Source: Pseudomonadota bacterium
Lineage (GTDB): Bacteria; Pseudomonadota; Alphaproteobacteria; Micavibrionales; UBA2020
Direction of reading: 5' to 3'
DNA: 64,000 nucleotides
Assembly (NCBI GenBank): GCA_021845905.1
Contig: JAJZVA010000002.1
Span: 140,577-204,576 of the forward strand
Part shown: one piece after another, positions 1 to 64,000 of the stretch
How the letters are laid out: every line of letters begins with the position of its first letter
How positions within the stretch are numbered: the first letter of the stretch is position 1
Notes under the pieces: generated by a model
Databases searched by the model: none
The model's input: only the letters and a program-made list of their open reading frames with translations
Told to the model about the DNA's origin: nothing
Translations under genes and position numbers: made by a program

Positions 1-677
1 TCGCCGAGCGCGGTTGCGTCGGCGATCTTCGTCGCGAGCGCTGCCGTTTCTTTCAGCGACAGAGAGGCGATGCCGACGGCGCCGTCTTTGCAGAGGCGCT
101 CCGTCTTCCGCAGCGTCGCGGCCGTGTAATGGGCGGGAAAGGCGGCGGCGAGCGCCTTCCCGGCGACGCCGCGCGTCACCGCCGCGAACATTCCGGTCTC
201 ACTGCCGAAGAGCTGGATATGGCGCAAGGCCGCGAAGGCGTCCGCCACGCATTCGGCATAGTGCGGGCCGCGCTCGTAGCCGCGCCCGCCGGGGGCGATG
301 AAATGCCCCATCTCATGGTTGAAGGTGAAGATGTCGTTCATCCGCCGCGTGAAGCCCGTCTCAGGTTCGTCCATGTCTTCGGCGTCCGAAAAAACCATCG
401 AGAGGATGGGCGTGCCGCAAAGCCTGTCGCCGCCGGCGGAGGCGGCGTGCCCCGCGCGGCGGTTGTCTTCATGATGGCGGGCGAGAATTTCGCGCGTTTC
501 GCGCGGGAAGGACGCGACGACCGCCGCGATCTCCGGCGCGACGTAGACAGGCTCGTCCCCCACCGCGATGAGAAGTCCCGCCAGTTTCTCGGGAAAGGCC
601 GTGCGGTAGACATGCGTCGCGTCGCGAAAGACGTCCTTTAGTCCGCCGTCCGGCGGGGTGAAACCGTTTGCGCTCAT
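1..677 (-). CDS. Putative HExxH zinc metallopeptidase, paralogue 2 (3' end beyond window)
   Basis: The frame runs from the ATG at 677 to base 1 without a stop (about 225 codons), so the C-terminus lies outside the window. Residues 121-125 read HEMGH, a HExxH zinc-binding and catalytic motif. E142 and D146 in AECVADAF sit where gluzincin-type peptidases place the third ligand. The visible part aligns along its whole length with the upstream neighbour (shared VYVAPEIAA and ADAFAALRHIQ blocks), so the two are a tandem duplication. The start overlaps the neighbour's stop as ATGA, which implies translational coupling. No signal peptide or membrane segment is visible. The zinc-peptidase fold is inferred from the motifs; the substrate is unknown. 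Confidence 0.72.
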   Translation of the reverse strand, partial: MSANGFTPPDGGLKDVFRDATHVYRTAFPEKLAGLLIAVGDEPVYVAPEIAAVVASFPRETREILARHHEDNRRAGHAASAGGDRLCGTPILSMVFSDAEDMDEPETGFTRRMNDIFTFNHEMGHFIAPGGRGYERGPHYAECVADAFAALRHIQLFGSETGMFAAVTRGVAGKALAAAFPAHYTAATLRKTERLCKDGAVGIASLSLKETAALATKIADATALG

Positions 678-1672
678 GGCGCGCTCCCGCCGCCGCAGCG
701 CGGCGGTTTTTGCTGCCTGACCGTTGCAAGGTCGTGCCGGAACCGCGCGTCGTTTATGAGATGTTCGGCGATGGCGCGGCGCACATCCGGCGCGGCGAGG
801 AAGAGCCGTCCGGCGCGGCAAATGTCGTCGTCATGCCTGTTGTTCCGCAGTGCGGAGACGGTGTTCTTCAGCACCGCGCGCCATTTCTCCGGCGCGGTGG
901 AGAGGCTTTCGTCCAGCCGCGCCGCCTGCACCTCTTTGAAGGCATAGCCGATTTTCGCCAGCGTGGCGTCGTCAAGGGCGCTGTCTTCGGCGATATTCGC
1001 GGCGAGGCGCGCCGTGTCTTCCAGCGGGAGCGATGCGATTGCGCGGAGATCTTCCCCGCAAAGGCGTGCGACTTCAGAAAAAACCGCGCTGGTGTAATGG
1101 ATCGGAAAGGAGCCGAACACCGCGGCGCGCGCCGTCATGGCGGGCGCGTGCCGGAAAATGTCCGTCGCGCCGCCGAAGCGCTGGATGTGCCGCAAGGCCG
1201 CGAAAGCGTCCGCCGCGCATTCGCCGAGGTGCGGGCGTCCGTCCAGCCGGCCGTTGACGGTGACGATGTGGCCTATCTCGTGGTCGAAGGTGCCGGTCTT
1301 GTTGACCGCCGCGACGGATATCCCCGCGCCCGGCGCCCTTGAGACGAAGCGGTCGTTTTCCTTCTCGTCGTTGACGCTGAGATAAAGCAGCGTATCAAAC
1401 CCGAAGCGCCTTATCGCCGTGGTGCCGCGCGCGCCGCGCAGGTTCATCGCCATGACGCGCTCTTCGACCATCGCCCTGATTTTCGCCGTGTTCCGCGTCA
1501 GGAAAGCGGCGATCTCCGGCGCGACATAGATCTCTTCTTCCCCCAGCGTGACGTAAAGCCGGGCGAGGCTTTCGGGGAAAACTTTCCCGTAGGCGGCGCA
1601 ATCGCGCCTGAAAGCCCGACCCAGTCCGTTCGCGCAGAGGTTTCTTTCGGGTTGTGCGTGCTCTTTTGCCAT
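674..1672 (-). CDS. Putative HExxH zinc metallopeptidase, paralogue 1
   Basis: A 332-residue protein with HEIGH at residues 131-135 and, 16 residues later, ECAADAF (E151, D155). This is the spacing and local sequence of a HExxH...E zinc site. The N-terminal 110 residues carry a conserved block (YVAPEIAAFL) also found in the downstream paralogue. No signal peptide or transmembrane helix is seen, so it is probably cytoplasmic, although proteins of predation or secretion systems can lack classical signals. The ribosome site before ATG 1672 is weak (AAAGGGACGT). The gene is first in a two-gene unit and a CtrA-type box lies 67-81 bases upstream of its start. I do not recognise the family by name, and peptidase activity is inferred from the motif alone. 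Confidence 0.72.
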   Translation of the reverse strand: MAKEHAQPERNLCANGLGRAFRRDCAAYGKVFPESLARLYVTLGEEEIYVAPEIAAFLTRNTAKIRAMVEERVMAMNLRGARGTTAIRRFGFDTLLYLSVNDEKENDRFVSRAPGAGISVAAVNKTGTFDHEIGHIVTVNGRLDGRPHLGECAADAFAALRHIQRFGGATDIFRHAPAMTARAAVFGSFPIHYTSAVFSEVARLCGEDLRAIASLPLEDTARLAANIAEDSALDDATLAKIGYAFKEVQAARLDESLSTAPEKWRAVLKNTVSALRNNRHDDDICRAGRLFLAAPDVRRAIAEHLINDARFRHDLATVRQQKPPRCGGGSAP

Positions 1673-1738
1673 ACGTCCCTTTTTGCCGCCCTCTTTGGAG
1701 GACCGGCATTTCAGGACTCTATATTAATATGGCAACGG

Positions 1739-1753
1739 TTAATAATCTGTTAA
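1739..1753. promoter_or_regulatory. CtrA-type box (TTAA-N7-TTAA)
   Basis: The sequence TTAATAATCTGTTAA is a perfect match to the full CtrA recognition pattern of alphaproteobacteria. It lies in the 138-base gap between the 3' end of fabG and the start of the metallopeptidase pair, so only the latter can be its target. Binding is inferred from pattern alone. Confidence 0.5.
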
Positions 1754-1810
1754 ATGAACATCAGCCCTCTGAAGCGCATGGTTTTATCCATGCCGCCGTC
1801 ATGACCGTCT

Positions 1811-2548
1811 TCAGATCATGGCCATGCCGCCATTCACGTGCAGCGTCTGTCCCGTCATGTACTGCGCTTCGTTCGAGGCAAGATAGACGCAGGCCGCCGC
1901 GATGTCTTCGGATGTGCCCATGCTCCCTGCGGGGATGGTGGCGTTGATGCGGGCTTTCTGCTCGTCGGTGAGCGCGCCGGTCATGGCCGTGGCGATGAAG
2001 CCGGGCGCGACGCAGTTGAGCGTGATGCCGCGGGCGGCGACTTCCTGCGCCATCGATTTCGTCATGCCGATCATCCCCGCTTTGGCGGCGCAATAGTTCG
2101 CCTGCCCGGGATTGCCGGTCACGCCGACGACGGAGGTGATGTTGATGACGCGGCCGAAGCGCTTTTTCATCATGCCCTTGATGGCGGCGCGGGTGAGCTT
2201 GAAGGGCACGAAGAGGTCCATGTCCTGCACTTCCTGCCAGTCGGCGTCTTTCATGCGCATGAAGAGGCCGTCTTTGGTGAAGCCCGCGTTGTTGACGAGA
2301 ATGTCGATGCCGCCCATTTTTTCCTCCGCGTCCTTGATCAGGGTCTCGGTCGCTTCCGGCACGGCGAGGTCCTTGACGAAGACATGCGCGCGCGCGCCGA
2401 GCGCGTCGGCAAGAACTTTCAGCTTGTCGCCGTTGCGACCGCAGAGGCCGACGGTCGCGCCCTGTTTGTGCAGCGCCGTCGCGATCGCGCCGCCGATGCC
2501 GCCCGAGGCGCCGGTGACGAGAGCGGTTTTTCCGGTGAGGTCGAACAT
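1811..2548 (-). CDS. fabG: 3-oxoacyl-[acyl-carrier-protein] reductase FabG
   Basis: NADPH-dependent reduction of 3-oxoacyl-ACP in cytosolic fatty acid elongation. The 245-residue protein has the short-chain dehydrogenase pattern: cofactor loop TGASGGIG at residues 12-19, NNAG in the middle, a catalytic Ser in ITSVVG, and Tyr152/Lys156 in YCAAK. The C-terminal MTGQTLHVNGGM is typical of FabG. The start is ATG 2548, with GGAG eight bases upstream; a longer TTG-initiated frame has no such site. It follows fabD and a small transporter on the same strand. The usual downstream acpP is missing: the next gene is the metallopeptidase pair after a 138-base gap. Confidence 0.96.
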   Translation of the reverse strand: MFDLTGKTALVTGASGGIGGAIATALHKQGATVGLCGRNGDKLKVLADALGARAHVFVKDLAVPEATETLIKDAEEKMGGIDILVNNAGFTKDGLFMRMKDADWQEVQDMDLFVPFKLTRAAIKGMMKKRFGRVINITSVVGVTGNPGQANYCAAKAGMIGMTKSMAQEVAARGITLNCVAPGFIATAMTGALTDEQKARINATIPAGSMGTSEDIAAACVYLASNEAQYMTGQTLHVNGGMAMI

Positions 2549-2565
2549 GTGGTTTTCTCCTTTTT

Positions 2566-3009
2566 TCAAGCCGTTCTTTCAAAGTAATAAATGCAGGCGA
2601 CGCCTGACAAGACCAGAAGCCCCCCGAAAGCCGTGCCCCACGACATTTCCACCTCGCGGAAGAAAAGCCACGTGAAGAGAGCCGTGAAGAGAGGGTAGGC
2701 GATTTCAACGAGTCCCGCCACCGTCGCGTTCTTCTCTTGCATGCTGGCGAGGATGGAGAGGTTGGACAGCGCGTTGACGAGAATGATGCCGAGCACCAGT
2801 TTGGTTTCGTACCCGCCTTTCCTGATCACCTGCCAGTCGTTCGCGAGTGCGCCGTGCGCCGCCGCCCAGCCGAAATAGACGAACACCGTGCCGAAGGCCG
2901 TATACAGCATCGCCGCGGCGGGCGAGATGGTTTTCAGAAGTTGCTCGTACATGGCGTAGCTTGCGCCCCACAAGGCGGCGGCGAGCAGCGCGAAGGCGAA
3001 CCAGCCCAT
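2566..3009 (-). CDS. Half-size EamA/DMT-family membrane protein
   Basis: About 147 residues, almost entirely hydrophobic, with roughly five predicted membrane helices and a C-terminal half (VEIAYPLFTALFTWLFFRE, then GGLLVLSGVACIYYF) that matches the end of an EamA domain. Normal EamA transporters have two such domains in about 300 residues, so this is a single-domain version that would have to dimerise. It sits between fabD and fabG and shares their strand. Two starts are possible: ATG 3009, or a TTG at 3015 that overlaps the fabD stop as TTGA. The substrate is unknown, and a role linked to fatty acid synthesis is only suggested by position. Confidence 0.75.
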   Translation of the reverse strand: MGWFAFALLAAALWGASYAMYEQLLKTISPAAAMLYTAFGTVFVYFGWAAAHGALANDWQVIRKGGYETKLVLGIILVNALSNLSILASMQEKNATVAGLVEIAYPLFTALFTWLFFREVEMSWGTAFGGLLVLSGVACIYYFERTA

Positions 3010-3011
3010 TT

Positions 3012-3959
3012 TCAAAGGTCTTTCAAAAACGCTTCGATATCTTGCGGCGTGCCGACGCTTTTACCGGAAAGCTCCTTGTCGATGCGGCGGGTGAGGCCGG
3101 AGAGGACCTTGCCCGCGCCGAGCTCGACGAGTTCCGTCACGCCCTGTTCTTTCATGTAAAGCACGGATTCGCGCCAGCGCACCATGCCCGTCACCTGTTT
3201 GACGAGCAGGTCGCGGATCTGGTCGGGGCTGGTGACGAATTCAGCAGTGACGTTGGCGACCAGCGGCACGACAGGGGCTTTCACCTCGACTTTGGAAAGC
3301 GCGTCGCGCATCGCGTCCGCCGCGGGCTGCATCAAGGGGCAGTGGAACGGCGCGGAGACGGGGAGCATCACGGCGCGCTTCGCGCCTTTTTCCGTGGCGA
3401 GGGCGACGGCTTTTTCGACAGCGGCCTTGTGACCGCTGACGACGATCTGTCCGTAGGAGTTGTCGTTCGCCGCCGCGACGACTTCGGAATCGCTCGCTTC
3501 ACGCACGATGCTCGTCACGTCGTCGATTTCGAGGCCGAGGATCGCCGCCATCGCGCCGACGCCCACCGGCACGGCCTTTTGCATCGCCACCCCGCGGGTT
3601 TTGAGCAATCGCGCCGTGTCTTTCAGCTGGAACGACCCCGCGGCGGTGAGCGCTGAATATTCGCCGAGGGAGTGTCCCGCGACGCATTTGGCGCTTTTGA
3701 AAAGCTCCGGTTTTTCTTTTTCGAGGATGCGCGCCACGGCGAGGCTCACCGCCATCAGGGCAGGCTGGGTGTTTTCGGTGAGATTAAGGTCGGCCTCCGG
3801 CCCCTCGAACATGATTTTAGTCAGGTTCTGGCTCAAAGTCTCGTCGACCTCCTGAAACACCTCGCGGGCGAGCGGAAAAGCGTCCGCCAAATCTCTGCCC
3901 ATGCCGACGAACTGGCTACCCTGTCCGGGGAATACGAATGCGCGCATCTTTTTGATCAT
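3012..3959 (-). CDS. fabD: Malonyl CoA-acyl carrier protein transacylase FabD
   Basis: Transfers malonyl from CoA to ACP to feed fatty acid elongation in the cytosol. The 315-residue protein has the N-terminal FVFPGQGSQ signature, the nucleophile Ser97 in GHSLGEYSA, and the catalytic His in SAPFHCPLM near residue 206, all in the expected order; the length is normal. It is the first gene of a fabD-EamA-fabG unit. An internal ATG at 3947 (MRAFVFPGQ) could be the true start, since no clear ribosome site precedes 3959. Confidence 0.96.
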   Translation of the reverse strand: MIKKMRAFVFPGQGSQFVGMGRDLADAFPLAREVFQEVDETLSQNLTKIMFEGPEADLNLTENTQPALMAVSLAVARILEKEKPELFKSAKCVAGHSLGEYSALTAAGSFQLKDTARLLKTRGVAMQKAVPVGVGAMAAILGLEIDDVTSIVREASDSEVVAAANDNSYGQIVVSGHKAAVEKAVALATEKGAKRAVMLPVSAPFHCPLMQPAADAMRDALSKVEVKAPVVPLVANVTAEFVTSPDQIRDLLVKQVTGMVRWRESVLYMKEQGVTELVELGAGKVLSGLTRRIDKELSGKSVGTPQDIEAFLKDL

Positions 3960-4040
3960 CCTATGGTATTTAAAGATGCGGCATTATAAGCGCCGGGCGG
4001 CGGCGGGATCAAGAGAGCCTTTTCTGGTAAAACCGAATGC

Positions 4041-5015
4041 CTAGCGTCCGAAAATACCTGTTACGAAAGTGCGTATCTTTGCCTTTCTTTCCCGGCCGGA
4101 TTGCGCCTTTTGGGCCAGTTTCTGCAATTCTTCGATACGCGCGGCGGTCAGGTTGAAGCGGATCGTCTTCGCCAGAGGGCCGGTGATGGCGTCCTGCAAG
4201 GTGTCGAAATGTTCCCGCTCCATGGGGGCAAAGCGAAAATGATAAGGCCGGGATTTAAGAAAGTTCACCTGCGCTACATTTACGGCATTTGAACTTGCAG
4301 CGTAAGAGGTCAGGACTTCCGTGCGGCGCCGCATCAATTCATCGCGCTCTTCCTGGCGCAGATCACGACCATTCAGGCTCTCACTTAGGGCATCAATGTC
4401 TTTTACGAATTGCTGGAAGGGTACGAATTGCTCGAAGGGGACGTGATCTTTTTCCAGCCGCTTCAGTGCCAGTTCGCATTTGAGATGCTCGATCTCGATT
4501 TCCTTCGGGCTACGCTTCGGCGACTTGCAGGTGACATCGCTTTTTCCGACGTAAATGACAGTGGCCTGATGATCAGGGTTTTTGCCGTAGCTGATATAGA
4601 TTTCTATAAGATTACCGCTATTGTCCTCGCAGATATTGAATTTATCGCCGTTTTCATCAGCAGGCAGGGCCGTCATGGCGGTGAGAAGATCGCGCAGCCC
4701 GGACGACTGAATGCGCTCCCTCGCGCATTGGCGCTCTTGCGCGTCTCTTTGTTCCCTGGTTTGATTTTCCTGCTTTTGCAAGCGCTTTTGTTCTTGTTGC
4801 TCTTCTTCGCAGAGGCGTGTCTGTTGTGCCTGCGCGGCTGCGTCTGCGCGTTCGCGCTCTTGCGCGGCACTTTTATCCGCCTGCCTGTAGGGCGCCAGTT
4901 GATCGAGTATGCTGGTGCGTTCTTCCGTGAGCGCGTTCAATTCATCTTTATTTCCGGCGACGGCGGTGAAAAAAGAACCCAGTTTGTTTTCAGTGAGTGT
5001 ATTTGCGTTTTGCAT
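4041..5015 (-). CDS. Orphan coiled-coil protein of unknown function
   Basis: A 324-residue soluble-looking protein that I do not recognise. Residues about 50-105 are very rich in Gln, Glu, Arg and Ala (repeats such as EEEQQEQKRLQKQE), consistent with a long coiled coil. The middle (about 120-165) looks globular, and the C-terminal third returns to charged helices ending in KIRTFVTGIFGR. No signal peptide or membrane helix is seen. The ATG at 5015 has a good AAGGAG nine bases upstream. The GC content is visibly lower than in the flanking fabD and rpsF genes, and the gene is preceded by a very AT-rich stretch, suggesting an accessory or recently acquired gene. Confidence 0.75.
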   Translation of the reverse strand: MQNANTLTENKLGSFFTAVAGNKDELNALTEERTSILDQLAPYRQADKSAAQERERADAAAQAQQTRLCEEEQQEQKRLQKQENQTREQRDAQERQCARERIQSSGLRDLLTAMTALPADENGDKFNICEDNSGNLIEIYISYGKNPDHQATVIYVGKSDVTCKSPKRSPKEIEIEHLKCELALKRLEKDHVPFEQFVPFQQFVKDIDALSESLNGRDLRQEERDELMRRRTEVLTSYAASSNAVNVAQVNFLKSRPYHFRFAPMEREHFDTLQDAITGPLAKTIRFNLTAARIEELQKLAQKAQSGRERKAKIRTFVTGIFGR

Positions 5016-5217
5016 GGCGATGTCTCCTTTAGTGTTCGTTTATGAATTGGTTTGGGTTTTTAAAGTTATTTATTAATACTATGGAAAAATAACTATAAAT
5101 TATGGCAATGTCAATAAAAATATGTAAATAAATCATTAACAGTAACTATCCCCTTCATTTATTCACATAAAATTATAACCAGATCTGCCTCAATTTTCAA
5201 AATTATTCAGGAAACTC

Positions 5218-5246
5218 TTGCTTTCACGGCTAGAATCGCCCTATAT
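5218..5246 (+). promoter_or_regulatory. Probable housekeeping promoter of the rpsF operon
   Basis: TTGCTT at 5218-5223 and CTATAT at 5241-5246 are separated by 17 bases, close to the alphaproteobacterial sigma-70 pattern. Transcription would begin near 5253, giving a leader of about 165 bases before rpsF. Confidence 0.5.
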
Positions 5247-5271
5247 ATCCACCACCTGCTATGTATGTGGT

Positions 5272-5329
5272 GGCGGGATATGCCATGCGGCAGTCGCGGT
5301 TGCGCGGCAGCGCAGAGCAGTCACCGCCC
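5272..5329 (+). ncRNA. Possible S6:S18-binding leader motif upstream of rpsF
   Basis: The leader can close a long stem with GGCGG (5272-5276) pairing to CCGCC (5325-5329), with a TCACCG segment next to the closing stem and an internal GC-rich hairpin. Autoregulatory S6:S18 leaders, which mimic the 16S rRNA site, contain a conserved CCG-bearing bulge in this position. Family membership is a suggestion from position and rough shape only. Confidence 0.3.
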
Positions 5330-5419
5330 AATTATATAGCTACATGGTTCGTGCGGCTGGCTTTCGAATGGTTTGAAAGAACAGCGGCGGATCGATTTAT
5401 AACCGAAGGAAGATAGAAT

Positions 5420-5815
5420 ATGGCTCTTTACGAGACAGTCTTTATTGCGCGGCAGGACATTTCCGCCAAGCAGGTTGAGGATTACGCCGCCGCGTTCGGC
5501 AAGATCGTCAACGACAACGGCGGCAAGGTCAAGAACACCGAAAGCTGGGGCCTGCGCACGCTCGCCTACAAAATCAAGAAAAACCGCAAAGGCCATTACA
5601 CGCTGATGCATCTCGACGCGCCGCACGCGGCCGTCGCCGAGATGGAGCGCAACATGGGCCTCAACGAGGACATCCTGCGTTTCATGACCGTCAGCATCGA
5701 CAAGCTGCCGGAAGGCCCGTCGGCGATCCTCAAGCAGTCCGACGGCGACGATAACGACCGTGGCCGCGACGACGCGCGCGGCGACCGTAAATTCTCAAGA
5801 GATGGAGACGAGTAA
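5420..5815 (+). CDS. rpsF: 30S ribosomal protein S6
   Basis: Small-subunit protein that pairs with S18 on the platform. The N-terminal [13 protein letters not shown], the central [12 protein letters not shown] and the YTLMHLDAP segment are typical of S6. The last 25 residues are a charged Asp/Arg-rich tail ([16 protein letters not shown]) of the kind common in alphaproteobacterial S6. It has AAGGAAG upstream of ATG 5420 and its stop overlaps the rpsR start (TAATG). It is the first gene of the ribosomal operon. Confidence 0.97.
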
Positions 5816-6111
5816 TGGCTTTCGAAAAAAGATCCTCATCCTCCGCCGAGCGCAAACCCGCCGGCGACAAGAAATCCGGCGGCGCCGGACGGCGCGTGTT
5901 CTTCAAGCGCCGCAAGACCTGCCCCTTCAAGGGCGAGAACATCAACCGCATCGACTACAAGGACGTGCGCTTGCTCTCCCGCTACATTTCCGAGCGCGGC
6001 AAGATCGTGCCGTCGCGCATCACCGCCGTCAGCCAGAAGGCCCAGCGCCGCCTCGCCCGCGAGATCAAGCGCGCGCGCTTTCTCGCCCTCTTGCCCTACG
6101 TCGCACATTAA
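5815..6111 (+). CDS. rpsR: 30S ribosomal protein S18
   Basis: 98 residues; binds next to S6 on the small subunit. The block [20 protein letters not shown], followed by [16 protein letters not shown] and [12 protein letters not shown], is diagnostic of S18. A Ser/Lys-rich 25-residue N-terminal extension precedes the core. The start overlaps the rpsF stop by one base, indicating coupled translation and fixed stoichiometry with S6. Confidence 0.98.
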
Positions 6112-6123
6112 GGAGTTTGGACA

Positions 6124-6732
6124 ATGCAAGTCATTTTGTTAGAGCGGGTTGAAAACCTCGGCCAGATGGGCGAGCTCGTCACCGTTAAGCCGGGTTATGC
6201 CCGCAATTTCCTCCTGCCGCGCCAGAAAGCCCTGCGCGCCACGCAGGAGAACATCGTTTATTTCGAAGGCCAGAAGAAGGCGCTCGAAGCCGAAAACCTG
6301 AAGAAGAAGGCCGAAGCCGAAAAGGTCGCCAAGAAGATCGACGGCCTCAAGATCGCCCTGATCCGTCAGGCGTCGGAGGCGGGCCAGCTCTACGGCTCCG
6401 TCACTTCGCGCGACATAGCGCTCGGCATCGGCGACAAGGGCTTCAAGGTCGACCGTTCGCAAGTCACGCTCGACCAGAACTACAAGGTGCTCGGCCTTTA
6501 TCCCGTCAAGGTGTGGCTGCACCCGGAAGTGATGGTTGAAGTCACGATCAACATCGCCCGTTCCGCGGAAGAAGCGAAGATCCAGGAAGAGCGCGGCGAA
6601 GCCCTGATCGTCAAGACCGCGCAGGAAGAGGAGGCGGATCTCGCCGCCGCGGCGATCAAGCGCGTCGAGGAAGAGGAAGCCGCTGCCGCCAAAGCCGCGG
6701 AAGATTCTGCCGGAGAACCCGACGAAGCCTGA
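6124..6732 (+). CDS. rplI: 50S ribosomal protein L9
   Basis: Large-subunit protein made of two globular domains joined by a long helix. MQVILLERVENLGQMGELV is the classic N-terminus, followed by the GYARNFLLPR signature. At 202 residues it is longer than the usual 150: residues about 150-202 form an acidic Ala/Glu-rich extension (EEEADLAAAAIKRVEEEEA), a common alphaproteobacterial feature. It follows rpsR by 12 bases, with a ribosome site AGGAG before ATG 6124. The DUF2232 gene often found between rpsR and rplI in relatives is absent. Confidence 0.97.
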   Translation: MQVILLERVENLGQMGELVTVKPGYARNFLLPRQKALRATQENIVYFEGQKKALEAENLKKKAEAEKVAKKIDGLKIALIRQASEAGQLYGSVTSRDIALGIGDKGFKVDRSQVTLDQNYKVLGLYPVKVWLHPEVMVEVTINIARSAEEAKIQEERGEALIVKTAQEEEADLAAAAIKRVEEEEAAAAKAAEDSAGEPDEA

Positions 6733-6775
6733 TTTTTCCCGCTCAACTTTACTGTTGTTTGATGGAGGCCGAGCT

Positions 6776-7162
6776 ATGGTACAGAAAATCGTTTCCGTCG
6801 CTGAGTTCAATGAGAAATACATGGCCTTGAACAAGGCGGAGCTTTCCCCGCGGGAAAAAAAGAAAATGCGGGGCGTGTGGCGGATGCAAAGGCTGTTCAT
6901 TCTGCAATGGAATATCCGTAGCAGCTTCTCCAAGGCTGTCCGCGCCGATATCCGCGCCAATTATCTCGAAGACGCGCGGCGGCAGCGTTACTTCACCCAG
7001 GGCTTTGTCCGCCGTCTGCTCGCGGGCAGCGGAAAGCTGTCCGTTATCTTCTACGGCGCGGCGCTGGTGCAGAAGAGGCAGGATATCATCGACCGCGCCT
7101 TCGCGCAGTGCGAGGACAAAAGCGCTCTCAAGGCCGAAGGCAAGCTGAAGCCCACTTTCTGA
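6776..7162 (+). CDS. Small basic protein of unknown function
   Basis: 128 residues from ATG 6776, chosen because GGAGG lies seven bases upstream (6764-6768). The protein is basic, rich in Arg and Lys, with no signal peptide, and appears mainly helical (VWRMQRLFILQWNIRSSF, then RRQRYFTQGFVRRLLAGS). It lies 43 bases after rplI and before a strong terminator, so it is probably the last gene of the rpsF operon. I do not recognise a family. A nucleic-acid or ribosome-associated role is possible from charge and context but is not shown. Confidence 0.75.
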   Translation: MVQKIVSVAEFNEKYMALNKAELSPREKKKMRGVWRMQRLFILQWNIRSSFSKAVRADIRANYLEDARRQRYFTQGFVRRLLAGSGKLSVIFYGAALVQKRQDIIDRAFAQCEDKSALKAEGKLKPTF

Positions 7163-7177
7163 GCGATATGAACGGAG

Positions 7178-7218
7178 AAACCCGCCCTGCTCCGGCAGAG
7201 GCGGGTTTTTTCTTTCTT
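7178..7218 (+). terminator. Rho-independent terminator of the rpsF-rplI operon
   Basis: AAACCCGCC (7178-7186) pairs with GGCGGGTTT (7200-7208), with an inner CTGC/GCAG extension and TCCG loop, followed by a T-rich run to 7218. Confidence 0.9.
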
Positions 7219-7283
7219 AAAAAGAAACGAAATTCCGGCGGCGAATCATTCTATTCGCGCCGCGGGTTTGCTATCATGGCGGC

Positions 7284-8789
7284 ATGACAGCAGATCCCGT
7301 CAAACTTTCCGTTCCGCAAGAGGCTCCCGCCGTTTCCGGCGGCGCGGACTACCGCCAGCTTCCGCACAACGCCGAGGTCGAGCAGGCGTTGCTCGGCGCG
7401 CTTCTCGTCGACAACCGCGGACTTGAAAAAGTCTCCGAATACCTCAAGCCCGCGCATTTCTACAACGCCGTGCACGGGCGCATCTACGACGCGATCGTCA
7501 AGTTCGTCGACCGCGGGCAGGACGCGAGCCCCATCACGCTCAAAAGCTACTTTGAAAAGGACGGCGACCTCGCGCACGTCGGCGGCGGGCAGTATCTCGC
7601 CGACCTCGCTGCGAACGTCATCAGCGTCGTCAACGTCGCGGACTACGGGCGCACGGTTTACGACCTGCATTTGCGCCGCGCGCTGATCGCCCTCGGCGAG
7701 GACGTCGTCAACGACGCTTTCGACCACAACATCGACAGCGCGGCGGGCGAACAGATCGAAGCCGCGGAAAAGCGCCTCTTCGACCTCGCGACGGCGGGCG
7801 ACTACAAAAAAGGCTTCGTGCCGTTCAAGGAGTCGCTCACCAACGCGATCCGCCATGCCGAGAAGGCCTATCAGAACGAAGGCCGCATCACCGGCATCAC
7901 CACCGGCCTGATCGATCTGGACAAAAAGCTCGGCGGCCTGCAAAATTCGGACCTCGTCATTCTCGCCGGACGTCCGGCGATGGGCAAATCCGCGCTGGCG
8001 ACCAACATCGCGCTGTCCGCCGCGCGCGCGTACCTTGAAAGCCACGGCCGCGAGGGCGCGGTGGTCGGCCTCTTCTCGCTGGAAATGTCGGCGGAGCAGC
8101 TGGCGACGCGTATCCTTGCCGACCTGACGAGCGTGCCGTCCGACAAGATCCAGCGCGGCGAGGTCAAGGACACGGATTTCAACAAGTTCGTCGAGGCGAG
8201 CGACATGCTCTCGCGCCTGCCGCTTTACATCGACGACACGCCGGGGCAGACCATCGGCGCGCTCCGCGCCCGCGCCCGCCGCCTGCAGCGGCAGAACAAG
8301 CTCGGCCTCATCGTGCTCGATTACATCCAGCTGGTGCAGGGGTCGGGCCGTTCCTCGGACGCCAACCGTGTGCAGGAAATTTCCGAGATCACGCGCGGCC
8401 TCAAGACGCTGGCGAAAGAGCTCAATGTGCCGGTGCTGGCGCTCTCGCAGCTTTCGCGTCAGGTCGAAAACCGCGACAACAAGCGCCCGCAGCTTTCCGA
8501 CTTGCGCGAGTCGGGATCGATCGAGCAGGATGCCGACGTCGTCATGTTCGTCTACCGCGAGGAATATTACCTGCAAAAAGAACCGGCGCGCGCGCTGGAG
8601 GAATCCGAGGAAAAATTCAACCAGCGCTACGCCGACTGGCAGCAGCGCCTCAAGGAAAGCCACAATCTCGCCGAATGCATCATCGGCAAGCAGCGCCACG
8701 GCCCCACCGGCACGGTCAAGCTTTTGTTCGAGGCCGAATTCACCCGTTTCAGCAACCTTGAGAACTATGGCGATGCCCCGCCCGACTGA
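7284..8789 (+). CDS. dnaB: Replicative DNA helicase DnaB
   Basis: Hexameric 5'-3' helicase of the replication fork. The 501-residue protein has the N-terminal DnaB domain (LPHNAEVEQALLGALLVDN), Walker A GRPAMGKSALA near residues 229-239, Walker B LIVLDYIQLV near 342-351 and the late RESGSIEQDADVVMF motif. Length and domain order are normal and no intein is present, although inteins often insert in this gene. The ATG at 7284 has only a weak ribosome site. It lies downstream of the rplI terminator and leads into alr, an order seen in many alphaproteobacteria. Confidence 0.97.
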   Translation: MTADPVKLSVPQEAPAVSGGADYRQLPHNAEVEQALLGALLVDNRGLEKVSEYLKPAHFYNAVHGRIYDAIVKFVDRGQDASPITLKSYFEKDGDLAHVGGGQYLADLAANVISVVNVADYGRTVYDLHLRRALIALGEDVVNDAFDHNIDSAAGEQIEAAEKRLFDLATAGDYKKGFVPFKESLTNAIRHAEKAYQNEGRITGITTGLIDLDKKLGGLQNSDLVILAGRPAMGKSALATNIALSAARAYLESHGREGAVVGLFSLEMSAEQLATRILADLTSVPSDKIQRGEVKDTDFNKFVEASDMLSRLPLYIDDTPGQTIGALRARARRLQRQNKLGLIVLDYIQLVQGSGRSSDANRVQEISEITRGLKTLAKELNVPVLALSQLSRQVENRDNKRPQLSDLRESGSIEQDADVVMFVYREEYYLQKEPARALEESEEKFNQRYADWQQRLKESHNLAECIIGKQRHGPTGTVKLLFEAEFTRFSNLENYGDAPPD

Positions 8790-8809
8790 TTTTTATCGGA
8801 TTGATTTTC

Positions 8810-9925
8810 ATGACTGATGTATTTTCTCCTCTATCGGTTGTCGAAATCAGGCTCGATGCCATCCGCCACAACTATCTCCTGTTGCAAAAAAGGCTGGCGC
8901 GCGGTTGCGATCTCGCCGCCGCCGTCAAGGCCGACGCCTACGGGCTTGGCGCGGAGAGCGTCGCGCCGGAACTCTATCGCGCGGGTTGCCGCCATTTTTA
9001 CGTCGCCCACGCGGTGGAAGGGATCGCCGTGCGCGCCGTCCTGCCGGAAGACGCGGGCAAGGCGCAAGTCTACGTGCTGCATGGAAGCGGCGGCGCGCCG
9101 CCGGAAGATCTCACGCGCCATGGGCTGATCCCCGTTCTCAACAGCTTCGGCGCTATCGAGACATGGTCGGCGCGGGCGAAACGGGAAGAAAGAAAGCTTC
9201 CCGCCGTCGTCCATTTCGACACCGGCATGAACCGGCTTGGCCTCGCCGCCGCCGAAGCCGCCCGTCTTTGCGCCGCGCCGGAGATTTTGAATCCGCTCGA
9301 CCTGCGCTACGCGATGAGTCATCTTGCCTGCGCCGATGAACCGGACCATCCGAAAAATAAGCAGCAACTGGAAAAATTCAAAAGCCTGACGGCGGAACTG
9401 GGCGTGCCGTGCCGGTTGAGTTTCGCCAATTCGTCGGGCATTTTTCTCGGCGACGGGTACCATTTCGATCAGGCAAGGGCGGGGTGCGCGCTTTATGGCA
9501 TTAATCCGATACCCGCCGCCGCCAACCCGATGCAGAATGTCATAACGCTAAAGGCACGGATTCTGCAAATACGCGATGCGGCGGCGGGCGAGACGGTCGG
9601 CTACGGCGCGGCCTACACCGCGGCGCAGGCGGTGAAACTGGCGACAATTTCGGTCGGATATGCCGATGGACTCTTGAGAAGCTTCGGTAAAAACGGCATG
9701 GTTTATATCGGCGGTCGCGCCTGTCCGCTGGCCGGACGCGTGTCGATGGATCTCATCGTCGCCGACGTGACCGGCGTGACAGCCGCCGTCGGGGATGAGG
9801 CGGAGATCATCGGGCCGCATCAGCCGGTGGACGTTGCCGCAGCAGCGGCGGGCACCATCGGTTATGAAATTTTGACGGATCTCGGCAAGAGGTATAAAAG
9901 AATATATACCGGCGCCGACGCATAA
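8810..9925 (+). CDS. alr: Alanine racemase
   Basis: PLP-dependent interconversion of L- and D-alanine, supplying D-Ala for peptidoglycan in the cytosol. The 371-residue protein carries the PLP lysine in AAVKADAYGLG near residue 40, the second catalytic base Tyr in VGYGAAYTA, and SVGYADGLLR and GRVSMDLIVADVT in the C-terminal barrel. I chose ATG 8810 over a TTG nine bases upstream. It begins 20 bases after dnaB and precedes mlaE by 15 bases, so it may be cotranscribed with the envelope genes. Confidence 0.95.
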   Translation: MTDVFSPLSVVEIRLDAIRHNYLLLQKRLARGCDLAAAVKADAYGLGAESVAPELYRAGCRHFYVAHAVEGIAVRAVLPEDAGKAQVYVLHGSGGAPPEDLTRHGLIPVLNSFGAIETWSARAKREERKLPAVVHFDTGMNRLGLAAAEAARLCAAPEILNPLDLRYAMSHLACADEPDHPKNKQQLEKFKSLTAELGVPCRLSFANSSGIFLGDGYHFDQARAGCALYGINPIPAAANPMQNVITLKARILQIRDAAAGETVGYGAAYTAAQAVKLATISVGYADGLLRSFGKNGMVYIGGRACPLAGRVSMDLIVADVTGVTAAVGDEAEIIGPHQPVDVAAAAAGTIGYEILTDLGKRYKRIYTGADA

Positions 9926-9940
9926 GACGGGAAAACGCAC

Positions 9941-10783
9941 ATGGACGCAGAACAAAACGCAGGACGGCTGGAGCAAACGGGATGTTCCATCTTGTCCGTG
10001 CCGCAAAGGTTCCTGCAGCGGCTCGGGCGCGCGGCGATCGGTTTTCTGTCCGCGGTCGGTCGCCTCGCGGAGTTCACGGGGCGCGGCGTCATGCACTGCT
10101 TCACGCCGCCGTTCTTCCCGCGGCTGCTGGTGCGCCAGCTGATCGACATCGGTTATTACTCGCTTCCCGTCGTCGGCCTCACCACTTTCTTCACCGGCAT
10201 GGTGCTGGCCTTGCAAAGCTACAGCGGTTTCTCGCGCTTTTCGGCGGCCTCGGCCATTCCCAACGTCGTCGTCCTCTCCATCACCCGCGAGCTCGCGCCG
10301 GTGCTGGCGGGGCTGATGGTCGCGGGGCGCGTCGGCGCGGCGATCGCGGCGGAGCTCGGCACGATGCGCGTGACCGAGCAGATCGACGCGCTCACCACGC
10401 TTTCCACCAATCCTTATAAATATCTCATCGCGCCGCGGCTCATCGCCGGAACGGTGATGCTGCCGCTCTTGGTGCTGGTCGGCGACGTGATCGGCGTGTT
10501 CGGCGGCTACGTGGTCAGTGTCTATTCGCTCGGCTTCGTGCCCGGCACGTACTTGCACAACACCTGGCAGTTTCTCGAGCGCGGCGACGTGACCTCGGGC
10601 CTGTGGAAGTCGGCGGTGTTCGGCTTCATCGTCACGCTGATGGGCTGCTACAACGGATTCAATTCCGACCGCGGGGCGCAGGGCGTCGGCGCGGCCACCA
10701 CCAACGCGGTCGTGTCGTCGTCGATCCTGATCCTCGTCTTCGATTATTTCCTCACGCAGATTTTCTTCACGGTGATAAAATGA
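9941..10783 (+). CDS. mlaE: MlaE-type ABC transporter permease
   Basis: Inner-membrane permease of the Mla phospholipid transport system, which keeps the outer membrane asymmetric. The 280-residue protein has about six membrane segments and the family blocks RELAPVLAGLMVAGRVGAAI and AELGTMRVTEQIDALTT, followed by GFNSDRGAQGVGAATTNAVV. It overlaps mlaF by an ATGA junction. The MCE substrate-binding subunit (mlaD) is not in the window and must be encoded elsewhere. Confidence 0.93.
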   Translation: MDAEQNAGRLEQTGCSILSVPQRFLQRLGRAAIGFLSAVGRLAEFTGRGVMHCFTPPFFPRLLVRQLIDIGYYSLPVVGLTTFFTGMVLALQSYSGFSRFSAASAIPNVVVLSITRELAPVLAGLMVAGRVGAAIAAELGTMRVTEQIDALTTLSTNPYKYLIAPRLIAGTVMLPLLVLVGDVIGVFGGYVVSVYSLGFVPGTYLHNTWQFLERGDVTSGLWKSAVFGFIVTLMGCYNGFNSDRGAQGVGAATTNAVVSSSILILVFDYFLTQIFFTVIK

Positions 10784-11541
10784 CGCCAAAGCTCGAACTC
10801 AGAGGCGTTTATAAATCCTTCGGCAGCAATCATGTGCTGAACGGCGTCGATATTTCCATCGAAAAGGGCAAATCGCTGGTGGTGATCGGCGGTTCGGGCA
10901 CCGGCAAATCGGTGATGATCAAGTCCGTCCTCGGCCTGCTCAATCCCGACAAGGGTTCGATCAAGGTCGACGGCGTCGAAACGACGACGATGGATCTGAA
11001 GGAGCGCGACGCCCTGATGAAAAAGTTCGGCATGCTCTTTCAGGGCGGCGCCTTGTTCGACAGCATGAAGGTCTGGGAAAACGTCGCCTTCGGCCTCGTG
11101 CAAGGGCAGTCAATGAGCCGCAGGGAAGCGCAGCCCATCGCCATCGAGCGCTTGCGCGCCGTGGGATTGCCCGCCCGCGTGGCGGATCTTTACCCGGCGG
11201 AGCTATCGGGCGGGATGCAAAAGCGCGTCGCGCTCGCGCGCGCCGTCGCGACCAAGCCGGAGATCATCTTCTTCGACGAGCCGACCACCGGCCTCGACCC
11301 GATCATGGCCGACGTGATCAACGACCTCATCGTCGCCGCGAGCAAGGATTTGGGCGCGACCACGCTCTCCATCACCCACGACATGGCGAGCGCGCGCAAG
11401 ATCGCCGACAACATCGCCATGATCTACAAGGGCAAGATCATCTGGCACGGTCCGGCGAACGATATCGACAATTCCGGCAACCCTTACGTGGACCAGTTCA
11501 TTCGCGGGCAGGCCGACGGCCCGATTAAGATGGAAATATGA
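10780..11541 (+). CDS. mlaF: MlaF-type ABC transporter ATP-binding protein
   Basis: ATPase partner of the MlaE permease. The 253-residue protein shows Walker A GGSGTGKS near residue 37, signature LSGGMQKRVALARA near 141 and Walker B IIFFDEPT near 162, in a normal ATP-binding cassette. It starts at ATG 10780 inside the mlaE stop codon (ATGA) and ends overlapping mrcA in the same way. This tight coupling places phospholipid transport and peptidoglycan polymerisation in one transcript. Confidence 0.93.
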   Translation: MTPKLELRGVYKSFGSNHVLNGVDISIEKGKSLVVIGGSGTGKSVMIKSVLGLLNPDKGSIKVDGVETTTMDLKERDALMKKFGMLFQGGALFDSMKVWENVAFGLVQGQSMSRREAQPIAIERLRAVGLPARVADLYPAELSGGMQKRVALARAVATKPEIIFFDEPTTGLDPIMADVINDLIVAASKDLGATTLSITHDMASARKIADNIAMIYKGKIIWHGPANDIDNSGNPYVDQFIRGQADGPIKMEI

Positions 11542-14012
11542 CGACGCATAAAAAACCCGCCGCGCAAAAGCAGCCGCCCGCCGACAGTCAGGGATTTTTC
11601 GCCCGCGCGCTGATGGCGCTTTTTTCGCTTGGCGTCGTCGGGGTGATCTTCGGCCTCGCCGCGGGCGGCGCGGTCCTGCATTATTTCAGCCGCAACCTGC
11701 CGAACGTCAACGATCTTGCCCATTACGAGCCGCCGATCGTGACGCGCGCGTATGCTTCCGACGGGCGCCTGCTGGCCTCGTTTTCGACGCAGAACCGCGT
11801 CTACGTGCCCTTCGACGCCATTCCGCCGGTGGTGGTGCACGCGTTTTTGTCCGCCGAGGACAAGGATTTCTACCACCACGCAGGCATCGACATCCCCGGC
11901 ATCATCCGCGCCGCGCTGTTCGACATCACCCACCCGCACCACCGCAAGATGGGCGGCTCGACCATCACCCAGCAGGTGGCGAAAAACTTTTTCCTCAGCG
12001 ACAAGGTGAGCTACGTGCGCAAGATCAAGGAGGCGATCTTGTCCTTCCGCATCGAGCAGGCCTACAGCAAGGACCAGATCCTCGAGCTCTATCTCAATGA
12101 AATCTATCTCGGTCAGGGCACGTATGGGATTGCGGCTGCCGCGCTGAAATATTTCGACAAGCCGCTCGACGAGCTGACGGTGCCCGAGGCGGCGTTCCTC
12201 GGCGCGCTGCCCAAAGCGCCCAACAACTACAATCCTGAAACGCATTACGCCGCCGCCGTCGCGCGCCGCAACTGGGTCTTGAACGAAATGCGCAAGAACG
12301 GCTATATCACCCGCGCGCAGGAAGACGCCGCCGTCGAGAAGCCTATCACGCTGATCAAGCCCGGCGACAAGCAATACGTCCACTATCCCTATTTCGCCGA
12401 GGAAGTGCGCCGCAAGCTCGAAAGCCTTTATGGCGAGAAGGCGCTTTACGAGGGCGGCCTGCTGGTCAAGACGACGCTGGTGCCGCGTTATCAGCGCCTC
12501 GCCGTTCAGGCCCTGCGCGACGGTTTGATCGCCTACGACGAGCGCCGCGGCGGACTGCACAGCAAGCCGCTCGCCCTTCTTTCCACGACGGGCGACTGGA
12601 AGGACGCGCTCGCGCAAGTGAAACTGCCGCCGGGCGGAGATGTTTTCACGCCCGCGGTCGTTTTGAAGAGCGACGCGCACCGAGCAATCGTCGGTTTCGC
12701 CGACGGCACGGAAGGCGTCATCCCCTACGACAAGATGGAATGGGCGAAGACCCGCGGCGTGCCGCCCAAGACCGTCGACGCGCTTTTGAAGCCCGGCGAC
12801 GTCTGGCTGACCGGCAAGGCGGACGTCAAAAAAGAATATGGGCTTCCGGTGTACTGGCTCCGGCAGATCCCGAAAGTCGAGGGCGGGATGATCGTCATGG
12901 ATCCGCACACCGGCCGCATCTTCGCGCTGGTCGGCGGCTTTTCCTATGAGATGAGCCAGTTCGACCGCGCGACGCAGGCCGAGCGCCAGCCGGGCTCGAC
13001 CATCAAGCCGTTCGTTTATCTGACCGCGCTGGAAAACGGCTTCACCCCCGCGACGCTGGTGGCCGACGAGCCGTTTGAAATCAGCCAGGGCCCCGGCCTG
13101 CCCGAATGGGATCCGAAGAACTACGCCGGACATTACCTCGGCCTCGTGCCGATGCGCATCGGTCTGGAGCGCTCGCGCAACCTCATGACCATTCGCATCG
13201 CCAACGACGTCGGCATGGACAAGGTCGCGGCGACGGTCAAGAAATTCGGCGTCATGGACAACATGCCGCCGCTGCTTTCGATGTCGATCGGCGCGGGCGA
13301 CGTCACGCTGTTGCACATGGTCACCGGCTATGCCGCCTTCGCCAACGGCGGCAAGAAAGTGACGCCGACGCTCATCGACCGCGTGCAGGACCGCTACGGC
13401 AAAACGTTATATGTGCACGACACCGCGCCGTGCCCAGATTGCGGCCCGCTGATCGCCTGGCGCGGCCAGCCGACGCCGGTCATTCCCGACACGCGCGAGC
13501 AGCTTGACGATCCGCGCTACAACTACCAGATCATTTCCATGCTCGAGGGCGTGGTGCAGCGCGGCACCGGCATTCTCCTCAGCCGCATCGGTCGCCCCGT
13601 CGCCGGCAAGACCGGCACCACCAACGATTCCAAGGACACCTGGTTCATCGGCTTCACGCCCAACCTGCTGGTCGGCGTCTATGTCGGGTTCGACGAGCCG
13701 AGATCGCTGGGTCCGCGCGAGACGGGCTCGCGCGACGCCGCACCGATCGTCCGGCAGTTTCTGGTCAATGCGCTGAAGGGCGTGCCGCCGCAGCCGTTCC
13801 CCGTGCCCAACGGCATCGACCTCGTGCGCATCAACGAGATGACCGGCACGCGCGCCAAGCCCGGCGACGCCAAGACCATCATCGAGGCCTTCGTCGACGG
13901 CGACGAGCCGGGTGACGTGCCGACGATGTGGACGGGGCACGCGGTGACGCCCGTCTCCGACCTTACGCATGCGGGCGAAGGGGTCAACACCGGCCTTGGC
14001 GGACTTTATTGA
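11538..14012 (+). CDS. mrcA: Penicillin-binding protein 1A (glycosyltransferase/transpeptidase)
   Basis: Bifunctional class A PBP that polymerises and crosslinks peptidoglycan in the periplasm. The 824-residue protein has one N-terminal membrane helix (about 25-50), the glycosyltransferase motifs EDKDFYHHAGID near 104 and GGSTITQQVAKNFFL, then the OB insert region. The transpeptidase has serine SxxK in QPGSTIKPF near 485, SRN near 550 and KTGTT near 690. All catalytic motifs are intact and length is typical of PBP1A. The ATG overlaps the mlaF stop. Confidence 0.95.
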   Translation: MTTHKKPAAQKQPPADSQGFFARALMALFSLGVVGVIFGLAAGGAVLHYFSRNLPNVNDLAHYEPPIVTRAYASDGRLLASFSTQNRVYVPFDAIPPVVVHAFLSAEDKDFYHHAGIDIPGIIRAALFDITHPHHRKMGGSTITQQVAKNFFLSDKVSYVRKIKEAILSFRIEQAYSKDQILELYLNEIYLGQGTYGIAAAALKYFDKPLDELTVPEAAFLGALPKAPNNYNPETHYAAAVARRNWVLNEMRKNGYITRAQEDAAVEKPITLIKPGDKQYVHYPYFAEEVRRKLESLYGEKALYEGGLLVKTTLVPRYQRLAVQALRDGLIAYDERRGGLHSKPLALLSTTGDWKDALAQVKLPPGGDVFTPAVVLKSDAHRAIVGFADGTEGVIPYDKMEWAKTRGVPPKTVDALLKPGDVWLTGKADVKKEYGLPVYWLRQIPKVEGGMIVMDPHTGRIFALVGGFSYEMSQFDRATQAERQPGSTIKPFVYLTALENGFTPATLVADEPFEISQGPGLPEWDPKNYAGHYLGLVPMRIGLERSRNLMTIRIANDVGMDKVAATVKKFGVMDNMPPLLSMSIGAGDVTLLHMVTGYAAFANGGKKVTPTLIDRVQDRYGKTLYVHDTAPCPDCGPLIAWRGQPTPVIPDTREQLDDPRYNYQIISMLEGVVQRGTGILLSRIGRPVAGKTGTTNDSKDTWFIGFTPNLLVGVYVGFDEPRSLGPRETGSRDAAPIVRQFLVNALKGVPPQPFPVPNGIDLVRINEMTGTRAKPGDAKTIIEAFVDGDEPGDVPTMWTGHAVTPVSDLTHAGEGVNTGLGGLY

Positions 14013-14027
14013 AGAGAGAATAATCGC

Positions 14028-14354
14028 CTAGAGATCGGGAGTTTTTATCCGCTGCTTGTCCTTGTGGATGATATAGCCGGCGTTCATGACGGCGGGTGCA
14101 AGGCCTCCCGCAACAAGAGCGGCGGCTGTCGGGAGAACGGCAATGGGGCCAAGCGGCATTGTTATCACAGAGGTTGCCGCCACGGCCAGAGAAGCGGAGC
14201 ACACGCCCCATGCGCTGGAGAGCCATGCATTGTTGCTCCCCCGGTCTAATCCTCTTTTGTACAAGGCGCTATTGCCGGAACAGAAGTTGAAAGCGCCGGC
14301 GAGCGCTCCGGTCATATCATAGAAGGCATTGGATATACTTGATTTGAGTGACAT
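14028..14354 (-). CDS. Small glycine/alanine-rich membrane protein, paralogue C
   Basis: 108 residues from ATG 14354 (AGGGG upstream); the frame extends further upstream but that part is AT-rich and unlikely to be translated. The N-terminus contains GAFNFCSGNSALYKRGLDRG. The middle holds two hydrophobic Ala/Val-rich segments (about 45-90), and the end is a short charged tail (GYIIHKDKQRIKTPDL). The same layout appears in the genes at 14846-15172 and, in broken form, at 14580-14852. No known family is recognised. A membrane hairpin protein is the most direct reading; function is unknown. It converges on mrcA. Confidence 0.72.
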   Translation of the reverse strand: MSLKSSISNAFYDMTGALAGAFNFCSGNSALYKRGLDRGSNNAWLSSAWGVCSASLAVAATSVITMPLGPIAVLPTAAALVAGGLAPAVMNAGYIIHKDKQRIKTPDL

Positions 14355-14456
14355 GCGTGGCCCCTGAAAGTTTTTCAAACCTATTTCAATAATATGAAAA
14401 ATATAATGAAATGTCAAGCTCCAAGTGATACAAACGCATCGGGGTGAATGTGTTGT

Positions 14457-14483
14457 ATTGAAATTAAAGTATTTAATTTCAAT
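14457..14483. repeat. AT-rich perfect palindrome
   Basis: Arms of 12 bases, ATTGAAATTAAA (14457-14468) and TTTAATTTCAAT (14472-14483), separated by three bases (GTA). It lies between the truncated paralogue B and paralogue C, about 100 bases upstream of C. It could be an operator or the base of an RNA hairpin; the loop is too short and U-poor for a clear terminator. Confidence 0.6.
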
Positions 14484-14579
14484 TCTTTAATGAAAAACCA
14501 AAAGAGATGCGACCTTTTATCCTGCGCTTCCGTCCAGAGTAACGCGGCAAACGTCAATAAGATGAGAGAGCGGTCTTTA

Positions 14580-14852
14580 TTATTTCGGACGGATTTTTGC
14601 CGCCTGCTGCTGTTTCTCGTATTTATGCTTGCCGACGAGATAACCCGCCCTGAGACGGGCGGGTGTAAAACCGCCGGCGACGGTAAAGGCGCAGACCAGC
14701 GGAACGGCGACGGCGGCGGGCGCGGCGATGGCTATGCTGGCAGAAATGCCGATAACACAGCCAATCATATTGCCAAGGGCCATTCCGTAGCCGGAACGGG
14801 TAAGATCTTGTTTGGTTATTAGTCCGCGTTTCAGTCCATGCTTTTTCAGCGC
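14580..14852 (-). pseudogene. 5'-truncated copy of the small membrane protein family, paralogue B
   Basis: In this frame the sequence reads ALKKHGLKRG from 14852, matching ALKKYGLERG of paralogue A, then a hydrophobic middle and GGFTPARLRAGYLVGKHK at the end, matching A's FTPARLQAAYIIGQHK. The first 20 or so residues (the AFN..GN region) are missing. The reading frame instead runs straight into the 3' end of gene A in another frame, as expected if a deletion fused the two genes. A methionine at 14783 could start a 67-residue remnant, but it has no good ribosome site. Probably a decayed tandem copy; a functional short form is not excluded. Confidence 0.6.
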
Positions 14853-15172
14853 TTCACGACCAGTGCGTTCTCGTTTTCTTTCTTTTGCGCGCGCTTGTGC
14901 TGGCCGATGATGTAGGCCGCTTGCAGGCGGGCGGGCGTGAAGGCAACAACGGCGGTCGCAAGGGCAAAGGGAATGGCTAAGGCGGGCGCGACCGAAAGAG
15001 CGCCCACGGTCATTATGCCGCCGGCGCCTACAGACGTGATTCCCAGTATACCGGAAGCACCAGTACCCATTTCTCCGCGCTCCAGCCCGTACTTCTTCAG
15101 CGCGGTATTCCCCGCGGCCCAGTTGAAGGCGCCGCGGATGCTTTGGACAACGTCATATACGATAGTGGACAT
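14846..15172 (-). CDS. Small glycine/alanine-rich membrane protein, paralogue A
   Basis: 108 residues with the same plan as paralogue C: an N-terminal amphipathic part with GAFNWAAGNTALKKYGLERG, a Gly/Ala/Val-rich hydrophobic middle (about 40-80, many GxxxG-like steps), and FTPARLQAAYIIGQHK leading to a Lys/Glu-rich tail. It has no cleavable signal peptide, so it probably inserts as a hairpin. ATG 15172 is preceded by GGAGAG (15181 downward). The last codons overlap the remains of paralogue B. Function unknown; the glycine-zipper-like core suggests membrane assembly. Confidence 0.75.
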   Translation of the reverse strand: MSTIVYDVVQSIRGAFNWAAGNTALKKYGLERGEMGTGASGILGITSVGAGGIMTVGALSVAPALAIPFALATAVVAFTPARLQAAYIIGQHKRAQKKENENALVVKR

Positions 15173-15380
15173 GAATTCTCTCCTTTTATAAAAATAAACC
15201 TTGTTTGCTGTGGCAAGTCTTATGTTTCTGTATAATGATGTTTATTGATTACGTCAATAGTAATTCATAATATTTTATACATTTGAATTTATTGATGGTT
15301 TTTAACCATAACGTGCACCCGCGGCCTTTCTGCGTTGCGATTATCAGCGCCGGAAGACCTGCTTTGCGCGCGAATCGATA

Positions 15381-16103
15381 TTACTCGCCAAGCGCGGAAT
15401 TGAGGTGTTTATAATTGCCCATCTGGCGTTTTGGCGCCGGCGGGTTTTGCGCGGAATTGTTCGCGTCGGCGGGCGCCGCGGCTTCTGCGATGCGTTTGGC
15501 CGCCGCGCCTTTGAACTGTTCGGTAAGGTGCGGCATTTTTTGCAGGAATTCTTCGTAAAGCGGTGACTGGCAGATCTGTGCGGTCTGGTCGCTGACCAAT
15601 GTTTTTATTGTTTCGGAGATTTGTTTGGACAGGCCGTCTATCTTTTCGACATGGCCCTTGATCTTTTCGAGGTTCGCTTTCGTTTTAAGCGCGTTTTTTT
15701 TATCTTTGCGGGCATCTAAAAACGCGCCGCCTATGCAAGGAGCAACAAAACTTGAAGCCATGTACCCGACAAATATCGGAAGGCCGATGCCGCCCAGCCC
15801 AAAACCAAAAGCAAGGGCGATATGCACCCCGAGAGGCATGCTAGCCAGCGTAGTAGGAGCGGCAAGAAGAGTGCCTATACGTGTCATTTCTCCAGGTTCT
15901 GTGCATGTCGCCGCCTCGTTGATGGCGGTTGTATGCGCGGCGATATTGTTTCCGATCTCCGAGAATTTGAGAATTTTCTCCGCAGGGTCTTTGATGTTCA
16001 TCGCCTCGGCGACGGCCGCTTCAAAAACCGCGCCTTGCGCGATGTATGCGTCGAGCTGCTCTTGTGCCTGTTTTTCTCTTTCTTTGCGTTTTGCGTTGAA
16101 CAT
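15381..16103 (-). CDS. Orphan membrane/coiled-coil protein next to the small paralogue array
   Basis: 240 residues from ATG 16103, chosen because AGAGG lies seven bases upstream. The N-terminal 60 residues are charged and helical (KRKEREKQAQEQLDAYIAQG). Residues about 75-130 form a Gly/Ala/Leu-rich hydrophobic region (HIALAFGFGLGGIGLPIF). This is followed by a Lys-rich coiled coil (DARKDKKNALKTKANLEKI) and a Pro/Asn-rich C-terminus. The layout of hydrophobic hairpin plus basic tail resembles an enlarged version of the small neighbours at 14.0-15.2 kb, though sequence identity is not obvious. No family recognised. Confidence 0.7.
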   Translation of the reverse strand: MFNAKRKEREKQAQEQLDAYIAQGAVFEAAVAEAMNIKDPAEKILKFSEIGNNIAAHTTAINEAATCTEPGEMTRIGTLLAAPTTLASMPLGVHIALAFGFGLGGIGLPIFVGYMASSFVAPCIGGAFLDARKDKKNALKTKANLEKIKGHVEKIDGLSKQISETIKTLVSDQTAQICQSPLYEEFLQKMPHLTEQFKGAAAKRIAEAAAPADANNSAQNPPAPKRQMGNYKHLNSALGE

Positions 16104-16370
16104 GGCGTCGCCTCTCTGAATGTTAAAAAAATCCGGATATTGAATTTTCCGCATGGATTCTCCCGCGCGGTTTTAAACGTGTTGCAATATAGGATGATAT
16201 GTACTATATGTCAAATTATATTTCGGAAACTGAATGATAAACTCTAAAACCGCTTCTATCTCAAAGAATTAATATTTAACATAATATATAACCAGTACAA
16301 ATATGGCCAGTCGCGGCTCATTGGGCGGACCGGGGCTCAGGCGCGGCCTTTGGGCGTGCCGGTTCTTTAC

Positions 16371-18356
16371 TTATTCGCCCGCTGCGACGATCAGCGCGTT
16401 GAGGACTTCGCGTTTCGAAAGAAGCTCGCTCAAAATAATGCCGTTGGGCGCGCCGGGGCCGTAGACGATGTTGAAGGGGATGCCGTAGCGGCCATACGAA
16501 TTGAGATAGGCAGTGATGGCCGCGTCATGGTGCGTCCAGTCGCCCTGCATCAAGACGACGTTCGGCACCGACATCGCCGCCTGCACGTCCGCCCGGTCGA
16601 GCACGAGACGCATGTTCGCCTTGCAGGTCAGGCACCAGTCGGCGGTGATGTCGACGAAGACGGTGTCGCCCTGCGCGACGTCCTTTTTGATTTCCGCGGC
16701 GTTGAATTTTTGCCAGCCGGCGGAAAGCGTCGGCTGGGTTGCGACGGTCGTCAGCACATGGCCGAGCCAGAGCGCGGTGAGCAGCAGAACGGCGGCAAGC
16801 ACTTTTTTGAAGACCAGCATCCAGTTGCCGGGCTTGGGCATGTATTTGAAGACGCGCGGCGAAAGCGCCAGCAGCATATAAGGCGCGGCCATGCCGAGCC
16901 CCATGAAGGTGAAGACGGTGAAGATGTCGCCGGCCTGACGGGCGAGTGCGAAGCTGATCGCCGTGCCGAGGAACGGCGCCGAGCAGGGCGTGGCGAGCAG
17001 CGTGGCGAAAGCGCCTGTGAGGAAATGGCCGAGCATTGTCGGCGCGTATTCATGCCGTTTGGTAAGGTGGTGCGCGATGAAGCGCGGCAGCGGGATCTCG
17101 AAAAAGCCCCACATGTTGGCGGCGAAGAGCAGAAGAACGATGATCAGGAAGATCAGAAACCCGGGATACTGGAACTGGATGCCCCAGCCGATCGCGGCGC
17201 CGCTGTCCTTGAGCGCGACAAGCGCGCCCGCGATCACGAGGAATGAAAACACGATGCCTGCCGCCGCGGACATGAAGTTGCGGAAGATCTCCGCGCGGTG
17301 GATGCGGTGGTCTTTGCCGCCGTGGCTCAAGACCTCGAAGACCTTGATCGACAGCACCGGCAAAACGCAGGGCATGAGGTTGAGGATCAGCCCGCCGACG
17401 AAAGCGAAAAGCAGGATCATCGGGTCGAGATGCGCCGCCGCGCCGGAAATGATTTTTTCCATGGCGCGGTGCGCCGGATGCGCGCCGCCGAAAGTCACCG
17501 CGCGCTGGAAGGCCGCGCCGCCGCTTCGATAAGTAAGTATGACGCTGGTGCCGTCGAGCACGCCTGAAAGCGCCTTGAGGCCGCCGCCGGCGCGCAATGG
17601 TTCTTTGGCCTCCAGCCTGCGCGTGGCGGCATTGTAAGAGAAGACCGGCTTGCCGAAGCTGGCGTCGCCTTTCGTTTCGATGAAGAGGTCGGCCCCGGGC
17701 GCTGGCGCGGACGCGGCATGGCCCGCGACATGGAAGAACACGTCCTTGCCGTTCTGGTCGAGCCAGACGTTGCTGACGGAAAACGCGCCGTCGTTCGCCG
17801 TCGAGGGCACTTTTTCAAGCGCGGCGGCGAGCAGCGGCTGGCTGGCGCTCACTTGCGCCTCGCCCGCGGGAATATGAAGGTGGAGCTCTTTCTGTTCCGG
17901 CACGCAGATCGGGCCGCACACCAGCAGGCGGAGCTTGAGATCGAGATCGATGGCGTTGCCGGGATTTTCAGGCGTGAGGGTGACGGGAAAAACGACGTCA
18001 TGCGCGTAGCCGAAGTCCTGAATGCCGTAGGCGAGATACCGCGTCGGCGCGGGCCAGAGGACTTGCGCGGATTTGAGATTTTGCGAGCCCGTCCAGTCGA
18101 ACGACGGGGCAAGTCCCGTTTCTCCCGGCGTGCGCCAGTAGGTGTGCCATCCTTGCGCGAGCTTCACATCCACGCCCGCCTGAATGACTTTCAGGTTTCC
18201 GGCGCCGGTGACGGCGGCGATCAGCCGCGCGTGGGTGTGCGGCGGGCGGACACCCGTCTGCACGGGCATCCGCGCCGTCGTTGTTTGCGCCCATGCGGGT
18301 GCGGCGGCCATAAAAACAAAAAGAGCGAGCAGCGCGGCGAGAGAACGGAGCGACAT
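16371..18356 (-). CDS. DsbD/ScsB-type protein-disulfide reductase
   Basis: Moves reducing equivalents from cytosolic thioredoxin across the inner membrane to periplasmic targets. The 661-residue protein has a signal peptide (LLALFVFMAAAPAWA), a large N-terminal periplasmic domain of the ScsB type (about 25-290, with VCGPICVPEQ), an eight-helix membrane domain with the redox cysteines in NLMPCVLPVL and LLATPCSAPF, and a C-terminal thioredoxin domain with DWCLTCK near residue 572. ATG 18356 is preferred over a GTG at 18365 because GAAAGG lies eight bases before it. ScsB-like naming fits the N-terminal domain better than classical DsbD. Confidence 0.9.
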   Translation of the reverse strand: MSLRSLAALLALFVFMAAAPAWAQTTTARMPVQTGVRPPHTHARLIAAVTGAGNLKVIQAGVDVKLAQGWHTYWRTPGETGLAPSFDWTGSQNLKSAQVLWPAPTRYLAYGIQDFGYAHDVVFPVTLTPENPGNAIDLDLKLRLLVCGPICVPEQKELHLHIPAGEAQVSASQPLLAAALEKVPSTANDGAFSVSNVWLDQNGKDVFFHVAGHAASAPAPGADLFIETKGDASFGKPVFSYNAATRRLEAKEPLRAGGGLKALSGVLDGTSVILTYRSGGAAFQRAVTFGGAHPAHRAMEKIISGAAAHLDPMILLFAFVGGLILNLMPCVLPVLSIKVFEVLSHGGKDHRIHRAEIFRNFMSAAAGIVFSFLVIAGALVALKDSGAAIGWGIQFQYPGFLIFLIIVLLLFAANMWGFFEIPLPRFIAHHLTKRHEYAPTMLGHFLTGAFATLLATPCSAPFLGTAISFALARQAGDIFTVFTFMGLGMAAPYMLLALSPRVFKYMPKPGNWMLVFKKVLAAVLLLTALWLGHVLTTVATQPTLSAGWQKFNAAEIKKDVAQGDTVFVDITADWCLTCKANMRLVLDRADVQAAMSVPNVVLMQGDWTHHDAAITAYLNSYGRYGIPFNIVYGPGAPNGIILSELLSKREVLNALIVAAGE

Positions 18357-18598
18357 GGGAAACACCTTTCAACGTTGCCCCGATCATAAAGCAGATGCAG
18401 GCGGGATGGAATCGCGCATGGGAATAAAATCGCCGCGATTGGCGCAAGGCATTTCATAAATATTAAAACATCATGATTTATATACATATTAAATAGATGT
18501 TGGCTTCTTATGCCCTCTGTTTACATTCAATTTTAATAAAATCAGTATAGAATCAGTGAAGTGGGGGAACTTTTTAAAAAAATGCCCGGAGCGCGAGC

Positions 18599-20791
18599 TT
18601 GAGCGAGACTGATCAGCAGAACGGAAGCCGTTTGCAGACGGACAGGGCCGGAGGAAGAAAACCGTGGTCGCGGTGGTTGCGCTCGTGGCTGATGAGCCAC
18701 GACTATGTGCCGACGCATATCTGGAAGAGCAGCATCAGCTGGCGCATCACGATGGCAGTGTTCCTGACGCTCCTGCTGGTCGAGACGGTCTCCCTGATTT
18801 TGACCGTGCCGTCCTACGAAGCCGAGCAGCTGGCGGGCCTGCGCGCCGAGGCGCGCACCGCGCTGGTGTTCTCCCTGCAAAAAACCAAGGGCCAGCTTTT
18901 CTCGCCGTTGACGAAAGACGCGGCGACACGGCTGCTCGGCAACTCCAAGATCGAGGGGCTGACGGTTTACGGCCTCGACGACAGCGTGATCCAGTCCTAC
19001 GGCGCGCCGACCTTCCTGCAGCTCATGCCCAACCGCAACCCTCCCGCCGATTTCCGCTCCGCGGACAACAGCCATTATGAAACCGTCTTCATGGCGTCGG
19101 AACTCGGGCATCCCTATAACATCGTCGTGCGCATGAGCGCGACGACGGTCGAGGCGCGCGTCATCGAATATATACACCAGAGCCTGTGGATCATGTTCAT
19201 CATGTCCGCGCTGGTCACCAGCGTCCTGATGCTGGTCCTGAGCATGTGGCTCCTCGAGCCGATCATCCTTTTGCGCAACAACCTGCTCGGCGCGGCGAAG
19301 AACCCCGAGAAACCGGAGATCAAGAACCTGCGCAAGGAGCTGCACGACGAGATCGGCATCACCATCCGCGTCGCCAACGACCTGATCCGCCAGAACGCGT
19401 CCAGCCTCAAGCGCCTGCGCGCGCAGGCGGAGGACAAGATCCACAAGCTCGCCTATTTCGACAGCCTCACCGGCCTGCCGAACCGCACGTACTTCCTCGA
19501 ACAGCTTGAAGACATCATTCGCAACAAGGCGCTCGGCGAGAGCGAGACGCTGGCGGTGATGGCGGTCGATATCGACCACTTCAAGGACATCAACGACACC
19601 ATGGGCCACGAGATCGGCGACAAGCTTCTCGAGGCCGTCGGCAAGAGGCTGGTCAAGGCGTTGCCCGACCGCGCGGTGATCGCCCGCGCCAGCGCCGATG
19701 AATTCACCATCATGGCGGTGATGGGCGCGGACCATCCGGGCAGCGCGACGATCGCCGACAAAATCTTTTCCGTCATGGCCGAGCCGGTCAGCATCATGCA
19801 GGAGAACTTCCAGGTGCGCGTCTCCATCGGCGTGTCGCATTATCCCTCCGACGGCGACAACGCGCGGGCGATCCTCAAGAACGCCGACATCTCGCTCAAC
19901 CGCGCCAAGGAGGACGGGCGCGACACGGTGCGCTATTACAGCCAGGCGTTCGACGAGGCCGTCCATTACCGCTTCCAGATGCTGCGCGACCTGCGCAACG
20001 CCGTCAACCGCAAGGAGTTGCAGGTTTATTATCATCCGCAGTTCGAGCTCAAGACCGGGAAGATGGTCGGCGCGGAGGCGCTCTTGCGCTGGTGGCTGCC
20101 CGACAACAGCAAGGAAGGCGGCCAGTTCATTTCGCCGACCGAGTTCATCCCCGTCGCCGAACAGGCGGGTCTGATCGTGCCGATCGGAGAATATGTGCTC
20201 CGTACCGCCTGCGAGACCAACAAGATGTGGCAGGACAAGGGCCTGCCGCCGTTCCGCATCGCGGTCAACATTTCCGGCGTGCAGTTCCACCGCGGCGACA
20301 TCGTCGGGCTGGTCGATTCCGTTTTGAAGGAGACCGGCCTCGCGCCCCGCTGGCTCGAGCTGGAAGTCACCGAAAGCGTCTTCATGGAGAACATGCAGGC
20401 CGCCATCGACATTTTGCACGAGTTGCACAGTCTCGGCGTCGAACTGGCGGTCGACGATTTCGGCACCGGCTATTCTTCGTTAAGCTATCTGCGGCAGTTC
20501 CCCATCGACCGGCTCAAGATCGACCAGTCGTTCATCCGCAACGCGCTGGTCAACGTCGATGACAAGATGATCACCCGTACCATCATCACGCTGGGGCACA
20601 GCCTTGACCTCAAGGTCATCGCCGAGGGCGTCGAGACCGTGGAGCACGAAAAGTTCCTGCGCGAGCTTGGGTGCGACGAGGTGCAGGGCTTCAAATATAC
20701 CCAGCCCATCCCCGCCGAGAAGCTCGAAGGTTTTGTCGTCGAGCACAACCGTCAACTGGCGAAGAACGGCACGCTCAGCGTTGTGGAATAG
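18599..20791 (+). CDS. Membrane-bound GGDEF-EAL protein with degenerate GGDEF motif
   Basis: 730 residues. Two membrane helices (about 50-70 and 197-217) bracket a periplasmic sensor domain, followed by a short linker, a GGDEF domain (about 290-450) and an EAL domain (about 465-715). The cyclase signature reads ASADEF near residue 362 instead of GGDEF, so cyclic-di-GMP synthesis is unlikely. The EAL half keeps GAEALLRW, EVTES, DDFGTGYSS and KIDQSFI, so phosphodiesterase activity is expected. The start is a TTG with GGAG upstream, an unusual but supported choice. It is a monocistronic gene between the reductase and an unknown exported protein. Confidence 0.92.
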   Translation: MSETDQQNGSRLQTDRAGGRKPWSRWLRSWLMSHDYVPTHIWKSSISWRITMAVFLTLLLVETVSLILTVPSYEAEQLAGLRAEARTALVFSLQKTKGQLFSPLTKDAATRLLGNSKIEGLTVYGLDDSVIQSYGAPTFLQLMPNRNPPADFRSADNSHYETVFMASELGHPYNIVVRMSATTVEARVIEYIHQSLWIMFIMSALVTSVLMLVLSMWLLEPIILLRNNLLGAAKNPEKPEIKNLRKELHDEIGITIRVANDLIRQNASSLKRLRAQAEDKIHKLAYFDSLTGLPNRTYFLEQLEDIIRNKALGESETLAVMAVDIDHFKDINDTMGHEIGDKLLEAVGKRLVKALPDRAVIARASADEFTIMAVMGADHPGSATIADKIFSVMAEPVSIMQENFQVRVSIGVSHYPSDGDNARAILKNADISLNRAKEDGRDTVRYYSQAFDEAVHYRFQMLRDLRNAVNRKELQVYYHPQFELKTGKMVGAEALLRWWLPDNSKEGGQFISPTEFIPVAEQAGLIVPIGEYVLRTACETNKMWQDKGLPPFRIAVNISGVQFHRGDIVGLVDSVLKETGLAPRWLELEVTESVFMENMQAAIDILHELHSLGVELAVDDFGTGYSSLSYLRQFPIDRLKIDQSFIRNALVNVDDKMITRTIITLGHSLDLKVIAEGVETVEHEKFLRELGCDEVQGFKYTQPIPAEKLEGFVVEHNRQLAKNGTLSVVE

Positions 20792-20808
20792 GCGGTGCAC
20801 TATTTTTG

Positions 20809-20837
20809 TTGACATATAATCATATACATATTATGAT
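20809..20837 (+). promoter_or_regulatory. Consensus sigma-70 promoter upstream of an exported-protein gene
   Basis: TTGACA at 20809-20814 and TATGAT at 20832-20837 with a 17-base spacer, near-perfect consensus. Transcription would start near 20844, 26 bases before the ATG at 20870. An inverted repeat ATCATA/TATGAT overlaps the -10 element and may bind a regulator. Confidence 0.75.
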
Positions 20838-20869
20838 ATGGAAAAATACTTCTATTTAAGGCGAAAGTC

Positions 20870-21613
20870 ATGCGGCTCAGGGCGCATTTCAAAAAAGTTG
20901 CGGCGGCGGGGCTGACCGCGCTCTCGTGCGCGGGCGCACCGGGGCAGGTTCCTCTGGCGCAGGCGTCTTCCGCACCCGTTGCGCGGCAAAGCGCGGCGGC
21001 GCAGGATCATATCAAAAGCCATCCCGCGCGGTTGGCGGCTTTCGCATCCGCGCGCATGCGCCATTGGCGGTCGGCGCGGACGGTGGTTCTGTCGGGTGGA
21101 AAAAGCATGGCGGCGCTGGAGATGGAATATCCCGTCCTGCAAGGATTGTTTGACGAGACGCGCGCATGGCAAAAACGTCTGGGCGGCACGCTTGACATGT
21201 CTGCTGCGCCGCTGACGGCGGAAGTCGATGTGCCGGAGGCGGGCGCGCGTCTGCTGTTCGTCAGCCTTCAAGGGCCTTTTTTCTGCGGAGCGCAATATTG
21301 CGAGACGCATGTTTATGCGGATACGGGCGCGGGCTGGAAAAACGCGCTCGATGTCCTGACCGGAGACGATGTCTATGTTTCCGCGGCGAAAGGACGGGTT
21401 TCGTTGTTTGCCGCGCCCTACAGCGAAGACGGCCCCGCGGCAGTGGAGTGGATCTTGCGGGGCGATGTGTTTGTAGAGAACGCCCCGCCGCAAGAAGATC
21501 CTCGGTCAACGGCATCTCCCGCCGCGCGCGGAGAGAATCGGCGTAGCGTGAATGTGCCGGGGTCTGCGCTGCCATCGTCATCAAAGGGCAACGGGGCAAG
21601 GACGTCAAGCTGA
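20870..21613 (+). CDS. Unknown exported protein, possible frameshift at the 3' end
   Basis: 247 residues with an N-terminal signal-like segment (KKVAAAGLTALSCAG), probably exported. The central part contains GPFFCGAQYCETHVYAD, with two cysteines that may pair. The last 60 residues are low-complexity and look unlike the rest. From about 21562, reading one frame back gives VCAAIVIKGQRGKDVKLTRS up to a stop at 21651, which looks more like real protein. A lost base in the GGGG run at 21559-21562 would explain this. No family is recognised. It stands alone between the GGDEF-EAL gene and the convergent nad operon, under a strong promoter. Confidence 0.65.
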   Translation: MRLRAHFKKVAAAGLTALSCAGAPGQVPLAQASSAPVARQSAAAQDHIKSHPARLAAFASARMRHWRSARTVVLSGGKSMAALEMEYPVLQGLFDETRAWQKRLGGTLDMSAAPLTAEVDVPEAGARLLFVSLQGPFFCGAQYCETHVYADTGAGWKNALDVLTGDDVYVSAAKGRVSLFAAPYSEDGPAAVEWILRGDVFVENAPPQEDPRSTASPAARGENRRSVNVPGSALPSSSKGNGARTSS

Positions 21614-21667
21614 CGCGCAGCAAAGGCGTGCAGTGGTCGCGCCGGCCCTGAACGGCGCGGCGGCGGC

Positions 21668-22528
21668 TCATGCCGCCGATGTATAATCCAGACCGAGGTC
21701 GAAATTGGGCGCGCTGTGGGTGAGAGCGCCGGAGGAGATCATGTCGACGCCTGTTTCGGCGATTTGCGGGATGCGCTGCAAGGTCACGCTGCCAGAGGCT
21801 TCGAGCTTCGCGCGCCCGTCGGTCCGCTTCACCGCCGCCGCCATGTCTTCAAGGCTCATGTTGTCGAGCATGATGACGTCCGCGCCTTCCTGTAAAACTT
21901 CATCGAGTTGTTCCAGCGTATCGACTTCGATTTCGATCTTCACCGTGTGCCCGGCATGGGCTTTCGCGGTCTTCAGCGCGGGCACGACGCCGCCCGCGGC
22001 GGCGATGTGATTGTCCTTGATCAGGATGGCGTCGTCGAGGCGGAAGCGGTGGTTCATCCCGCCGCCGCAGCGCACGGCGTATTTTTCGAGCGCGCGCAAG
22101 CCGGGCGTGGTCTTGCGGGTGTCGCAAATGCGGGCTTTGCGATTGCCGCAGGCGCGGGCCATCTTTGCCGTCAGCGTGGCGATGCCGGAGAGACGCCCGG
22201 CGAAATTGAGCGCGACGCGCTCCGCCGTCAGGATCGACCGCGCATGGCCGGAAATCTCCATCACCGCGTCGCCTTCCTGAACGGCGTCGCCGTCGTTCTT
22301 GAGGCGTTTCACGTCGAGCGCCGGATCGACGATTTTGAAGGCCGCCGCAGCGATGTCGAGTCCGCAGATCACGCCCGCTTCGCGCGCGGCCATCACGACG
22401 CGCGCTTTGGCGCCCTCAGGGATCACCGCGCTTGAGGTGATGTCGCCGCCAAGGCCGAGGTCTTCCGCCAGCGCGGCTTGCACCATGGGTTCGATCAGCG
22501 CGGCGGGCAGAGGGGGAACGCGCGTCAT
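21668..22528 (-). CDS. nadC: Nicotinate-nucleotide pyrophosphorylase (carboxylating)
   Basis: Converts quinolinate and PRPP to nicotinate mononucleotide in de novo NAD synthesis. The 286-residue protein contains ALAEDLGLGGDIT, the active-site block CDTRKTTPGLRALEKYAV with GGGMNHRFRLDD, and EIEVDTLEQLDE; length and order are normal. Its ATG overlaps the stop of the preceding small gene as ATGA. It is the last gene of nadA-nadB-unknown-nadC. Confidence 0.96.
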   Translation of the reverse strand: MTRVPPLPAALIEPMVQAALAEDLGLGGDITSSAVIPEGAKARVVMAAREAGVICGLDIAAAAFKIVDPALDVKRLKNDGDAVQEGDAVMEISGHARSILTAERVALNFAGRLSGIATLTAKMARACGNRKARICDTRKTTPGLRALEKYAVRCGGGMNHRFRLDDAILIKDNHIAAAGGVVPALKTAKAHAGHTVKIEIEVDTLEQLDEVLQEGADVIMLDNMSLEDMAAAVKRTDGRAKLEASGSVTLQRIPQIAETGVDMISSGALTHSAPNFDLGLDYTSAA

Positions 22529-22896
22529 GCGGCCTCCGCCGCGGCCGTTGGCGCGCGCAGATCGAGAGGCTTTTTGAGGCAGGCTTCGGCCAGCGTGTCG
22601 ACGTGAAAATGCGGGCCGAAAATCGCCTGCCCTCTGTAGGTGAAGCGCTCGCGCGCCTCGTGTTCTTCAGCGCCCAGAATCGCCTTGAAGGCGGTCTGGA
22701 TCACTTCCGATTTCGTCATGTGCGGCGACAAAAACCATTTGCGGCAGGACTGATAGGTTTTTTCGCCGCAATCTCTGGTCAGGTCTGCGTCCCAGAACCC
22801 GACTTGCAGATAGGGCCGCGCCCCGTCCATGCGCACGCGGGTCTCCCAATCCTTGTAGCGCACGTCCGCAAGATATGATTCGAAAATCTCTTTCAT
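22525..22896 (-). CDS. Conserved-looking small protein inside the NAD biosynthesis operon
   Basis: 123 residues from ATG 22896 with GGAG eight bases upstream. It appears soluble and compact with several aromatic and His residues (RKWFLSPHMTKSEVIQ, then YRGQAIFGPHFHVDTLAE) and a single Cys pair (DCGEKTYQSC). It sits between nadB and nadC and overlaps the nadC start (ATGA), so it is cotranslated with the pathway enzymes. I do not recognise an enzyme family. A role in NAD metabolism is inferred from operon position only. Confidence 0.75.
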   Translation of the reverse strand: MKEIFESYLADVRYKDWETRVRMDGARPYLQVGFWDADLTRDCGEKTYQSCRKWFLSPHMTKSEVIQTAFKAILGAEEHEARERFTYRGQAIFGPHFHVDTLAEACLKKPLDLRAPTAAAEAA

Positions 22897-22913
22897 TCTT
22901 TTTTCTCCTGAGC

Positions 22914-24488
22914 CTAGGCGATTTTTTCTTTTGCGTGGAGAGGCGCCAGCGCTTTTTCCGCCAGCGCGTCGATGTTGCGGAGTGTCATGAAACTGCGTTT
23001 TTCCCATACCTTGAGAGGCGCGGGGTAATCGGGGCGGAAATGCCCGCCGCGGCTCTCGGTGCGGGCGAGGGCCGCAACGGCGACCATCTTCGCCACAAGC
23101 GCCATGTCGGCCAGCGCCGCGTCGTTGCGCGCCGCTTCTTCCAGCGCGAGGATGCCGCGCAAGCCGCTTTGCATCGTCTCGCCGTTGCGCGCGACGCCGA
23201 AGCAATCGGTCATGATCTGGCGCAGGCGCAGACGTTCCGCGGGGCGGGAAACGGTTTTTTGCTCCGGCGGCGTTTCAGCGGCGCCGTCGACGGATATGTC
23301 GCAAGCGACATGAGCGGATATGTCGCAAGCGACATGGGTGGATATGTCGCAAGCGACATGGCGCGCCATCACGATCGCCTCCATCAATGAATTGCTGGCG
23401 AGGCGGTTCGCGCCGTGCAGGCCGGTTGCGGCGGTTTCGCCCGCCGCCCAGAGGCCTTGCAAAGACGTCCGTCCGTTCAGATCCGTCGCCACGCCGCCCA
23501 TGTGGTAGTGCGCGACCGGAAACACAGGCACGAGGCTGTGCTGCGGGTCGATGTTCGCGCGTCGGCAGGCGGCGACGAGCGCGGGGAAATGCGCCGTGTC
23601 GAGGCTACGGCAGTCGAGATAGACTTTCTGCCCGCGCTGCATCTCGGCGAAGATCGCGCGGGAGACGACGTCGCGCGGCGCGAGTTCGGCCATCGGGTGA
23701 TAATTTTTCATGAACCGCTCGCCGCGGCTGTTTAAAAGCAGCGCGCCGTCGCCGCGCAGGGCTTCGGAGGCGAGCGGCGCCGGGTCTTCGCCGATGTCGA
23801 GCGCCGTCGGGTGGAACTGCACGAATTCGAGGTCGGACAAAAGGGCTCCCGCGCGCGCGGCGAGCGCGATGCCTCGCCCGACCGAAGAGAGCGGGTTGGT
23901 CGTCGCGGCGTAAAGGCCGCCAAGGCCGCCGGTGGCGAGCACGACGGCGTTTGCCGCGATGGCGCCGCCAGCCCCGGTCGTCACGCCGGTGACGCGCCTG
24001 CTCTGCACGATCAGCCTTTCAGCGGAAACATTTTCCAGCACGGTGACGGCAGGGGTGTTTCTCGCCGCTTTGACAAGCGCGCGCATCAGCTCCTTGCCGA
24101 ATCCGTCGCCAGCCTTGGCTTTCAGCACGCGGCGGCGGCTGTGGCAGGCCTCGCGGTTGAGCTTGAAATCTTCCGCAGCGTCGCGGTCGAAGCGCACGCC
24201 AAGCTTGTCGAGCAATGCCACCGCCTCCGGCGCGGCGGCGACCAGCGCGTTCACGACTGCGGGATCCGCCGTTCCGGCGGCGGCTTTCAGCGTGTCCGCA
24301 GCGTGGAGCGCGGGGCTGTCGTCTTTATCGACCGCGGCGGCAAGGCCGCCTTGCGCGAGGACGCTCGAACAACTCTCGCCCAGGGGCCCGCCGGAGAGGA
24401 CAACGACTTTCCTTTGTTTTTCGGCGAGCGCGAGCGCGGTCATCAAGCCAGCCGATCCGGCGCCGATGATAAGGACGTCTGTTTTCAT
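22914..24488 (-). CDS. nadB: L-aspartate oxidase with an in-frame palindromic repeat insertion
   Basis: FAD enzyme oxidising L-aspartate to iminoaspartate, the first step of de novo NAD synthesis. The 524-residue protein has the dinucleotide loop [16 protein letters not shown] at the N-terminus, [16 protein letters not shown], the catalytic HPTALD and the [11 protein letters not shown] block, then [19 protein letters not shown] before the C-terminal helical domain. Residues about 376-399 are three copies of HVACDIS(T/A/V), encoded by a 24-base palindromic repeat. The insertion sits at the junction between the flavin core and the C-terminal domain. The frame is intact. The start overlaps the nadA stop (ATGA). 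Confidence 0.94.
23292..23363. repeat. Three tandem 24-bp palindromic units inside nadB
   Basis: Units at 23292-23315, 23316-23339 and 23340-23363 are identical over 20 of 24 bases or more. Each carries the palindrome ATGTCGC-AA-GCGACAT. The 24-base period keeps the nadB frame and adds eight residues per unit. The arrangement recalls palindromic elements that insert in frame in genes of other alphaproteobacteria. Confidence 0.92.
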
Positions 24489-25477
24489 GATTTCACCTTG
24501 AGCATGTTTTCCACCGCCTGTTTCGCGCGCGCGGCGACCCTGGGGTCGACCGTCACCTCGTGGGTCATGGTTTCAAGGCAGTGAAGAATTTTATCGAGGG
24601 TGATGCGCTTCATATGCGGGCAGAGGTTGCAGGGGCGCACGAACTCGACGTTGGGGTTCTCGACCGAGACGTTGTCGGACATCGAGCATTCGGTGATCAT
24701 CACCACGCGTTTGGGCTGACGATCTCTTACGTAGTCGCTCATCGCCTTGGTCGATCCGGCGAAATCCGCTTCCGCCATCACCTCCGGAGGGCATTCGGGG
24801 TGGGCGAGGATCACGGCATCCGGCCAGGCCTTGCGGAACTTCCTGATTTCCTCCGGCGTGAAGCGCTCGTGCACTTCGCACGACCCTTCCCAGGTGAGGA
24901 TTTTCTTTTGCGTCTTCTTCGCCGTGTTGCGGGCGAGAAATTTGTCGGGGATCATCAGCACCGTGTCGGACGGCAGGCTTTCGACGACGGCGAGCGCGTT
25001 CGACGACGTGCAGCAGATATCCGACTCGGCCTTTACCTCCGCCGCGGTGTTGACGTAGGTGACGACCGGCACGCCGGGATATTTTTCGCGCAAGAGACGC
25101 ACGTCCGCCGCGGTGATCGACGACGCGAGCGAGCAGCCCGCCTCCGTATCGGGAATCAGCACGGTTTTTTCCGGCGAGAGGACTTTCGACGTTTCGGCCA
25201 TAAAGTGCACGCCCGCCTGCACGATGACTTTTGCGTCGGTTTCCGCCGCCTGCCTTGCCAGTTGCAGGCTGTCGCCCGCGAAATCCGCGACGCAATGGAA
25301 AATCTCCGGCGTCATGTAGTTGTGCGCGAGGATCACGGCGTTCTTCTCGCGTTTGAGCCGGTTGATCTTGTCGATTACCGGCGCGTAAGCCTGCCAGCTC
25401 AGGGGGTCGATAACGCGGCTGACTTTCGCATAGAGCGCGGCGGCGGATTTTTGGGCTGGCGTGACGGTGTCGAACAT
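24485..25477 (-). CDS. nadA: Quinolinate synthase
   Basis: Iron-sulfur enzyme condensing iminoaspartate with dihydroxyacetone phosphate to quinolinate. The 330-residue protein has [20 protein letters not shown] near residue 50, CCTSSNA in the middle domain, and the C-terminal RPCNLCPHM block; its conserved Cys residues fit the single [4Fe-4S] cluster. The start is set at ATG 25477 because AGGAGA lies nine bases upstream; longer frames reach into the operator region. First gene of the nad operon, directly downstream of two NadQ-like palindromes. Confidence 0.95.
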
Positions 25478-25501
25478 GGATTTAATCTCCTGCATACATT
25501 T

Positions 25502-25550
25502 ATACTCAATATGAGCATAAGTATTATACTCAATTTGAGCATAAGTCAAT
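25502..25550 (-). promoter_or_regulatory. nadA promoter with two NadQ-like operators
   Basis: Reading leftwards, ATTGAC (25545-25550) and TATAAT (25523-25528) form a promoter with a 16-base spacer. Two near-identical palindromes, ATACTCAATATGAGCAT (25502-25518) and ATACTCAATTTGAGCAT (25526-25542), are spaced 24 bases apart. One fills the spacer and the other covers the start site. Their ATRCTCA-N3-TGAGCAT form resembles the NadQ motif described for nad operons of alphaproteobacteria. Repression by blocking polymerase is the natural inference. The NadQ gene itself is not in the window. Confidence 0.75.
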
Positions 25551-25685
25551 GAAGATTCGGTTAAGCTTGCGCGCGCGGCGATCTGGAATAACATCTTATT
25601 GAAATGTATACATATTTTATTGACCTAAAAACTGAACGGTGCCAAGATCAGCGGTGGGGGAACGTACAACGATGGGGGAATTTTC

Positions 25686-26312
25686 ATGAATCAGAACAGT
25701 GCACGCGAGACAGCATGTGGCAAAAAACTCAAATATCACCACGGCGCGCTGCGGCCCGCCCTGCTCGAGGCGGCGGAGAAAATTCTCCTTGAAGACGGCA
25801 TCGACGCCTTGTCCCTGCGCGCGCTGGCCCGCGCGACGGGCGTGACGCAGGCCGCGCCCTACAGCCATTTCCGCGACAAGGACGAACTTCTCGCCGCCGT
25901 CGCGGAGCAGGGCTTTCAGCGTCTCGCGCTGGCCATGGTCGAGTCCGCGACGGGGCAGACCGCCGCGCGCGCGCGCATCGAGAGGCTGATCACCGCCTAT
26001 ATCCGCTTCGCGGTCGGGAACGATCAGCTCTTTCGTCTCATGTTCAGTCCTGCGCTCTCGGACATGAGAAACCATCCGACACTCGCCATGACGGCGGGGA
26101 AGAGTTATGCGCTGATCTCTGCGGTGCTGGCCAAACGCGAAAACGCCGATCCTGAGGAAACGCGCTTTCAGACGCTGGCCATCTGGAGCCTCTGCCACGG
26201 CCTTGCGCAGCTGATCATGGACGACAGAGTGAATATAGAGCAGTTCGGCACGGCAGACATCGCCGGTTTTGTCCGCCGCGCGGTCGGCCTGTTCGCGGCG
26301 CAACTGGCTTGA
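25686..26312 (+). CDS. TetR/AcrR-family transcriptional regulator with WHG C-terminal domain
   Basis: 208 residues. The N-terminal helix-turn-helix spans about 20-65 (LSLRALARATGVTQAAPYSH, then FRDKDELLAAVAEQGF). The ligand-binding half ends in AIWSLCHGLAQLIMDDR, the Trp-His-Gly signature of the TetR subgroup with a WHG domain. The ATG is preceded by GGGGGA. It is divergent from nadA across a 200-base region and convergent with the fructosamine kinase gene. Its target is unknown; it is not of the NadQ type, so control of nadA by it is possible but not indicated. Confidence 0.9.
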   Translation: MNQNSARETACGKKLKYHHGALRPALLEAAEKILLEDGIDALSLRALARATGVTQAAPYSHFRDKDELLAAVAEQGFQRLALAMVESATGQTAARARIERLITAYIRFAVGNDQLFRLMFSPALSDMRNHPTLAMTAGKSYALISAVLAKRENADPEETRFQTLAIWSLCHGLAQLIMDDRVNIEQFGTADIAGFVRRAVGLFAAQLA

Positions 26313-26345
26313 GCCGCCGCTTCAGGGCGCGGATAGCGCCTTGCG

Positions 26346-27194
26346 CTAAACGAACCTATCAATGATCTTTTTGGCTTTGTGGGCATAGGACGCGCCGAAG
26401 ATGCGCGTGTGCGCCAGCAACGGATAAAGACTGTAGAGGAACATCCGCTCCTCGAAGAATCCGGGGCGGATCGGGTTGATCTCGTTATAGCGGGCGAAGA
26501 AGCTCTCGTCGAACGTGTTGAGCAGGCGGATGTAGGCGAGCTCGATCTCCGGATCGGCATAATAGATCGCGGGGTCGAGAAACGCGGCGACCCGGTCGTT
26601 GCCGTTGATGATGTTGCCGCCCCACACGTCGCCGTGGATCAGCGACGGCGGTTGCGGGTCGCTGATGTATTTGTCGATCTTGCCCGCCAGCTTTTCGATT
26701 TTCTTCATCATGGCGGCGTCGATCTTGCCTTCTTCCAGCGCTTTGCCTGCCATGTGGAGCAGGCGCATATTGATGAAGAAATCTACCCATTTCGCGCTCT
26801 CTGCGTTGGGTTGCGGCAGGGGGCCGATCACCGTGTCGCGCGCGAGGCCGTATTGTTCCGCGCGGACCTGATGCAAGCCCGCCAGCGCTTCCGCTGCGTG
26901 ACGGTGACCGGCCGGGGCGAGGCTGTGGTGCGGGTTGATGAACTGCATGATGATGATGTGCGCGTTGCTGTAATAGACTTCCGGCACCGGCAGCCTCGAT
27001 TTTTCCTGAAGATAGTCGAGCATCCAGGCCTCGAGGTCCATCCCGCGCGGGGCGATCTTGGCGACGAACGTGTTGCGGCGGTCGGTGACAAGGCGGAAAA
27101 TCTGCACCGTGTTGGCGGCCGAGAGCGGCGCGAGGCTCAGGATTTTTTGCTGGAGATGCTTTTCGACTTCTTCCTGCAGGGCGGGCGTCAGCAT
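26346..27194 (-). CDS. Fructosamine kinase family protein
   Basis: 282 residues with the fructosamine-3-kinase hallmark LIHGDVWGGNIINGN near residues 190-205 and LDPAIYYADPEIELAYIRL shortly after, containing the catalytic Asp residues and metal ligand. The N-terminal lobe has VAKIAPRGMDLEAWMLDYL. Family members phosphorylate ketosamines on glycated proteins so that the sugar is released; bacterial members often act on ribulosamines. It is divergent from mnmC. An aminoglycoside phosphotransferase relationship is expected at fold level only. Confidence 0.88.
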   Translation of the reverse strand: MLTPALQEEVEKHLQQKILSLAPLSAANTVQIFRLVTDRRNTFVAKIAPRGMDLEAWMLDYLQEKSRLPVPEVYYSNAHIIIMQFINPHHSLAPAGHRHAAEALAGLHQVRAEQYGLARDTVIGPLPQPNAESAKWVDFFINMRLLHMAGKALEEGKIDAAMMKKIEKLAGKIDKYISDPQPPSLIHGDVWGGNIINGNDRVAAFLDPAIYYADPEIELAYIRLLNTFDESFFARYNEINPIRPGFFEERMFLYSLYPLLAHTRIFGASYAHKAKKIIDRFV

Positions 27195-27280
27195 GGATGT
27201 GGGACCTCTTGCGTCGTCTAATCTTTCTTGACCGCGCGCGGCGGCGTTTGTAGCTTTATCCGCACGCAGGAGGATCTATT

Positions 27281-29122
27281 GTGGCACTGAAGCCGGCGGA
27301 TTTGCAATGGTCTCAAGACGGAACGCCGCACAGCGCGGCGTTCGACGACGTCTATTTCCAGCGCGGAAGCGGGGTGGAGGAATCGCATTATGTTTTTCTG
27401 GAGAAAAACCGCTTGCCGGAACGGTTTGCGGCGGCGCAACAAACGGGGCGCGGTTTTCGCATCTGCGAGCTGGGCTTCGGCACGGGACTGAATTTTCTCC
27501 TTACGGCGCGGCTGTGGAAGCAGTCCGGCGCGGCGGGGGATTTGCTTTATGCCGGCGTGGAAAAACACCCGTTGCGGCGCGCGGACCTGACACGCGTTTT
27601 CTCCTTCTGGCCGGAGTTGCAAAGTTACTCCGCGCCGCTGCTGGCGCAATATCCGCCGCCGCTGGAGGGGTTTTATCATCTGCATTTTCCCGCTTTCAAT
27701 GCGCGGCTGATGCTGTGTCTTGGCGATGTGGCGGAGGTTTTGCCGGAAATTTCCGGCGCGTTCGACACCTGGTATCTCGACGGCTTCGCGCCCGCAAAAA
27801 ATCCCGCGATGTGGGATGAAAAGCTTTTCCCGCTGATCGCCGCGCGCACCAGGGCGGGCGGCACGCTCTCGACCTTTTCGTCGGCGGGCGCGGTCAGGCG
27901 CGGTCTTGCCGCCGCGGGCTTTTCGGCCGAAAAAACTCAAGGTTACGGCATAAAACGCGAGATGACGGTTGCGGAAAAAACGGCAAGCGGCGCGGCGGAA
28001 GGCGTGGAAAAAAGCCGCCCGAAAAACGTCACCGTGATCGGCGCGGGTCTGGCGGGTGCGGCGACGGCCTATGCTCTGGCGCAAAAAGGCTGTGCCGTGA
28101 CGGTGCTGGAGCGCAACGCCGGATGCGCGATGGAAACCTCGGGCAATCCTGTCGGCGTGGTTTATCCCAAGCTCACCGCCGACCGCTCGCCGATGGGAGC
28201 GTTTTTCCAGCACGGGTTCTTCTTCACCCGTCATCTGGCGACGGCGCTGGAGTTGCCGTCGTGGCGGGCGTGCGGCCTTTTCCAGCAGGATGTCGACGCC
28301 GCCATAGCCGCATGGCACGGCAAGCTTTCGCACAGCGGCTATTGGCCGCAGGAGTTCATGACGTATGAAGATGGCAAGGGCATGGACTTTCCCTTGGGCG
28401 GATTTCTTTCGCCGCCGGAGTTCGTCCGCCGGATGCTCGACCATCCCGGGATTGATGTGGTTTACAACCGTCCCGTCGCCGCGCTCGATGACATCGCGGG
28501 AGACGCGGTGGTCGTCGCGGGCGGGCTTGACGCGAAAAGTTTTTTGGAGACGCGTTGGCTGCCGCTGGTGACGGTGCGCGGACAGATCACGTTTTTGCGC
28601 GAAACCGCCCGTTCGCGCGCCATCAGCCGCGTGCTCTGCCATGACGGCGGCATTTCTCCCGCAGTGGAGGGCATTCACTATGCGGGCGCGACCTTTCATC
28701 GCGAGGACTTCGCTTCCCCCCTTCCGCGCGCGGAAGACGATGCGGAGAACCTCGCAACCCTGAACAGATATCTGCCGCAGTTCGGTTTTACGGCGGATGA
28801 TATCGCCGGATCACGCGCCGGTTTTCGTAGCGCTTTGCCCGATCATCTGCCCGCGCTCGGGCCCTGCCCCGACCATGCTGCCTTCACCACGCTGTTGCCG
28901 AGCCAGCTTCCGGGACGCGGCAAGCGGGTGGAGGGAAAGTTTCTGGGGCGCATTCACCTTGCGGCGGGGTTCGGCGGACAGGGGCTGACCGGCGCGCCGC
29001 TCGGCGGCGAGATTGTCGCCAGCCTGATCACCGGAGATGTGTTGCCCCTGCCGCAGAGCGTGCTGTCTTATCTTGCCCCCGAGCGGTTCATTTTGCGGGA
29101 TATCAAGCGCGGAAAAATATAA
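27281..29122 (+). CDS. mnmC: Bifunctional tRNA 5-methylaminomethyl-2-thiouridine modification enzyme MnmC
   Basis: Completes mnm5s2U at the tRNA wobble position. The N-terminal methyltransferase (about 1-235) carries ICELGFGTGLNFLLTARLW. The C-terminal FAD oxidase (about 245-613) carries VTVIGAGLAGAATAYALAQ and ends with GFGGQGLTGAPLGGEI. In this fused form the oxidase removes the carboxymethyl group and the methylase restores the methyl. The start is a GTG with AGGAGG seven bases upstream, a well-supported non-ATG start. Length (613) is slightly short of the E. coli enzyme. Confidence 0.95.
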   Translation: MALKPADLQWSQDGTPHSAAFDDVYFQRGSGVEESHYVFLEKNRLPERFAAAQQTGRGFRICELGFGTGLNFLLTARLWKQSGAAGDLLYAGVEKHPLRRADLTRVFSFWPELQSYSAPLLAQYPPPLEGFYHLHFPAFNARLMLCLGDVAEVLPEISGAFDTWYLDGFAPAKNPAMWDEKLFPLIAARTRAGGTLSTFSSAGAVRRGLAAAGFSAEKTQGYGIKREMTVAEKTASGAAEGVEKSRPKNVTVIGAGLAGAATAYALAQKGCAVTVLERNAGCAMETSGNPVGVVYPKLTADRSPMGAFFQHGFFFTRHLATALELPSWRACGLFQQDVDAAIAAWHGKLSHSGYWPQEFMTYEDGKGMDFPLGGFLSPPEFVRRMLDHPGIDVVYNRPVAALDDIAGDAVVVAGGLDAKSFLETRWLPLVTVRGQITFLRETARSRAISRVLCHDGGISPAVEGIHYAGATFHREDFASPLPRAEDDAENLATLNRYLPQFGFTADDIAGSRAGFRSALPDHLPALGPCPDHAAFTTLLPSQLPGRGKRVEGKFLGRIHLAAGFGGQGLTGAPLGGEIVASLITGDVLPLPQSVLSYLAPERFILRDIKRGKI

Positions 29123-29123
29123 A

Positions 29124-29156
29124 TCATTGAAATATAATATCATTTTATTTCAATGA
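29124..29156. repeat. Inverted repeat with ATTGAAAT/ATTTCAAT arms
   Basis: TCATTGAAATA (29124-29134) and TATTTCAATGA (29146-29156) are perfect 11-base arms around an 11-base AT spacer, starting right after the mnmC stop and upstream of the next orphan gene. A third ATTTCAAT lies at 29212-29219. No T-run follows, so it is more operator-like than terminator-like. Confidence 0.6.
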
Positions 29157-29231
29157 ATATATTGCGTAAAATATAAAAATCTTATATATTATGAAATAAT
29201 AAAACCAGAGCATTTCAATATGGAGAAAAAC

Positions 29232-30008
29232 ATGAAACAGACGCAAAAAGAAGTCAAATTCGCTTTCAACTTTCCGCAAGGGATGGTCTTTTTTCTGAAA
29301 GATGAACATTCCGGCGAAGCGGGTAAAGCCTATTTCAAGCCGCATCAGAGCGTCGACGCCTTCGAGATATCCGGAGAACGCAAGGAATTGTTCGGCAAGC
29401 ATGCCCTGACCGTAGAAAAGAACAAAGAGACCGGCGCGGGCGGTTACAGCGTGGTTTACGAATTCTTCTGGACCGGCGCGGCCCCGGACATCCGTCTGGT
29501 GAACGATAAAAAAACCGTGACCGGCGTGTTGCTGGTCAGCGATGCCGCCGCGCGCATGAGCGATGATATCGCGGCGGGGAAAATCATCCTTCGCGATGCG
29601 GAAGACATGAAGCCGGAGCGGATTTTCAACGCCGCGGTTTTCGCCGACGGGCGCATTCTTATCCAGCTTTTCGACAAGCGCGAGCTTTATCTCGGCACGC
29701 CCGGCAACTACAAGAAGCTCGACGCCAAGCTCCTCGCCCAAGGGGGATGCAGCATGTATTACAAGACGCGCGGCGGCGTTGAGATCAGCCTGCCATACAG
29801 TTATGGCGGCCCCGGCACGAAGGACATTCCCGTCGCGGGCGGAGAAATACTGAAATATCTCAATGTCGCCCCCGGCACGGATCCCGCGGAACTGGGTCTC
29901 GTATTGCCGCCGCGCGTCAAGGCGCCGGATCCCTTCTCACCGGAGCTGGAAAAGAGCAATCCGCCGCCCGCGCGGAAAAACGGTTTTCCCAAGCCGCCCG
30001 GTCTTTAA
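29232..30008 (+). CDS. Orphan protein of unknown function
   Basis: 258 residues from ATG 29232, selected because GGAG lies six bases upstream; an ATG at 29220 overlaps that site. The protein is soluble with alternating beta-like hydrophobic segments (VKFAFNFPQGMVFFLKDE, then GYSVVYEFFW), a second region with RIFNAAVFADGRILIQLFDK, and a Pro/Lys-rich C-terminus. No signal peptide. I do not recognise a family. It stands alone, with a long AT-rich upstream region and the inverted repeat described above. Codon and base use suggest an accessory gene. Confidence 0.72.
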   Translation: MKQTQKEVKFAFNFPQGMVFFLKDEHSGEAGKAYFKPHQSVDAFEISGERKELFGKHALTVEKNKETGAGGYSVVYEFFWTGAAPDIRLVNDKKTVTGVLLVSDAAARMSDDIAAGKIILRDAEDMKPERIFNAAVFADGRILIQLFDKRELYLGTPGNYKKLDAKLLAQGGCSMYYKTRGGVEISLPYSYGGPGTKDIPVAGGEILKYLNVAPGTDPAELGLVLPPRVKAPDPFSPELEKSNPPPARKNGFPKPPGL

Positions 30009-30038
30009 AGTCTTCCGGTCTTGCATTCCGTCTGTTGC

Positions 30039-30731
30039 TTAAGTGGCCGTCATGCGCATGTTTTCCGGCAGGTCTGCGTCGCGCACCGGAGCGTAAGCGT
30101 TGACATGGCTTGAAGGAAACCTGAAATCCCACCACTCCTCCGGCAGCGGCACGAGCGCGCGACCGAGATCTTTGGCGGCCTCCATCATCGACTCTTCCAG
30201 AACGCGGCGGTGATAAAGGATGCGCTGATTGCGCGCTTCGTCGTCGCAAAAGCGCGTGGCGTTGCGCGCGGCGGGGTTGTCGCGGATGTCTTCGGCGAAG
30301 AAATCGAACTTTGTCCCCATGTCGATCTTCTCGCCGTTCGCGTCGATCAGCACGATATCCGCCGCCATGCCGCGCGGATGCCCGCCGCCGCCGGGCAGGG
30401 AGAGCAGATTGTCCGGCCCTGCAAGCCACTGCGGGTGCGCTTTCACCACGGCTGTTTCGCGCATGCGCTGTTGCGCCTCGACGGTGCGTAAGCAGTCCTT
30501 GACTTCGAAGAGCCATCCCGTCCTCTCAAAGCAGATGTCCGCCGCGAGGAGAATGACCGGCGCGAAGTCCTTGTGCGCCCAAAGGCGCGCGTCCGCGCGG
30601 TAGATGTCCTCCCTGAAGACGTTTTCAGGATGTCGCGGATCGGCATAGACGAGGTCGATTTTGAGCGGATGCGCCGCCGCGAAGTCGTCGAGCGCGACGA
30701 GATCTTCGGGCGGAATGGGAACGAGGCTCAT
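30039..30731 (-). CDS. D-alanyl-D-alanine dipeptidase (VanX/DdpX family)
   Basis: Zinc dipeptidase that splits D-Ala-D-Ala released from peptidoglycan. The 230-residue protein shows GGGHPRGMAADIVLID (first two zinc ligands His and Asp) near residues 115-130 and EEWWDFRFPSSHVNAY near 195-210 (catalytic Glu and the third ligand region), both diagnostic of M15D peptidases. No signal peptide is visible, so it is probably cytosolic and recycles D-Ala. Its start overlaps the cheZ stop (ATGA), an odd pairing with chemotaxis genes. Confidence 0.88.
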   Translation of the reverse strand: MSLVPIPPEDLVALDDFAAAHPLKIDLVYADPRHPENVFREDIYRADARLWAHKDFAPVILLAADICFERTGWLFEVKDCLRTVEAQQRMRETAVVKAHPQWLAGPDNLLSLPGGGGHPRGMAADIVLIDANGEKIDMGTKFDFFAEDIRDNPAARNATRFCDDEARNQRILYHRRVLEESMMEAAKDLGRALVPLPEEWWDFRFPSSHVNAYAPVRDADLPENMRMTAT

Positions 30732-31357
30732 TTATCGAAGCTGGAGAGCAACGCGTCGATTTCTTCCTGCGAGCTGGCGGGGCCGCCGAGTTGCGGGCCG
30801 TTGAGCAATCCCCCGTCGGCTTTCTTTTTGTCTTCTTTTGCAGAGGATTGTCCGCCCGTGGCGGCGTCCTGCACGTTGCCGAAAGCGCTGACGATCTCGG
30901 AGACTTTGGATTCGATGTTTTTCAGCGTCTTGACGACCTTGGTGATGCGCTGGCCGGTGATGTCCTGAAAGCCGCAGGCCTCGTAGATGGCCGTGATGTC
31001 GGCGGCGATTTCGGGGCCCGCGGGCGCGGGCAGGTCTCCTGCGTGTTTCTCGATTTTCTCGCAGGCGTCCATGATTGCGCCGGTGGCCTTCGCCGTCTCC
31101 TCGACCACGGCGTCGAGCTCGTCCGTCGCTGTCGGGATATGGTTGTGGCTGATCTCGATCGAGCGCAGTTGCGCGAGCTCGGAGCGCATGTTTTCGATAT
31201 AGGTGGCGAGCGTGGAGAGCTCATGATGCAGTTTGGCGTTTTCGCTGCTCGACTGGTCGATGTTGCCCATCACCGAGCGGATGATCTCGATGACTTCCTT
31301 GCGGCTGTAGGCGCGGTCTTTGAGCTTGTCGGCGGCGGCCTGCGTTGATGCGTTCAT
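30728..31357 (-). CDS. cheZ: Chemotaxis protein phosphatase CheZ
   Basis: Dephosphorylates CheY-P to end the motor signal. The long helical 209-residue protein has the active-site block ACGFQDITGQRITKVVKTLK with its catalytic Gln, and ends in SQEEIDALLSSFDK, the C-terminal CheY-binding helix. ATG 31357 is used; a TTG at 31378 overlapping the cheY stop would add seven residues. It follows cheY by 17 bases. CheZ occurs in only part of the alphaproteobacteria. Confidence 0.92.
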   Translation of the reverse strand: MNASTQAAADKLKDRAYSRKEVIEIIRSVMGNIDQSSSENAKLHHELSTLATYIENMRSELAQLRSIEISHNHIPTATDELDAVVEETAKATGAIMDACEKIEKHAGDLPAPAGPEIAADITAIYEACGFQDITGQRITKVVKTLKNIESKVSEIVSAFGNVQDAATGGQSSAKEDKKKADGGLLNGPQLGGPASSQEEIDALLSSFDK

Positions 31358-31374
31358 GTGATCGGTTCCGTCGG

Positions 31375-31755
31375 TCAAAATTCGCCAAGAACGCTGGTGA
31401 GTTTTGTTTTCAGCGTGTCGGCATTGAAAGGCTTGACGATGTAGTTGTTGACGCCCGCCTCCTTGGCGGCGATGACGTTTTCGGTCTTCGATTCCGCGGT
31501 GACCATGATGAACGGCACCTTGCTGCCGCTGCCGCGCACGCTTTTCAGCAGGTCGAGGCCGGTCATCGGCTCCATGTTCCAGTCGGAGATGATCAGGCCG
31601 TAGGGTTTTTCGCCGATTTTCGTGAGCGCGGAGCCGCCGTCCGTCGCCTCATCGATGTTGTTGAACCCGAGCTGCTTCAGGAGGTTCTTGATGATGCGGA
31701 TCATGGTCTGATAGTCGTCCACCACGAGAATGTTCATGTTTTTGTCGACAGCCAC
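31375..31755 (-). CDS. cheY: Chemotaxis response regulator CheY
   Basis: A 126-residue single receiver domain. Acidic pair in VVDDYQTM, phospho-acceptor Asp in IISDWNMEPMTG near residue 59, Thr in MVTAESK and Lys in YIVKPF are all present. The DWNMP-like motif and size identify CheY, the diffusible motor-switch regulator. It is paired with cheZ downstream and separated from motE by 130 bases that contain a near-match CtrA box. Confidence 0.95.
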   Translation of the reverse strand: MAVDKNMNILVVDDYQTMIRIIKNLLKQLGFNNIDEATDGGSALTKIGEKPYGLIISDWNMEPMTGLDLLKSVRGSGSKVPFIMVTAESKTENVIAAKEAGVNNYIVKPFNADTLKTKLTSVLGEF

Positions 31756-31834
31756 GTTTCCCCTCCACTGTTCCGGCCCTGCGGAAAAAACGCCTTCCCG
31801 CGCGAATGTATTTATAATTGTGACTCAGAAACGA

Positions 31835-31849
31835 TTAAGCAACAGTAAA
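31835..31849. promoter_or_regulatory. Near-match CtrA-type box upstream of cheY
   Basis: TTAAGCAACAGTAAA fits TTAA-N7-TTAA with one mismatch in the second half. It lies about 80 bases upstream of the cheY start. Support is weaker than for the perfect boxes at 1739, 50225 and 59907. Confidence 0.3.
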
Positions 31850-31885
31850 TTTCCGCGTATTCTTCATGCGCGTTGACATATTCGT

Positions 31886-32686
31886 TTATTTTTGGGAGGG
31901 CGATGACGTGAGTGTGCCGGTCGTCGCCTTGAGCTTGCAGGGGTCGTCTGCGGGCAGGCGCGGCAGGCGGCGCTGGTTTTCAAGCTCGATCGTCACTTCG
32001 CGCGCCTTTCCGGGGTCCATCGCAGCGAGGATCGGCGAGGATTTGCGCTCGTTCATGCGCGCGATGACCGGCAAGAGGTCGCTCATCTGCATGGCGTTGA
32101 AGATGGCGGCGGCGTTCGACGGTTTCATGTTCTGGTAGATCTTGACGAGGCTGTCGAGCCGCGCGTCTTCCGCCGTCTTTTGCTGGTTGAGCAGGTTTTC
32201 GAGCGCGCTTCTGATTTTGTTCATCTCGGCGATCTTGCGGTCGATTTCGACGCCGGCCGCCTTGAGCAGGGCTTCGCGCTGGCCGATCTCGGCCGCGCGC
32301 TTGTTGAGCTCGTCGCGGCGTTTGGAAAGGTCCTGCAGGATCTGGATTTCGGACGCGCTGAAGTTCTGGTCGCCGGAGGCGATCGGCGGCGGAGCCGTGC
32401 CGCCGCCCGTCGCGCTGTCCGCATTCCCGCTTGCGCCGCCGTCCGTATTGTCCGCGTCGGCGGTGGACGGAGTGCTTGCGTCCGCGATCTGCTGCGTGCC
32501 GGAGGCCGCGCTTGAATCAGGCGCCGTGGCGCCCGGAACGGGCTGGAAACCCTGCGATGAATCCGTGGCGGCGGCGGCGGATTTTTGCGGCGCGAAGGTG
32601 GCGATATCCGCAAGCCTGATCAGGAAGGCGAAGGAAAAAACCGCCATCAGCAGGGTAAATGCGTTTATTTTTTTCAGGATCTTCAT
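31886..32686 (-). CDS. MotE-like flagellar protein
   Basis: 266 residues: an N-terminal membrane anchor (about 5-28), a low-complexity Ala/Ser/Thr/Pro-rich periplasmic linker (about 35-105), a coiled coil (about 110-175, DLSKRRDELNKRAAEIGQRE) and a C-terminal MgtE-N-like part with MKPSNAAAIFNAMQMSDLLP. This order matches MotE, the periplasmic chaperone for MotC in alphaproteobacteria. Last gene of the fliL-fliM-DUF6468-motE run, 16 bases after its neighbour. Confidence 0.8.
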   Translation of the reverse strand: MKILKKINAFTLLMAVFSFAFLIRLADIATFAPQKSAAAATDSSQGFQPVPGATAPDSSAASGTQQIADASTPSTADADNTDGGASGNADSATGGGTAPPPIASGDQNFSASEIQILQDLSKRRDELNKRAAEIGQREALLKAAGVEIDRKIAEMNKIRSALENLLNQQKTAEDARLDSLVKIYQNMKPSNAAAIFNAMQMSDLLPVIARMNERKSSPILAAMDPGKAREVTIELENQRRLPRLPADDPCKLKATTGTLTSSPSQK

Positions 32687-32702
32687 GCGGCGTCATCCCT
32701 GC

Positions 32703-33173
32703 TCATGATTGCTGTTTGGCTTTGACGGCTTCGAGAAGCTCTTTTTCGGCGCGGGTGCGCGGTCGCGCCTCGGGCGCGGAAATTGCTTTCTCCGGCGCGG
32801 AAGTTTTTTCCACGGCGGGGTTTCTTTGCGGTTCTGCCGCGGTTTTTGCGCTTTTTTCAGCCAGGGACTCAAGCCTGTCGGCGAGGCTGTCGCCCGCCGC
32901 GATCACGATTTCGAGCTCGTCTGCCATGGCGCGTGATTTGTTGATGCGTTCCTGCAGGGCGTCGCCTTCGCCCTCTGCCATGTCCTTGAAGGCTTTTATC
33001 GCGTCGGCCGCGCGGTCGGCGGCGGTATTGAGCGACTGGATCAGGAGTTCGAAAGACCGGCGGTCGGCGCGCATGCGCTCGAACTGGCGCGAAAGCCGGA
33101 TGCAATAGAAAATCGCCGCGCCGCAGGCGGCGAGCGTGAGCGTGTCGAGGGCGATGGTGGCGGAGACGTGCAT
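32703..33173 (-). CDS. DUF6468 flagellar-locus membrane protein
   Basis: 156 residues. One N-terminal membrane helix (TLTLAACGAAIFYCI) is followed by a coiled coil (about 25-105) and a Lys/Ala/Pro-rich tail. Proteins of this shape between fliM and motE in alphaproteobacteria belong to DUF6468. A role in the flagellar basal body or motor is inferred from this constant position. It starts three bases after the fliM stop. Confidence 0.75.
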   Translation of the reverse strand: MHVSATIALDTLTLAACGAAIFYCIRLSRQFERMRADRRSFELLIQSLNTAADRAADAIKAFKDMAEGEGDALQERINKSRAMADELEIVIAAGDSLADRLESLAEKSAKTAAEPQRNPAVEKTSAPEKAISAPEARPRTRAEKELLEAVKAKQQS

Positions 33174-33176
33174 CGC

Positions 33177-34307
33177 CTAGATATCCTCCGCCTGTTCGGG
33201 CTCGATGTATTCCTCGATACTGCAGGCGATGGCGTCCTGCTTTTGCCCGACTTTGGCCATGAACATGCTCTGGTCTCCGACGCGCATTTCGATGAGGTCG
33301 TTGGGACGGGTGTTGAACATCACCGTCGAGCCGGGCTTCCAGTTGACCATGTCGTCGAGCGAGACGACGGTTTCGCCGAGGATGGCGGAGAGGGCGATAT
33401 CCGTCTGGTAAAGCTCGCGCGTCAGGTGCGTCTCCCAGATGACGTCGCGGCCGAATTTTTCACCCATGAACATCTGGAGCAGCAGTTCGCGGATCGGCTC
33501 CAGCGTCGCGTAGGGGATCATGATCTCGATGCGGCCCGAACGGTCGCCCATGTCGATGCGCAGGCGCACCAGCACGCCGGCGTTGTTCGACTGGGTGATG
33601 GTGGCGAACCTCGGGTTGGTCTCGATGCGGTCGAGACGGAAAGAGACCGGCGACAGCGGGTCGAAGGCCGAAGAGAGGTCGTTCAGGACCACGTGGGTCA
33701 TGCGTTCGATCAGTTTGGTTTCGATGGTCGTGTAAGGGCGTCCCTCGACGCGCAAGGCGGAGGTGCCGCGCCGTCCGCCCAGAAGCACGTCGACGATGGC
33801 GTAGATGAGCGCGCTGTCGACCACCATCAGCCCGTGATCGTCCCACTCCTCGGCGTTGAAGATGGCGAGCATCGCGGGCAGGGGGATGGAATTGAGGTAA
33901 TCGCCGAAGCGCACCGAGGAAATGTGATCGAGGCTGATCTCGACGTTGTCGGACGTGAGGTTGCGCAAAGAAGTGGACATCAGGCGCACGAGCCGGTCGA
34001 AGACGATGTCTAGCATCGGCAGGCGTTCGTAGTTGACCAGCGCGGAGTTGATCAGCTCCATGATGCCGGTTTTGGTGCCGCCGTTCTCGTCGTCGTCGAA
34101 GCCGAGCAGGCTGTCGATCTCATTCTGGTCGAGGACGCGGCCATCCGCGCCGACGTTCCCTCCGCCCGCAGCGGCCTGCGGCGCGCTTGCGGCATCGCCT
34201 CCGCCGGTGTCGGCGGCGGCCTGCGCTTCCCATTCAGCCATCATTTTGGCTTCTTCTTCGGATTGCGGCTTCGGGCCGCCGGGATTTTCGTCGGCGGGCG
34301 TTGTCAT
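33177..34307 (-). CDS. fliM: Flagellar motor switch protein FliM
   Basis: C-ring protein that binds CheY-P and controls rotation direction. The 376-residue protein has an N-terminal low-complexity region, the LDQNEIDSLLGFDD CheY-binding motif near residues 58-72, the middle GGxxG-containing domain (VDVLLGGRRG), and a C-terminal SpoA domain ending with VMFNTRPNDLIEMRVGDQ. The start overlaps fliL by ATGA. The 55-residue extension before the CheY-binding motif is longer than in enteric FliM. Confidence 0.95.
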   Translation of the reverse strand: MTTPADENPGGPKPQSEEEAKMMAEWEAQAAADTGGGDAASAPQAAAGGGNVGADGRVLDQNEIDSLLGFDDDENGGTKTGIMELINSALVNYERLPMLDIVFDRLVRLMSTSLRNLTSDNVEISLDHISSVRFGDYLNSIPLPAMLAIFNAEEWDDHGLMVVDSALIYAIVDVLLGGRRGTSALRVEGRPYTTIETKLIERMTHVVLNDLSSAFDPLSPVSFRLDRIETNPRFATITQSNNAGVLVRLRIDMGDRSGRIEIMIPYATLEPIRELLLQMFMGEKFGRDVIWETHLTRELYQTDIALSAILGETVVSLDDMVNWKPGSTVMFNTRPNDLIEMRVGDQSMFMAKVGQKQDAIACSIEEYIEPEQAEDI

Positions 34308-34945
34308 TGCACGAGTATCTCCTGAAAGAGGACATCCTTGATCTTGACGTCGGGCGCGGCGGCGCGCACGCGGCTTAAAAGCTCGATCTTCATGCGGTAG
34401 ATGCCGGCGCTGCCGCGCAGGTCGGAAAGCCTGAGCTCGCGCAAATACATCTGGAACTGGTCGATCACGCGCGGCATGACCTCTTCGAGGGCGCTTTTGG
34501 CCGCGTCGTCCGGCACTTCGATCTCCAGCTCGATTTTAAGGAAGCGCGGAATGTTGGAATCCGTGTTGAGATTGACGATCATCGGCGGGATCTTGATGAA
34601 GACGCCGACCCCGTCGTTGCTTTTGTGCGCGTTGAGCGCGCTGCAGGCGGCGTAATTCTTGTCGCCGGGCTTCACGCTTTCGCAAGAGGGCTTTTTGGGA
34701 GGGAACAGCTTGTCGAGGAAGCCCATGTAATAGGCGCCGCCGCCAAGCGCGCCGAGCAAGGCGATCACCAGCACGGCGAGCAAGATGATTTTCTTGCGCG
34801 TAAAGCGGGGCGCTTCCTGACCCGCGCCCTCGGCGCCTTCAGCGCCTTCGGGATTTTCGGCGTCATCGCCCGCGCCTTTTTTTTCGGCTTTCAGCTTGTC
34901 GTCTTCGGGCGCGGCGCCCTTTTTGGCTTTCTTGTCTTCTGCCAT
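34304..34945 (-). CDS. fliL: Flagellar basal body-associated protein FliL
   Basis: 213 residues: a 45-residue charged Lys/Glu/Ala-rich cytoplasmic tail, one membrane helix (IILLAVLVIALLGALGGGAY, about 53-72) and a periplasmic stomatin-like domain with VNLNTDSNIPRFLKIELEIE and a C-terminal end VLFQEILVQ. FliL surrounds stators and stabilises the motor. First gene of the operon; its start lies about 66 bases downstream of a sigma-54 type -24/-12 element. Confidence 0.93.
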   Translation of the reverse strand: MAEDKKAKKGAAPEDDKLKAEKKGAGDDAENPEGAEGAEGAGQEAPRFTRKKIILLAVLVIALLGALGGGAYYMGFLDKLFPPKKPSCESVKPGDKNYAACSALNAHKSNDGVGVFIKIPPMIVNLNTDSNIPRFLKIELEIEVPDDAAKSALEEVMPRVIDQFQMYLRELRLSDLRGSAGIYRMKIELLSRVRAAAPDVKIKDVLFQEILVQ

Positions 34946-35010
34946 AATACCCCACGATTACGGTAAGACTGCTCCACTGTTGCAGCACAGTCTTCTTCCA
35001 TCAAAACCCC

Positions 35011-35026
35011 TGCACGTATCGTGCCA
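35011..35026 (-). promoter_or_regulatory. Sigma-54 promoter for the fliL-fliM operon
   Basis: On the minus strand TGGCACGATACGTGCA carries GG and GC exactly 10 bases apart, the -24/-12 spacing, with a nearly full TGGCACG-N4-TTGCA consensus. Transcription would start near 35000, about 55 bases before fliL. Confidence 0.75.
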
Positions 35027-35178
35027 TGCTTTATATGTGCTGTCATTTTAATTTTCGCCGCAGGAGACGGCGCGTGGCGGCAGAAATTGCCCCGCGGTTC
35101 GCGCCGACTGCTTCCGGCGCGGCGCAAAGCAAGGCGAAGGTATAATATAAATAATTGAAAATAATTACAAATTCAGGA

Positions 35179-35194
35179 TGGCACGGTTTCTGCA
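35179..35194 (+). promoter_or_regulatory. Sigma-54 promoter for the flgF-flgH operon
   Basis: TGGCACGGTTTCTGCA has GG and GC 10 bases apart and one mismatch to TGGCACG-N4-TTGCA. Transcription would start near 35206, leaving an 80-base leader before flgF. The 340-base divergent gap (34946-35285) holds no gene. Confidence 0.75.
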
Positions 35195-35285
35195 TTGCCT
35201 TGTTTCGGGTTTGAAGCCCGCCAAGATCCGTAAACATACAAAAAGCGGACGGGCGTGGCGGACGAAAGAAGAAGGTGGTAATATT

Positions 35286-36011
35286 ATGGAGAACTTAACG
35301 TACGTTGCCCTGTCGCAGGAAATCGCGCTCTCGCGGCGCATGAACATGGTGGCCAACAACATCGCCAACATGTCGACCCCGGGGTACAAGTCCGAAGGCG
35401 TCCTCTTCCAGCAATATATCACCAAAGCGCCGCACGGCGGCACGCCGGTCAACGAGGTGCAGGAATACGGCACCTACCGCAACCTCGCCGAAGGCCCGCT
35501 GACGACAACCTCCAACAAGCTCGACACCGCCATCGACGGCAACGGCTATTTCGCGGTGATGACGCCGCAGGGCATCCGCTATACGCGCAACGGCTCCTTC
35601 AGCCTCAACGGCAGCCGCGAGCTGGTCACGCAGCAGGGCTATCCGGTGATGAGCGACAACAACAATCCGCTGACCATCCAGCCCGGCGCGAGCGGCGTCA
35701 ACATCACCCATAACGGAACGATCAGCACCAGCGCCGGCACCGTCGGCAAGCTCAAGATCGTGACCTTCGCCGACAGGCAGGCGCTCACACCCGAAGGCGC
35801 GGGGCTTTTCAACGCCGGAACCATGCCCGAACAGCCGGTCGGCAAGAACACCAAGGTTCTGCAGGGCATGATCGAGGGATCGAACGTCAACCCGATCGAC
35901 GAGATGAACAAGATGATACAGGTCTCGCGCATGTACGAGGCCGCCTTGCACCTCATGAGCAACAATCACAGCGAACAGCTGACCATGATACAGCATTTGA
36001 GCCAGGTTTAA
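35286..36011 (+). CDS. flgF: Flagellar basal-body rod protein FlgF
   Basis: Proximal rod component. The 241-residue protein starts MENLTYVALSQEIALSRRMN with the rod signature NMVANNIANMSTPGYKSEG, and ends with the conserved helix NKMIQVSRMYEAALHLM. The ATG at 35286 follows AAGGTGG; the upstream in-frame extension lies over the sigma-54 promoter and is not coding. First of four genes in the order flgF-flgG-flgA-flgH. Confidence 0.94.
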   Translation: MENLTYVALSQEIALSRRMNMVANNIANMSTPGYKSEGVLFQQYITKAPHGGTPVNEVQEYGTYRNLAEGPLTTTSNKLDTAIDGNGYFAVMTPQGIRYTRNGSFSLNGSRELVTQQGYPVMSDNNNPLTIQPGASGVNITHNGTISTSAGTVGKLKIVTFADRQALTPEGAGLFNAGTMPEQPVGKNTKVLQGMIEGSNVNPIDEMNKMIQVSRMYEAALHLMSNNHSEQLTMIQHLSQV

Positions 36012-36034
36012 CGGACGGAAAAAGGAGATAAGCC

Positions 36035-36826
36035 ATGTCACTCACACTCGATATCGCCGCGACGGGGATGGCAGCGCAGGAGCTGAACGTCAATACCATT
36101 TCGAACAACATCGCCAACATGTCGACCACCGGATACAAGCGCCAGCGCGCCGAGTTCCAGGACCTCATGTACCAGACGATCATCCCGCCCGGCTCGACCT
36201 CCAGCGACACCAACACGACGGTGCCGTCCGGCATCCAGCAGGGTCTCGGCGTCAAAACCGGCTCGCTCTACCGCATCGACCAGCAGGGCGCGCTCGAACA
36301 GACCAGCAACCCTTACGACCTTGCCATCAACGGCAACGGCTATTTTCAGGTGCAGATGCCGGACGGCACGACAGCCTACACGCGCGACGGCTCCTTCCAG
36401 CTCAATCAGGCGGGGCAGCTCGTCACCTCGTCGGGCTATCTCGTGCAGCCGAACATCACCATTCCCAACAACGCCGTCAACGTCACGATCAACGCTTCGG
36501 GGCAGGTGCTCGTCACCATCGCGGGGCAGCAGTCTCCGTCCAACGTCGGCCAGATCCAGACGGCGGTCTTCCCCAACGACGCGGGCCTGAACGCGCTGGG
36601 CGACAACCTCTTTCAGGTGACCGACGCCTCCGGCGCGGCGATCGTCGGCAACCCTGCCGCGACGGGTTACGGCAAGTTGCAGCAGGGGTTCCTCGAATCG
36701 TCGAACGTCGACGTGGTTTCCGAGATCACCACGCTGATCGAGGCGCAGCGCGCCTATGAAATGAACTCGAAGGTCATTCAGGCCGGCGACCAGATGCTCA
36801 GCACGCTGACGCAGCTGACCGTGTAG
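36035..36826 (+). CDS. flgG: Flagellar basal-body rod protein FlgG
   Basis: Distal rod protein of 263 residues. NTISNNIANMSTTGYKRQRA at the N-terminus, the GNGYFQVQMPDGTTAYTRDG core and VVSEITTLIEAQRAYEMNSK at the C-terminus are typical of FlgG. AAGGAG lies eight bases upstream of the ATG. It follows flgF by 23 bases. Confidence 0.97.
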   Translation: MSLTLDIAATGMAAQELNVNTISNNIANMSTTGYKRQRAEFQDLMYQTIIPPGSTSSDTNTTVPSGIQQGLGVKTGSLYRIDQQGALEQTSNPYDLAINGNGYFQVQMPDGTTAYTRDGSFQLNQAGQLVTSSGYLVQPNITIPNNAVNVTINASGQVLVTIAGQQSPSNVGQIQTAVFPNDAGLNALGDNLFQVTDASGAAIVGNPAATGYGKLQQGFLESSNVDVVSEITTLIEAQRAYEMNSKVIQAGDQMLSTLTQLTV

Positions 36827-36854
36827 GTCTTTATCTCGAAGGGTGGAGGATAAA

Positions 36855-37838
36855 ATGGGAAAGACAAACAAAAAAGAACTGAAAGGTCTCCTGCTGGCGC
36901 TGGCGATGTCGACCGCGCTCGCGACGCAGGCTTTCGCGAACGTCATGCCAAAGACGACAAGCGTCATCGACCATGCGAACATCGTCGTCAGCGACGTCTT
37001 CAGCGGCGTGACCGGCCCCGCCGCCAGCCACTACCTTGCGCCCGCGCCGCAGCCGGGCGGCACGCTGACCTTAAGCAGTTACGATCTTTCGCGCATTTCC
37101 AGCGCCTTCAACCTCGGCTGGACGCCGGACGGCTCGAACGAGCATGTGGTCATCCGCCGCGCGTCCAACGACGTCACCACGTTCGACATTCAGGCCGCGC
37201 TGGCGAAGAAGATGCAAGACGAGATGGACGGCGCGCGCTTCGATATCTCGCTCGACGGCCAGCCCTCCGGCTTTCATGTGCCGAAAGGCGCCGGCAAGGC
37301 GGTCAGGATCATCAGCTTCTCTTATGACCCCGCCGCGGGCACGTTCCGCGCCGTCGTCGCCCCCGCCGCCGCGCCGGACAATACCGAGCGCGTCACCGGC
37401 CGCTATTGCGCCATCGAGCGCATCCCGGTGCTGAACACGCCGATGAACGCGGGCGACGTTATCACCGCCTCGGACATCGACTACGTCGACATGCGCTCGA
37501 CCGACGTGTCGTCGTCGATGATCACCGCCGCCGCCAACCTCATCGGCCACACGCCGCGCTACGGCTTGCAGGCGATGCGCCCGGTCATGGCCAGCGCCGT
37601 CAAAATGCCCGAGATCATCAAGAAGGGCGAGCTTGTCACCATGACGCTCGACAGCAACCTCATGCACCTGACCGCCATCGGCCGCGCGATGGACAATGGC
37701 GCGGTCGGCGACGATATCCGCGTCATGAACCCGAGCTCGAAACAGATCATCGACGCCGTCATCACCGGCCCGCAGACCGTCAGCGTGCAGTCGCCGCTGA
37801 ACGATCCGCGTTCCGTTTATGTATCGGGCACGATGTAA
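36855..37838 (+). CDS. flgA: Flagellar P-ring assembly chaperone FlgA
   Basis: Periplasmic chaperone for P-ring (FlgI) assembly. The 327-residue protein begins at ATG 36855 (GGAGG upstream) with a signal peptide (LLLALAMSTALATQAFA). The C-terminal half is an SAF domain with NTPMNAGDVITASDIDYVD and RYGLQAMRPVMAS, ending in NDPRSVYVSGTM. It is longer than enteric FlgA because of an N-terminal periplasmic domain, a form common in alphaproteobacteria. The flgI gene is not in the window. Confidence 0.88.
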   Translation: MGKTNKKELKGLLLALAMSTALATQAFANVMPKTTSVIDHANIVVSDVFSGVTGPAASHYLAPAPQPGGTLTLSSYDLSRISSAFNLGWTPDGSNEHVVIRRASNDVTTFDIQAALAKKMQDEMDGARFDISLDGQPSGFHVPKGAGKAVRIISFSYDPAAGTFRAVVAPAAAPDNTERVTGRYCAIERIPVLNTPMNAGDVITASDIDYVDMRSTDVSSSMITAAANLIGHTPRYGLQAMRPVMASAVKMPEIIKKGELVTMTLDSNLMHLTAIGRAMDNGAVGDDIRVMNPSSKQIIDAVITGPQTVSVQSPLNDPRSVYVSGTM

Positions 37839-37862
37839 CCGCAAGAAAGCAGGAGAACGCAC

Positions 37863-38624
37863 ATGAAATCCAGCCACGCCAGAAAAACTCTCAGAGTCAC
37901 GAGCTGCCTCGTCGCAGCGATGCTCCTCTCCGGTTGCGGCATCCCGCAGCAGATCTCCCAGATCGGCAAGCCGATGCAGGTGTCGCAGATCACCGATCCG
38001 CTCTCGCGGCCGGGCTACAGGCCCATCACCATGCCGATGCCCAAGCCGGACATCATCAACGCGGGGCCGGACTCGCTGTGGCAGCCGGGCCGCCAGACGT
38101 TCTTTAAAGACCAGCGCGCCTCGAAGGTCGGCGACATCGTGACCGTCACCATCGCCATCAACGACACGGCCGACCTGCAAAACGAGACCGACCGCAGCAA
38201 GACAGGCTCCGAGAGCGACGGCATTCCCAACTTCTTCGGCGCGGAAAGCAAGATCCTGCCCAATATGTTCAAGGGCGTCGACCCCTCGAAGCTGGTGGGC
38301 ATGAGCTCCAGCTCGACCACCAACGGCACGGGCAAGATCCAGCGCTCGGAGAGCGTCAACCTCAAGCTCGCCGCGACCATCGTGCAGGTGCTGCCCAACG
38401 GCAACTTCGTCATCGAAGGGCACCAGCAGGTCGTCGTCAACGACGAGCTGCGCGATCTCCGTCTCGCGGGCATCATCCGTCCGCAGGACATTCTCAACGA
38501 CAACACCATTTCTTACGACAAGATCGCCGAGGCGCGCATCTCCTACGGCGGACGCGGCATGCTCTCCAACCTGCAGACGCCGAGCTACGGCCAGCAGTTC
38601 TTCGACGCGATCTTCCCCTTCTGA
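37863..38624 (+). CDS. flgH: Flagellar L-ring lipoprotein FlgH
   Basis: Outer-membrane L-ring subunit. The 253-residue precursor has a lipoprotein signal with lipobox LLSGC and Cys25. SLWQPGRQTFFKDQRASKVG and VLPNGNFVIEGHQQVVVNDE are FlgH hallmarks, followed by the C-terminal AEARISYGGRG. Last gene of the operon, followed by a strong terminator, so flgI and flgJ must lie elsewhere. Confidence 0.95.
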   Translation: MKSSHARKTLRVTSCLVAAMLLSGCGIPQQISQIGKPMQVSQITDPLSRPGYRPITMPMPKPDIINAGPDSLWQPGRQTFFKDQRASKVGDIVTVTIAINDTADLQNETDRSKTGSESDGIPNFFGAESKILPNMFKGVDPSKLVGMSSSSTTNGTGKIQRSESVNLKLAATIVQVLPNGNFVIEGHQQVVVNDELRDLRLAGIIRPQDILNDNTISYDKIAEARISYGGRGMLSNLQTPSYGQQFFDAIFPF

Positions 38625-38687
38625 AGGATGTTGCCGAAAGCATATCACTGAAATTTTCGAACCACCCACCACCCAACCCACCTTGAC

Positions 38688-38719
38688 GGGCCGGCCTTCA
38701 AAAGCCGGCCCATTTTTTT
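38688..38719 (+). terminator. Rho-independent terminator after flgH
   Basis: GGGCCGGC (38688-38695) pairs with GCCGGCCC (38704-38711) around an eight-base loop, followed by seven T residues. Confidence 0.93.
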
Positions 38720-38842
38720 AAAGTGGCGTTTTTTGTTGCAGTGCGGTTTTCCCGAAAGAGCAGGGCACGCGCGATGTTTTTCGCCCGCAGGCTTTCATGC
38801 TTTGAAAAAGCCTTTATAATAAGGAGAAACTAGAGCCGGAAA

Positions 38843-40585
38843 ATGACCCAACAAGAAAACAAGAACAACAAAGACAAAAAAAATTCCGGACCGATTTTCG
38901 AAAGCGAGCGGTGGATCTGGGAGAAAAGCTATCCCCGTGGCGTCAGCTGGCGCATGCCGCTGGTGAGAAAGCCGCTGTTTCACGTTTTCGACCGAGCGCT
39001 GTCACGTTATGCCGAGAACGTCCTCTGCGACTTCATGGGCAAATCCTATACCTACAAAAGCATCGGCGAACAGGTCGAGCGCATCGGCGCGGGCCTGCAA
39101 AGGATGGGCGTCAGAAAAGGAACGAAGGTCGGACTCTTCCTGCCCAACACGCCCTATTACATCATGTTCTATTATGCCATCCTCAAGACCGGCGCGACGG
39201 TGGTGAACTACAATCCCCTCTATGTCGAGCGCGAGCTGACCCATCAGATCGAGGACAGCGAAACCGACATCATGGTGACGATGGACCTCAAGTTCCTGAC
39301 GGACAAGCTGGAAAAGATGTTCGGCGCGACGCGCCTGAAAAAAGCCGTCGTCTGCCCGATGGCGGGCATCCTGCCGTTCCCGAAGAACCTGCTCTATCCG
39401 CTGTTCAGAGCGAAGGATATCTCGCGCGTGGAATACGGCGAACGGTTCGTGCGCTTTTCCGATCTGGCGGACAACGACGGCGTCTTCGATCTTGCCGTGG
39501 TCGATGCGGAAAAGGACATCGCGGTGCTTCAGTATACCGGCGGCACCACCGGCGTGCCCAAGGGTGCGATGCTTTCGCACGGCAATCTCTACGCGAACGT
39601 CCTGCAGACGGTCGGCTGGGTCGGCGGCATCGTCGATCCGGGCCGCGACGTGATGATGGGGGTGTTGCCGTTCTTTCATGTTTTCGCCATGACGGTGGTG
39701 CTCAACTGCGCGGTGATGGAGGGCATGAAGATCGTCCTGCATCCGAAATTCGATCTGGACGCGCTGCTGACGTCGGTGAAGAAACACCGCCCGACGCTGT
39801 TTCCCGCCGTGCCGGCGATTTTCGGCGCCATTGCCCAGTCGCCGCGCGTCGGGAGGATAGATTTTTCCTGCGTCAAGTTCTGCATGTCGGGCGGCGCGCC
39901 GCTGCCGGACGCGGTGCGGCAGGTCTTCACAGAAAAGACCGGCGTCGTCAATATCGCGGAAGGCTACGGCATGACGGAAACATCGCCGGTCGTCGCCTTC
40001 AATCCGGCGCAGGGACGTATCAAGCAAGGTTCTGTCGGTCTGCCCATTCCCGGCACGATCATCGAGATCATCGACCGCGACGACGGCGTCTCCATCCTCA
40101 ATACCCATGAAAAAGGCGAGATCTGCGTCGCCGGACCGCAGGTGATGCAGGGCTATTTCAACAAGCCGGACGAGACGGACGCCTCGTTCCGTCACGGACA
40201 TTTCCACACCGGCGACGTCGGCTATATAGACGAGGACGGCTATCTCTTCATCGTCGACCGCATCAAGGACATGATCATCATCCGCGGCTACAAGGTCTAT
40301 CCGCGCTTCGTCGAGGAGGCTTTGAGCCAGCATCCCGCCGTGGCCGAATGCCTCGTCGCCGGCGTGCCGGACGAAGAGCGCGGCGAGACGGCCTGGGCCT
40401 GGGTGCGTTTCAAAGACGGTCACGCGGCGACGGAGGAGGAGCTCAAGGCCTTTTTGAAAGACAAGGTTTCGCCCATCGAGCTGCCGCGTAAAATCATCAT
40501 CCGCGCGAAGCCTCTGCCGCGCACCGCCGTCGGCAAGCTCGACAAGAAAGCTATTCTCGCCGAAGAGGGCATTGTGAAGGCCTGA
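38843..40585 (+). CDS. fadD: Long-chain fatty acid-CoA ligase
   Basis: Activates fatty acids to acyl-CoA through an acyl-adenylate. The 580-residue protein carries the P-loop YTGGTTGVPKGAMLSHGN near residue 231, the adenylate motif GYGMTETSPV near 375, YFHTGDVGYIDEDG-type (FHTGDVGYIDED) near 455 and the C-terminal GKLDKKAI with catalytic Lys. A charged 30-residue N-terminus precedes the core. Close resemblance to FadD; exact chain-length preference cannot be read from sequence. It is monocistronic between flgH and lpxL. Confidence 0.9.
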   Translation: MTQQENKNNKDKKNSGPIFESERWIWEKSYPRGVSWRMPLVRKPLFHVFDRALSRYAENVLCDFMGKSYTYKSIGEQVERIGAGLQRMGVRKGTKVGLFLPNTPYYIMFYYAILKTGATVVNYNPLYVERELTHQIEDSETDIMVTMDLKFLTDKLEKMFGATRLKKAVVCPMAGILPFPKNLLYPLFRAKDISRVEYGERFVRFSDLADNDGVFDLAVVDAEKDIAVLQYTGGTTGVPKGAMLSHGNLYANVLQTVGWVGGIVDPGRDVMMGVLPFFHVFAMTVVLNCAVMEGMKIVLHPKFDLDALLTSVKKHRPTLFPAVPAIFGAIAQSPRVGRIDFSCVKFCMSGGAPLPDAVRQVFTEKTGVVNIAEGYGMTETSPVVAFNPAQGRIKQGSVGLPIPGTIIEIIDRDDGVSILNTHEKGEICVAGPQVMQGYFNKPDETDASFRHGHFHTGDVGYIDEDGYLFIVDRIKDMIIIRGYKVYPRFVEEALSQHPAVAECLVAGVPDEERGETAWAWVRFKDGHAATEEELKAFLKDKVSPIELPRKIIIRAKPLPRTAVGKLDKKAILAEEGIVKA

Positions 40586-40619
40586 TTTTTCCAAGAAATC
40601 CGCCCGCGCCTGAAAGGAA

Positions 40620-40713
40620 GCCGCAAAACTGCCGATCTGCGGCGTCAAAGCGACTTGATGTGGAATCAACCACACCTGCGCCACTTTTTCTTGCATCTCA
40701 GCAGTTTTGCGGC
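40620..40713. repeat. Long inverted repeat between fadD and lpxL
   Basis: GCCGCAAAACTGC (40620-40632) and GCAGTTTTGCGGC (40701-40713) are perfect 13-base arms separated by 68 bases. The loop contains a smaller GTGG/CCAC hairpin around AATCAA. It lies in the convergent gap between fadD and lpxL, so it may act as a bidirectional structured terminator or as a mobile repeat. Confidence 0.75.
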
Positions 40714-40746
40714 TTCAAAATCTCATGTGCTATATGTCGATTGGTC

Positions 40747-41640
40747 CTAGTCCGGCCATCTTTTGTGAATCCACAGCCATTGCTCGGGACGTTTGCGAAT
40801 CCAGCTTTCCAGCAGTTCGTTCAGTTTGAGCGTCACGGCGCGGATGTCCTGTTCGCGGTTGCCGGTCGCGGGCGTTTCCAGCGCAGGAAAAATCATCATT
40901 TTGAAATGACAGCCTTGCGTGCGCTCGATATAGGCGGGATACAGCGGGCACCCGAAATGCAGGGCGAACTGCGCGGGCGCCGTCGTCGTCATGGCGTCAT
41001 GCCCGAAGAACGGCGCGGGGATGCCTTCGTTGAGCTTCTGGTCGACGAGAATGCCGAGCACGCCGTTTTGTTTCAGCACCGAGAGCATTTCCTGCGCGCC
41101 TGCGCGGCCTTTTTCGATATGCCCCGCCGCGCCGGATGCGCGCGCATGGCGCAGCAGGCCGTCGACGCCGGGATTGTTCGGCTTCCTGTAAATGAGATGG
41201 ATGCCGACGCCGCGCTTTTTGGCGGCGATGGCGTTGATCTCCCAGTTGCCGATGTGTCCGCCGCAGAAAATGGCTGGCTTGCCGGATTCCCGCACCGCGT
41301 CGAGATGTTCGCCGCCTTCCAAACCGACGCATTCCCAGATGCGGTGCAGATGGGCGTATTCGGCGGCGGTGCGGCCGATGTTGTCCCACATGCCGCGGAG
41401 GATTTTTTCCCGCTCCGCCGCGGTTTTTTCAGGGAAGGCGCGGGCGATGTTTTTCCGCGCGGTCGCGGTGGAGGACAGCAGCGGGCCGAAACGCCGCGCG
41501 ATAAACCCGCCCGTGGCCGACGCGGCATCGCGCGGCAACAGACGGAAAAATCCGTAAACGGCGTAGGCGGCGGCCGTTTCAAGCGCGTAACGGATATGTT
41601 TGGAACGCGGGCGGCGGTGCGGAAGCTGCGCGTCGGACAT
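40747..41640 (-). CDS. lpxL: Lipid A biosynthesis lauroyl/acyl acyltransferase (LpxL/HtrB family)
   Basis: Adds a secondary acyl chain to Kdo2-lipid IVA at the inner membrane. The 297-residue protein has an N-terminal membrane-associated part, FCGGHIGNWEINAIAAK near residue 125 (the His and Glu active pair), GVLGILVDQKLNEGIPAPFF and a C-terminal RPEQWLWIHKRW, all family hallmarks. Its start overlaps the lpxK stop by one base (TGATG). Last gene of waaA-lpxK-lpxL. Confidence 0.93.
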   Translation of the reverse strand: MSDAQLPHRRPRSKHIRYALETAAAYAVYGFFRLLPRDAASATGGFIARRFGPLLSSTATARKNIARAFPEKTAAEREKILRGMWDNIGRTAAEYAHLHRIWECVGLEGGEHLDAVRESGKPAIFCGGHIGNWEINAIAAKKRGVGIHLIYRKPNNPGVDGLLRHARASGAAGHIEKGRAGAQEMLSVLKQNGVLGILVDQKLNEGIPAPFFGHDAMTTTAPAQFALHFGCPLYPAYIERTQGCHFKMMIFPALETPATGNREQDIRAVTLKLNELLESWIRKRPEQWLWIHKRWPD

Positions 41641-42644
41641 CAGGTGGATCTTTTGGCCAGCGCCTGCTCGATGAGCGGGAAGACGGCATCCTTGTCCTGC
41701 CAGACGAGGCGCACGGAAAATTTCTCGATCTTGCCGCGCATTGCCGCCGGCACGCGTACATGATCCTTGGCCGTGGTGAGCACCGGCACGTTCTTGATGG
41801 CCGCGGTGGAGAGAAAATCCTGCAAATCGTCCTCGTCATAAGGATAATGGTCGGGAAAGCCCTGCCAGCCGATGACGCGCGCGCCTGCCGCTTCCAGCGT
41901 TTCCCTGAATTTCGACGGGCGGCCTATGCCTGCGAAGGCGAAGACGTCCTTGTCCTTCACGTCGGGGTTGCCGTCGTCCGGTTCCAGCGCGGCGGAGAGG
42001 ATGGGCGCCTGACTGTGGCGCTTGATGAATTCGCCCGCGCCGGTCGCGTCCTCGCCGATGATGACGAAGGCGTGCGCGCGTGAAATGCCGAACAGCAAAG
42101 GTTCGCGCAAAGGCCCCGCCGGAAAGACGGCGCGGTTGCCGAAACCGACTTTGCCGTCGATCACGACGAAAGAGAAATCCTTGTAGATCACGGCATTCTG
42201 GAAGCCGTCGTCCATCACCACGATGTCCGCGCCCGATTCCATCGCCGCCTGCGCTCCGAGCGGACGCTTGACCGCGACCCAGGTGGGAGCTTTTTCCACC
42301 AGCAGCAGCGCTTCGTCGCCGACGTCGTAGGCGGTGTCGCGGGACGGGGCGACCTGCAACGGGCCCGCTTCCTTGCCGCCGTAACCGCGCCCGAGCAGGT
42401 GCGGGTTGAAGCCTTTTTCCTTCAAAAGGTCGGCGAGCGCGAGGACGACGGGCGTTTTGCCCGCGCCGCCCGCGACGAGGTTGCCGACGCAGATCACCGG
42501 CTTTTCCATCGGCACCGGGAAGTAAAGGTCGAACTTGCGCTGCACCGTCGCGCCGTAGATCCAGCCGATGGGCGTGAGCACGAACTTGAGCAACTGCTCG
42601 GCGAGCGTTTTCTGGCGGTACCAGAACGGCGGCGCGGCCATCAT
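41640..42644 (-). CDS. lpxK: Tetraacyldisaccharide 4'-kinase
   Basis: Phosphorylates the 4' position of the lipid A disaccharide on the inner membrane. The 334-residue protein has an N-terminal membrane-associated helix (about 18-33), the P-loop VGNLVAGGAGKTPVVLALA near residues 54-70, and DIVVMDDGFQNAVIYKDF. ATG 42644 is chosen because GGAG lies nine bases upstream and it overlaps the waaA stop as ATGA; the frame is open further upstream. Middle gene of the three-gene lipid A unit. Confidence 0.95.
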   Translation of the reverse strand: MMAAPPFWYRQKTLAEQLLKFVLTPIGWIYGATVQRKFDLYFPVPMEKPVICVGNLVAGGAGKTPVVLALADLLKEKGFNPHLLGRGYGGKEAGPLQVAPSRDTAYDVGDEALLLVEKAPTWVAVKRPLGAQAAMESGADIVVMDDGFQNAVIYKDFSFVVIDGKVGFGNRAVFPAGPLREPLLFGISRAHAFVIIGEDATGAGEFIKRHSQAPILSAALEPDDGNPDVKDKDVFAFAGIGRPSKFRETLEAAGARVIGWQGFPDHYPYDEDDLQDFLSTAAIKNVPVLTTAKDHVRVPAAMRGKIEKFSVRLVWQDKDAVFPLIEQALAKRST

Positions 42645-43942
42645 GCGGACTTCTCCTCGGGCTGTGGCGGAACGGAAACGAATCTCTTCAGGAAAGGCGC
42701 GAGCGCGGCGGCGATGCCGTCGACGACGCACGCCTGTCCCGCAACCCAGTCCTGCGCGGCGCGGCCCATGGCCGCGAAGGCGCCCGGATCGTCGAGAGCC
42801 TGCGCCAGCGTCCGGCCGAGTGCGTCCGGCCCGTCGAGGCGCAACGCGGCGGCGCGGCTTTCGAAGTCGTGGCAGATGGTGGCGAAATTGAACATATGCG
42901 GTCCGTAGAAAATCCGGCAGCCGAATTGCGCCGGTTCGATGATGTTATGCCCGCCGCGGGCAACGAACGACCCGCCCATTATACACAAAGGGGAGAGTTT
43001 ATAGAAGAGTCCGAGTTCGCCCAGCGTATCCGCGATATAAATTCCGTCCTGCGGACGCGGCAGCGCGCGCGCCGACCGCCGCGGCGCCGTCATGCCGAGG
43101 TTTTCCGCCAGCGCGGCGATTTCCGCCCCGCGTTCCGGATGGCGCGGAACGATGATGGTGAGCAGTTCCGCGCTGATTTTCCGCAAAGCCGAATGCAGTT
43201 GCAGGGCGATCTCTTCCTCGCCGGGGTGGGTCGAGGCCCAAAGGAGGCGCGGGCGGCTTCCGAGCACGGCCTCGAGTTCCGCGTATTTTTGTTCGTCGCA
43301 AGGCAGAGGCGCGGCGGCGTATTTGAGGTTGCCGGAGATCTGCACGTTTTGCGCGCCGAGCGCGGTCAGCCGCGCGGCCTCGGACTCGTTCTGCGCAAGG
43401 CAGAGCGAGAAGGCGGAGAGCAGTTCTTTGATTGCGCCGCGCAGGAAACGCCAGCGCTTGAAGGATTTTTCCGACATGCGGGCGTTGAGCAGTGCGGCGG
43501 GGATGCCGCGCTGTTTGACGGCGGCGAGCATGTTCGGCCAGAATTCCGATTCCGACCACAGGGCGAGATCAGGCCGCCAGTGATCGAGAAAGCGCGCGAC
43601 CCATTGGGGATGATCGACGGGAATATACTGGTGAAATGCGCCTTTGGGCAGACGGGCGGCCATCAGTTTTGCGGAGGTGACTGTGCCGGTTGTCACCATG
43701 ATGTGCAAGTCCGGGTCATCGGCGAGCAGTTTGTTGATCAGCGCGAGCAGGGATTGCGCTTCCCCGACGCTCGCCGCGTGGAGCCAGACCAGCGGCCCGG
43801 CATCCCGCTTTTTCACAGGGTTTCCGCGCCGCTCGTTCGCTCGCGTCGGATCTTCCTTGCCGCGTCTTTCGCGGCGTTTGAGATATGTCTCCAGCAGCGG
43901 CGCCGATGCGGCGGTCAGGGTTTTGTAAAAAGCCATCAACAT
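42641..43942 (-). CDS. waaA: 3-deoxy-D-manno-octulosonic acid transferase
   Basis: Transfers Kdo from CMP-Kdo to lipid A precursor. The 433-residue GT30 enzyme has PLVWLHAASVGEAQSLLALI with the catalytic Glu near residue 60, ALWSESEFWPNM near 130 and the late GGSFVARGGHNIIEPAQFG block. The N-terminal 12 residues are hydrophobic and anchor it to the inner membrane. Start could be ATG 43942 or 43936; neither has a clear ribosome site. First gene of the lipid A unit. Confidence 0.95.
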   Translation of the reverse strand: MLMAFYKTLTAASAPLLETYLKRRERRGKEDPTRANERRGNPVKKRDAGPLVWLHAASVGEAQSLLALINKLLADDPDLHIMVTTGTVTSAKLMAARLPKGAFHQYIPVDHPQWVARFLDHWRPDLALWSESEFWPNMLAAVKQRGIPAALLNARMSEKSFKRWRFLRGAIKELLSAFSLCLAQNESEAARLTALGAQNVQISGNLKYAAAPLPCDEQKYAELEAVLGSRPRLLWASTHPGEEEIALQLHSALRKISAELLTIIVPRHPERGAEIAALAENLGMTAPRRSARALPRPQDGIYIADTLGELGLFYKLSPLCIMGGSFVARGGHNIIEPAQFGCRIFYGPHMFNFATICHDFESRAAALRLDGPDALGRTLAQALDDPGAFAAMGRAAQDWVAGQACVVDGIAAALAPFLKRFVSVPPQPEEKSA

Positions 43943-44018
43943 GATGACAGGATGGGGTTTTTCGGCGGGATTTCAAGCTTTTCTTGCTGACGCGCGGTGA
44001 AGGGCATAAAGTGAAAGA

Positions 44019-44297
44019 ATGAGCGACAAGCAAAAAGCCATCGAAGAGCTTAAAAAACAACGCCAGCTGGCGCGCGAGCGCATCGGCCCCGAGGGCGTCA
44101 AAAAACTCGAAAAAATGGCGGCTGATTTACAGAAAAACAGAAATATGACAGTCTCTGGTGATGCGCTGACCGACGGCATGGTGCCTTATGACCGCAAGGC
44201 GGCTTTGGAAGCTTTCCAGATTTTTCTTAAAAATCATGGGGACCCCGCCGAGTTCGAGCGGCGGCTGCGCGAGATGATCGCGAAGAAGTCACACTGA
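44019..44297 (+). CDS. Small charged helical protein of unknown function
   Basis: 92 residues, strongly charged and helical (KQKAIEELKKQRQLARERIG at the start, RRLREMIAKKSH at the end), with no membrane segment. It is divergent from waaA across 76 bases. The composition and regular helices make translation likely, but I do not recognise a family and no neighbour suggests a function. Confidence 0.65.
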   Translation: MSDKQKAIEELKKQRQLARERIGPEGVKKLEKMAADLQKNRNMTVSGDALTDGMVPYDRKAALEAFQIFLKNHGDPAEFERRLREMIAKKSH

Positions 44298-44473
44298 TAC
44301 GATTCTGTTTATTCAATCCCGTGTTGATTTCTGGCAGAACGAATTTTAAAATATTATTTATTTTCAATACATTGAATTAATTTTCCGAAATAATTATTGA
44401 CATATTTAATGCTATAATATAGCTTTGCGGAGTACTTTGTTCAACAGCAGTAATTATTTGAAGGGATAAAAAA

Positions 44474-44764
44474 ATGAAACTATTTTCGTTTGATGCAAAG
44501 AAAGTCACCTTGGCCGTGAGCTTCGCACTGGCTGCCGCCGGTACCGCGGGTATGGTTCATGGCAATGATAAAGCGGAAACTTCCTTGCGGACGGAATATG
44601 GCCTTGCAGCGCAATGCACGCAAAACCAGGCCTTGAAACAGCCCTGCACGACGAAAGAACTGGAAGCCCAGGCTGTCGTCCACGCGAATGTCGGTAACCA
44701 GGTTATTTCCATGATAGGCGCGGGTATTGGTGTTGTTATGACTATTGCCGGGGCTACGCTTTAA
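44474..44764 (+). CDS. Small secreted or membrane protein of unknown function
   Basis: 96 residues with an N-terminal signal-like segment (KVTLAVSFALAAAGTAGMVHG), two cysteines (QCTQNQALKQPC), and a C-terminal hydrophobic stretch VISMIGAGIGVVMTIAGATL that could be a membrane helix. AAGGG precedes ATG 44474. The 176-base upstream region is very AT-rich and contains the palindrome TTCAAT-AC-ATTGAA at 44363-44376. It ends at a strong shared terminator. Unknown family. Confidence 0.7.
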   Translation: MKLFSFDAKKVTLAVSFALAAAGTAGMVHGNDKAETSLRTEYGLAAQCTQNQALKQPCTTKELEAQAVVHANVGNQVISMIGAGIGVVMTIAGATL

Positions 44765-44780
44765 TTCTCTACAAAACAAG

Positions 44781-44820
44781 GAACGCGCGCCCTCAAGACT
44801 GGACGCGCGTTCTTTTTTTT
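44781..44820 (+). terminator. Terminator between the small exported gene and rocD
   Basis: GAACGCGCG (44781-44789) pairs with CGCGCGTTC (44804-44812), followed by eight T residues. It lies in the convergent gap and may also serve rocD on the other strand. Confidence 0.88.
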
Positions 44821-44831
44821 GCCCTCGATTG

Positions 44832-46076
44832 TCAGCCAGCCTCGATTTCGCGCAAGACCTCGCGGAACTGGCCGAGCGCCCAGTCGATCTGCTCTTTCGA
44901 GATGATCAGCGGCGGCGCGAAGCGCACGACGGTTTCGTGCGTTTCCTTGGAGAGAATGCCGCGCGCCATCATCCTCTCGCAGACGGTGCGGGCGGAGACT
45001 TTGCCAGGCTCGAAATCGACGCCGATCCACAGGCCTTTGCCACGCACTTCGCGGATCAGCGGGCTGTTGATGCCTTTCATCTGTTCAAGCATATAGGCGC
45101 CGAGTTTGGCGGAGTTTTCGACCATGTTTTCCTCGATCAGCACGTTGAGCGCCTCGAGGCCGACCGCGCAGGCGAGCGGATTGCCGCCGAAGGTCGAGCC
45201 GTGACTGCCGGGCACGAAAAGTCCCATGACTTCTTTTGTGCCGACGACCGCCGAGACCGGCAACACGCCGCCACCCAAGGCCTTGCCCAAGATCAAAAGG
45301 TCGGGCTTGGCGTTCTCATGCTGCCATGCGAACATTTTGCCCGTGCGGCCGAGGCCGGATTGCACTTCGTCCATCACCATCAAAACGTTTTTCTCGGTGC
45401 AGAGCTTGCGCATCTGGCTGAGGAAGCCGTCGTGCGGCACCTTGATGCCCGCTTCGCCCTGTATCGGCTCGAACATCACCGCGCAGGTGTTGGGCGTGAT
45501 GGCCGCTTCGATCGCCTTGATGTCGTCGAAGGGCACGGAGACGAAGCCGGGCGTGAAGGGGCCGAAGTTTTTTCTGTAGTCCGCTTCGGAGGAAAAGCCG
45601 ATGATCGTCGTGGTGCGGCCGTGGAAGTTGCCGTTGGCGACGATGATCTCCGCTTTGTTGTCGGGGATCTTTTTGACCATGTAGCCCCATTGACGGGCGG
45701 CCTTGATCGCGGTTTCGACTGCTTCCGCGCCGGTGTTCATCGGCAGGGCGAGATCCATCTCCGCGACGCGGCAGAGCTTCTCCATGAAAGGCCCGAGCGT
45801 ATTGGAGTGATAGGCGCGCGATGTCATGGCGAGCGTCTTGGCCTGTTCGGTCAGAACCTTGATGATTCGCGGGTGCGAGTGCCCGCAGGAGACGGCAGAA
45901 TAAGCACTCATCATGTCCAGATATTTGTTTCCTTCGAGATCCCACGCGTAGACGCCCTCGGCGCGATTGAGCAATACCGGCAAGGGTTTGTAGTTCGCGG
46001 CGACGAAATGGGACTCGCGTTCGATGGCCTCTTTGGAGGAAAGAACGGATTGTTTTTGCGCTGTATTACTTGTCAT
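44832..46076 (-). CDS. rocD: Ornithine--oxo-acid aminotransferase
   Basis: PLP enzyme converting ornithine and 2-oxoglutarate to glutamate semialdehyde and glutamate. The 414-residue protein has MNTGAEAVETAIKAARQWGY, the NGNFHGRTTTIIGFSS block, and the PLP lysine in LLILGKALGGGVLPVSAV near residue 253; these are closer to ornithine than to acetylornithine aminotransferases. ATG 46076 is used because AAGGG lies eight bases upstream; a GTG at 46085 is possible. It is divergent from ald across 87 bases. Confidence 0.92.
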   Translation of the reverse strand: MTSNTAQKQSVLSSKEAIERESHFVAANYKPLPVLLNRAEGVYAWDLEGNKYLDMMSAYSAVSCGHSHPRIIKVLTEQAKTLAMTSRAYHSNTLGPFMEKLCRVAEMDLALPMNTGAEAVETAIKAARQWGYMVKKIPDNKAEIIVANGNFHGRTTTIIGFSSEADYRKNFGPFTPGFVSVPFDDIKAIEAAITPNTCAVMFEPIQGEAGIKVPHDGFLSQMRKLCTEKNVLMVMDEVQSGLGRTGKMFAWQHENAKPDLLILGKALGGGVLPVSAVVGTKEVMGLFVPGSHGSTFGGNPLACAVGLEALNVLIEENMVENSAKLGAYMLEQMKGINSPLIREVRGKGLWIGVDFEPGKVSARTVCERMMARGILSKETHETVVRFAPPLIISKEQIDWALGQFREVLREIEAG

Positions 46077-46163
46077 AACTGTCACCCTTGAATTTGATGT
46101 GAACGGGGATATAGTGGGTTGTCACGATTTATAGAAGTATCCAACTCCAGAGGAGAAAAAGCA

Positions 46164-47282
46164 ATGCTGATCGGCGTTCCCAAAGAAATCAAGACCAAAG
46201 AATTCCGCGTTGGGCTCACGCCCGCGTCAGTGCGCGAATACGTGCGCCACGGCCACGAAGTGATCGTCGAAACCAACGCCGGCCTCGGCATTCAGGCGAA
46301 CGACGAGGCGTATGTGAAGGCGGGCGCGAAGATCGCCAAAGACGCGAAAGAGGTTTTCGACAAGGCCGAGATGATCGTCAAGGTGAAAGAGCCGCAGGCG
46401 GTCGAATGCAAGATGCTGCGCAAGGGACAAATTCTTTTCACCTATCTCCACCTCGCCGCCGACGCCGAACAGGCGAAAGGATTGATCGATTCAGGCGCGA
46501 TCGCCATCGCTTACGAGACGGTGACCAGCGACCGCGGCGGCTTGCCGCTGCTCGCGCCGATGAGCGAAGTCGCCGGGCGCATGGGCGTGCATGTCGGCGC
46601 GCACAGCATGCACATCACGCGCGGCGGATCGGGCCTGCTGATCGGCGGCGTGCCGGGCGTCAAGGCGGCGGATGTCGTCGTGCTCGGCGGCGGCGTCGCG
46701 GGCACCAACGCGGCGAAGATGGCCGTCGGGCTCGAAGCCAATGTCACCATCCTCGAGAAAAACCTCGACCGCATCCGCCAACTTGAAGACCTCTTCGGCG
46801 CGCGCGCCAACATCATCTATTCGACTCACGACTCCGTCGAGCATTACGTGACCAACGCCGACCTCGTCATCGGCGCGGTGCTGGTGCCCGGCGCTCTGGC
46901 GCCGAAGCTGATCACGCGCGAACTGCTGAAAGGCATGCGCCCGAAATCGGTGATCGTCGACATCGCCATCGATCAGGGCGGCTGCGCCGAAACCTCGAAG
47001 CCGACCACGCACGACGAGCCGACCTTCGTCGTCGACAATGTCGTGCATTATTGCGTCGCCAACATGCCTGGCGCCGTGCCGCGCACCTCGGCGACCGCGC
47101 TCAACAACGCCGTGCTGCCCTATGGCCTCGAAATCGCCAACAAGGGCTGGGTCAAGGCGCTCTCCGACAACAAGCACCTGAGAAACGGCCTCACCGTTTG
47201 CAAAGGCAAGATCACGCAGGCCGAAGTCGCCCACGATCTCAAGCTTGCTTACACGAAGGCGGAAGAAAGCCTTGCGGCCTGA
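46164..47282 (+). CDS. ald: Alanine dehydrogenase
   Basis: NAD-dependent oxidative deamination of L-alanine to pyruvate. The 372-residue protein begins MLIGVPKEIKTKEFRVGLTP, has HSMHITRGGSGLLIGGVPGV in the middle and the NAD-binding VVLGGGVAGTNAAKMAVG near residue 170, then the conserved DQGGCAETSKPTTHDEPTF. ATG 46164 has AGAGGAG upstream; the frame extends 45 bases further without support. Opposed to rocD, so the pair may serve amino acid catabolism. A small Cys-rich gene follows. Confidence 0.96.
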   Translation: MLIGVPKEIKTKEFRVGLTPASVREYVRHGHEVIVETNAGLGIQANDEAYVKAGAKIAKDAKEVFDKAEMIVKVKEPQAVECKMLRKGQILFTYLHLAADAEQAKGLIDSGAIAIAYETVTSDRGGLPLLAPMSEVAGRMGVHVGAHSMHITRGGSGLLIGGVPGVKAADVVVLGGGVAGTNAAKMAVGLEANVTILEKNLDRIRQLEDLFGARANIIYSTHDSVEHYVTNADLVIGAVLVPGALAPKLITRELLKGMRPKSVIVDIAIDQGGCAETSKPTTHDEPTFVVDNVVHYCVANMPGAVPRTSATALNNAVLPYGLEIANKGWVKALSDNKHLRNGLTVCKGKITQAEVAHDLKLAYTKAEESLAA

Positions 47283-47294
47283 GGGGGCGTTTTG

Positions 47295-47465
47295 ATGATC
47301 GAGAAGCTTAAAAACATGCTTTCCGCCGCGGACGGAAAAAATCCTCCGGCGGAGAAGAAGAAAGAGCGCGACGTCATCCTGCTCGACGCCTATGAAATGG
47401 CCGACGAGGAAGAAAATGATGGAAACGGGGGCGGTTGCTGCGGCGGCTCCTGTGGCTGCGGCTAA
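47295..47465 (+). CDS. 56-residue microprotein with Gly/Cys-rich tail
   Basis: ATG 47295 opens a 56-codon frame: a Lys/Glu-rich helical N-terminal half (MIEKLKNMLSAADGKN, then ERDVILLDAYEMADEEEN) and a tail GGGCCGGSCGCG with four cysteines. It follows ald by 12 bases in the same direction, so cotranscription is likely. A GGGGG run precedes the ATG by about six bases. Tails of this type bind metals in some chaperones (for example SlyD) and resemble core peptides of azole-modified peptides, but no modifying enzyme is nearby. Translation is probable; function is unknown. Confidence 0.6.
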   Translation: MIEKLKNMLSAADGKNPPAEKKKERDVILLDAYEMADEEENDGNGGGCCGGSCGCG

Positions 47466-47475
47466 AGACCGACCC

Positions 47476-48729
47476 CTAAACCCTGATTAACCCTTCCAGC
47501 GGGCGGAACTGCGCGCTATCCGGGAAGACATGTTTTTCCACGCCCGCGAGGTCCAGATGCAGGTGGTCGACTAGCACGGCCTTCGCCGCCTGCCGCAAAT
47601 CCGTCGTCGGCGCGAGATCGCGGTTTTGATAAAGGTTGTTGCCGCCAAGCCCCGGCCATTGTGCCGCCACGCGCCCGCCGTTGACCGCGCCGCCCAATAA
47701 AAACGCAGCCGAAGCCGTGCCGTGGTCCGTGCCCGCGGTGCCGTTTTGCCGCACGGTGCGGCCGAATTCCGTCGCGGCGAGGATCACGGTTTTCGACCAG
47801 TGTTCGCCGAGAGAATCTTTCAGCGCGCCGAAACCCGCGTCGAGCGCGGCGAGGTTGTTGGCGAGCGGGCCGAACTTCGTGCCCTGATTGAAGTGCGTGT
47901 CCCAGCCGTTGATCTCCATCGTGGCGATGCGCGGGCCTTTGGGGTCGGAGAGGATCTTGCCGACCGCCGCCGCGGTTTTCTGCATCGCCATCCTGTTTTG
48001 CAGGTTGCCGCCGTTGCCCATCTTCCTCATGGCGTCCGGCCCGCCGAGCGCCTGATCGGCGATATGATGCACGTCGACGGCTTCATTGAGGGTTTCTTCG
48101 AACATTTTATCCTTCCTGTACATCTTGTCGAGCAGGATGAGCATGGTGTCCGACGGCATGCCGAAGACGTCGGGCGCCCAGGTCGCGACTTCCACTTTGC
48201 CCTGCAGCGAGAGCGGGATCGATTGCCCGACGGCGAGTCCGAGCTTGCCGTCGCGCCTGCCGTAGAGCGCCAGCGCGCGGTTGAGCCAGCCGGTCGGGAG
48301 TGCGTGCGGCGCGTCGCCGCCCGATTCGAGCACGTTCTGCCCGTCGAAGTGCGAGCGCATGCGGTAAGGCGTGGCGACGGCCTGCAGGGCGATCGCCTCT
48401 TTCGCCCGGAACATGCCGGTGAAGGCGGCAAGGTTGTCGTGCGCGCCGTAGAAATCGTCGAGCTCCTGATAATCGCCGGGCTTGAGTCCGATGCCGTTCC
48501 GCATTTCGATGTAGTGCGGATCGCCGTAAGGAGGAATGACGTTGAGGCCGTCCATCGCGCCGCGCAGGATGATGAAGATGAAGCGCGCATCGACCGGCGC
48601 GGAGGCAAAAGCGACGCGGATGCCGGAAAACATCGTTCCGGCGAACATCGCTCCGGCGCCAAGCGCGCCGAAGCCTTGCAGCACGCGGCGGCGGGATATG
48701 TTTTTATCGCTCGTTTTTTCATCGGTCAT
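47476..48729 (-). CDS. DUF1501 family Tat-exported protein
   Basis: 417 residues. The N-terminus holds a twin-arginine signal, SRRRVLQGFGALGAGAMF, at about residues 12-30. The remainder carries the DUF1501 pattern, including INGWDTHFNQGTKFGPLANN and ILAATEFGRTVRQNGTAGTD followed by HGTASAAFLLGGAV, blocks related to the alkaline-phosphatase/sulfatase fold. Start at ATG 48729 with AGAGGAG upstream. It lies five bases after the DUF1800 gene, and the two families are commonly paired. Function is unknown; envelope location is inferred from the signal. Confidence 0.87.
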   Translation of the reverse strand: MTDEKTSDKNISRRRVLQGFGALGAGAMFAGTMFSGIRVAFASAPVDARFIFIILRGAMDGLNVIPPYGDPHYIEMRNGIGLKPGDYQELDDFYGAHDNLAAFTGMFRAKEAIALQAVATPYRMRSHFDGQNVLESGGDAPHALPTGWLNRALALYGRRDGKLGLAVGQSIPLSLQGKVEVATWAPDVFGMPSDTMLILLDKMYRKDKMFEETLNEAVDVHHIADQALGGPDAMRKMGNGGNLQNRMAMQKTAAAVGKILSDPKGPRIATMEINGWDTHFNQGTKFGPLANNLAALDAGFGALKDSLGEHWSKTVILAATEFGRTVRQNGTAGTDHGTASAAFLLGGAVNGGRVAAQWPGLGGNNLYQNRDLAPTTDLRQAAKAVLVDHLHLDLAGVEKHVFPDSAQFRPLEGLIRV

Positions 48730-48733
48730 GGCG

Positions 48734-50122
48734 CTATCTCCTCTGGAATTCGGGGCTGGAGAACAAAAGGGTGACCGCTTCCTCGACGCTGCCGGCATTG
48801 AGCACGGCGGCGCGCGTTTCGCCGGAAGCGACGGGGCCGATGGTGTTTTTCATCAGGTAGCTCGGGTTGACGCGCGACTGCAAAAAGCGCCCTGCCATGC
48901 GGGCGATGTTGATGCGCTGCAAAAGCGCTTCGGCGCTCATCCAGTCGGCGGCTTTGTCGCTCCATCCGGCGGGCGAGGGCGCGGTGAAGGGCATTTGCCC
49001 CAGCATGCGCAAGGGGCCGACGATCTGTTGATCTTTCAGTTTTCCGCCCAGGTCGCCCGCGCGCAGGACGGAGAGAATGTAATCGTTCGGCGTCTTGAGC
49101 TTGGCGAGCGGATGCGCCCAGGATTCCTTCATGTTGATCAGCGCGCGGTAAACGGGCATCAGGGCGCCGTTGTGCGCGTTATAGGCGTGCGCGAGCTGCG
49201 CGACGGCGGCGGGCGGCGGGTTGTCGGCGATGAAATGGCGCGCCAGCTTGGTGGCGAGGAATGTCCCCGTCGTCGGGTGACGGGCTAGAACCTGAAGCGC
49301 CTGTTCGCCTTCGCGCACGCCTGCGTCGTGATAGATTTTGCCGAGAAAAACCTTGTCGCCCGGCTCGTGCATCCAGGGGGCGAAGAAAAACCCGCTGCCG
49401 TCGCCCTTGCCGTTGCGGTCGACCGTCCAGCCGGTGAGGATCTTGGAGAATTCCGTCACGTCCGACTGCGTGTAGCCGCCGTCGACGCCGATCGAATGCA
49501 GTTCCATCGTTTCGCGGGCGAGGTTTTCGTTGAGGCCCTTGTGCTGTTTCAGTCCGGCTTTCGAGTGCGGGCCCATGGAAATCTGGTTGTCGAGATAGAC
49601 AACCATCGCCGGATGGCGCGTCGCGGCGTGCAAAAGATCGTGGAAGTTGCCGAGAATATGCGGGCGGATCGCCTCCTGCACGTAGGGCGCGATCAGTGCG
49701 ATGTCTCCGCCCTTGGAGGTCGAGACGGTGAAGTGATTGGTCCAGAAGAGGACGAGGCGCTCGAAGAACGGCGCCGGCGACTGCGCGGCGGCGCGCGTCA
49801 TGTCCGCGACCTGGCGGGCGAAGGTTTGATATTTCGTCTTGTTGACCGATTTGATTTCATCGGCGAGTTGCGTTCTGGCGTCCGCGTCGGCGGCGTTCTT
49901 CTCTTCCATGCGGTCGCGCTTGAGGGTTTGCATCGCGCTTTTTGTCGCGGCGATCGCCTGCATGGTCGTGGGGATGCCTTTCGGCGCGGCGCTTTGCGCA
50001 AAGCGCGGATCTAGCTGGCTTTCCAGCCACTGACGCGGATTTTTGATGGTGTCGAAATCGCCCGGCGCGGCGCCGAGGCCGAAGCGCGTGACGGCTGTGA
50101 ACGTGTCTTTATGGGCTGTCAT
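48734..50122 (-). CDS. DUF1800 family protein
   Basis: 462 residues with AVTRFGLGAAPGDFDTIKNP at the start, RLVLFWTNHFTVSTSKGGDI near residue 130, NENLARETMELHSIGVDGGY near 215 and the FSKILTGWTVD block, all typical of DUF1800. No signal peptide is visible, so it may be exported with its Tat-carrying DUF1501 partner. It is divergent from the MoxR/Bat operon; a perfect CtrA-type box lies between them. Molecular role unknown. Confidence 0.87.
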   Translation of the reverse strand: MTAHKDTFTAVTRFGLGAAPGDFDTIKNPRQWLESQLDPRFAQSAAPKGIPTTMQAIAATKSAMQTLKRDRMEEKNAADADARTQLADEIKSVNKTKYQTFARQVADMTRAAAQSPAPFFERLVLFWTNHFTVSTSKGGDIALIAPYVQEAIRPHILGNFHDLLHAATRHPAMVVYLDNQISMGPHSKAGLKQHKGLNENLARETMELHSIGVDGGYTQSDVTEFSKILTGWTVDRNGKGDGSGFFFAPWMHEPGDKVFLGKIYHDAGVREGEQALQVLARHPTTGTFLATKLARHFIADNPPPAAVAQLAHAYNAHNGALMPVYRALINMKESWAHPLAKLKTPNDYILSVLRAGDLGGKLKDQQIVGPLRMLGQMPFTAPSPAGWSDKAADWMSAEALLQRINIARMAGRFLQSRVNPSYLMKNTIGPVASGETRAAVLNAGSVEEAVTLLFSSPEFQRR

Positions 50123-50224
50123 GATATGTTCCGGTTATTATTCCGAAGGTGCCTTATCCTTTCATTATCGCCCTCCAAAGCTTAATGGCGCATTACCTTC
50201 AACATTAAATAAATCCAATGCGCC

Positions 50225-50239
50225 TTAACTGATCGTTAA
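50225..50239. promoter_or_regulatory. CtrA-type box (TTAA-N7-TTAA)
   Basis: TTAACTGATCGTTAA, followed by C, is a perfect TTAA-N7-TTAAC match. It lies between the divergent DUF1800 gene (103 bases away) and moxR (133 bases away). A near match, TTAATGGCGCATTAC, starts at 50182. Target assignment to either operon is open. Confidence 0.5.
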
Positions 50240-50371
50240 CCGGGATTTGAGGTTGTAGCATGTGTAAGCTCCTTGTAAGTTTTCCTTGATATAAAAGGAT
50301 AATAGTTACATGTGCGTTGTCCCGTCACGGCAACTTTCGAATCTTTTGAACAACGGAAGACAGGTGCAAAC

Positions 50372-51397
50372 ATGAATACGGCAAAACCGCAGATTGCGAC
50401 AAACAAGATAGGCGAAAGCGATACAGGCAGAAGAGGCGCGCCACAAAAGCTCGCCGGACTGAAAAACGTTATCGAAAGCCGGATTATCGGCCAGAAGAAC
50501 CTGATCTGGAACATGATCATCTGCCTTTTGTGCGACGGTCACATGCTGATCGAAGGCATGCCGGGCCTCGCCAAAACCACGGCGGCGAAAGCGCTGGCCG
50601 AAGGGGTCGAGGGCGATTTCCATCGCATCCAGTTCACGCCCGATCTTCTGCCGTCAGACCTGATCGGCACGGAGATCTACGTGCACGAGAAGAGCGACTT
50701 CACTTTCCGCAAAGGCCCGATCTTCAACAACATCCTGCTCGCCGACGAGATCAACCGCGCCCCCGCCAAGGTGCAGTCCGCGCTCTTGGAGGCGATGGAG
50801 GAAAAGCAGGTCACGGTCGGCCACGAAACCTATAAGCTGCCGGAACTTTACATGGTGCTGGCGACGCAAAATCCCATCGAGCAGGAAGGCACGTACAATT
50901 TGCCCGAAGCGCAGCTCGACCGCTTTTTGATGCATACCGTCGTGGATTACCCGACGGCGGAGGAAGAGCGCAAGATTCTCGATTACGACGAAAACCGCCG
51001 TAAGAAACCCGCAGCCCCGCAAGCGAACATCTCCGTCTCCTCCCAGGCGGAGGTGTTCGCGGCACGGCGCGCTTGCGCGGAGATTCATATCGATGAAAAA
51101 CTCAAGGAATATATCGTCTCCCTGGTGACGGCGACGCGCGAGGCCGAAAGGTATGACACCAGACTGACGGACTGGATCCGTCACGGCGCGTCCCCCCGCG
51201 CCACCCTCGCGCTGCTGCGTGCCGCCAAGGCGCGGGCGTGGATGGAGGATTGCGACTACGTCTCGCCGCACCACATCCACGCCGTCGCGCCCGACATCCT
51301 GCGCCACCGCATCATTCCGTCTTTCGAGGCCGAAGCGGAAAACGTATCGCGCGGCGACATCGTGGCGCAACTGCTGGACGTGGTGGCGATTCCCTAA
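50372..51397 (+). CDS. MoxR-type AAA ATPase
   Basis: 341 residues. Walker A GMPGLAKTTAAKALAEGVEG near residue 63 has the GLAKT form usual in MoxR proteins. Walker B with LADEINRAPAKVQSALLEAM follows, then ATQNPIEQEGTYNLPEAQLD. MoxR ATPases act as chaperones for VWA-domain partners, and two VWA proteins follow in this operon. ATG 50372 is preferred over an upstream frame because the earlier codons overlap the promoter region. First gene of moxR-DUF58-DUF4381-batA-batBC-batD. Confidence 0.92.
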   Translation: MNTAKPQIATNKIGESDTGRRGAPQKLAGLKNVIESRIIGQKNLIWNMIICLLCDGHMLIEGMPGLAKTTAAKALAEGVEGDFHRIQFTPDLLPSDLIGTEIYVHEKSDFTFRKGPIFNNILLADEINRAPAKVQSALLEAMEEKQVTVGHETYKLPELYMVLATQNPIEQEGTYNLPEAQLDRFLMHTVVDYPTAEEERKILDYDENRRKKPAAPQANISVSSQAEVFAARRACAEIHIDEKLKEYIVSLVTATREAERYDTRLTDWIRHGASPRATLALLRAAKARAWMEDCDYVSPHHIHAVAPDILRHRIIPSFEAEAENVSRGDIVAQLLDVVAIP

Positions 51398-51409
51398 AAG
51401 AGGCGCGCC

Positions 51410-52339
51410 ATGATTTTCCCCGATTTCGATGAACTGATCCGTCTTGGGGCAAGCGCCCCGCGCCTGCGCCTTGCCGCAGGAAAAAAAACCGCCGACGCGG
51501 CGGCGGGCGGCCATGCCTCGCCGTTCCGCGGGCAAGGGCTGTCGTTTCACGAGGTGCGCGAATACAGGACGGGCGACGACATCCGCCGCATCGACTGGCG
51601 CGTCACGGCGCGCACCAGAAAACCGCACCTGAAAATCTTCACCGAAGAGCGCGAGCGCACGGTTCTGCTGGCGATCGACGCCAACGCGGCGATGCGTTTC
51701 GGCACGCGCGGCACGTTCAAATCGGTGCAGGCGGCGCGTGCGGCCGCCCTGCTCGGCCATCGGGCGCTGGGCGAGGGCGACAAGCTCGGCTGCGTCGTAT
51801 TCGGCGACGTGAAAGACGGCTTGCGGTTCTTCACCCCGGAGCGTTCGGGCCGCGCCTTGTGGCAGGCCTTGAAATTGCTGAGCGGCGGCAAGACCGGCCT
51901 TCGCGACAAACCTGTGGCCGTGGAAGAGGTTTTGCAATATCTCGACCGCGCCGCGCCGACCGGGGCGCTGCTGTTCATCATCAGCGATTTTTATCCGTTG
52001 AGCGAAGATTTCGAGAAATATCTCGGCAACCTCCGCCGGAACCATCAGTCGGGCTGTCGCGACGTCGTGCTGGTCGGGGTGAGCGATCCCGCCGACGCGG
52101 CGCTGCCGCCGGTGGAGACGGTGATCTTCAGCGACGCGGGCGGAGAGAAATCCCGCGTTAATACCGACAGTCTCGCGGGACGCGCGGCTTACGCCCGCCA
52201 GTGGGAGGAAAATCGCGCGCGGCTGGAAACCGCGGCGGGGCGGCAGCGCGCCGGCATCGTCGATCTTCATACCGACGGCAGGGTCTACAATGATTTGCTG
52301 CGCGGCCTGAGGCGACTGAACTTCGGGAGGACGGCATGA
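51410..52339 (+). CDS. DUF58 domain protein
   Basis: 309 residues containing the DUF58 signature FHEVREYRTGDDIRRIDWRV and ARTRKPHLKIFTEERE, followed by a VWA-like half (LLAIDANAAMRFGTRGTFKS). DUF58 proteins regularly follow MoxR and are thought to be substrates or adaptors of it. It starts 12 bases after moxR and overlaps the next gene by ATGA. No membrane helix is evident. Confidence 0.9.
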   Translation: MIFPDFDELIRLGASAPRLRLAAGKKTADAAAGGHASPFRGQGLSFHEVREYRTGDDIRRIDWRVTARTRKPHLKIFTEERERTVLLAIDANAAMRFGTRGTFKSVQAARAAALLGHRALGEGDKLGCVVFGDVKDGLRFFTPERSGRALWQALKLLSGGKTGLRDKPVAVEEVLQYLDRAAPTGALLFIISDFYPLSEDFEKYLGNLRRNHQSGCRDVVLVGVSDPADAALPPVETVIFSDAGGEKSRVNTDSLAGRAAYARQWEENRARLETAAGRQRAGIVDLHTDGRVYNDLLRGLRRLNFGRTA

Positions 52340-52848
52340 CGGCCATACCGCTGACATCCGCATCCGCCGGGCAGCAGGCCGCAAAACTTCTTGCGCGGCT
52401 CGACGATATCCGCGGGCTCGACAAGATCGGCTTCTGGCCGTTTGCGCCCGGCTGGTGGGCCGTGCTGACGGTGCTGGCGCTGGCGCTGGGGCATTTTCTC
52501 TTCCGCTACCTGAAGCGCCGCGCCTACGAACGGAGCTGGAAGGGCGACGCGCGCAAGGAGCTGGGGCGGCTGGAAACCCGTCTCGCCGCCGATACGACGC
52601 AGGAGGTCGCGGCGACGCTTTCCATCCTGCTCCGCCGCATTGCGATGCGGCGTTTTTCGCGCGCTGCCTGCGCGGGGCTGGAAGGACGGCACTGGCTTTT
52701 GTGGCTGAAGGCGCAGGATCCGCTGGGATTTGACTGGCTGACGGCCGGCGGCATTCTGATCGAAGCGCCTTACGCGCCGCCGGGCAAGAAATGGCCGTTG
52801 CAGGACGTGAAGGCGCTGCTCGCCGCCGCGCGGGAATGGGTGAAGTAG
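52336..52848 (+). CDS. DUF4381 membrane protein of the Bat operon
   Basis: 170 residues. IGFWPFAPGWWAVLTVLALA marks the DUF4381 start, with one membrane helix at about 38-56, followed by a cytoplasmic helical domain (ERSWKGDARKELGRLETRLA). Coupled by ATGA to the DUF58 gene, and the batA ATG follows its stop after one base. Family function is unknown; inner-membrane assembly with BatA/BatB is inferred. Confidence 0.85.
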   Translation: MTAIPLTSASAGQQAAKLLARLDDIRGLDKIGFWPFAPGWWAVLTVLALALGHFLFRYLKRRAYERSWKGDARKELGRLETRLAADTTQEVAATLSILLRRIAMRRFSRAACAGLEGRHWLLWLKAQDPLGFDWLTAGGILIEAPYAPPGKKWPLQDVKALLAAAREWVK

Positions 52849-52849
52849 C

Positions 52850-53857
52850 ATGTTCGCGTTTCATTGGCCATACATGATCCTGCTTTTGCCTTTGCCGCTG
52901 CTGGTTTATCTTTTGAGCGCGCGGGCAAAGCAAAGCGCTGCGCCGGACGCGCCCGAGGTCGCCTTTCCGCATCTTGCAAGGCTTCAGGCCGCCTTTCCGC
53001 ACGAGAACCCGCGCAAGAAAAGCGGCTGGCTCCATTATGCCGTTCTGGCGCTTGTTTGGGCAGGGCTGACCGCCGCGCTGATGCGTCCGCAGATCGTCAG
53101 CCGTTTCATGCAAGTTGAAAGCGAAGGCTACGATCTGATGCTGGCGGTCGATCTTTCAGGTTCAATGAACGCGCTCGATTACAAGATCGACGGCCGCAGG
53201 GTGAGCCGTCTCGACATGGTGAAGAGCGTCGTCAGCCGTTTCATCCGCCACCGCCGCGGAGACCGCATCGGCCTGATTCTTTTCGGGACGCACGCGTATT
53301 TGCACGTGCCGCTGACGTTCGACACGGCGTCGGTCGAAAAGATGCTGGATAACGCGGAGGTCGGTGAAGCGGGCGGATCGACGGCGATCGGCGACGCGAT
53401 CGGCCTTGCAGTGCGGAGCCTGCGCCACAAACCGGCCAATTCCCGCGTGCTTATTTTGCTGACCGACGGCGCGGACAATTCCAGCACCATCCCGCCCCTC
53501 GAGGCGGCGCGGCTCGCCAAGTCTTACGGCATCCGGGTTTATACCATCGGCATTGGCACCGACGGCCCCGTGCCGTACCCGACGCCGCAGGGTATCGTCA
53601 TGGCGCAATTCAGGACAGACCCTGCGCTTTTGAGAAAAGTCGCCGCGATCACCGGCGGACGATTCTTCGAGGCGACGGACAGCGCCGCGCTCCGCGACAT
53701 CTACGCCGAGATCGACAAGCTCGAAAAAACGCGGATGAAGAGAAGAAGCTACATGATCAGAAAGCCGCTCTTCCGCTATCCGCTCGGCTTCGCCCTGATA
53801 TTGCTGCTGGGGTTCGCGCTCGCGCCTGTATACGGGAGAGTGTCCGATGGAGGCTGA
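52850..53857 (+). CDS. batA: BatA-type VWA domain membrane protein
   Basis: 335 residues with an N-terminal BatA-type membrane helix pair (about 5-25 and 60-78), a VWA domain with MIDAS motif AVDLSGSMNALD near residue 100 and the threonine/aspartate positions in LTDGADNSS, and a C-terminal membrane helix (PLGFALILLLGFALAPVYG). The metal-site residues DxSxS are intact. Bat proteins were first linked to aerotolerance in Bacteroides. It overlaps the next gene by 11 bases. Confidence 0.9.
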   Translation: MFAFHWPYMILLLPLPLLVYLLSARAKQSAAPDAPEVAFPHLARLQAAFPHENPRKKSGWLHYAVLALVWAGLTAALMRPQIVSRFMQVESEGYDLMLAVDLSGSMNALDYKIDGRRVSRLDMVKSVVSRFIRHRRGDRIGLILFGTHAYLHVPLTFDTASVEKMLDNAEVGEAGGSTAIGDAIGLAVRSLRHKPANSRVLILLTDGADNSSTIPPLEAARLAKSYGIRVYTIGIGTDGPVPYPTPQGIVMAQFRTDPALLRKVAAITGGRFFEATDSAALRDIYAEIDKLEKTRMKRRSYMIRKPLFRYPLGFALILLLGFALAPVYGRVSDGG

Positions 53858-55763
53858 TTTCGGTCATCTTCATTTCGCGCAACCGCTCTGGCTCTGTGGG
53901 CTTTTTGCCGTGCCGGTGTTGCTGCTGCTTTACGCGTTGTTTTATAAAGGGTCTGCGCAAACGGAACGGCTCAAGCGTTTCGCCGACGCGCATCTTCTGC
54001 CGCATCTGGTGAAACGCGCCGGTGGCGAAAGAAAATCCGCGAAGGGCGGGCTGGCGCGCTGGTCTTTGCTGTGGATCTGCGGCATGATCGCCATGGCAGG
54101 GCCGCGCTTCGGCTATACCGATGTGCAAACCTTCCAGCCCGAACGCGATCTCGTCATCGTTCTCGATCTTTCCCGCTCGATGAACGCCGCCGACGTCAAG
54201 CCCTCGCGCATTGTCCGCGCGCAGCAGAAGATCGACGATATCCTGAGAACGCAGAAAGGCGTGACCGTCGGCCTTGTCGCCTATGCGAAGGTGCCGCATA
54301 TGGTCGTGCCGCTGACCGACGACATGCGGACGATCGAAAACCTCGTGCCGGCGCTGGATACGTCGCTGATCACGGTCGAGGGCGATGATCTGAAGCCCGC
54401 GTTGAAAATGGCGGCGCGCATGCTGGCGGGCGAACCGCCCGGGAACGATAAATCCATTCTTGTCATCAGCGACGGCGGCTTCGGCGCGGGCGATCTCGCG
54501 GGGCTGGTGCGCGCGGCGCGCGGCGCGCGGATCTATACCATGGGCGTCGGCACGCCCCAAGGCGCGCCCGTGCCGGACGGCAACGGCGGCTTTGTCGACG
54601 CCGCAAACGGAAATATGCTGATCTCGCGCCTTGAAAGCGGAAAGCTGCGGGCGCTGGCGCGCCTCGGCGGCGGCATTTACGTGCATGCGGATTATACGCA
54701 GGCCGCGACGGACGCCGTTCTTGCGCGTGTGGAAGGTCTGGGCGCTGTGCGTCATGGCCCGAAAACGGTGCGCATCTGGAATGCGCGTTTTTACATTCCG
54801 GTGTTGCTGCTGGCGCTTCTGCTTTTGCCTTTGTTCCGGCGCGGCGCGGTTTTTCCGGTTGTGCTGTCGCTTCTTTTGCTGCATCCGTCTCACGCGCACG
54901 CGGCGGCGTTCAGGAACTTCTTTTTCAACGATGCGCAGCGGGGCAAAATCGCCTATGACGCGGGGGATTACGCGGGCGCGATGAAGGATTTCAAAACGCC
55001 TTACCGCAAGGGCGTTGCTGCCTATCGCGCGAAGGACTTTCCGGTCGCGGCGACGCTGTTCAAATCCGTGCGCGATCCGAAGCTGCGCCTCTTCGCGCAA
55101 TACAATGCCGCCAACGCCGAACTGATGGGCGGAAAAATCAACGCCGCGATTTCCGATTATAAAGCCGTTCTGAAGCAAGCCCCGCAGGACGCGCGGGCGA
55201 AACACAATCTTGCCATCGCCGAAAAACTGCTCAAATTGCGAAAAAAACAGAAGAAAAAACAAAAAAAGCACGGCAAGCAGGACAAAAAAAGCGAAAATCA
55301 GAAGAGCGACGGCGCAACATCAGGCCGGAAAAAATCTGGACAGCAAAAAAACAGCGCATCGCAGAAGAAAAATCAGGCCGGAAGCAATGCAGACAAGAAG
55401 GAACAGGATAAGACGGGGCAGAGCAAAGTGAAAGAAGATCCGGCGCAGGAGAAACGGATGCAGAAAGAAAAACGAGAACAAAAACAAAAGCAAAAACCCG
55501 GCGCCGCCGCCGTCCGGAAAACGGAAGGGAAGAAAGCGCAAAAAGAAAACGCTGTGCAGGGAAAAGACAAAGAGGGTAAAGACAGGAAACCCGCGGCGCA
55601 AAAGGAAAATACAGCGCGGCAAACGCTGAGGCACGTATCGCAAAAAGACATCGATGCCAACCAGTGGCTTGACCATATACGAAGCGACCCCGGCTCTTTC
55701 CTGCAAAACCAGTTCAGAATAGAAGAAAGAAAGGCGCGCGCCGCCGAGGAGGAAAACCAATGA
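53847..55763 (+). CDS. BatB-BatC fusion: VWA domain plus TPR and lysine-rich tail
   Basis: 638 residues. The first half is a BatB-like VWA protein with membrane helices near the N-terminus and near 315-345 and MIDAS motif VLDLSRSMNAAD near residue 106. After the second membrane region comes a periplasmic TPR segment (about 355-455, FFNDAQRGKIAYDAGDYAGA), then a 130-residue Lys/Gln/Glu-rich low-complexity tail and a final HVSQKDIDANQWLDHIRSD block. In Bacteroides, batB and batC are separate genes; here they are one. It overlaps batD by an ATGA-type junction. Confidence 0.87.
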   Translation: MEADFGHLHFAQPLWLCGLFAVPVLLLLYALFYKGSAQTERLKRFADAHLLPHLVKRAGGERKSAKGGLARWSLLWICGMIAMAGPRFGYTDVQTFQPERDLVIVLDLSRSMNAADVKPSRIVRAQQKIDDILRTQKGVTVGLVAYAKVPHMVVPLTDDMRTIENLVPALDTSLITVEGDDLKPALKMAARMLAGEPPGNDKSILVISDGGFGAGDLAGLVRAARGARIYTMGVGTPQGAPVPDGNGGFVDAANGNMLISRLESGKLRALARLGGGIYVHADYTQAATDAVLARVEGLGAVRHGPKTVRIWNARFYIPVLLLALLLLPLFRRGAVFPVVLSLLLLHPSHAHAAAFRNFFFNDAQRGKIAYDAGDYAGAMKDFKTPYRKGVAAYRAKDFPVAATLFKSVRDPKLRLFAQYNAANAELMGGKINAAISDYKAVLKQAPQDARAKHNLAIAEKLLKLRKKQKKKQKKHGKQDKKSENQKSDGATSGRKKSGQQKNSASQKKNQAGSNADKKEQDKTGQSKVKEDPAQEKRMQKEKREQKQKQKPGAAAVRKTEGKKAQKENAVQGKDKEGKDRKPAAQKENTARQTLRHVSQKDIDANQWLDHIRSDPGSFLQNQFRIEERKARAAEEENQ

Positions 55764-57658
55764 TGAAAAAAATTCTTGTCATTCTCGCCTTTTTGGCGCT
55801 CTGGCCCTGCGCGGCCTATGCCGCCAGCTTCACGGCGACGGTGGACAGCACCAGCGCGGTCGTCGGGCAGGGTGTGACGCTGCAACTGACGTTGTCCGGC
55901 GCGTCTGCGCAAGGCGGCCCGGAAACCGGCGTTCTCGGTCGTTCGTTCGATATCGCCGCGCAGGGAGAGACGTCGAGCACGACGATCATCAACGGCGCGG
56001 CGAGTTCCAGCGTCGGCTGGCAATACACGCTGTTGCCGAAAAAAGCGGGCACGGTGGTCATTCCGCCGGTCAGCATCGCGACGTCGGACGGCACGCTGAA
56101 AACGGCCCCCATTACGCTGAACGTCGCTTCTGCGTCGGCCATGCCGCAGGCATATGGATCATCTTCGCAGGCATATGGATCAATGCCGCAGACCGGCGCA
56201 TCCGGCGGCGCGCAGACCGGCGGCGACCGCGTCTATATTCATGCATCGGTCAACCGCGACGATCCTTACGAGAATCAGCCGGTCAGCTATACCGTGCGCG
56301 TCGTTTCCGGCGCGGCCTTGAGCGGCGTTTCTCTCCAGCCGCCGCAGGTGAGCAACGCGATCGTCAAGGAAGCCGCCAAGCCAAAGGTTTCGACGGAAAT
56401 CGAGAACGGCGCGCGCGTCAACGTCGTGACGTTCCGCTTTCTCGTCACGCCCGTCGGCGCGGGAAAAATTTCCATTCCCGCCGCCGTCCTGCAGGGCGAT
56501 ATGGCGGTGCAGAACAATAACGCCGCGCAGGGTTTCGGCAACTTCTTTACCGACCCGTTCCAGATGCTGCAGAACATGAACAATATGGCGGGGTTCGGCT
56601 TCGCGAGTGAAGAGCCTTTCACGGTGGCGAGCAACGCCGTGACGCTGAGCGTGCGTCCGCCGGTCGCGGGCATGAATCCGTGGTTGCCGCTGTCATCGCT
56701 GCGGCTCAGCCAGCATTTCGACATGACGCTCCCCGTGCATGTCGGCGATCCGGTCACGCGCAAGATCGTCCTGCTCGCCGACGGCCTTTCCGGCAGCCAG
56801 TTGCCGGATATCGCCAGCCCGCAGAACGGCGCCGGTTTCAGCGTTTATGCCGGAAAGCCGAAGATCGGAAAGCACATCAACGGCAAAACCGGCGACGTGT
56901 CCGGCTGGCGTCAGGAAAGCTACAGCCTGATCCCGCAGAAAGCGGGAAAACTTGTCGTGCCCGCGCTGAAAGTGACGTGGTGGAATACGCGGACGGGCAA
57001 GGCCGTCGTTTCGACCCTGCCTCAAAAAACGATCGACGTTCTTCCTGCCGTTGCGGGTGCGGAGCAAACGAATGCCGGACAGGGAAATACAGGGCAAGCG
57101 TCCGTTGCAACGGCATCCGTCGCCGCGCCGGTGAAGATAGCGTCGGTTGGCGGCGCAATGAAAGGCGCGCCCGCCCCGCGATGGCTTTATGCGCTGATCG
57201 CGGCGATCGTCGTCATCCTGCTGTTCGTATTGTTCTGGGCTTTGAGTTTGCAGCGCAAGATCAGCCGTCTCGTCGCGGCGCCCACGGCGGCGGATGGAAA
57301 GAAATCCGCCGTGCCGAAAAGGAAGGAACCGGCCGGATTTTCCGGTGTCGACGCGGCCGTTTCGGCGGAAGGCCTGAAAAATTACATTCAATCCTACGCG
57401 CACGATCACTGGGGAACGCCAGCCAACGCGCCGCTGGAGACGGTTTTCGCCGTGGCGCAGAAAACGCGCCCCGCGCTCGGGCAAGCTGCGGCGCAAGCGC
57501 TGGCGCGCGACATCTCCGCGACGGTCTATGCCGGAAAACCCGCCGATCTTGCGGATTTGAAGGCGCGCAGCAAGGCAGTGTTGCGGGCGGCGAAGGAAAA
57601 GGCGGCGAACGGCAACGGCGACGAAGGAGAAAAACTCTCCGGCCTCAACCCGAGTTAA
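55760..57658 (+). CDS. batD: BatD-type protein
   Basis: 632 residues: signal peptide (ILVILAFLALWPCAAYA), long beta-rich periplasmic part with the BatD repeats (VTLQLTLSGASAQGGPETGV; YENQPVSYTVRVVSGAALSG; VGDPVTRKIVLLADGLSGSQ), one membrane helix near 475-495 (LYALIAAIVVILLFVLFWAL) and a cytoplasmic C-terminus. This is the usual BatD plan. A small duplication of QAYGS occurs near residues 130-140. Last gene of the operon. Confidence 0.87.
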   Translation: MMKKILVILAFLALWPCAAYAASFTATVDSTSAVVGQGVTLQLTLSGASAQGGPETGVLGRSFDIAAQGETSSTTIINGAASSSVGWQYTLLPKKAGTVVIPPVSIATSDGTLKTAPITLNVASASAMPQAYGSSSQAYGSMPQTGASGGAQTGGDRVYIHASVNRDDPYENQPVSYTVRVVSGAALSGVSLQPPQVSNAIVKEAAKPKVSTEIENGARVNVVTFRFLVTPVGAGKISIPAAVLQGDMAVQNNNAAQGFGNFFTDPFQMLQNMNNMAGFGFASEEPFTVASNAVTLSVRPPVAGMNPWLPLSSLRLSQHFDMTLPVHVGDPVTRKIVLLADGLSGSQLPDIASPQNGAGFSVYAGKPKIGKHINGKTGDVSGWRQESYSLIPQKAGKLVVPALKVTWWNTRTGKAVVSTLPQKTIDVLPAVAGAEQTNAGQGNTGQASVATASVAAPVKIASVGGAMKGAPAPRWLYALIAAIVVILLFVLFWALSLQRKISRLVAAPTAADGKKSAVPKRKEPAGFSGVDAAVSAEGLKNYIQSYAHDHWGTPANAPLETVFAVAQKTRPALGQAAAQALARDISATVYAGKPADLADLKARSKAVLRAAKEKAANGNGDEGEKLSGLNPS

Positions 57659-57727
57659 GCGGGTTTTCGTCCGCGGTTCGAAAGCGTTGCCGGAATTACA
57701 AATACGCTGTCCGCTTGCACCGGAAAC

Positions 57728-58222
57728 TTACGGCGCGGGCGCGGCGGAAAACTGTCCGGGCAGGTCGTTGCCGATCCGCTGGGTCACGGCCTTGTCATAC
57801 CATGCTTTCGCGCTCTCCACGTTTTTCCGCAGACAAACGGCGGCATAATGCGTGCCGAGATCCTTGTCGCATGCGGCATTGCCTTGCTCGATCATGCCCT
57901 GATAGGAGCCGATAAGGTCTGCGAGCAGGGGCATGCGCTTTTTTTCCAGCGCGTAGGCGCAAGTCTTGATTTTCGGGATCGCGTCCGGCGACAGGGCATA
58001 GGCCTGCGCCGCCGTCTTGGGAGGCGTGATTCCCAGCTGCCGTTCGCAGGCGTGCATATCGGATTGTGTCAGAAGTCTGTCCGACGGGCGGGGCTTATGT
58101 TGCGCCGGCGGCGGGGTTTGGCTCTCTCCGCCCGGCATCATCGAAAGGCCGCACCCGCAAAGGAGGGCGGCGAGCGCGAGCGCGGCGATCAGACGTTGCG
58201 GCTTTCTCATGCGGTCAGGCAT
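57728..58222 (-). CDS. Putative lipoprotein of unknown function
   Basis: 164 residues from ATG 58222, with GGAG eight bases upstream; the start overlaps the stop of the Sel1 gene. Signal peptide with lipobox (ALALAALLCGC) at about residues 12-26, then a Pro-rich linker and a small Cys-containing domain (MHACERQLGI, KIKTCAYALEKK, GNAACDKD, AAVCLRKN) whose four cysteines may form disulfides. Unknown family; envelope anchoring is inferred. Confidence 0.78.
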   Translation of the reverse strand: MPDRMRKPQRLIAALALAALLCGCGLSMMPGGESQTPPPAQHKPRPSDRLLTQSDMHACERQLGITPPKTAAQAYALSPDAIPKIKTCAYALEKKRMPLLADLIGSYQGMIEQGNAACDKDLGTHYAAVCLRKNVESAKAWYDKAVTQRIGNDLPGQFSAAPAP

Positions 58223-58853
58223 CGGTCTGCTCCTGTTTTTTGCGGCGGTAGAGATAGACGAACATGATGCCGCAAAGGAGCATAAGTCCCGCAAGGCCGC
58301 TCAGCAACGCGGCCTTCACGTTGAAGGCGGGTTTTCGCGCCCGCGGCGACGGCAGCTTTCCTTCCGCTTGCAGGCCGCGGAGCAACCAGAACGCCGAAAG
58401 CCGCGCGTTTTGCGGCGCGCCGCGGCCGTATCTGTAAATATCCGAGAGCACAAAATAGGCTTTGACGTTGCCCGCCCTGGCGGCGCGCATGCACCACTTT
58501 GCCGCTTTGGCCGGGTTCTTTTCCACGCCGTTGCCTTGCGTGTAAATGGCGTAGAGGTTGAGCGGCGCGTCTTTGTCTCCGTCCGCCGCCGCTTTTTCCA
58601 TCCATTGAAGAGATTTTTGGTAGTTCTTTGTCACGCCCTCGCCGGTGTGATAAAGAACGGCGAGGTTGAATTCCGCGGCGGCATCGCCGCCTGCGGCCTG
58701 TTTTTTCAGCGCGGCCACGTAAGCGGGCGTGACTTTCACGGCCGCGGCTTTTGGAACAGGCGTCATCCCGAGCGGCGCGCGCGCCGCAAAAGCGCTGGCG
58801 CAGCCGAACGGCAGCAGGAAAGAAAAAAGCAGGATTTTCTTCTTCAATGTCAT
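58215..58853 (-). CDS. Sel1-repeat protein with C-terminal membrane anchor
   Basis: 212 residues. Signal peptide (ILLFSFLLPFGCASAFA), then three Sel1-like repeats at about 45-155 (AAEFNLAVLYHTGEGVTKNY; KDAPLNLYAIYTQGNGVEKN; KAYFVLSDIYRYGRGAPQNA), and a C-terminal membrane helix (AALLSGLAGLMLLCGIMFVY) with a basic tail. Such proteins act as periplasmic protein-interaction scaffolds. It is coupled to the lipoprotein gene downstream. Confidence 0.87.
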   Translation of the reverse strand: MTLKKKILLFSFLLPFGCASAFAARAPLGMTPVPKAAAVKVTPAYVAALKKQAAGGDAAAEFNLAVLYHTGEGVTKNYQKSLQWMEKAAADGDKDAPLNLYAIYTQGNGVEKNPAKAAKWCMRAARAGNVKAYFVLSDIYRYGRGAPQNARLSAFWLLRGLQAEGKLPSPRARKPAFNVKAALLSGLAGLMLLCGIMFVYLYRRKKQEQTDA

Positions 58854-58871
58854 TTCCGAATGATACAGGCT

Positions 58872-59609
58872 TTATCCAGCGATGTGAACCACCGTGAAGA
58901 TAAAAGCCGCGCCGAGGCACGTCAGCCCCACCAGCCGGAGCGCGATGCCGGGCGTAGCTTTCGAATGCGCTTCCGGCAGGATGTCCGCCGCGCCGATGTA
59001 AAGCAGAAACCCCGCGAAGAAGCCGAGAAAGAGGATCAATCCCTGCGGCGGCAGATGGAAGAACAGCGTCGAGGCCGCGCCGAGCACCGGCGCGATGGCG
59101 TCGAGCGCGAGCATTTTGAGCGCGCGGCGCTTTTCGTTCTGATGGACGAGCATGAGAACGACGGTGTTGAGACCGTCGCAGAAATCGTGGGCGATCACCG
59201 CGATGGCGACAATCGTGCCGACGCCTGCCGAAACCTGAAAGGCAAGGCCGATGCCGACGCCGTCCATAAAGCTGTGGCCGGTCAGCGCCAGCGCGGACAA
59301 AAGCCCGACCTGCGGGTGATGGTGTGGCGTATAGACGTTTTCATGCGCGTGGTGGATCAGCACCAGCTTCTCGACGCTGTGAAAGAGCAGGAACCCGACG
59401 ACCAGCGCGATCATGGCGTGCGCGGGGTTATAGCCGTGTTTTTGCGCCAGCGCGAAGATTTCCGGCAGGACGTCGAAGCTCACAACGCCGAGCAATACGC
59501 CCGCGGTGAAGCTGAGGATATAGTGCAAACGGTCGTTATGCTTCAGCGCGAACAGCCCACCCATGAAAGTCGAGAAGAAAGTCGCGATGGAAAAGAGGAC
59601 GGCTGTCAT
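58872..59609 (-). CDS. ZIP family metal transporter
   Basis: 245 residues with eight predicted membrane helices. The metal path signatures are HSFMDGVGIGLAFQVSAGVG in helix IV and HDFCDGLNTVVLMLVHQNEK in helix V, and a His-rich loop IHHAHENVYTPHHHPQ lies between helices III and IV. These fit the ZIP family, which imports zinc or other divalent metals. It precedes the Sel1 gene on the same strand by 18 bases. Confidence 0.9.
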   Translation of the reverse strand: MTAVLFSIATFFSTFMGGLFALKHNDRLHYILSFTAGVLLGVVSFDVLPEIFALAQKHGYNPAHAMIALVVGFLLFHSVEKLVLIHHAHENVYTPHHHPQVGLLSALALTGHSFMDGVGIGLAFQVSAGVGTIVAIAVIAHDFCDGLNTVVLMLVHQNEKRRALKMLALDAIAPVLGAASTLFFHLPPQGLILFLGFFAGFLLYIGAADILPEAHSKATPGIALRLVGLTCLGAAFIFTVVHIAG

Positions 59610-59962
59610 GGGGTTTCAGACTTTGAAGGGGTGTGAGACTTTGATGGGCGCTAATCTGTCGGACAGTAGCAGGGAATCAGCGCGGTTTCCGATTCTTTTT
59701 TCGTTTCAAAGTGACTTGATTTAACCCTTTTGTGGTCAAAACGGATGGAGGTGGAATCATTTTTTTGTATTTATTATTATGTAAAAAACGTTTGTTATTA
59801 CATATTTATAATATATTTTGTAACTATATTACCAATAGTTAACTATTTATTTACGAAATATGTTGATTTTCTTTCCGTAATATGTTTATATCTAAACATG
59901 ACGCAGTTAACAATAGGTTAATAAAGTAATCGCAAACAAAGACATTCAAGGGGGTAACAATC
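59610..59962. other. AT-rich divergent regulatory region upstream of the CpdR-like gene
   Basis: A 353-base gap without a gene. Bases 59755-59940 are extremely AT-rich. It holds a perfect CtrA-type box at 59907 and a partial one at about 59837 (TTAACTATTTATTTA). Near 59706 is the 15-mer TCAAAGTGACTTGAT, which recurs with one change at 40645. Promoters for the ZIP gene and the receiver gene must lie here. Confidence 0.6.
59907..59921. promoter_or_regulatory. CtrA-type box (TTAA-N7-TTAA)
   Basis: TTAACAATAGGTTAA is a perfect full-site match, 41 bases upstream of the CpdR-like ATG. In Caulobacter, cpdR is itself connected to the CtrA circuit, so the site is in a meaningful place. Confidence 0.6.
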
Positions 59963-60436
59963 ATGACAAGAATTCTGATCGCCGAACAAAACGCAACCGT
60001 CGCCAACTATCTGGCCGCCAGCTTGCGCAAGGGCGGCAGCGCCGTCACGGTCGTGGACAATTATCTGGAAGCCTGGCGCGTATCGGCACGTGAAGATTTC
60101 GACGTGCTGATGATCGATGTGGTCATGCCCGGCGTCGACGGTTTCGTCCTCGCTCAGAAGGTTTTGCAGGACAACCCGGAGCTGCAGGTCATTTTCATCA
60201 CCGGTTTCGCCGGCGTGGCGATGGACATGCAGGCGACGCCTGCCTACGCGCCCGCGCCGATCACCATGCGCCCGTTCCACCTGCGCGATACCGCCGCGCG
60301 CATCCGCTATCTGCTGGGGCAGGGTTATCTGCCCTACGAAGAGCTGAGTGGAAATGAAGGCGCGGGAAACGAAAGCAATGTCGTCTATGCCGACTTCACG
60401 CGCAAAACCGGCACATCGCAGCAGGCCACGCACTAA
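59963..60436 (+). CDS. CpdR-like receiver protein with altered active site
   Basis: 157 residues, one receiver domain plus a 45-residue tail. MTRILIAE, DVVMPGVDG, QVIFITGFAG and RPFHLRDT line up with CpdR, the single-domain regulator that directs ClpXP-dependent turnover. The phospho-acceptor Asp52 and Thr80 remain. The two acidic residues that bind Mg2+ (AEDD in CpdR) are Gln9 and Asn10, and the conserved Lys of KPF is Arg103. Normal phosphorylation is therefore doubtful. AAGGGGG precedes the ATG. A strong terminator follows, so it is monocistronic. Confidence 0.82.
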   Translation: MTRILIAEQNATVANYLAASLRKGGSAVTVVDNYLEAWRVSAREDFDVLMIDVVMPGVDGFVLAQKVLQDNPELQVIFITGFAGVAMDMQATPAYAPAPITMRPFHLRDTAARIRYLLGQGYLPYEELSGNEGAGNESNVVYADFTRKTGTSQQATH

Positions 60437-60498
60437 AAATAACCCCCACGGAGACTTAAAAGCATCCTTCCCCCAGGAGCAAGTTTCTCCGTAACACC

Positions 60499-60536
60499 AG
60501 ACCCAGGCTCTCCCCCGGAGCCTGGGTCTTTTTTTT
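60499..60536 (+). terminator. Rho-independent terminator after the CpdR-like gene
   Basis: AGACCCAGGCTC (60499-60510) pairs perfectly with GAGCCTGGGTCT (60518-60529) around a seven-base loop, followed by a run of T to 60536. Confidence 0.95.
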
Positions 60537-60610
60537 AATATGCGAGGCAGCATAGCTGCGTTCAGGCGTGCCGTCTGGCGCAACAGGCAAGCACGTCTCC
60601 CGCGAACCGG

Positions 60611-61219
60611 GTGCTCGATATCATGAAGCATAACCCGGACTGGAAAACCCTTCTGGAGAAGACGGTCATCAGCTCCGCCAAGATCGCTCTCGGCCAGCAA
60701 CAAGCGCAGGATATCGCCGACAGCCGCCAGAAAGTCATGGCGCAGATCACGCAAGATACGGCATCTAAGGTGCAGAGCCTGCTGGGCATCAAGGTGATCA
60801 ACGTTCAAATGCCGAACTTCACCTTTGACAGAGGCTATGTCAAGGCGATGGAAGTTGCCGCGGAAGAAAAGACAGTCCTCCGCCGCAAGCAAATCGAACT
60901 TCAGCAACAGGAAGTCACGGCGCAAACCACGGTCGTCAATGCCGACGCCGCGGCCAAAGCGCAGGAAGCCACGGCTGACGCGCAGGCTTACACGAAGCTG
61001 AAAAACAAGGAAGCGCAAGCGCAAGGCGATCTCGCCATTCTTCAGGCGCAAGCCAAGGGCTTCAATGACGTCGCCAAGGCGATCGGTGTTGAAAACATGC
61101 AAACGTACCTTGTCACCAACAAATGGGACGGCAACGGTCAAATCGTTCCGCAAGTTCAGGCCGGCAAAGGCGGGGCGATGATCGTTCCGAACATGAAGCT
61201 TGCCACGCTTGGAAAATAA
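60611..61219 (+). pseudogene. SPFH/prohibitin-like gene lacking its 5' half
   Basis: The readable part (about 202 codons from a GTG at 60611) matches the C-terminal half of SPFH proteins: INVQMPNFTFDRGYVKAMEV, then a Gln/Ala-rich coiled coil and an end like QAGKGGAMIVPNMKLATLGK. The N-terminal membrane anchor and most of the SPFH fold are absent. The frame is open only back to a stop at 60536-60538, inside the preceding terminator, and neither possible start (GTG 60611, ATG 60623) has a ribosome site. A deletion that removed the promoter and 5' half is the simplest explanation; a rare internal start is the alternative. Confidence 0.65.
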
Positions 61220-61241
61220 CGTTTAAGCGTTACGCCTTCTC

Positions 61242-61277
61242 AAAGCGCCCCCTGCTCCGGCACGGGGCGCTTTTTTT
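61242..61277 (+). terminator. Rho-independent terminator after the SPFH remnant
   Basis: AAAGCGCCCC (61242-61251) pairs with GGGGCGCTTT (61264-61273) around a 12-base loop, followed by T residues to 61277. Its survival fits a gene that decayed recently. Confidence 0.92.
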
Positions 61278-61370
61278 ATGCCGCGCCTGACTTTGTTTGG
61301 AGTTATGGAAAAGCAGATAAAGATTTCTTAAACCTTTTTCCTTTATTTTCAGAGCTAAGGGAGAACGGGC

Positions 61371-61898
61371 ATGATGTACACGCTGGACGAATTGCTGATG
61401 AAGATGGGCGCGCCGGAAACGCGCGAAAAGGGTCAGATGCGCTGGCACTATTTCGACCGGCAGGATGAAAACGCCGGCGGCTTCGCCGAAGTGCGGTTGC
61501 TTGACGGCGGCGCGACGCTGGTCGCCGAGATGCGGCAGTGGCGCGCGAAAGACCATGAAGGCGATGACATCGAAAGCCTTTACTTGCACGCCCGCCGCAG
61601 CGGCAATCATTATGCGGTGACGAAGATTTCCTTCGACGGCGAGGATTACGCACATCCGCAAAAACCCATCATCGAGCTGGGCCTCAGCATTTTCCACGCC
61701 CGCGCGCTCGATATCAGCATTTTGATGGTTGAACAGGCCTTCAATCGCGACGATATCGTCTACCAGCCGCAACAGCATGCGCCGGAGATAAAGCACGTCT
61801 CTGCCGCGCGCAAGCCGCAACCGCTACGGGCGCAAAACTGGGGCATCGTCGTGCCGTTCCGCCCGCGTCCGGCGCGCGGCGCTTTTTCAATGGGTTGA
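61371..61898 (+). CDS. Protein of unknown function
   Basis: 175 residues, soluble, no signal peptide. The first 120 residues look globular with mixed strands and helices (GQMRWHYFDRQDENAGGFAE; TLVAEMRQWRAKDHEGDDIE; IIELGLSIFHARALDISILM), and the C-terminal 40 are basic and Pro-rich (RKPQPLRAQNWGIVVPFRPR). GGGAG precedes the ATG at 61371. It converges on infC. I do not recognise a family. Confidence 0.75.
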   Translation: MMYTLDELLMKMGAPETREKGQMRWHYFDRQDENAGGFAEVRLLDGGATLVAEMRQWRAKDHEGDDIESLYLHARRSGNHYAVTKISFDGEDYAHPQKPIIELGLSIFHARALDISILMVEQAFNRDDIVYQPQQHAPEIKHVSAARKPQPLRAQNWGIVVPFRPRPARGAFSMG

Positions 61899-61919
61899 AG
61901 TTTCAGAAAGAGCGCCGTA

Positions 61920-62447
61920 TCAACCGGCTTTGGGCACGGCCATCATGACGACCTGGCCGCCCTCGAGCCGCGGTTCCTGCTCGATCTTGGCGAATTCGGC
62001 GACGATATCGCGGGCGCGGTTCATCACGCCCATGCCGATGTCCTTGTGCTCGTGCTCGCGGCCGCGGAATTGCATGGAAAAGCGCACCTTGTCGCCTTCC
62101 TCGATGAAGCGCCGGGCGGAGCGCAACTTGACCTGAAAATCGTGCTCCTCGATGTTGGGGCGGATCTTCAACTCTTTGGTGAGGGTGATTTTCTGGTTTT
62201 TGCGCGCGGCGGCTTCTTTTTTCTGCAGTTCGTAGCGGTATTTGCCGAAGTCGGAGATTTTGCAGACGGGCGGCGCGGCGTTGGGGGAAATTTCGATGAG
62301 GTCGAGACCGGCTTCCTCGGCGGATTGCAGCGCTTCGCGGACAGAGACAACACCGACCATTTCGCCGTCCGCGCCGATGAGGCGGACTTTATCGGCCCTT
62401 ATTTGGTTGTTGATACGGGGGCCGTCGTTCAATGGTTTGCTCGCGAT
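61920..62447 (-). CDS. infC: Translation initiation factor IF-3, apparent ATC start
   Basis: Binds the 30S subunit and controls start codon choice. The 175-residue protein has DGPRINNQIRADKVRLIGAD, the linker helix (QKKEAAARKNQKITLTKELK) and the C-domain with KIRPNIEEHDFQVKLRSARR. The only position properly spaced from the strong site AAGGAG (62455-62460) is an ATC codon at 62447-62445, seven bases away. A TTG at 62432 would be 22 bases from it. IF-3 genes commonly use rare start codons so that IF-3 represses its own synthesis; AUU is known in E. coli. Adjacent to thrS, the conserved order. Confidence 0.92.
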   Translation of the reverse strand: MASKPLNDGPRINNQIRADKVRLIGADGEMVGVVSVREALQSAEEAGLDLIEISPNAAPPVCKISDFGKYRYELQKKEAAARKNQKITLTKELKIRPNIEEHDFQVKLRSARRFIEEGDKVRFSMQFRGREHEHKDIGMGVMNRARDIVAEFAKIEQEPRLEGGQVVMMAVPKAG

Positions 62448-62494
62448 GTTAAGTCTCCTTTGCGTTGTTGCGTGTAAAGAATCGGCCTTGGCCT

Positions 62495-64000
62495 CTAAGC
62501 GGGCGGCGCTGATTCCGTAATGATTTTATTGATCGCGGCGTCAAGTGCAAGGATTTCTTGTTTATCCACATTGGTATTGGCGTCAGAGACGCCGCCCAAA
62601 CGGCGGATGGCGACGGTTCGTTCCTCGGCTTCGCGCTTGCCGACGACCCAGATTTCGGGCGTTTTGGCGAGGCTATGTTCCCGGATTTTATAGTTAATTT
62701 TCTCGTTACGGATATCCAGCTCGGCGCGGATGCCGGCTTTTTTAAGGTCGGAAACCACTTCTTGCGCATAATCATCGGCATCATTGGTGATGGTGGCGAC
62801 GACGGTCTGCACGGGGGCGAGCCAGAGCGGAAACTTGCCCGCATAGGCTTCGATCAGCATGCCAAGGAAGCGCTCGAAGCTTCCGTAGACCGCGCGGTGC
62901 AACATGACGGGAAAGTGTTTTTGCCCGTCTTCGCCGATATAGGTTGCGTCGAGCCGTTCCGGCAGGACGAAGTCCACTTGCAGCGTCGCGCACTGCCATG
63001 ACCGCCCGATCGCGTCCCTGACGTGGAATTCCAGCTTCGGCCCGTAAAACGCGCCGTCGCCGGGCGCGAGCGTATAGGCGCGCTGCAGGCTCTCGACCGC
63101 GTTGATCAGCGCTTTTTCCGCCTTGTCCCAGGTGGCGTCAGTGCCGGCGCGGAGGGCAGGGCGCGTCGCGATTTTCAAGGAGACGTCTTCAAAGCCGTAG
63201 TCTTTGTAAGTTTGCACGAACATGTCGATGAAGCGGGTGGTTTCATCGAGAATCTGGTCTTCGCGGCAAAAGATGTGCGCGTCGTCCTGCGTCATTTGCC
63301 GCACGCGCATCAGGCCGTGGAGCGCGCCGTGCGCCTCGTTCCTGTGGCAGCAGCCGAACTCGGCCATGCGGATCGGCAGGTCGCGGTAGGACTTGATGCC
63401 CTGCTTGAAGATCTGGATGTGTCCGGGGCAGTTCATCGGTTTCAGCGCGAGGAACTCTTTCGGCTCTTCCTTGAAAAGTTTCGCGCCTTCTTCCGTATTG
63501 GGCACGACGTCTGGCACGACGAACATGTTCTCGCGGTATTTGCTCCAGTGACCGGAGGCTTCCCAGAATTTCGAGTGCATAAGCTGCGGGGTTTTAACCT
63601 CGATGTAGCCGAACTTCTCCTGGGCGGCGCGGATGTATTTTTCCATCACCTTCCAGATGCGAAAGCCTTTGTCGTGCCAGAAGACGCTGCCTTGCGCCTC
63701 TTCCTGCAGATGGAACAGATCCATCTCGCGCCCGAGCTTGCGGTGGTCGCGCTTTTCGGCTTCTTCGAGCATGCGCAGATAGGCGTCGAGTTCCTTTTGA
63801 TCGCGCCACGCGGTGGCGTAGATGCGCGTCAGCATGGCGTTGTCGGAGGAGCCGCGCCAGTAGGCGCCCGCGACTTTCATAAGCTTGAAGGCGCTGCCGA
63901 CGTGGCCGGTCGAAGGCAGGTGCGGGCCGCGGCAGAGGTCGTACCACTTGCCCTGCCTGTAAACGCTGATCTCTTCCGTTTCCGGCAGGTCGGAGATGAT
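62495..64000 (-). CDS. thrS: Threonyl-tRNA synthetase (5' end beyond window)
   Basis: Charges tRNA-Thr. The frame is open to the right edge, so 501 residues of the C-terminal part are seen and the N-terminal TGS/editing domains lie outside. [10 protein letters not shown] near the edge belongs to the editing domain. The catalytic core has [40 protein letters not shown] (motif 2) and [20 protein letters not shown] (motif 3). The anticodon-binding domain begins near [12 protein letters not shown]. It precedes infC by 47 bases, the common thrS-infC pairing. Confidence 0.96.

What the first reader, a model, noticed from the sequence alone, without database searches (positions are those of the whole stretch)
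14028..15172. Array of three related small membrane proteins with a broken middle copy
Genes A and C share AFN..GN..AL.K.GL.RG, an Ala/Gly hydrophobic hairpin, and a charged tail; A and B also share FTPARL.A.Y..G.HK. B has lost its first 20 residues through an apparent fusion to the end of A. Repeated duplication and decay is typical of genes under changing selection, such as toxins, immunity or envelope-modifying peptides. No known family is recognised.
Basis: partly seen in the sequence, partly recalled or inferred. Interest (0 to 1): 0.62.

Follow-up and report, generated by a model that had tools for sequence, protein, structure and literature searches.

The report
Orphan hairpin membrane-protein gene array
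Three neighbouring genes in an unnamed alphaproteobacterium are true relatives that encode a small two-helix membrane protein seen only in its close kin, and the middle copy is a broken remnant; what the protein does is unknown.

Summary
On the minus strand lie A (15172-14846, 108 aa), remnant B (about 14850-14580) and C (14354-14028, 108 aa). They are homologous well beyond composition (shuffle z 17 for A-C, 7 for A-B). B has lost its start, promoter and about 20 N-terminal residues at an out-of-frame junction on A's stop codon; its only ordinary start codon gives 67 aa without the conserved motif. A fourth copy lies elsewhere in the genome. Relatives occur in 3 of 18 genomes of the taxonomic family (including an independent tandem pair), and no convincing one was found in the rest of the order or in samples of the class and phylum, phage and plasmid records, or viral contigs. 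No Pfam, NCBIfam, PHROG, PADLOC or PDB family matches. The shared plan is an amphipathic N-terminus with FN..SGN.AL...GL.RG, an uncharged 46-59-residue Ala/Gly/Ser-rich core and a basic tail, which suggests an inner-membrane hairpin with both ends inside. The array occupies a variable slot between ponA and a dsbD-like gene, where a sister species has a methyltransferase. Most likely this is a lineage-restricted, patchily kept family of small inner-membrane proteins. Toxin, immunity or effector roles are neither supported nor excluded. AlphaFold failed (pLDDT 50).

The parts
14846..15172 (-). Gene A, 108 aa, intact copy: N-terminal motif GAFNWAAGNTALKKYGLERG, uncharged core, tail ending FTPARLQAAYIIGQHKRAQKKENENALVVKR
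14580..14857 (-). B, 5'-truncated remnant in the -1 frame relative to A. Homology starts at about RTGREALKKHGLKRG, overlapping A's last codons and stop. The only ATG/GTG/TTG start is at 14783 (67 aa)
14028..14354 (-). Gene C, 108 aa from ATG 14354, intact divergent copy
14389..14417 (-). Promoter-like site of C: TTGACA-17-TATTAT, 34 nt before the ATG
15229..15257 (-). Promoter-like site of A: TTGACG-17-TATACA, 56 nt before the ATG, with AAGGAG near the start
14846..14857 (-). Junction: A's stop TGA overlaps the CTG of B's ..GREALKK.. in another frame. Short shared sequence (GAAGCGCTGA) may have mediated the deletion (inference)
   Evidence: junction mechanism inferred
14013..16370 (.). Variable slot between convergent ponA (11538-14012 +) and dsbD-like gene (16371-18365 -). 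Contents differ between species of the genus

Best explanation
A, B and C belong to a small, lineage-restricted family of inner-membrane hairpin proteins that is gained, duplicated and lost within one alphaproteobacterial family. Inferred working model: the conserved N-terminus (amphipathic helix plus FN..SGN.AL...GL.RG) and the basic tail both stay in the cytoplasm. The Ala/Gly/Ser-rich, Pro-containing uncharged core crosses the membrane twice as a tightly packed hairpin. The protein acts in the producing cell, as a small accessory or regulator of the membrane or of a membrane complex, with the conserved N-terminus as the contact surface and the hairpin free to drift. A and C are separately expressed copies. 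B was silenced by a deletion that removed its promoter, start and N-terminus. Shown: homology, truncation, distribution, variable locus, charge layout. Inferred: membrane insertion, topology, expression, action in the producing cell.
For: Homology. Uncharged core of 46-59 residues flanked by net-positive or neutral segments on both sides in all eight confident family members. Promoter-like sites of 9-11 of 12 matches, counting the two hexamers, upstream of A, C, the C13 copy and G1b. Not one mobile locus: copies sit at different places (next to ponA; near groES; near aspS in G001; near pmbA in G017) without a shared partner. In the G001 tandem pair the N-terminus is conserved (dN 0.18, dS 0.59) and the rest diverged (dN 0.66, dS 0.95). 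No phage, plasmid or viral-contig relatives.
Against: No structure, localisation or expression data. The AlphaFold model from the three window sequences is unreliable (pLDDT 49.8, pTM 0.20). Patchy presence (3 of 18 genomes) and low GC3 (0.53-0.71 in this genome's copies against 0.85 in ponA) would also fit foreign or selfish genes. Nothing shows that the conserved motif binds anything.
Confidence: 0.5

Rival explanations
1. Holin-like or membrane-permeabilising toxin: the Ala/Gly/Ser-rich hairpin with a charged tail oligomerises and opens the membrane. Copies would be phage or toxin cargo under recurrent inactivation.
For: Size, two hydrophobic segments and a short basic tail resemble two-TM holins. 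Patchy distribution and decay of B.
Against: No holin family in Pfam or PHROGs (best hit phrog_1549, unknown function, E 0.0022 over 26 residues). No endolysin or phage genes recognised next to the array; no relatives in phage records or viral contigs.
Confidence: 0.18
2. Exported effector that inserts into another membrane, like chlamydial Inc proteins: the conserved N-terminus is the export signal and the hairpin the anchor.
For: Constant N-terminus with a fast-diverging hairpin in the G001 pair; a 40-60 residue two-lobed hydrophobic segment; orphan genes with their own promoter-like sites.
Against: No sequence match to Inc families at a meaningful score (best E 0.31 to IncM). Whether the genome has type III or IV secretion machinery was not looked for.
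Confidence: 0.1
3. Bacteriocin or microcin precursors with the N-terminal segment as leader and the Ala/Gly-rich hairpin as active peptide.
For: Composition; C39-peptidase ABC transporters exist in the genome.
Against: No clear double-glycine leader, and no transporter or immunity gene recognised beside any copy. C39-type transporters occur in 13 of 17 family genomes, including ones without these genes. The two in this genome sit in type I secretion operons with no family member nearby.
Confidence: 0.07
4. A and B are one gene: the frame break is an assembly error or a programmed -1 frameshift in the A-rich run, so a two-hairpin protein is made.
For: B's frame is open far upstream into A and the A-rich run AAAAGAAAGAAAAC lies just before the break.
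Against: A's in-frame tail (LVVKR) resembles the tails of single-hairpin relatives (C13 LAVKR, G017 VNKR). There is no classical slippery heptamer in A's frame. All other relatives have one hairpin.
Confidence: 0.07

Closest known systems
Two-TM (class II) phage holins
   Same: Small, two hydrophobic segments, charged C-terminal tail (own general knowledge; a paper on such holins turned up by search is PMC9327680, not read)
   Different: No holin family match, no lysis neighbours, longer conserved N-terminus, no phage relatives
Chlamydial Inc proteins (bilobed hydrophobic domain; abstract of PMC3048545)
   Same: N-terminal segment, then a 40-60 residue two-lobed hydrophobic segment; lineage-specific, divergent paralogues
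   Different: No sequence match; not from Chlamydiae; secretion not tested
Class II bacteriocins / microcins
   Same: Ala/Gly-rich hydrophobic composition
   Different: No double-glycine leader, exporter or immunity gene nearby
P0003-type coiled-coil/hairpin proteins at 15381-16154 (unnamed family found here)
   Same: Same locus, Ala/Gly hydrophobic hairpin, tandem arrays with decayed copies, no known family
   Different: Not homologous: hhalign probability 1.3%; 200-280 aa with long flanking helical regions

Membership tests
Phage holin (two-TM class) | Match to a holin profile | tested here: not met
Phage holin (two-TM class) | Beside endolysin or spanin genes, or in phage genomes | tested here: not met
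   array between ponA and dsbD-like gene; no phage or viral-contig relative
Phage holin (two-TM class) | Triggers lysis or loss of membrane potential | not testable with these tools
   needs expression assay
Chlamydial Inc proteins | Bilobed hydrophobic domain of about 40-60 residues | tested here: met
   uncharged core 46-59 residues with two hydropathy peaks
Chlamydial Inc proteins | Sequence family match and type III export | tested here: inconclusive
   only E 0.31 to the NCBIfam IncM model; export not testable here
Double-glycine bacteriocin/microcin | Double-glycine leader and adjacent C39 exporter or immunity gene | tested here: not met
P0003-type hairpin family | Profile homology to the 30-member alignment | tested here: not met
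   hhalign prob 1.3%; a weak composition-type HMM hit to A only
Anti-phage defence proteins | Match to a PADLOC profile | tested here: not met
   best E 0.18

The most novel reading that the evidence does not exclude
A new class of clade-specific membrane-hairpin proteins with a constant cytoplasmic or export head and a fast-changing hairpin. It would be one of two unrelated hairpin families (this one and the P0003 type) that undergo the same tandem birth-and-decay in this clade, which would point to an ongoing conflict with phages, competitors or hosts.
Probability: 0.12. Interest if true: 0.6.

Novelty: new member of a known kind. Interest (0 to 1): 0.3.

Why it matters
The family is absent from every library searched, so it is a real, if modest, addition to the catalogue of lineage-restricted small membrane proteins. 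Its interest would grow if the constant head / variable hairpin pattern and the parallel behaviour of the neighbouring P0003 family were shown to reflect conflict rather than neutral turnover.

Tried and rejected
Known family by profile (Pfam, NCBIfam, PHROGs, PADLOC, PDB sequences): nothing credible. Pfam HRG hit to C (E 0.0044, under its cut-off) and phrog_1549 hit to A (E 0.0022) cover only short stretches and are treated as composition. AlphaFold2 on A with B and C: too poor to search folds, so no fold search was run. Phage or plasmid origin: no hits. Homology of A/B/C with the neighbouring P0003 gene: rejected. Bacteriocin exporter linkage: rejected. RNA families and tRNA integration site: none; only short, imperfect repeats that look like chance. 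The single class-level hit G413 (E 1.6e-4, model columns 35-105, so without most of the N-terminal motif) was not followed and is presumed composition-driven. The weak fifth copy near pmbA (L023:2662-2970) is uncertain (z 2.4 to A, 6.8 to B, 3.5 to C). Literature searches for a precedent found nothing direct.

Full report
WHAT WAS CHECKED. The window lies in a 2.42 Mb, 26-contig alphaproteobacterial assembly (98.8% complete). Contigs of same-genus genomes match, by length and position, records titled 'Rhodospirillales bacterium palsa_926', 'Rhodospirillales bacterium nzgw523' and an 'Alphaproteobacteria bacterium' lake MAG. The finding concerns the minus strand, in transcription order A (15172-14846), B and C (14354-14028).

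THE SIMILARITY IS REAL. A finds C at E 7.9e-12 and B at 2.2e-8 in the genome. Because the proteins are rich in Ala and Gly, I repeated the comparison against shuffles within 20-residue blocks: A-C z 17.0, A-B z 7.3, B-C z 11.1, no shuffle of 200 reaching the observed score. The alignment shows a shared N-terminal block (A)AFN..SGN.AL.K.GL.RG, an uncharged core, and a C-terminal block F.PA.L.A.Y..G.HK followed by a basic tail.

B IS A REMNANT. B's similarity begins at GREALKKHGLKRG, on top of A's last codons and stop, in the -1 frame relative to A. Reading that frame upstream through A gives no ATG, GTG or TTG until 14783. The only ordinary start therefore gives 67 aa beginning at the edge of the hydrophobic core. 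I saw no promoter-like site for B, whereas A and C each have one (TTGACG-17-TATACA and TTGACA-17-TATTAT). A's in-frame tail (LVVKR) resembles the tails of single-hairpin relatives, so A looks intact and the deletion joined A's stop to roughly the twentieth codon of B. A shared GAAGCGCTGA at the junction could have mediated it (inference). A frameshifted A-B fusion protein is possible but less likely.

DISTRIBUTION. A fourth copy lies on another contig near groES (L004:1471-1884). In the same genus, G001 has one single copy (L011:1016-1327) and one tandem pair (L022:2391-2774 and 2802-3221); another genus of the family, G017, has one (L021:5938-6303). So 3 of 18 genomes of the taxonomic family carry it. 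No match was found in the remaining genomes of the 142 searched in the order. Only one doubtful, mostly core-only hit came from 385 sampled genomes of the class, and none from 398 of the phylum other than the window's own. A limit of these two sampled searches is that at most 11 first-look candidates per genome were scored. No phage, plasmid or viral-contig relatives were found.

THE LOCUS IS VARIABLE. ponA and a dsbD-like gene are convergent neighbours in the genus. The slot between them holds an O-methyltransferase and a P0003-type gene in the sister species G002 (PBP1A 87% identical), an O-methyltransferase in G001, an ABC transporter in G003 and 11 nt in G007. The window's genome has the A/B/C array and a P0003-type gene, and a search with the methyltransferase protein found no match in it (that search had no positive control). 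Third-position GC is 0.56-0.71 in A, B and C against 0.85 in ponA.

WHAT IT PROBABLY IS. All eight confident family members have an uncharged 46-59 residue core, 38-51% Ala+Gly+Ser, with two hydropathy peaks and net positive or neutral flanks. By the positive-inside rule this suggests a membrane hairpin with both ends in the cytoplasm (inference). In the G001 pair the N-terminal 50 residues are conserved (dN 0.18, dS 0.59) while the rest has diverged (dN 0.66, dS 0.95), so the N-terminus is the more constrained part; the boundary was chosen by eye. The copies have no shared partner gene. My working model is a resident inner-membrane protein with a conserved cytoplasmic head; the function is unproven. 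AlphaFold on the three window sequences gave pLDDT 49.8 and cannot be used.

COMPARISON WITH KNOWN FAMILIES. No profile in Pfam, NCBIfam, PHROGs, PADLOC or among PDB sequences matches. Two-TM holins and chlamydial Inc proteins (PMC3048545) have a comparable layout. The holin family and context features were tested and not met; the Inc hydrophobic layout was met but sequence and export were not shown. Double-glycine bacteriocin features were tested and not met.

THE NEIGHBOUR. P0003 (15381-16154) is not homologous to A/B/C (hhalign probability 1.3%). It belongs to a second unnamed family of coiled-coil/hairpin proteins found in 7 of 18 family genomes, often as tandem arrays of two to four genes, including directly downstream of rpsD in two genera. 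Some copies lack the hairpin or are truncated. Duplication and decay of hairpin proteins is therefore a habit of this clade, not peculiar to A/B/C.

VERDICT.

Noticed in passing
window 15381-16154 (-): Member of a second unnamed family (about 200-280 aa, helical flank / hydrophobic hairpin / helical flank) with matches at 8 places in this genome and in 7 of 18 family genomes, often in tandem arrays, sometimes downstream of rpsD (L141, L151). No Pfam or NCBIfam match. It may be the more interesting family.
   Followed up: partly
L142:2947-3339, L147:2184-2717, L140:87-317: P0003-family copies that have lost the hairpin or are truncated, i.e. decay within those arrays too.
   Followed up: partly
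window 14013-16370: ponA-dsbD intergenic slot is a hotspot of gene exchange in the genus (methyltransferase, ABC transporter, hairpin genes, or almost nothing).
   Followed up: partly
L023:2662-2970: 103-aa Ala/Gly hairpin ORF directly downstream of a pmbA/tldE-type gene in the same genome; weak similarity to B and C. A family member (G017) also lies near pmbA in another genus.
   Followed up: partly
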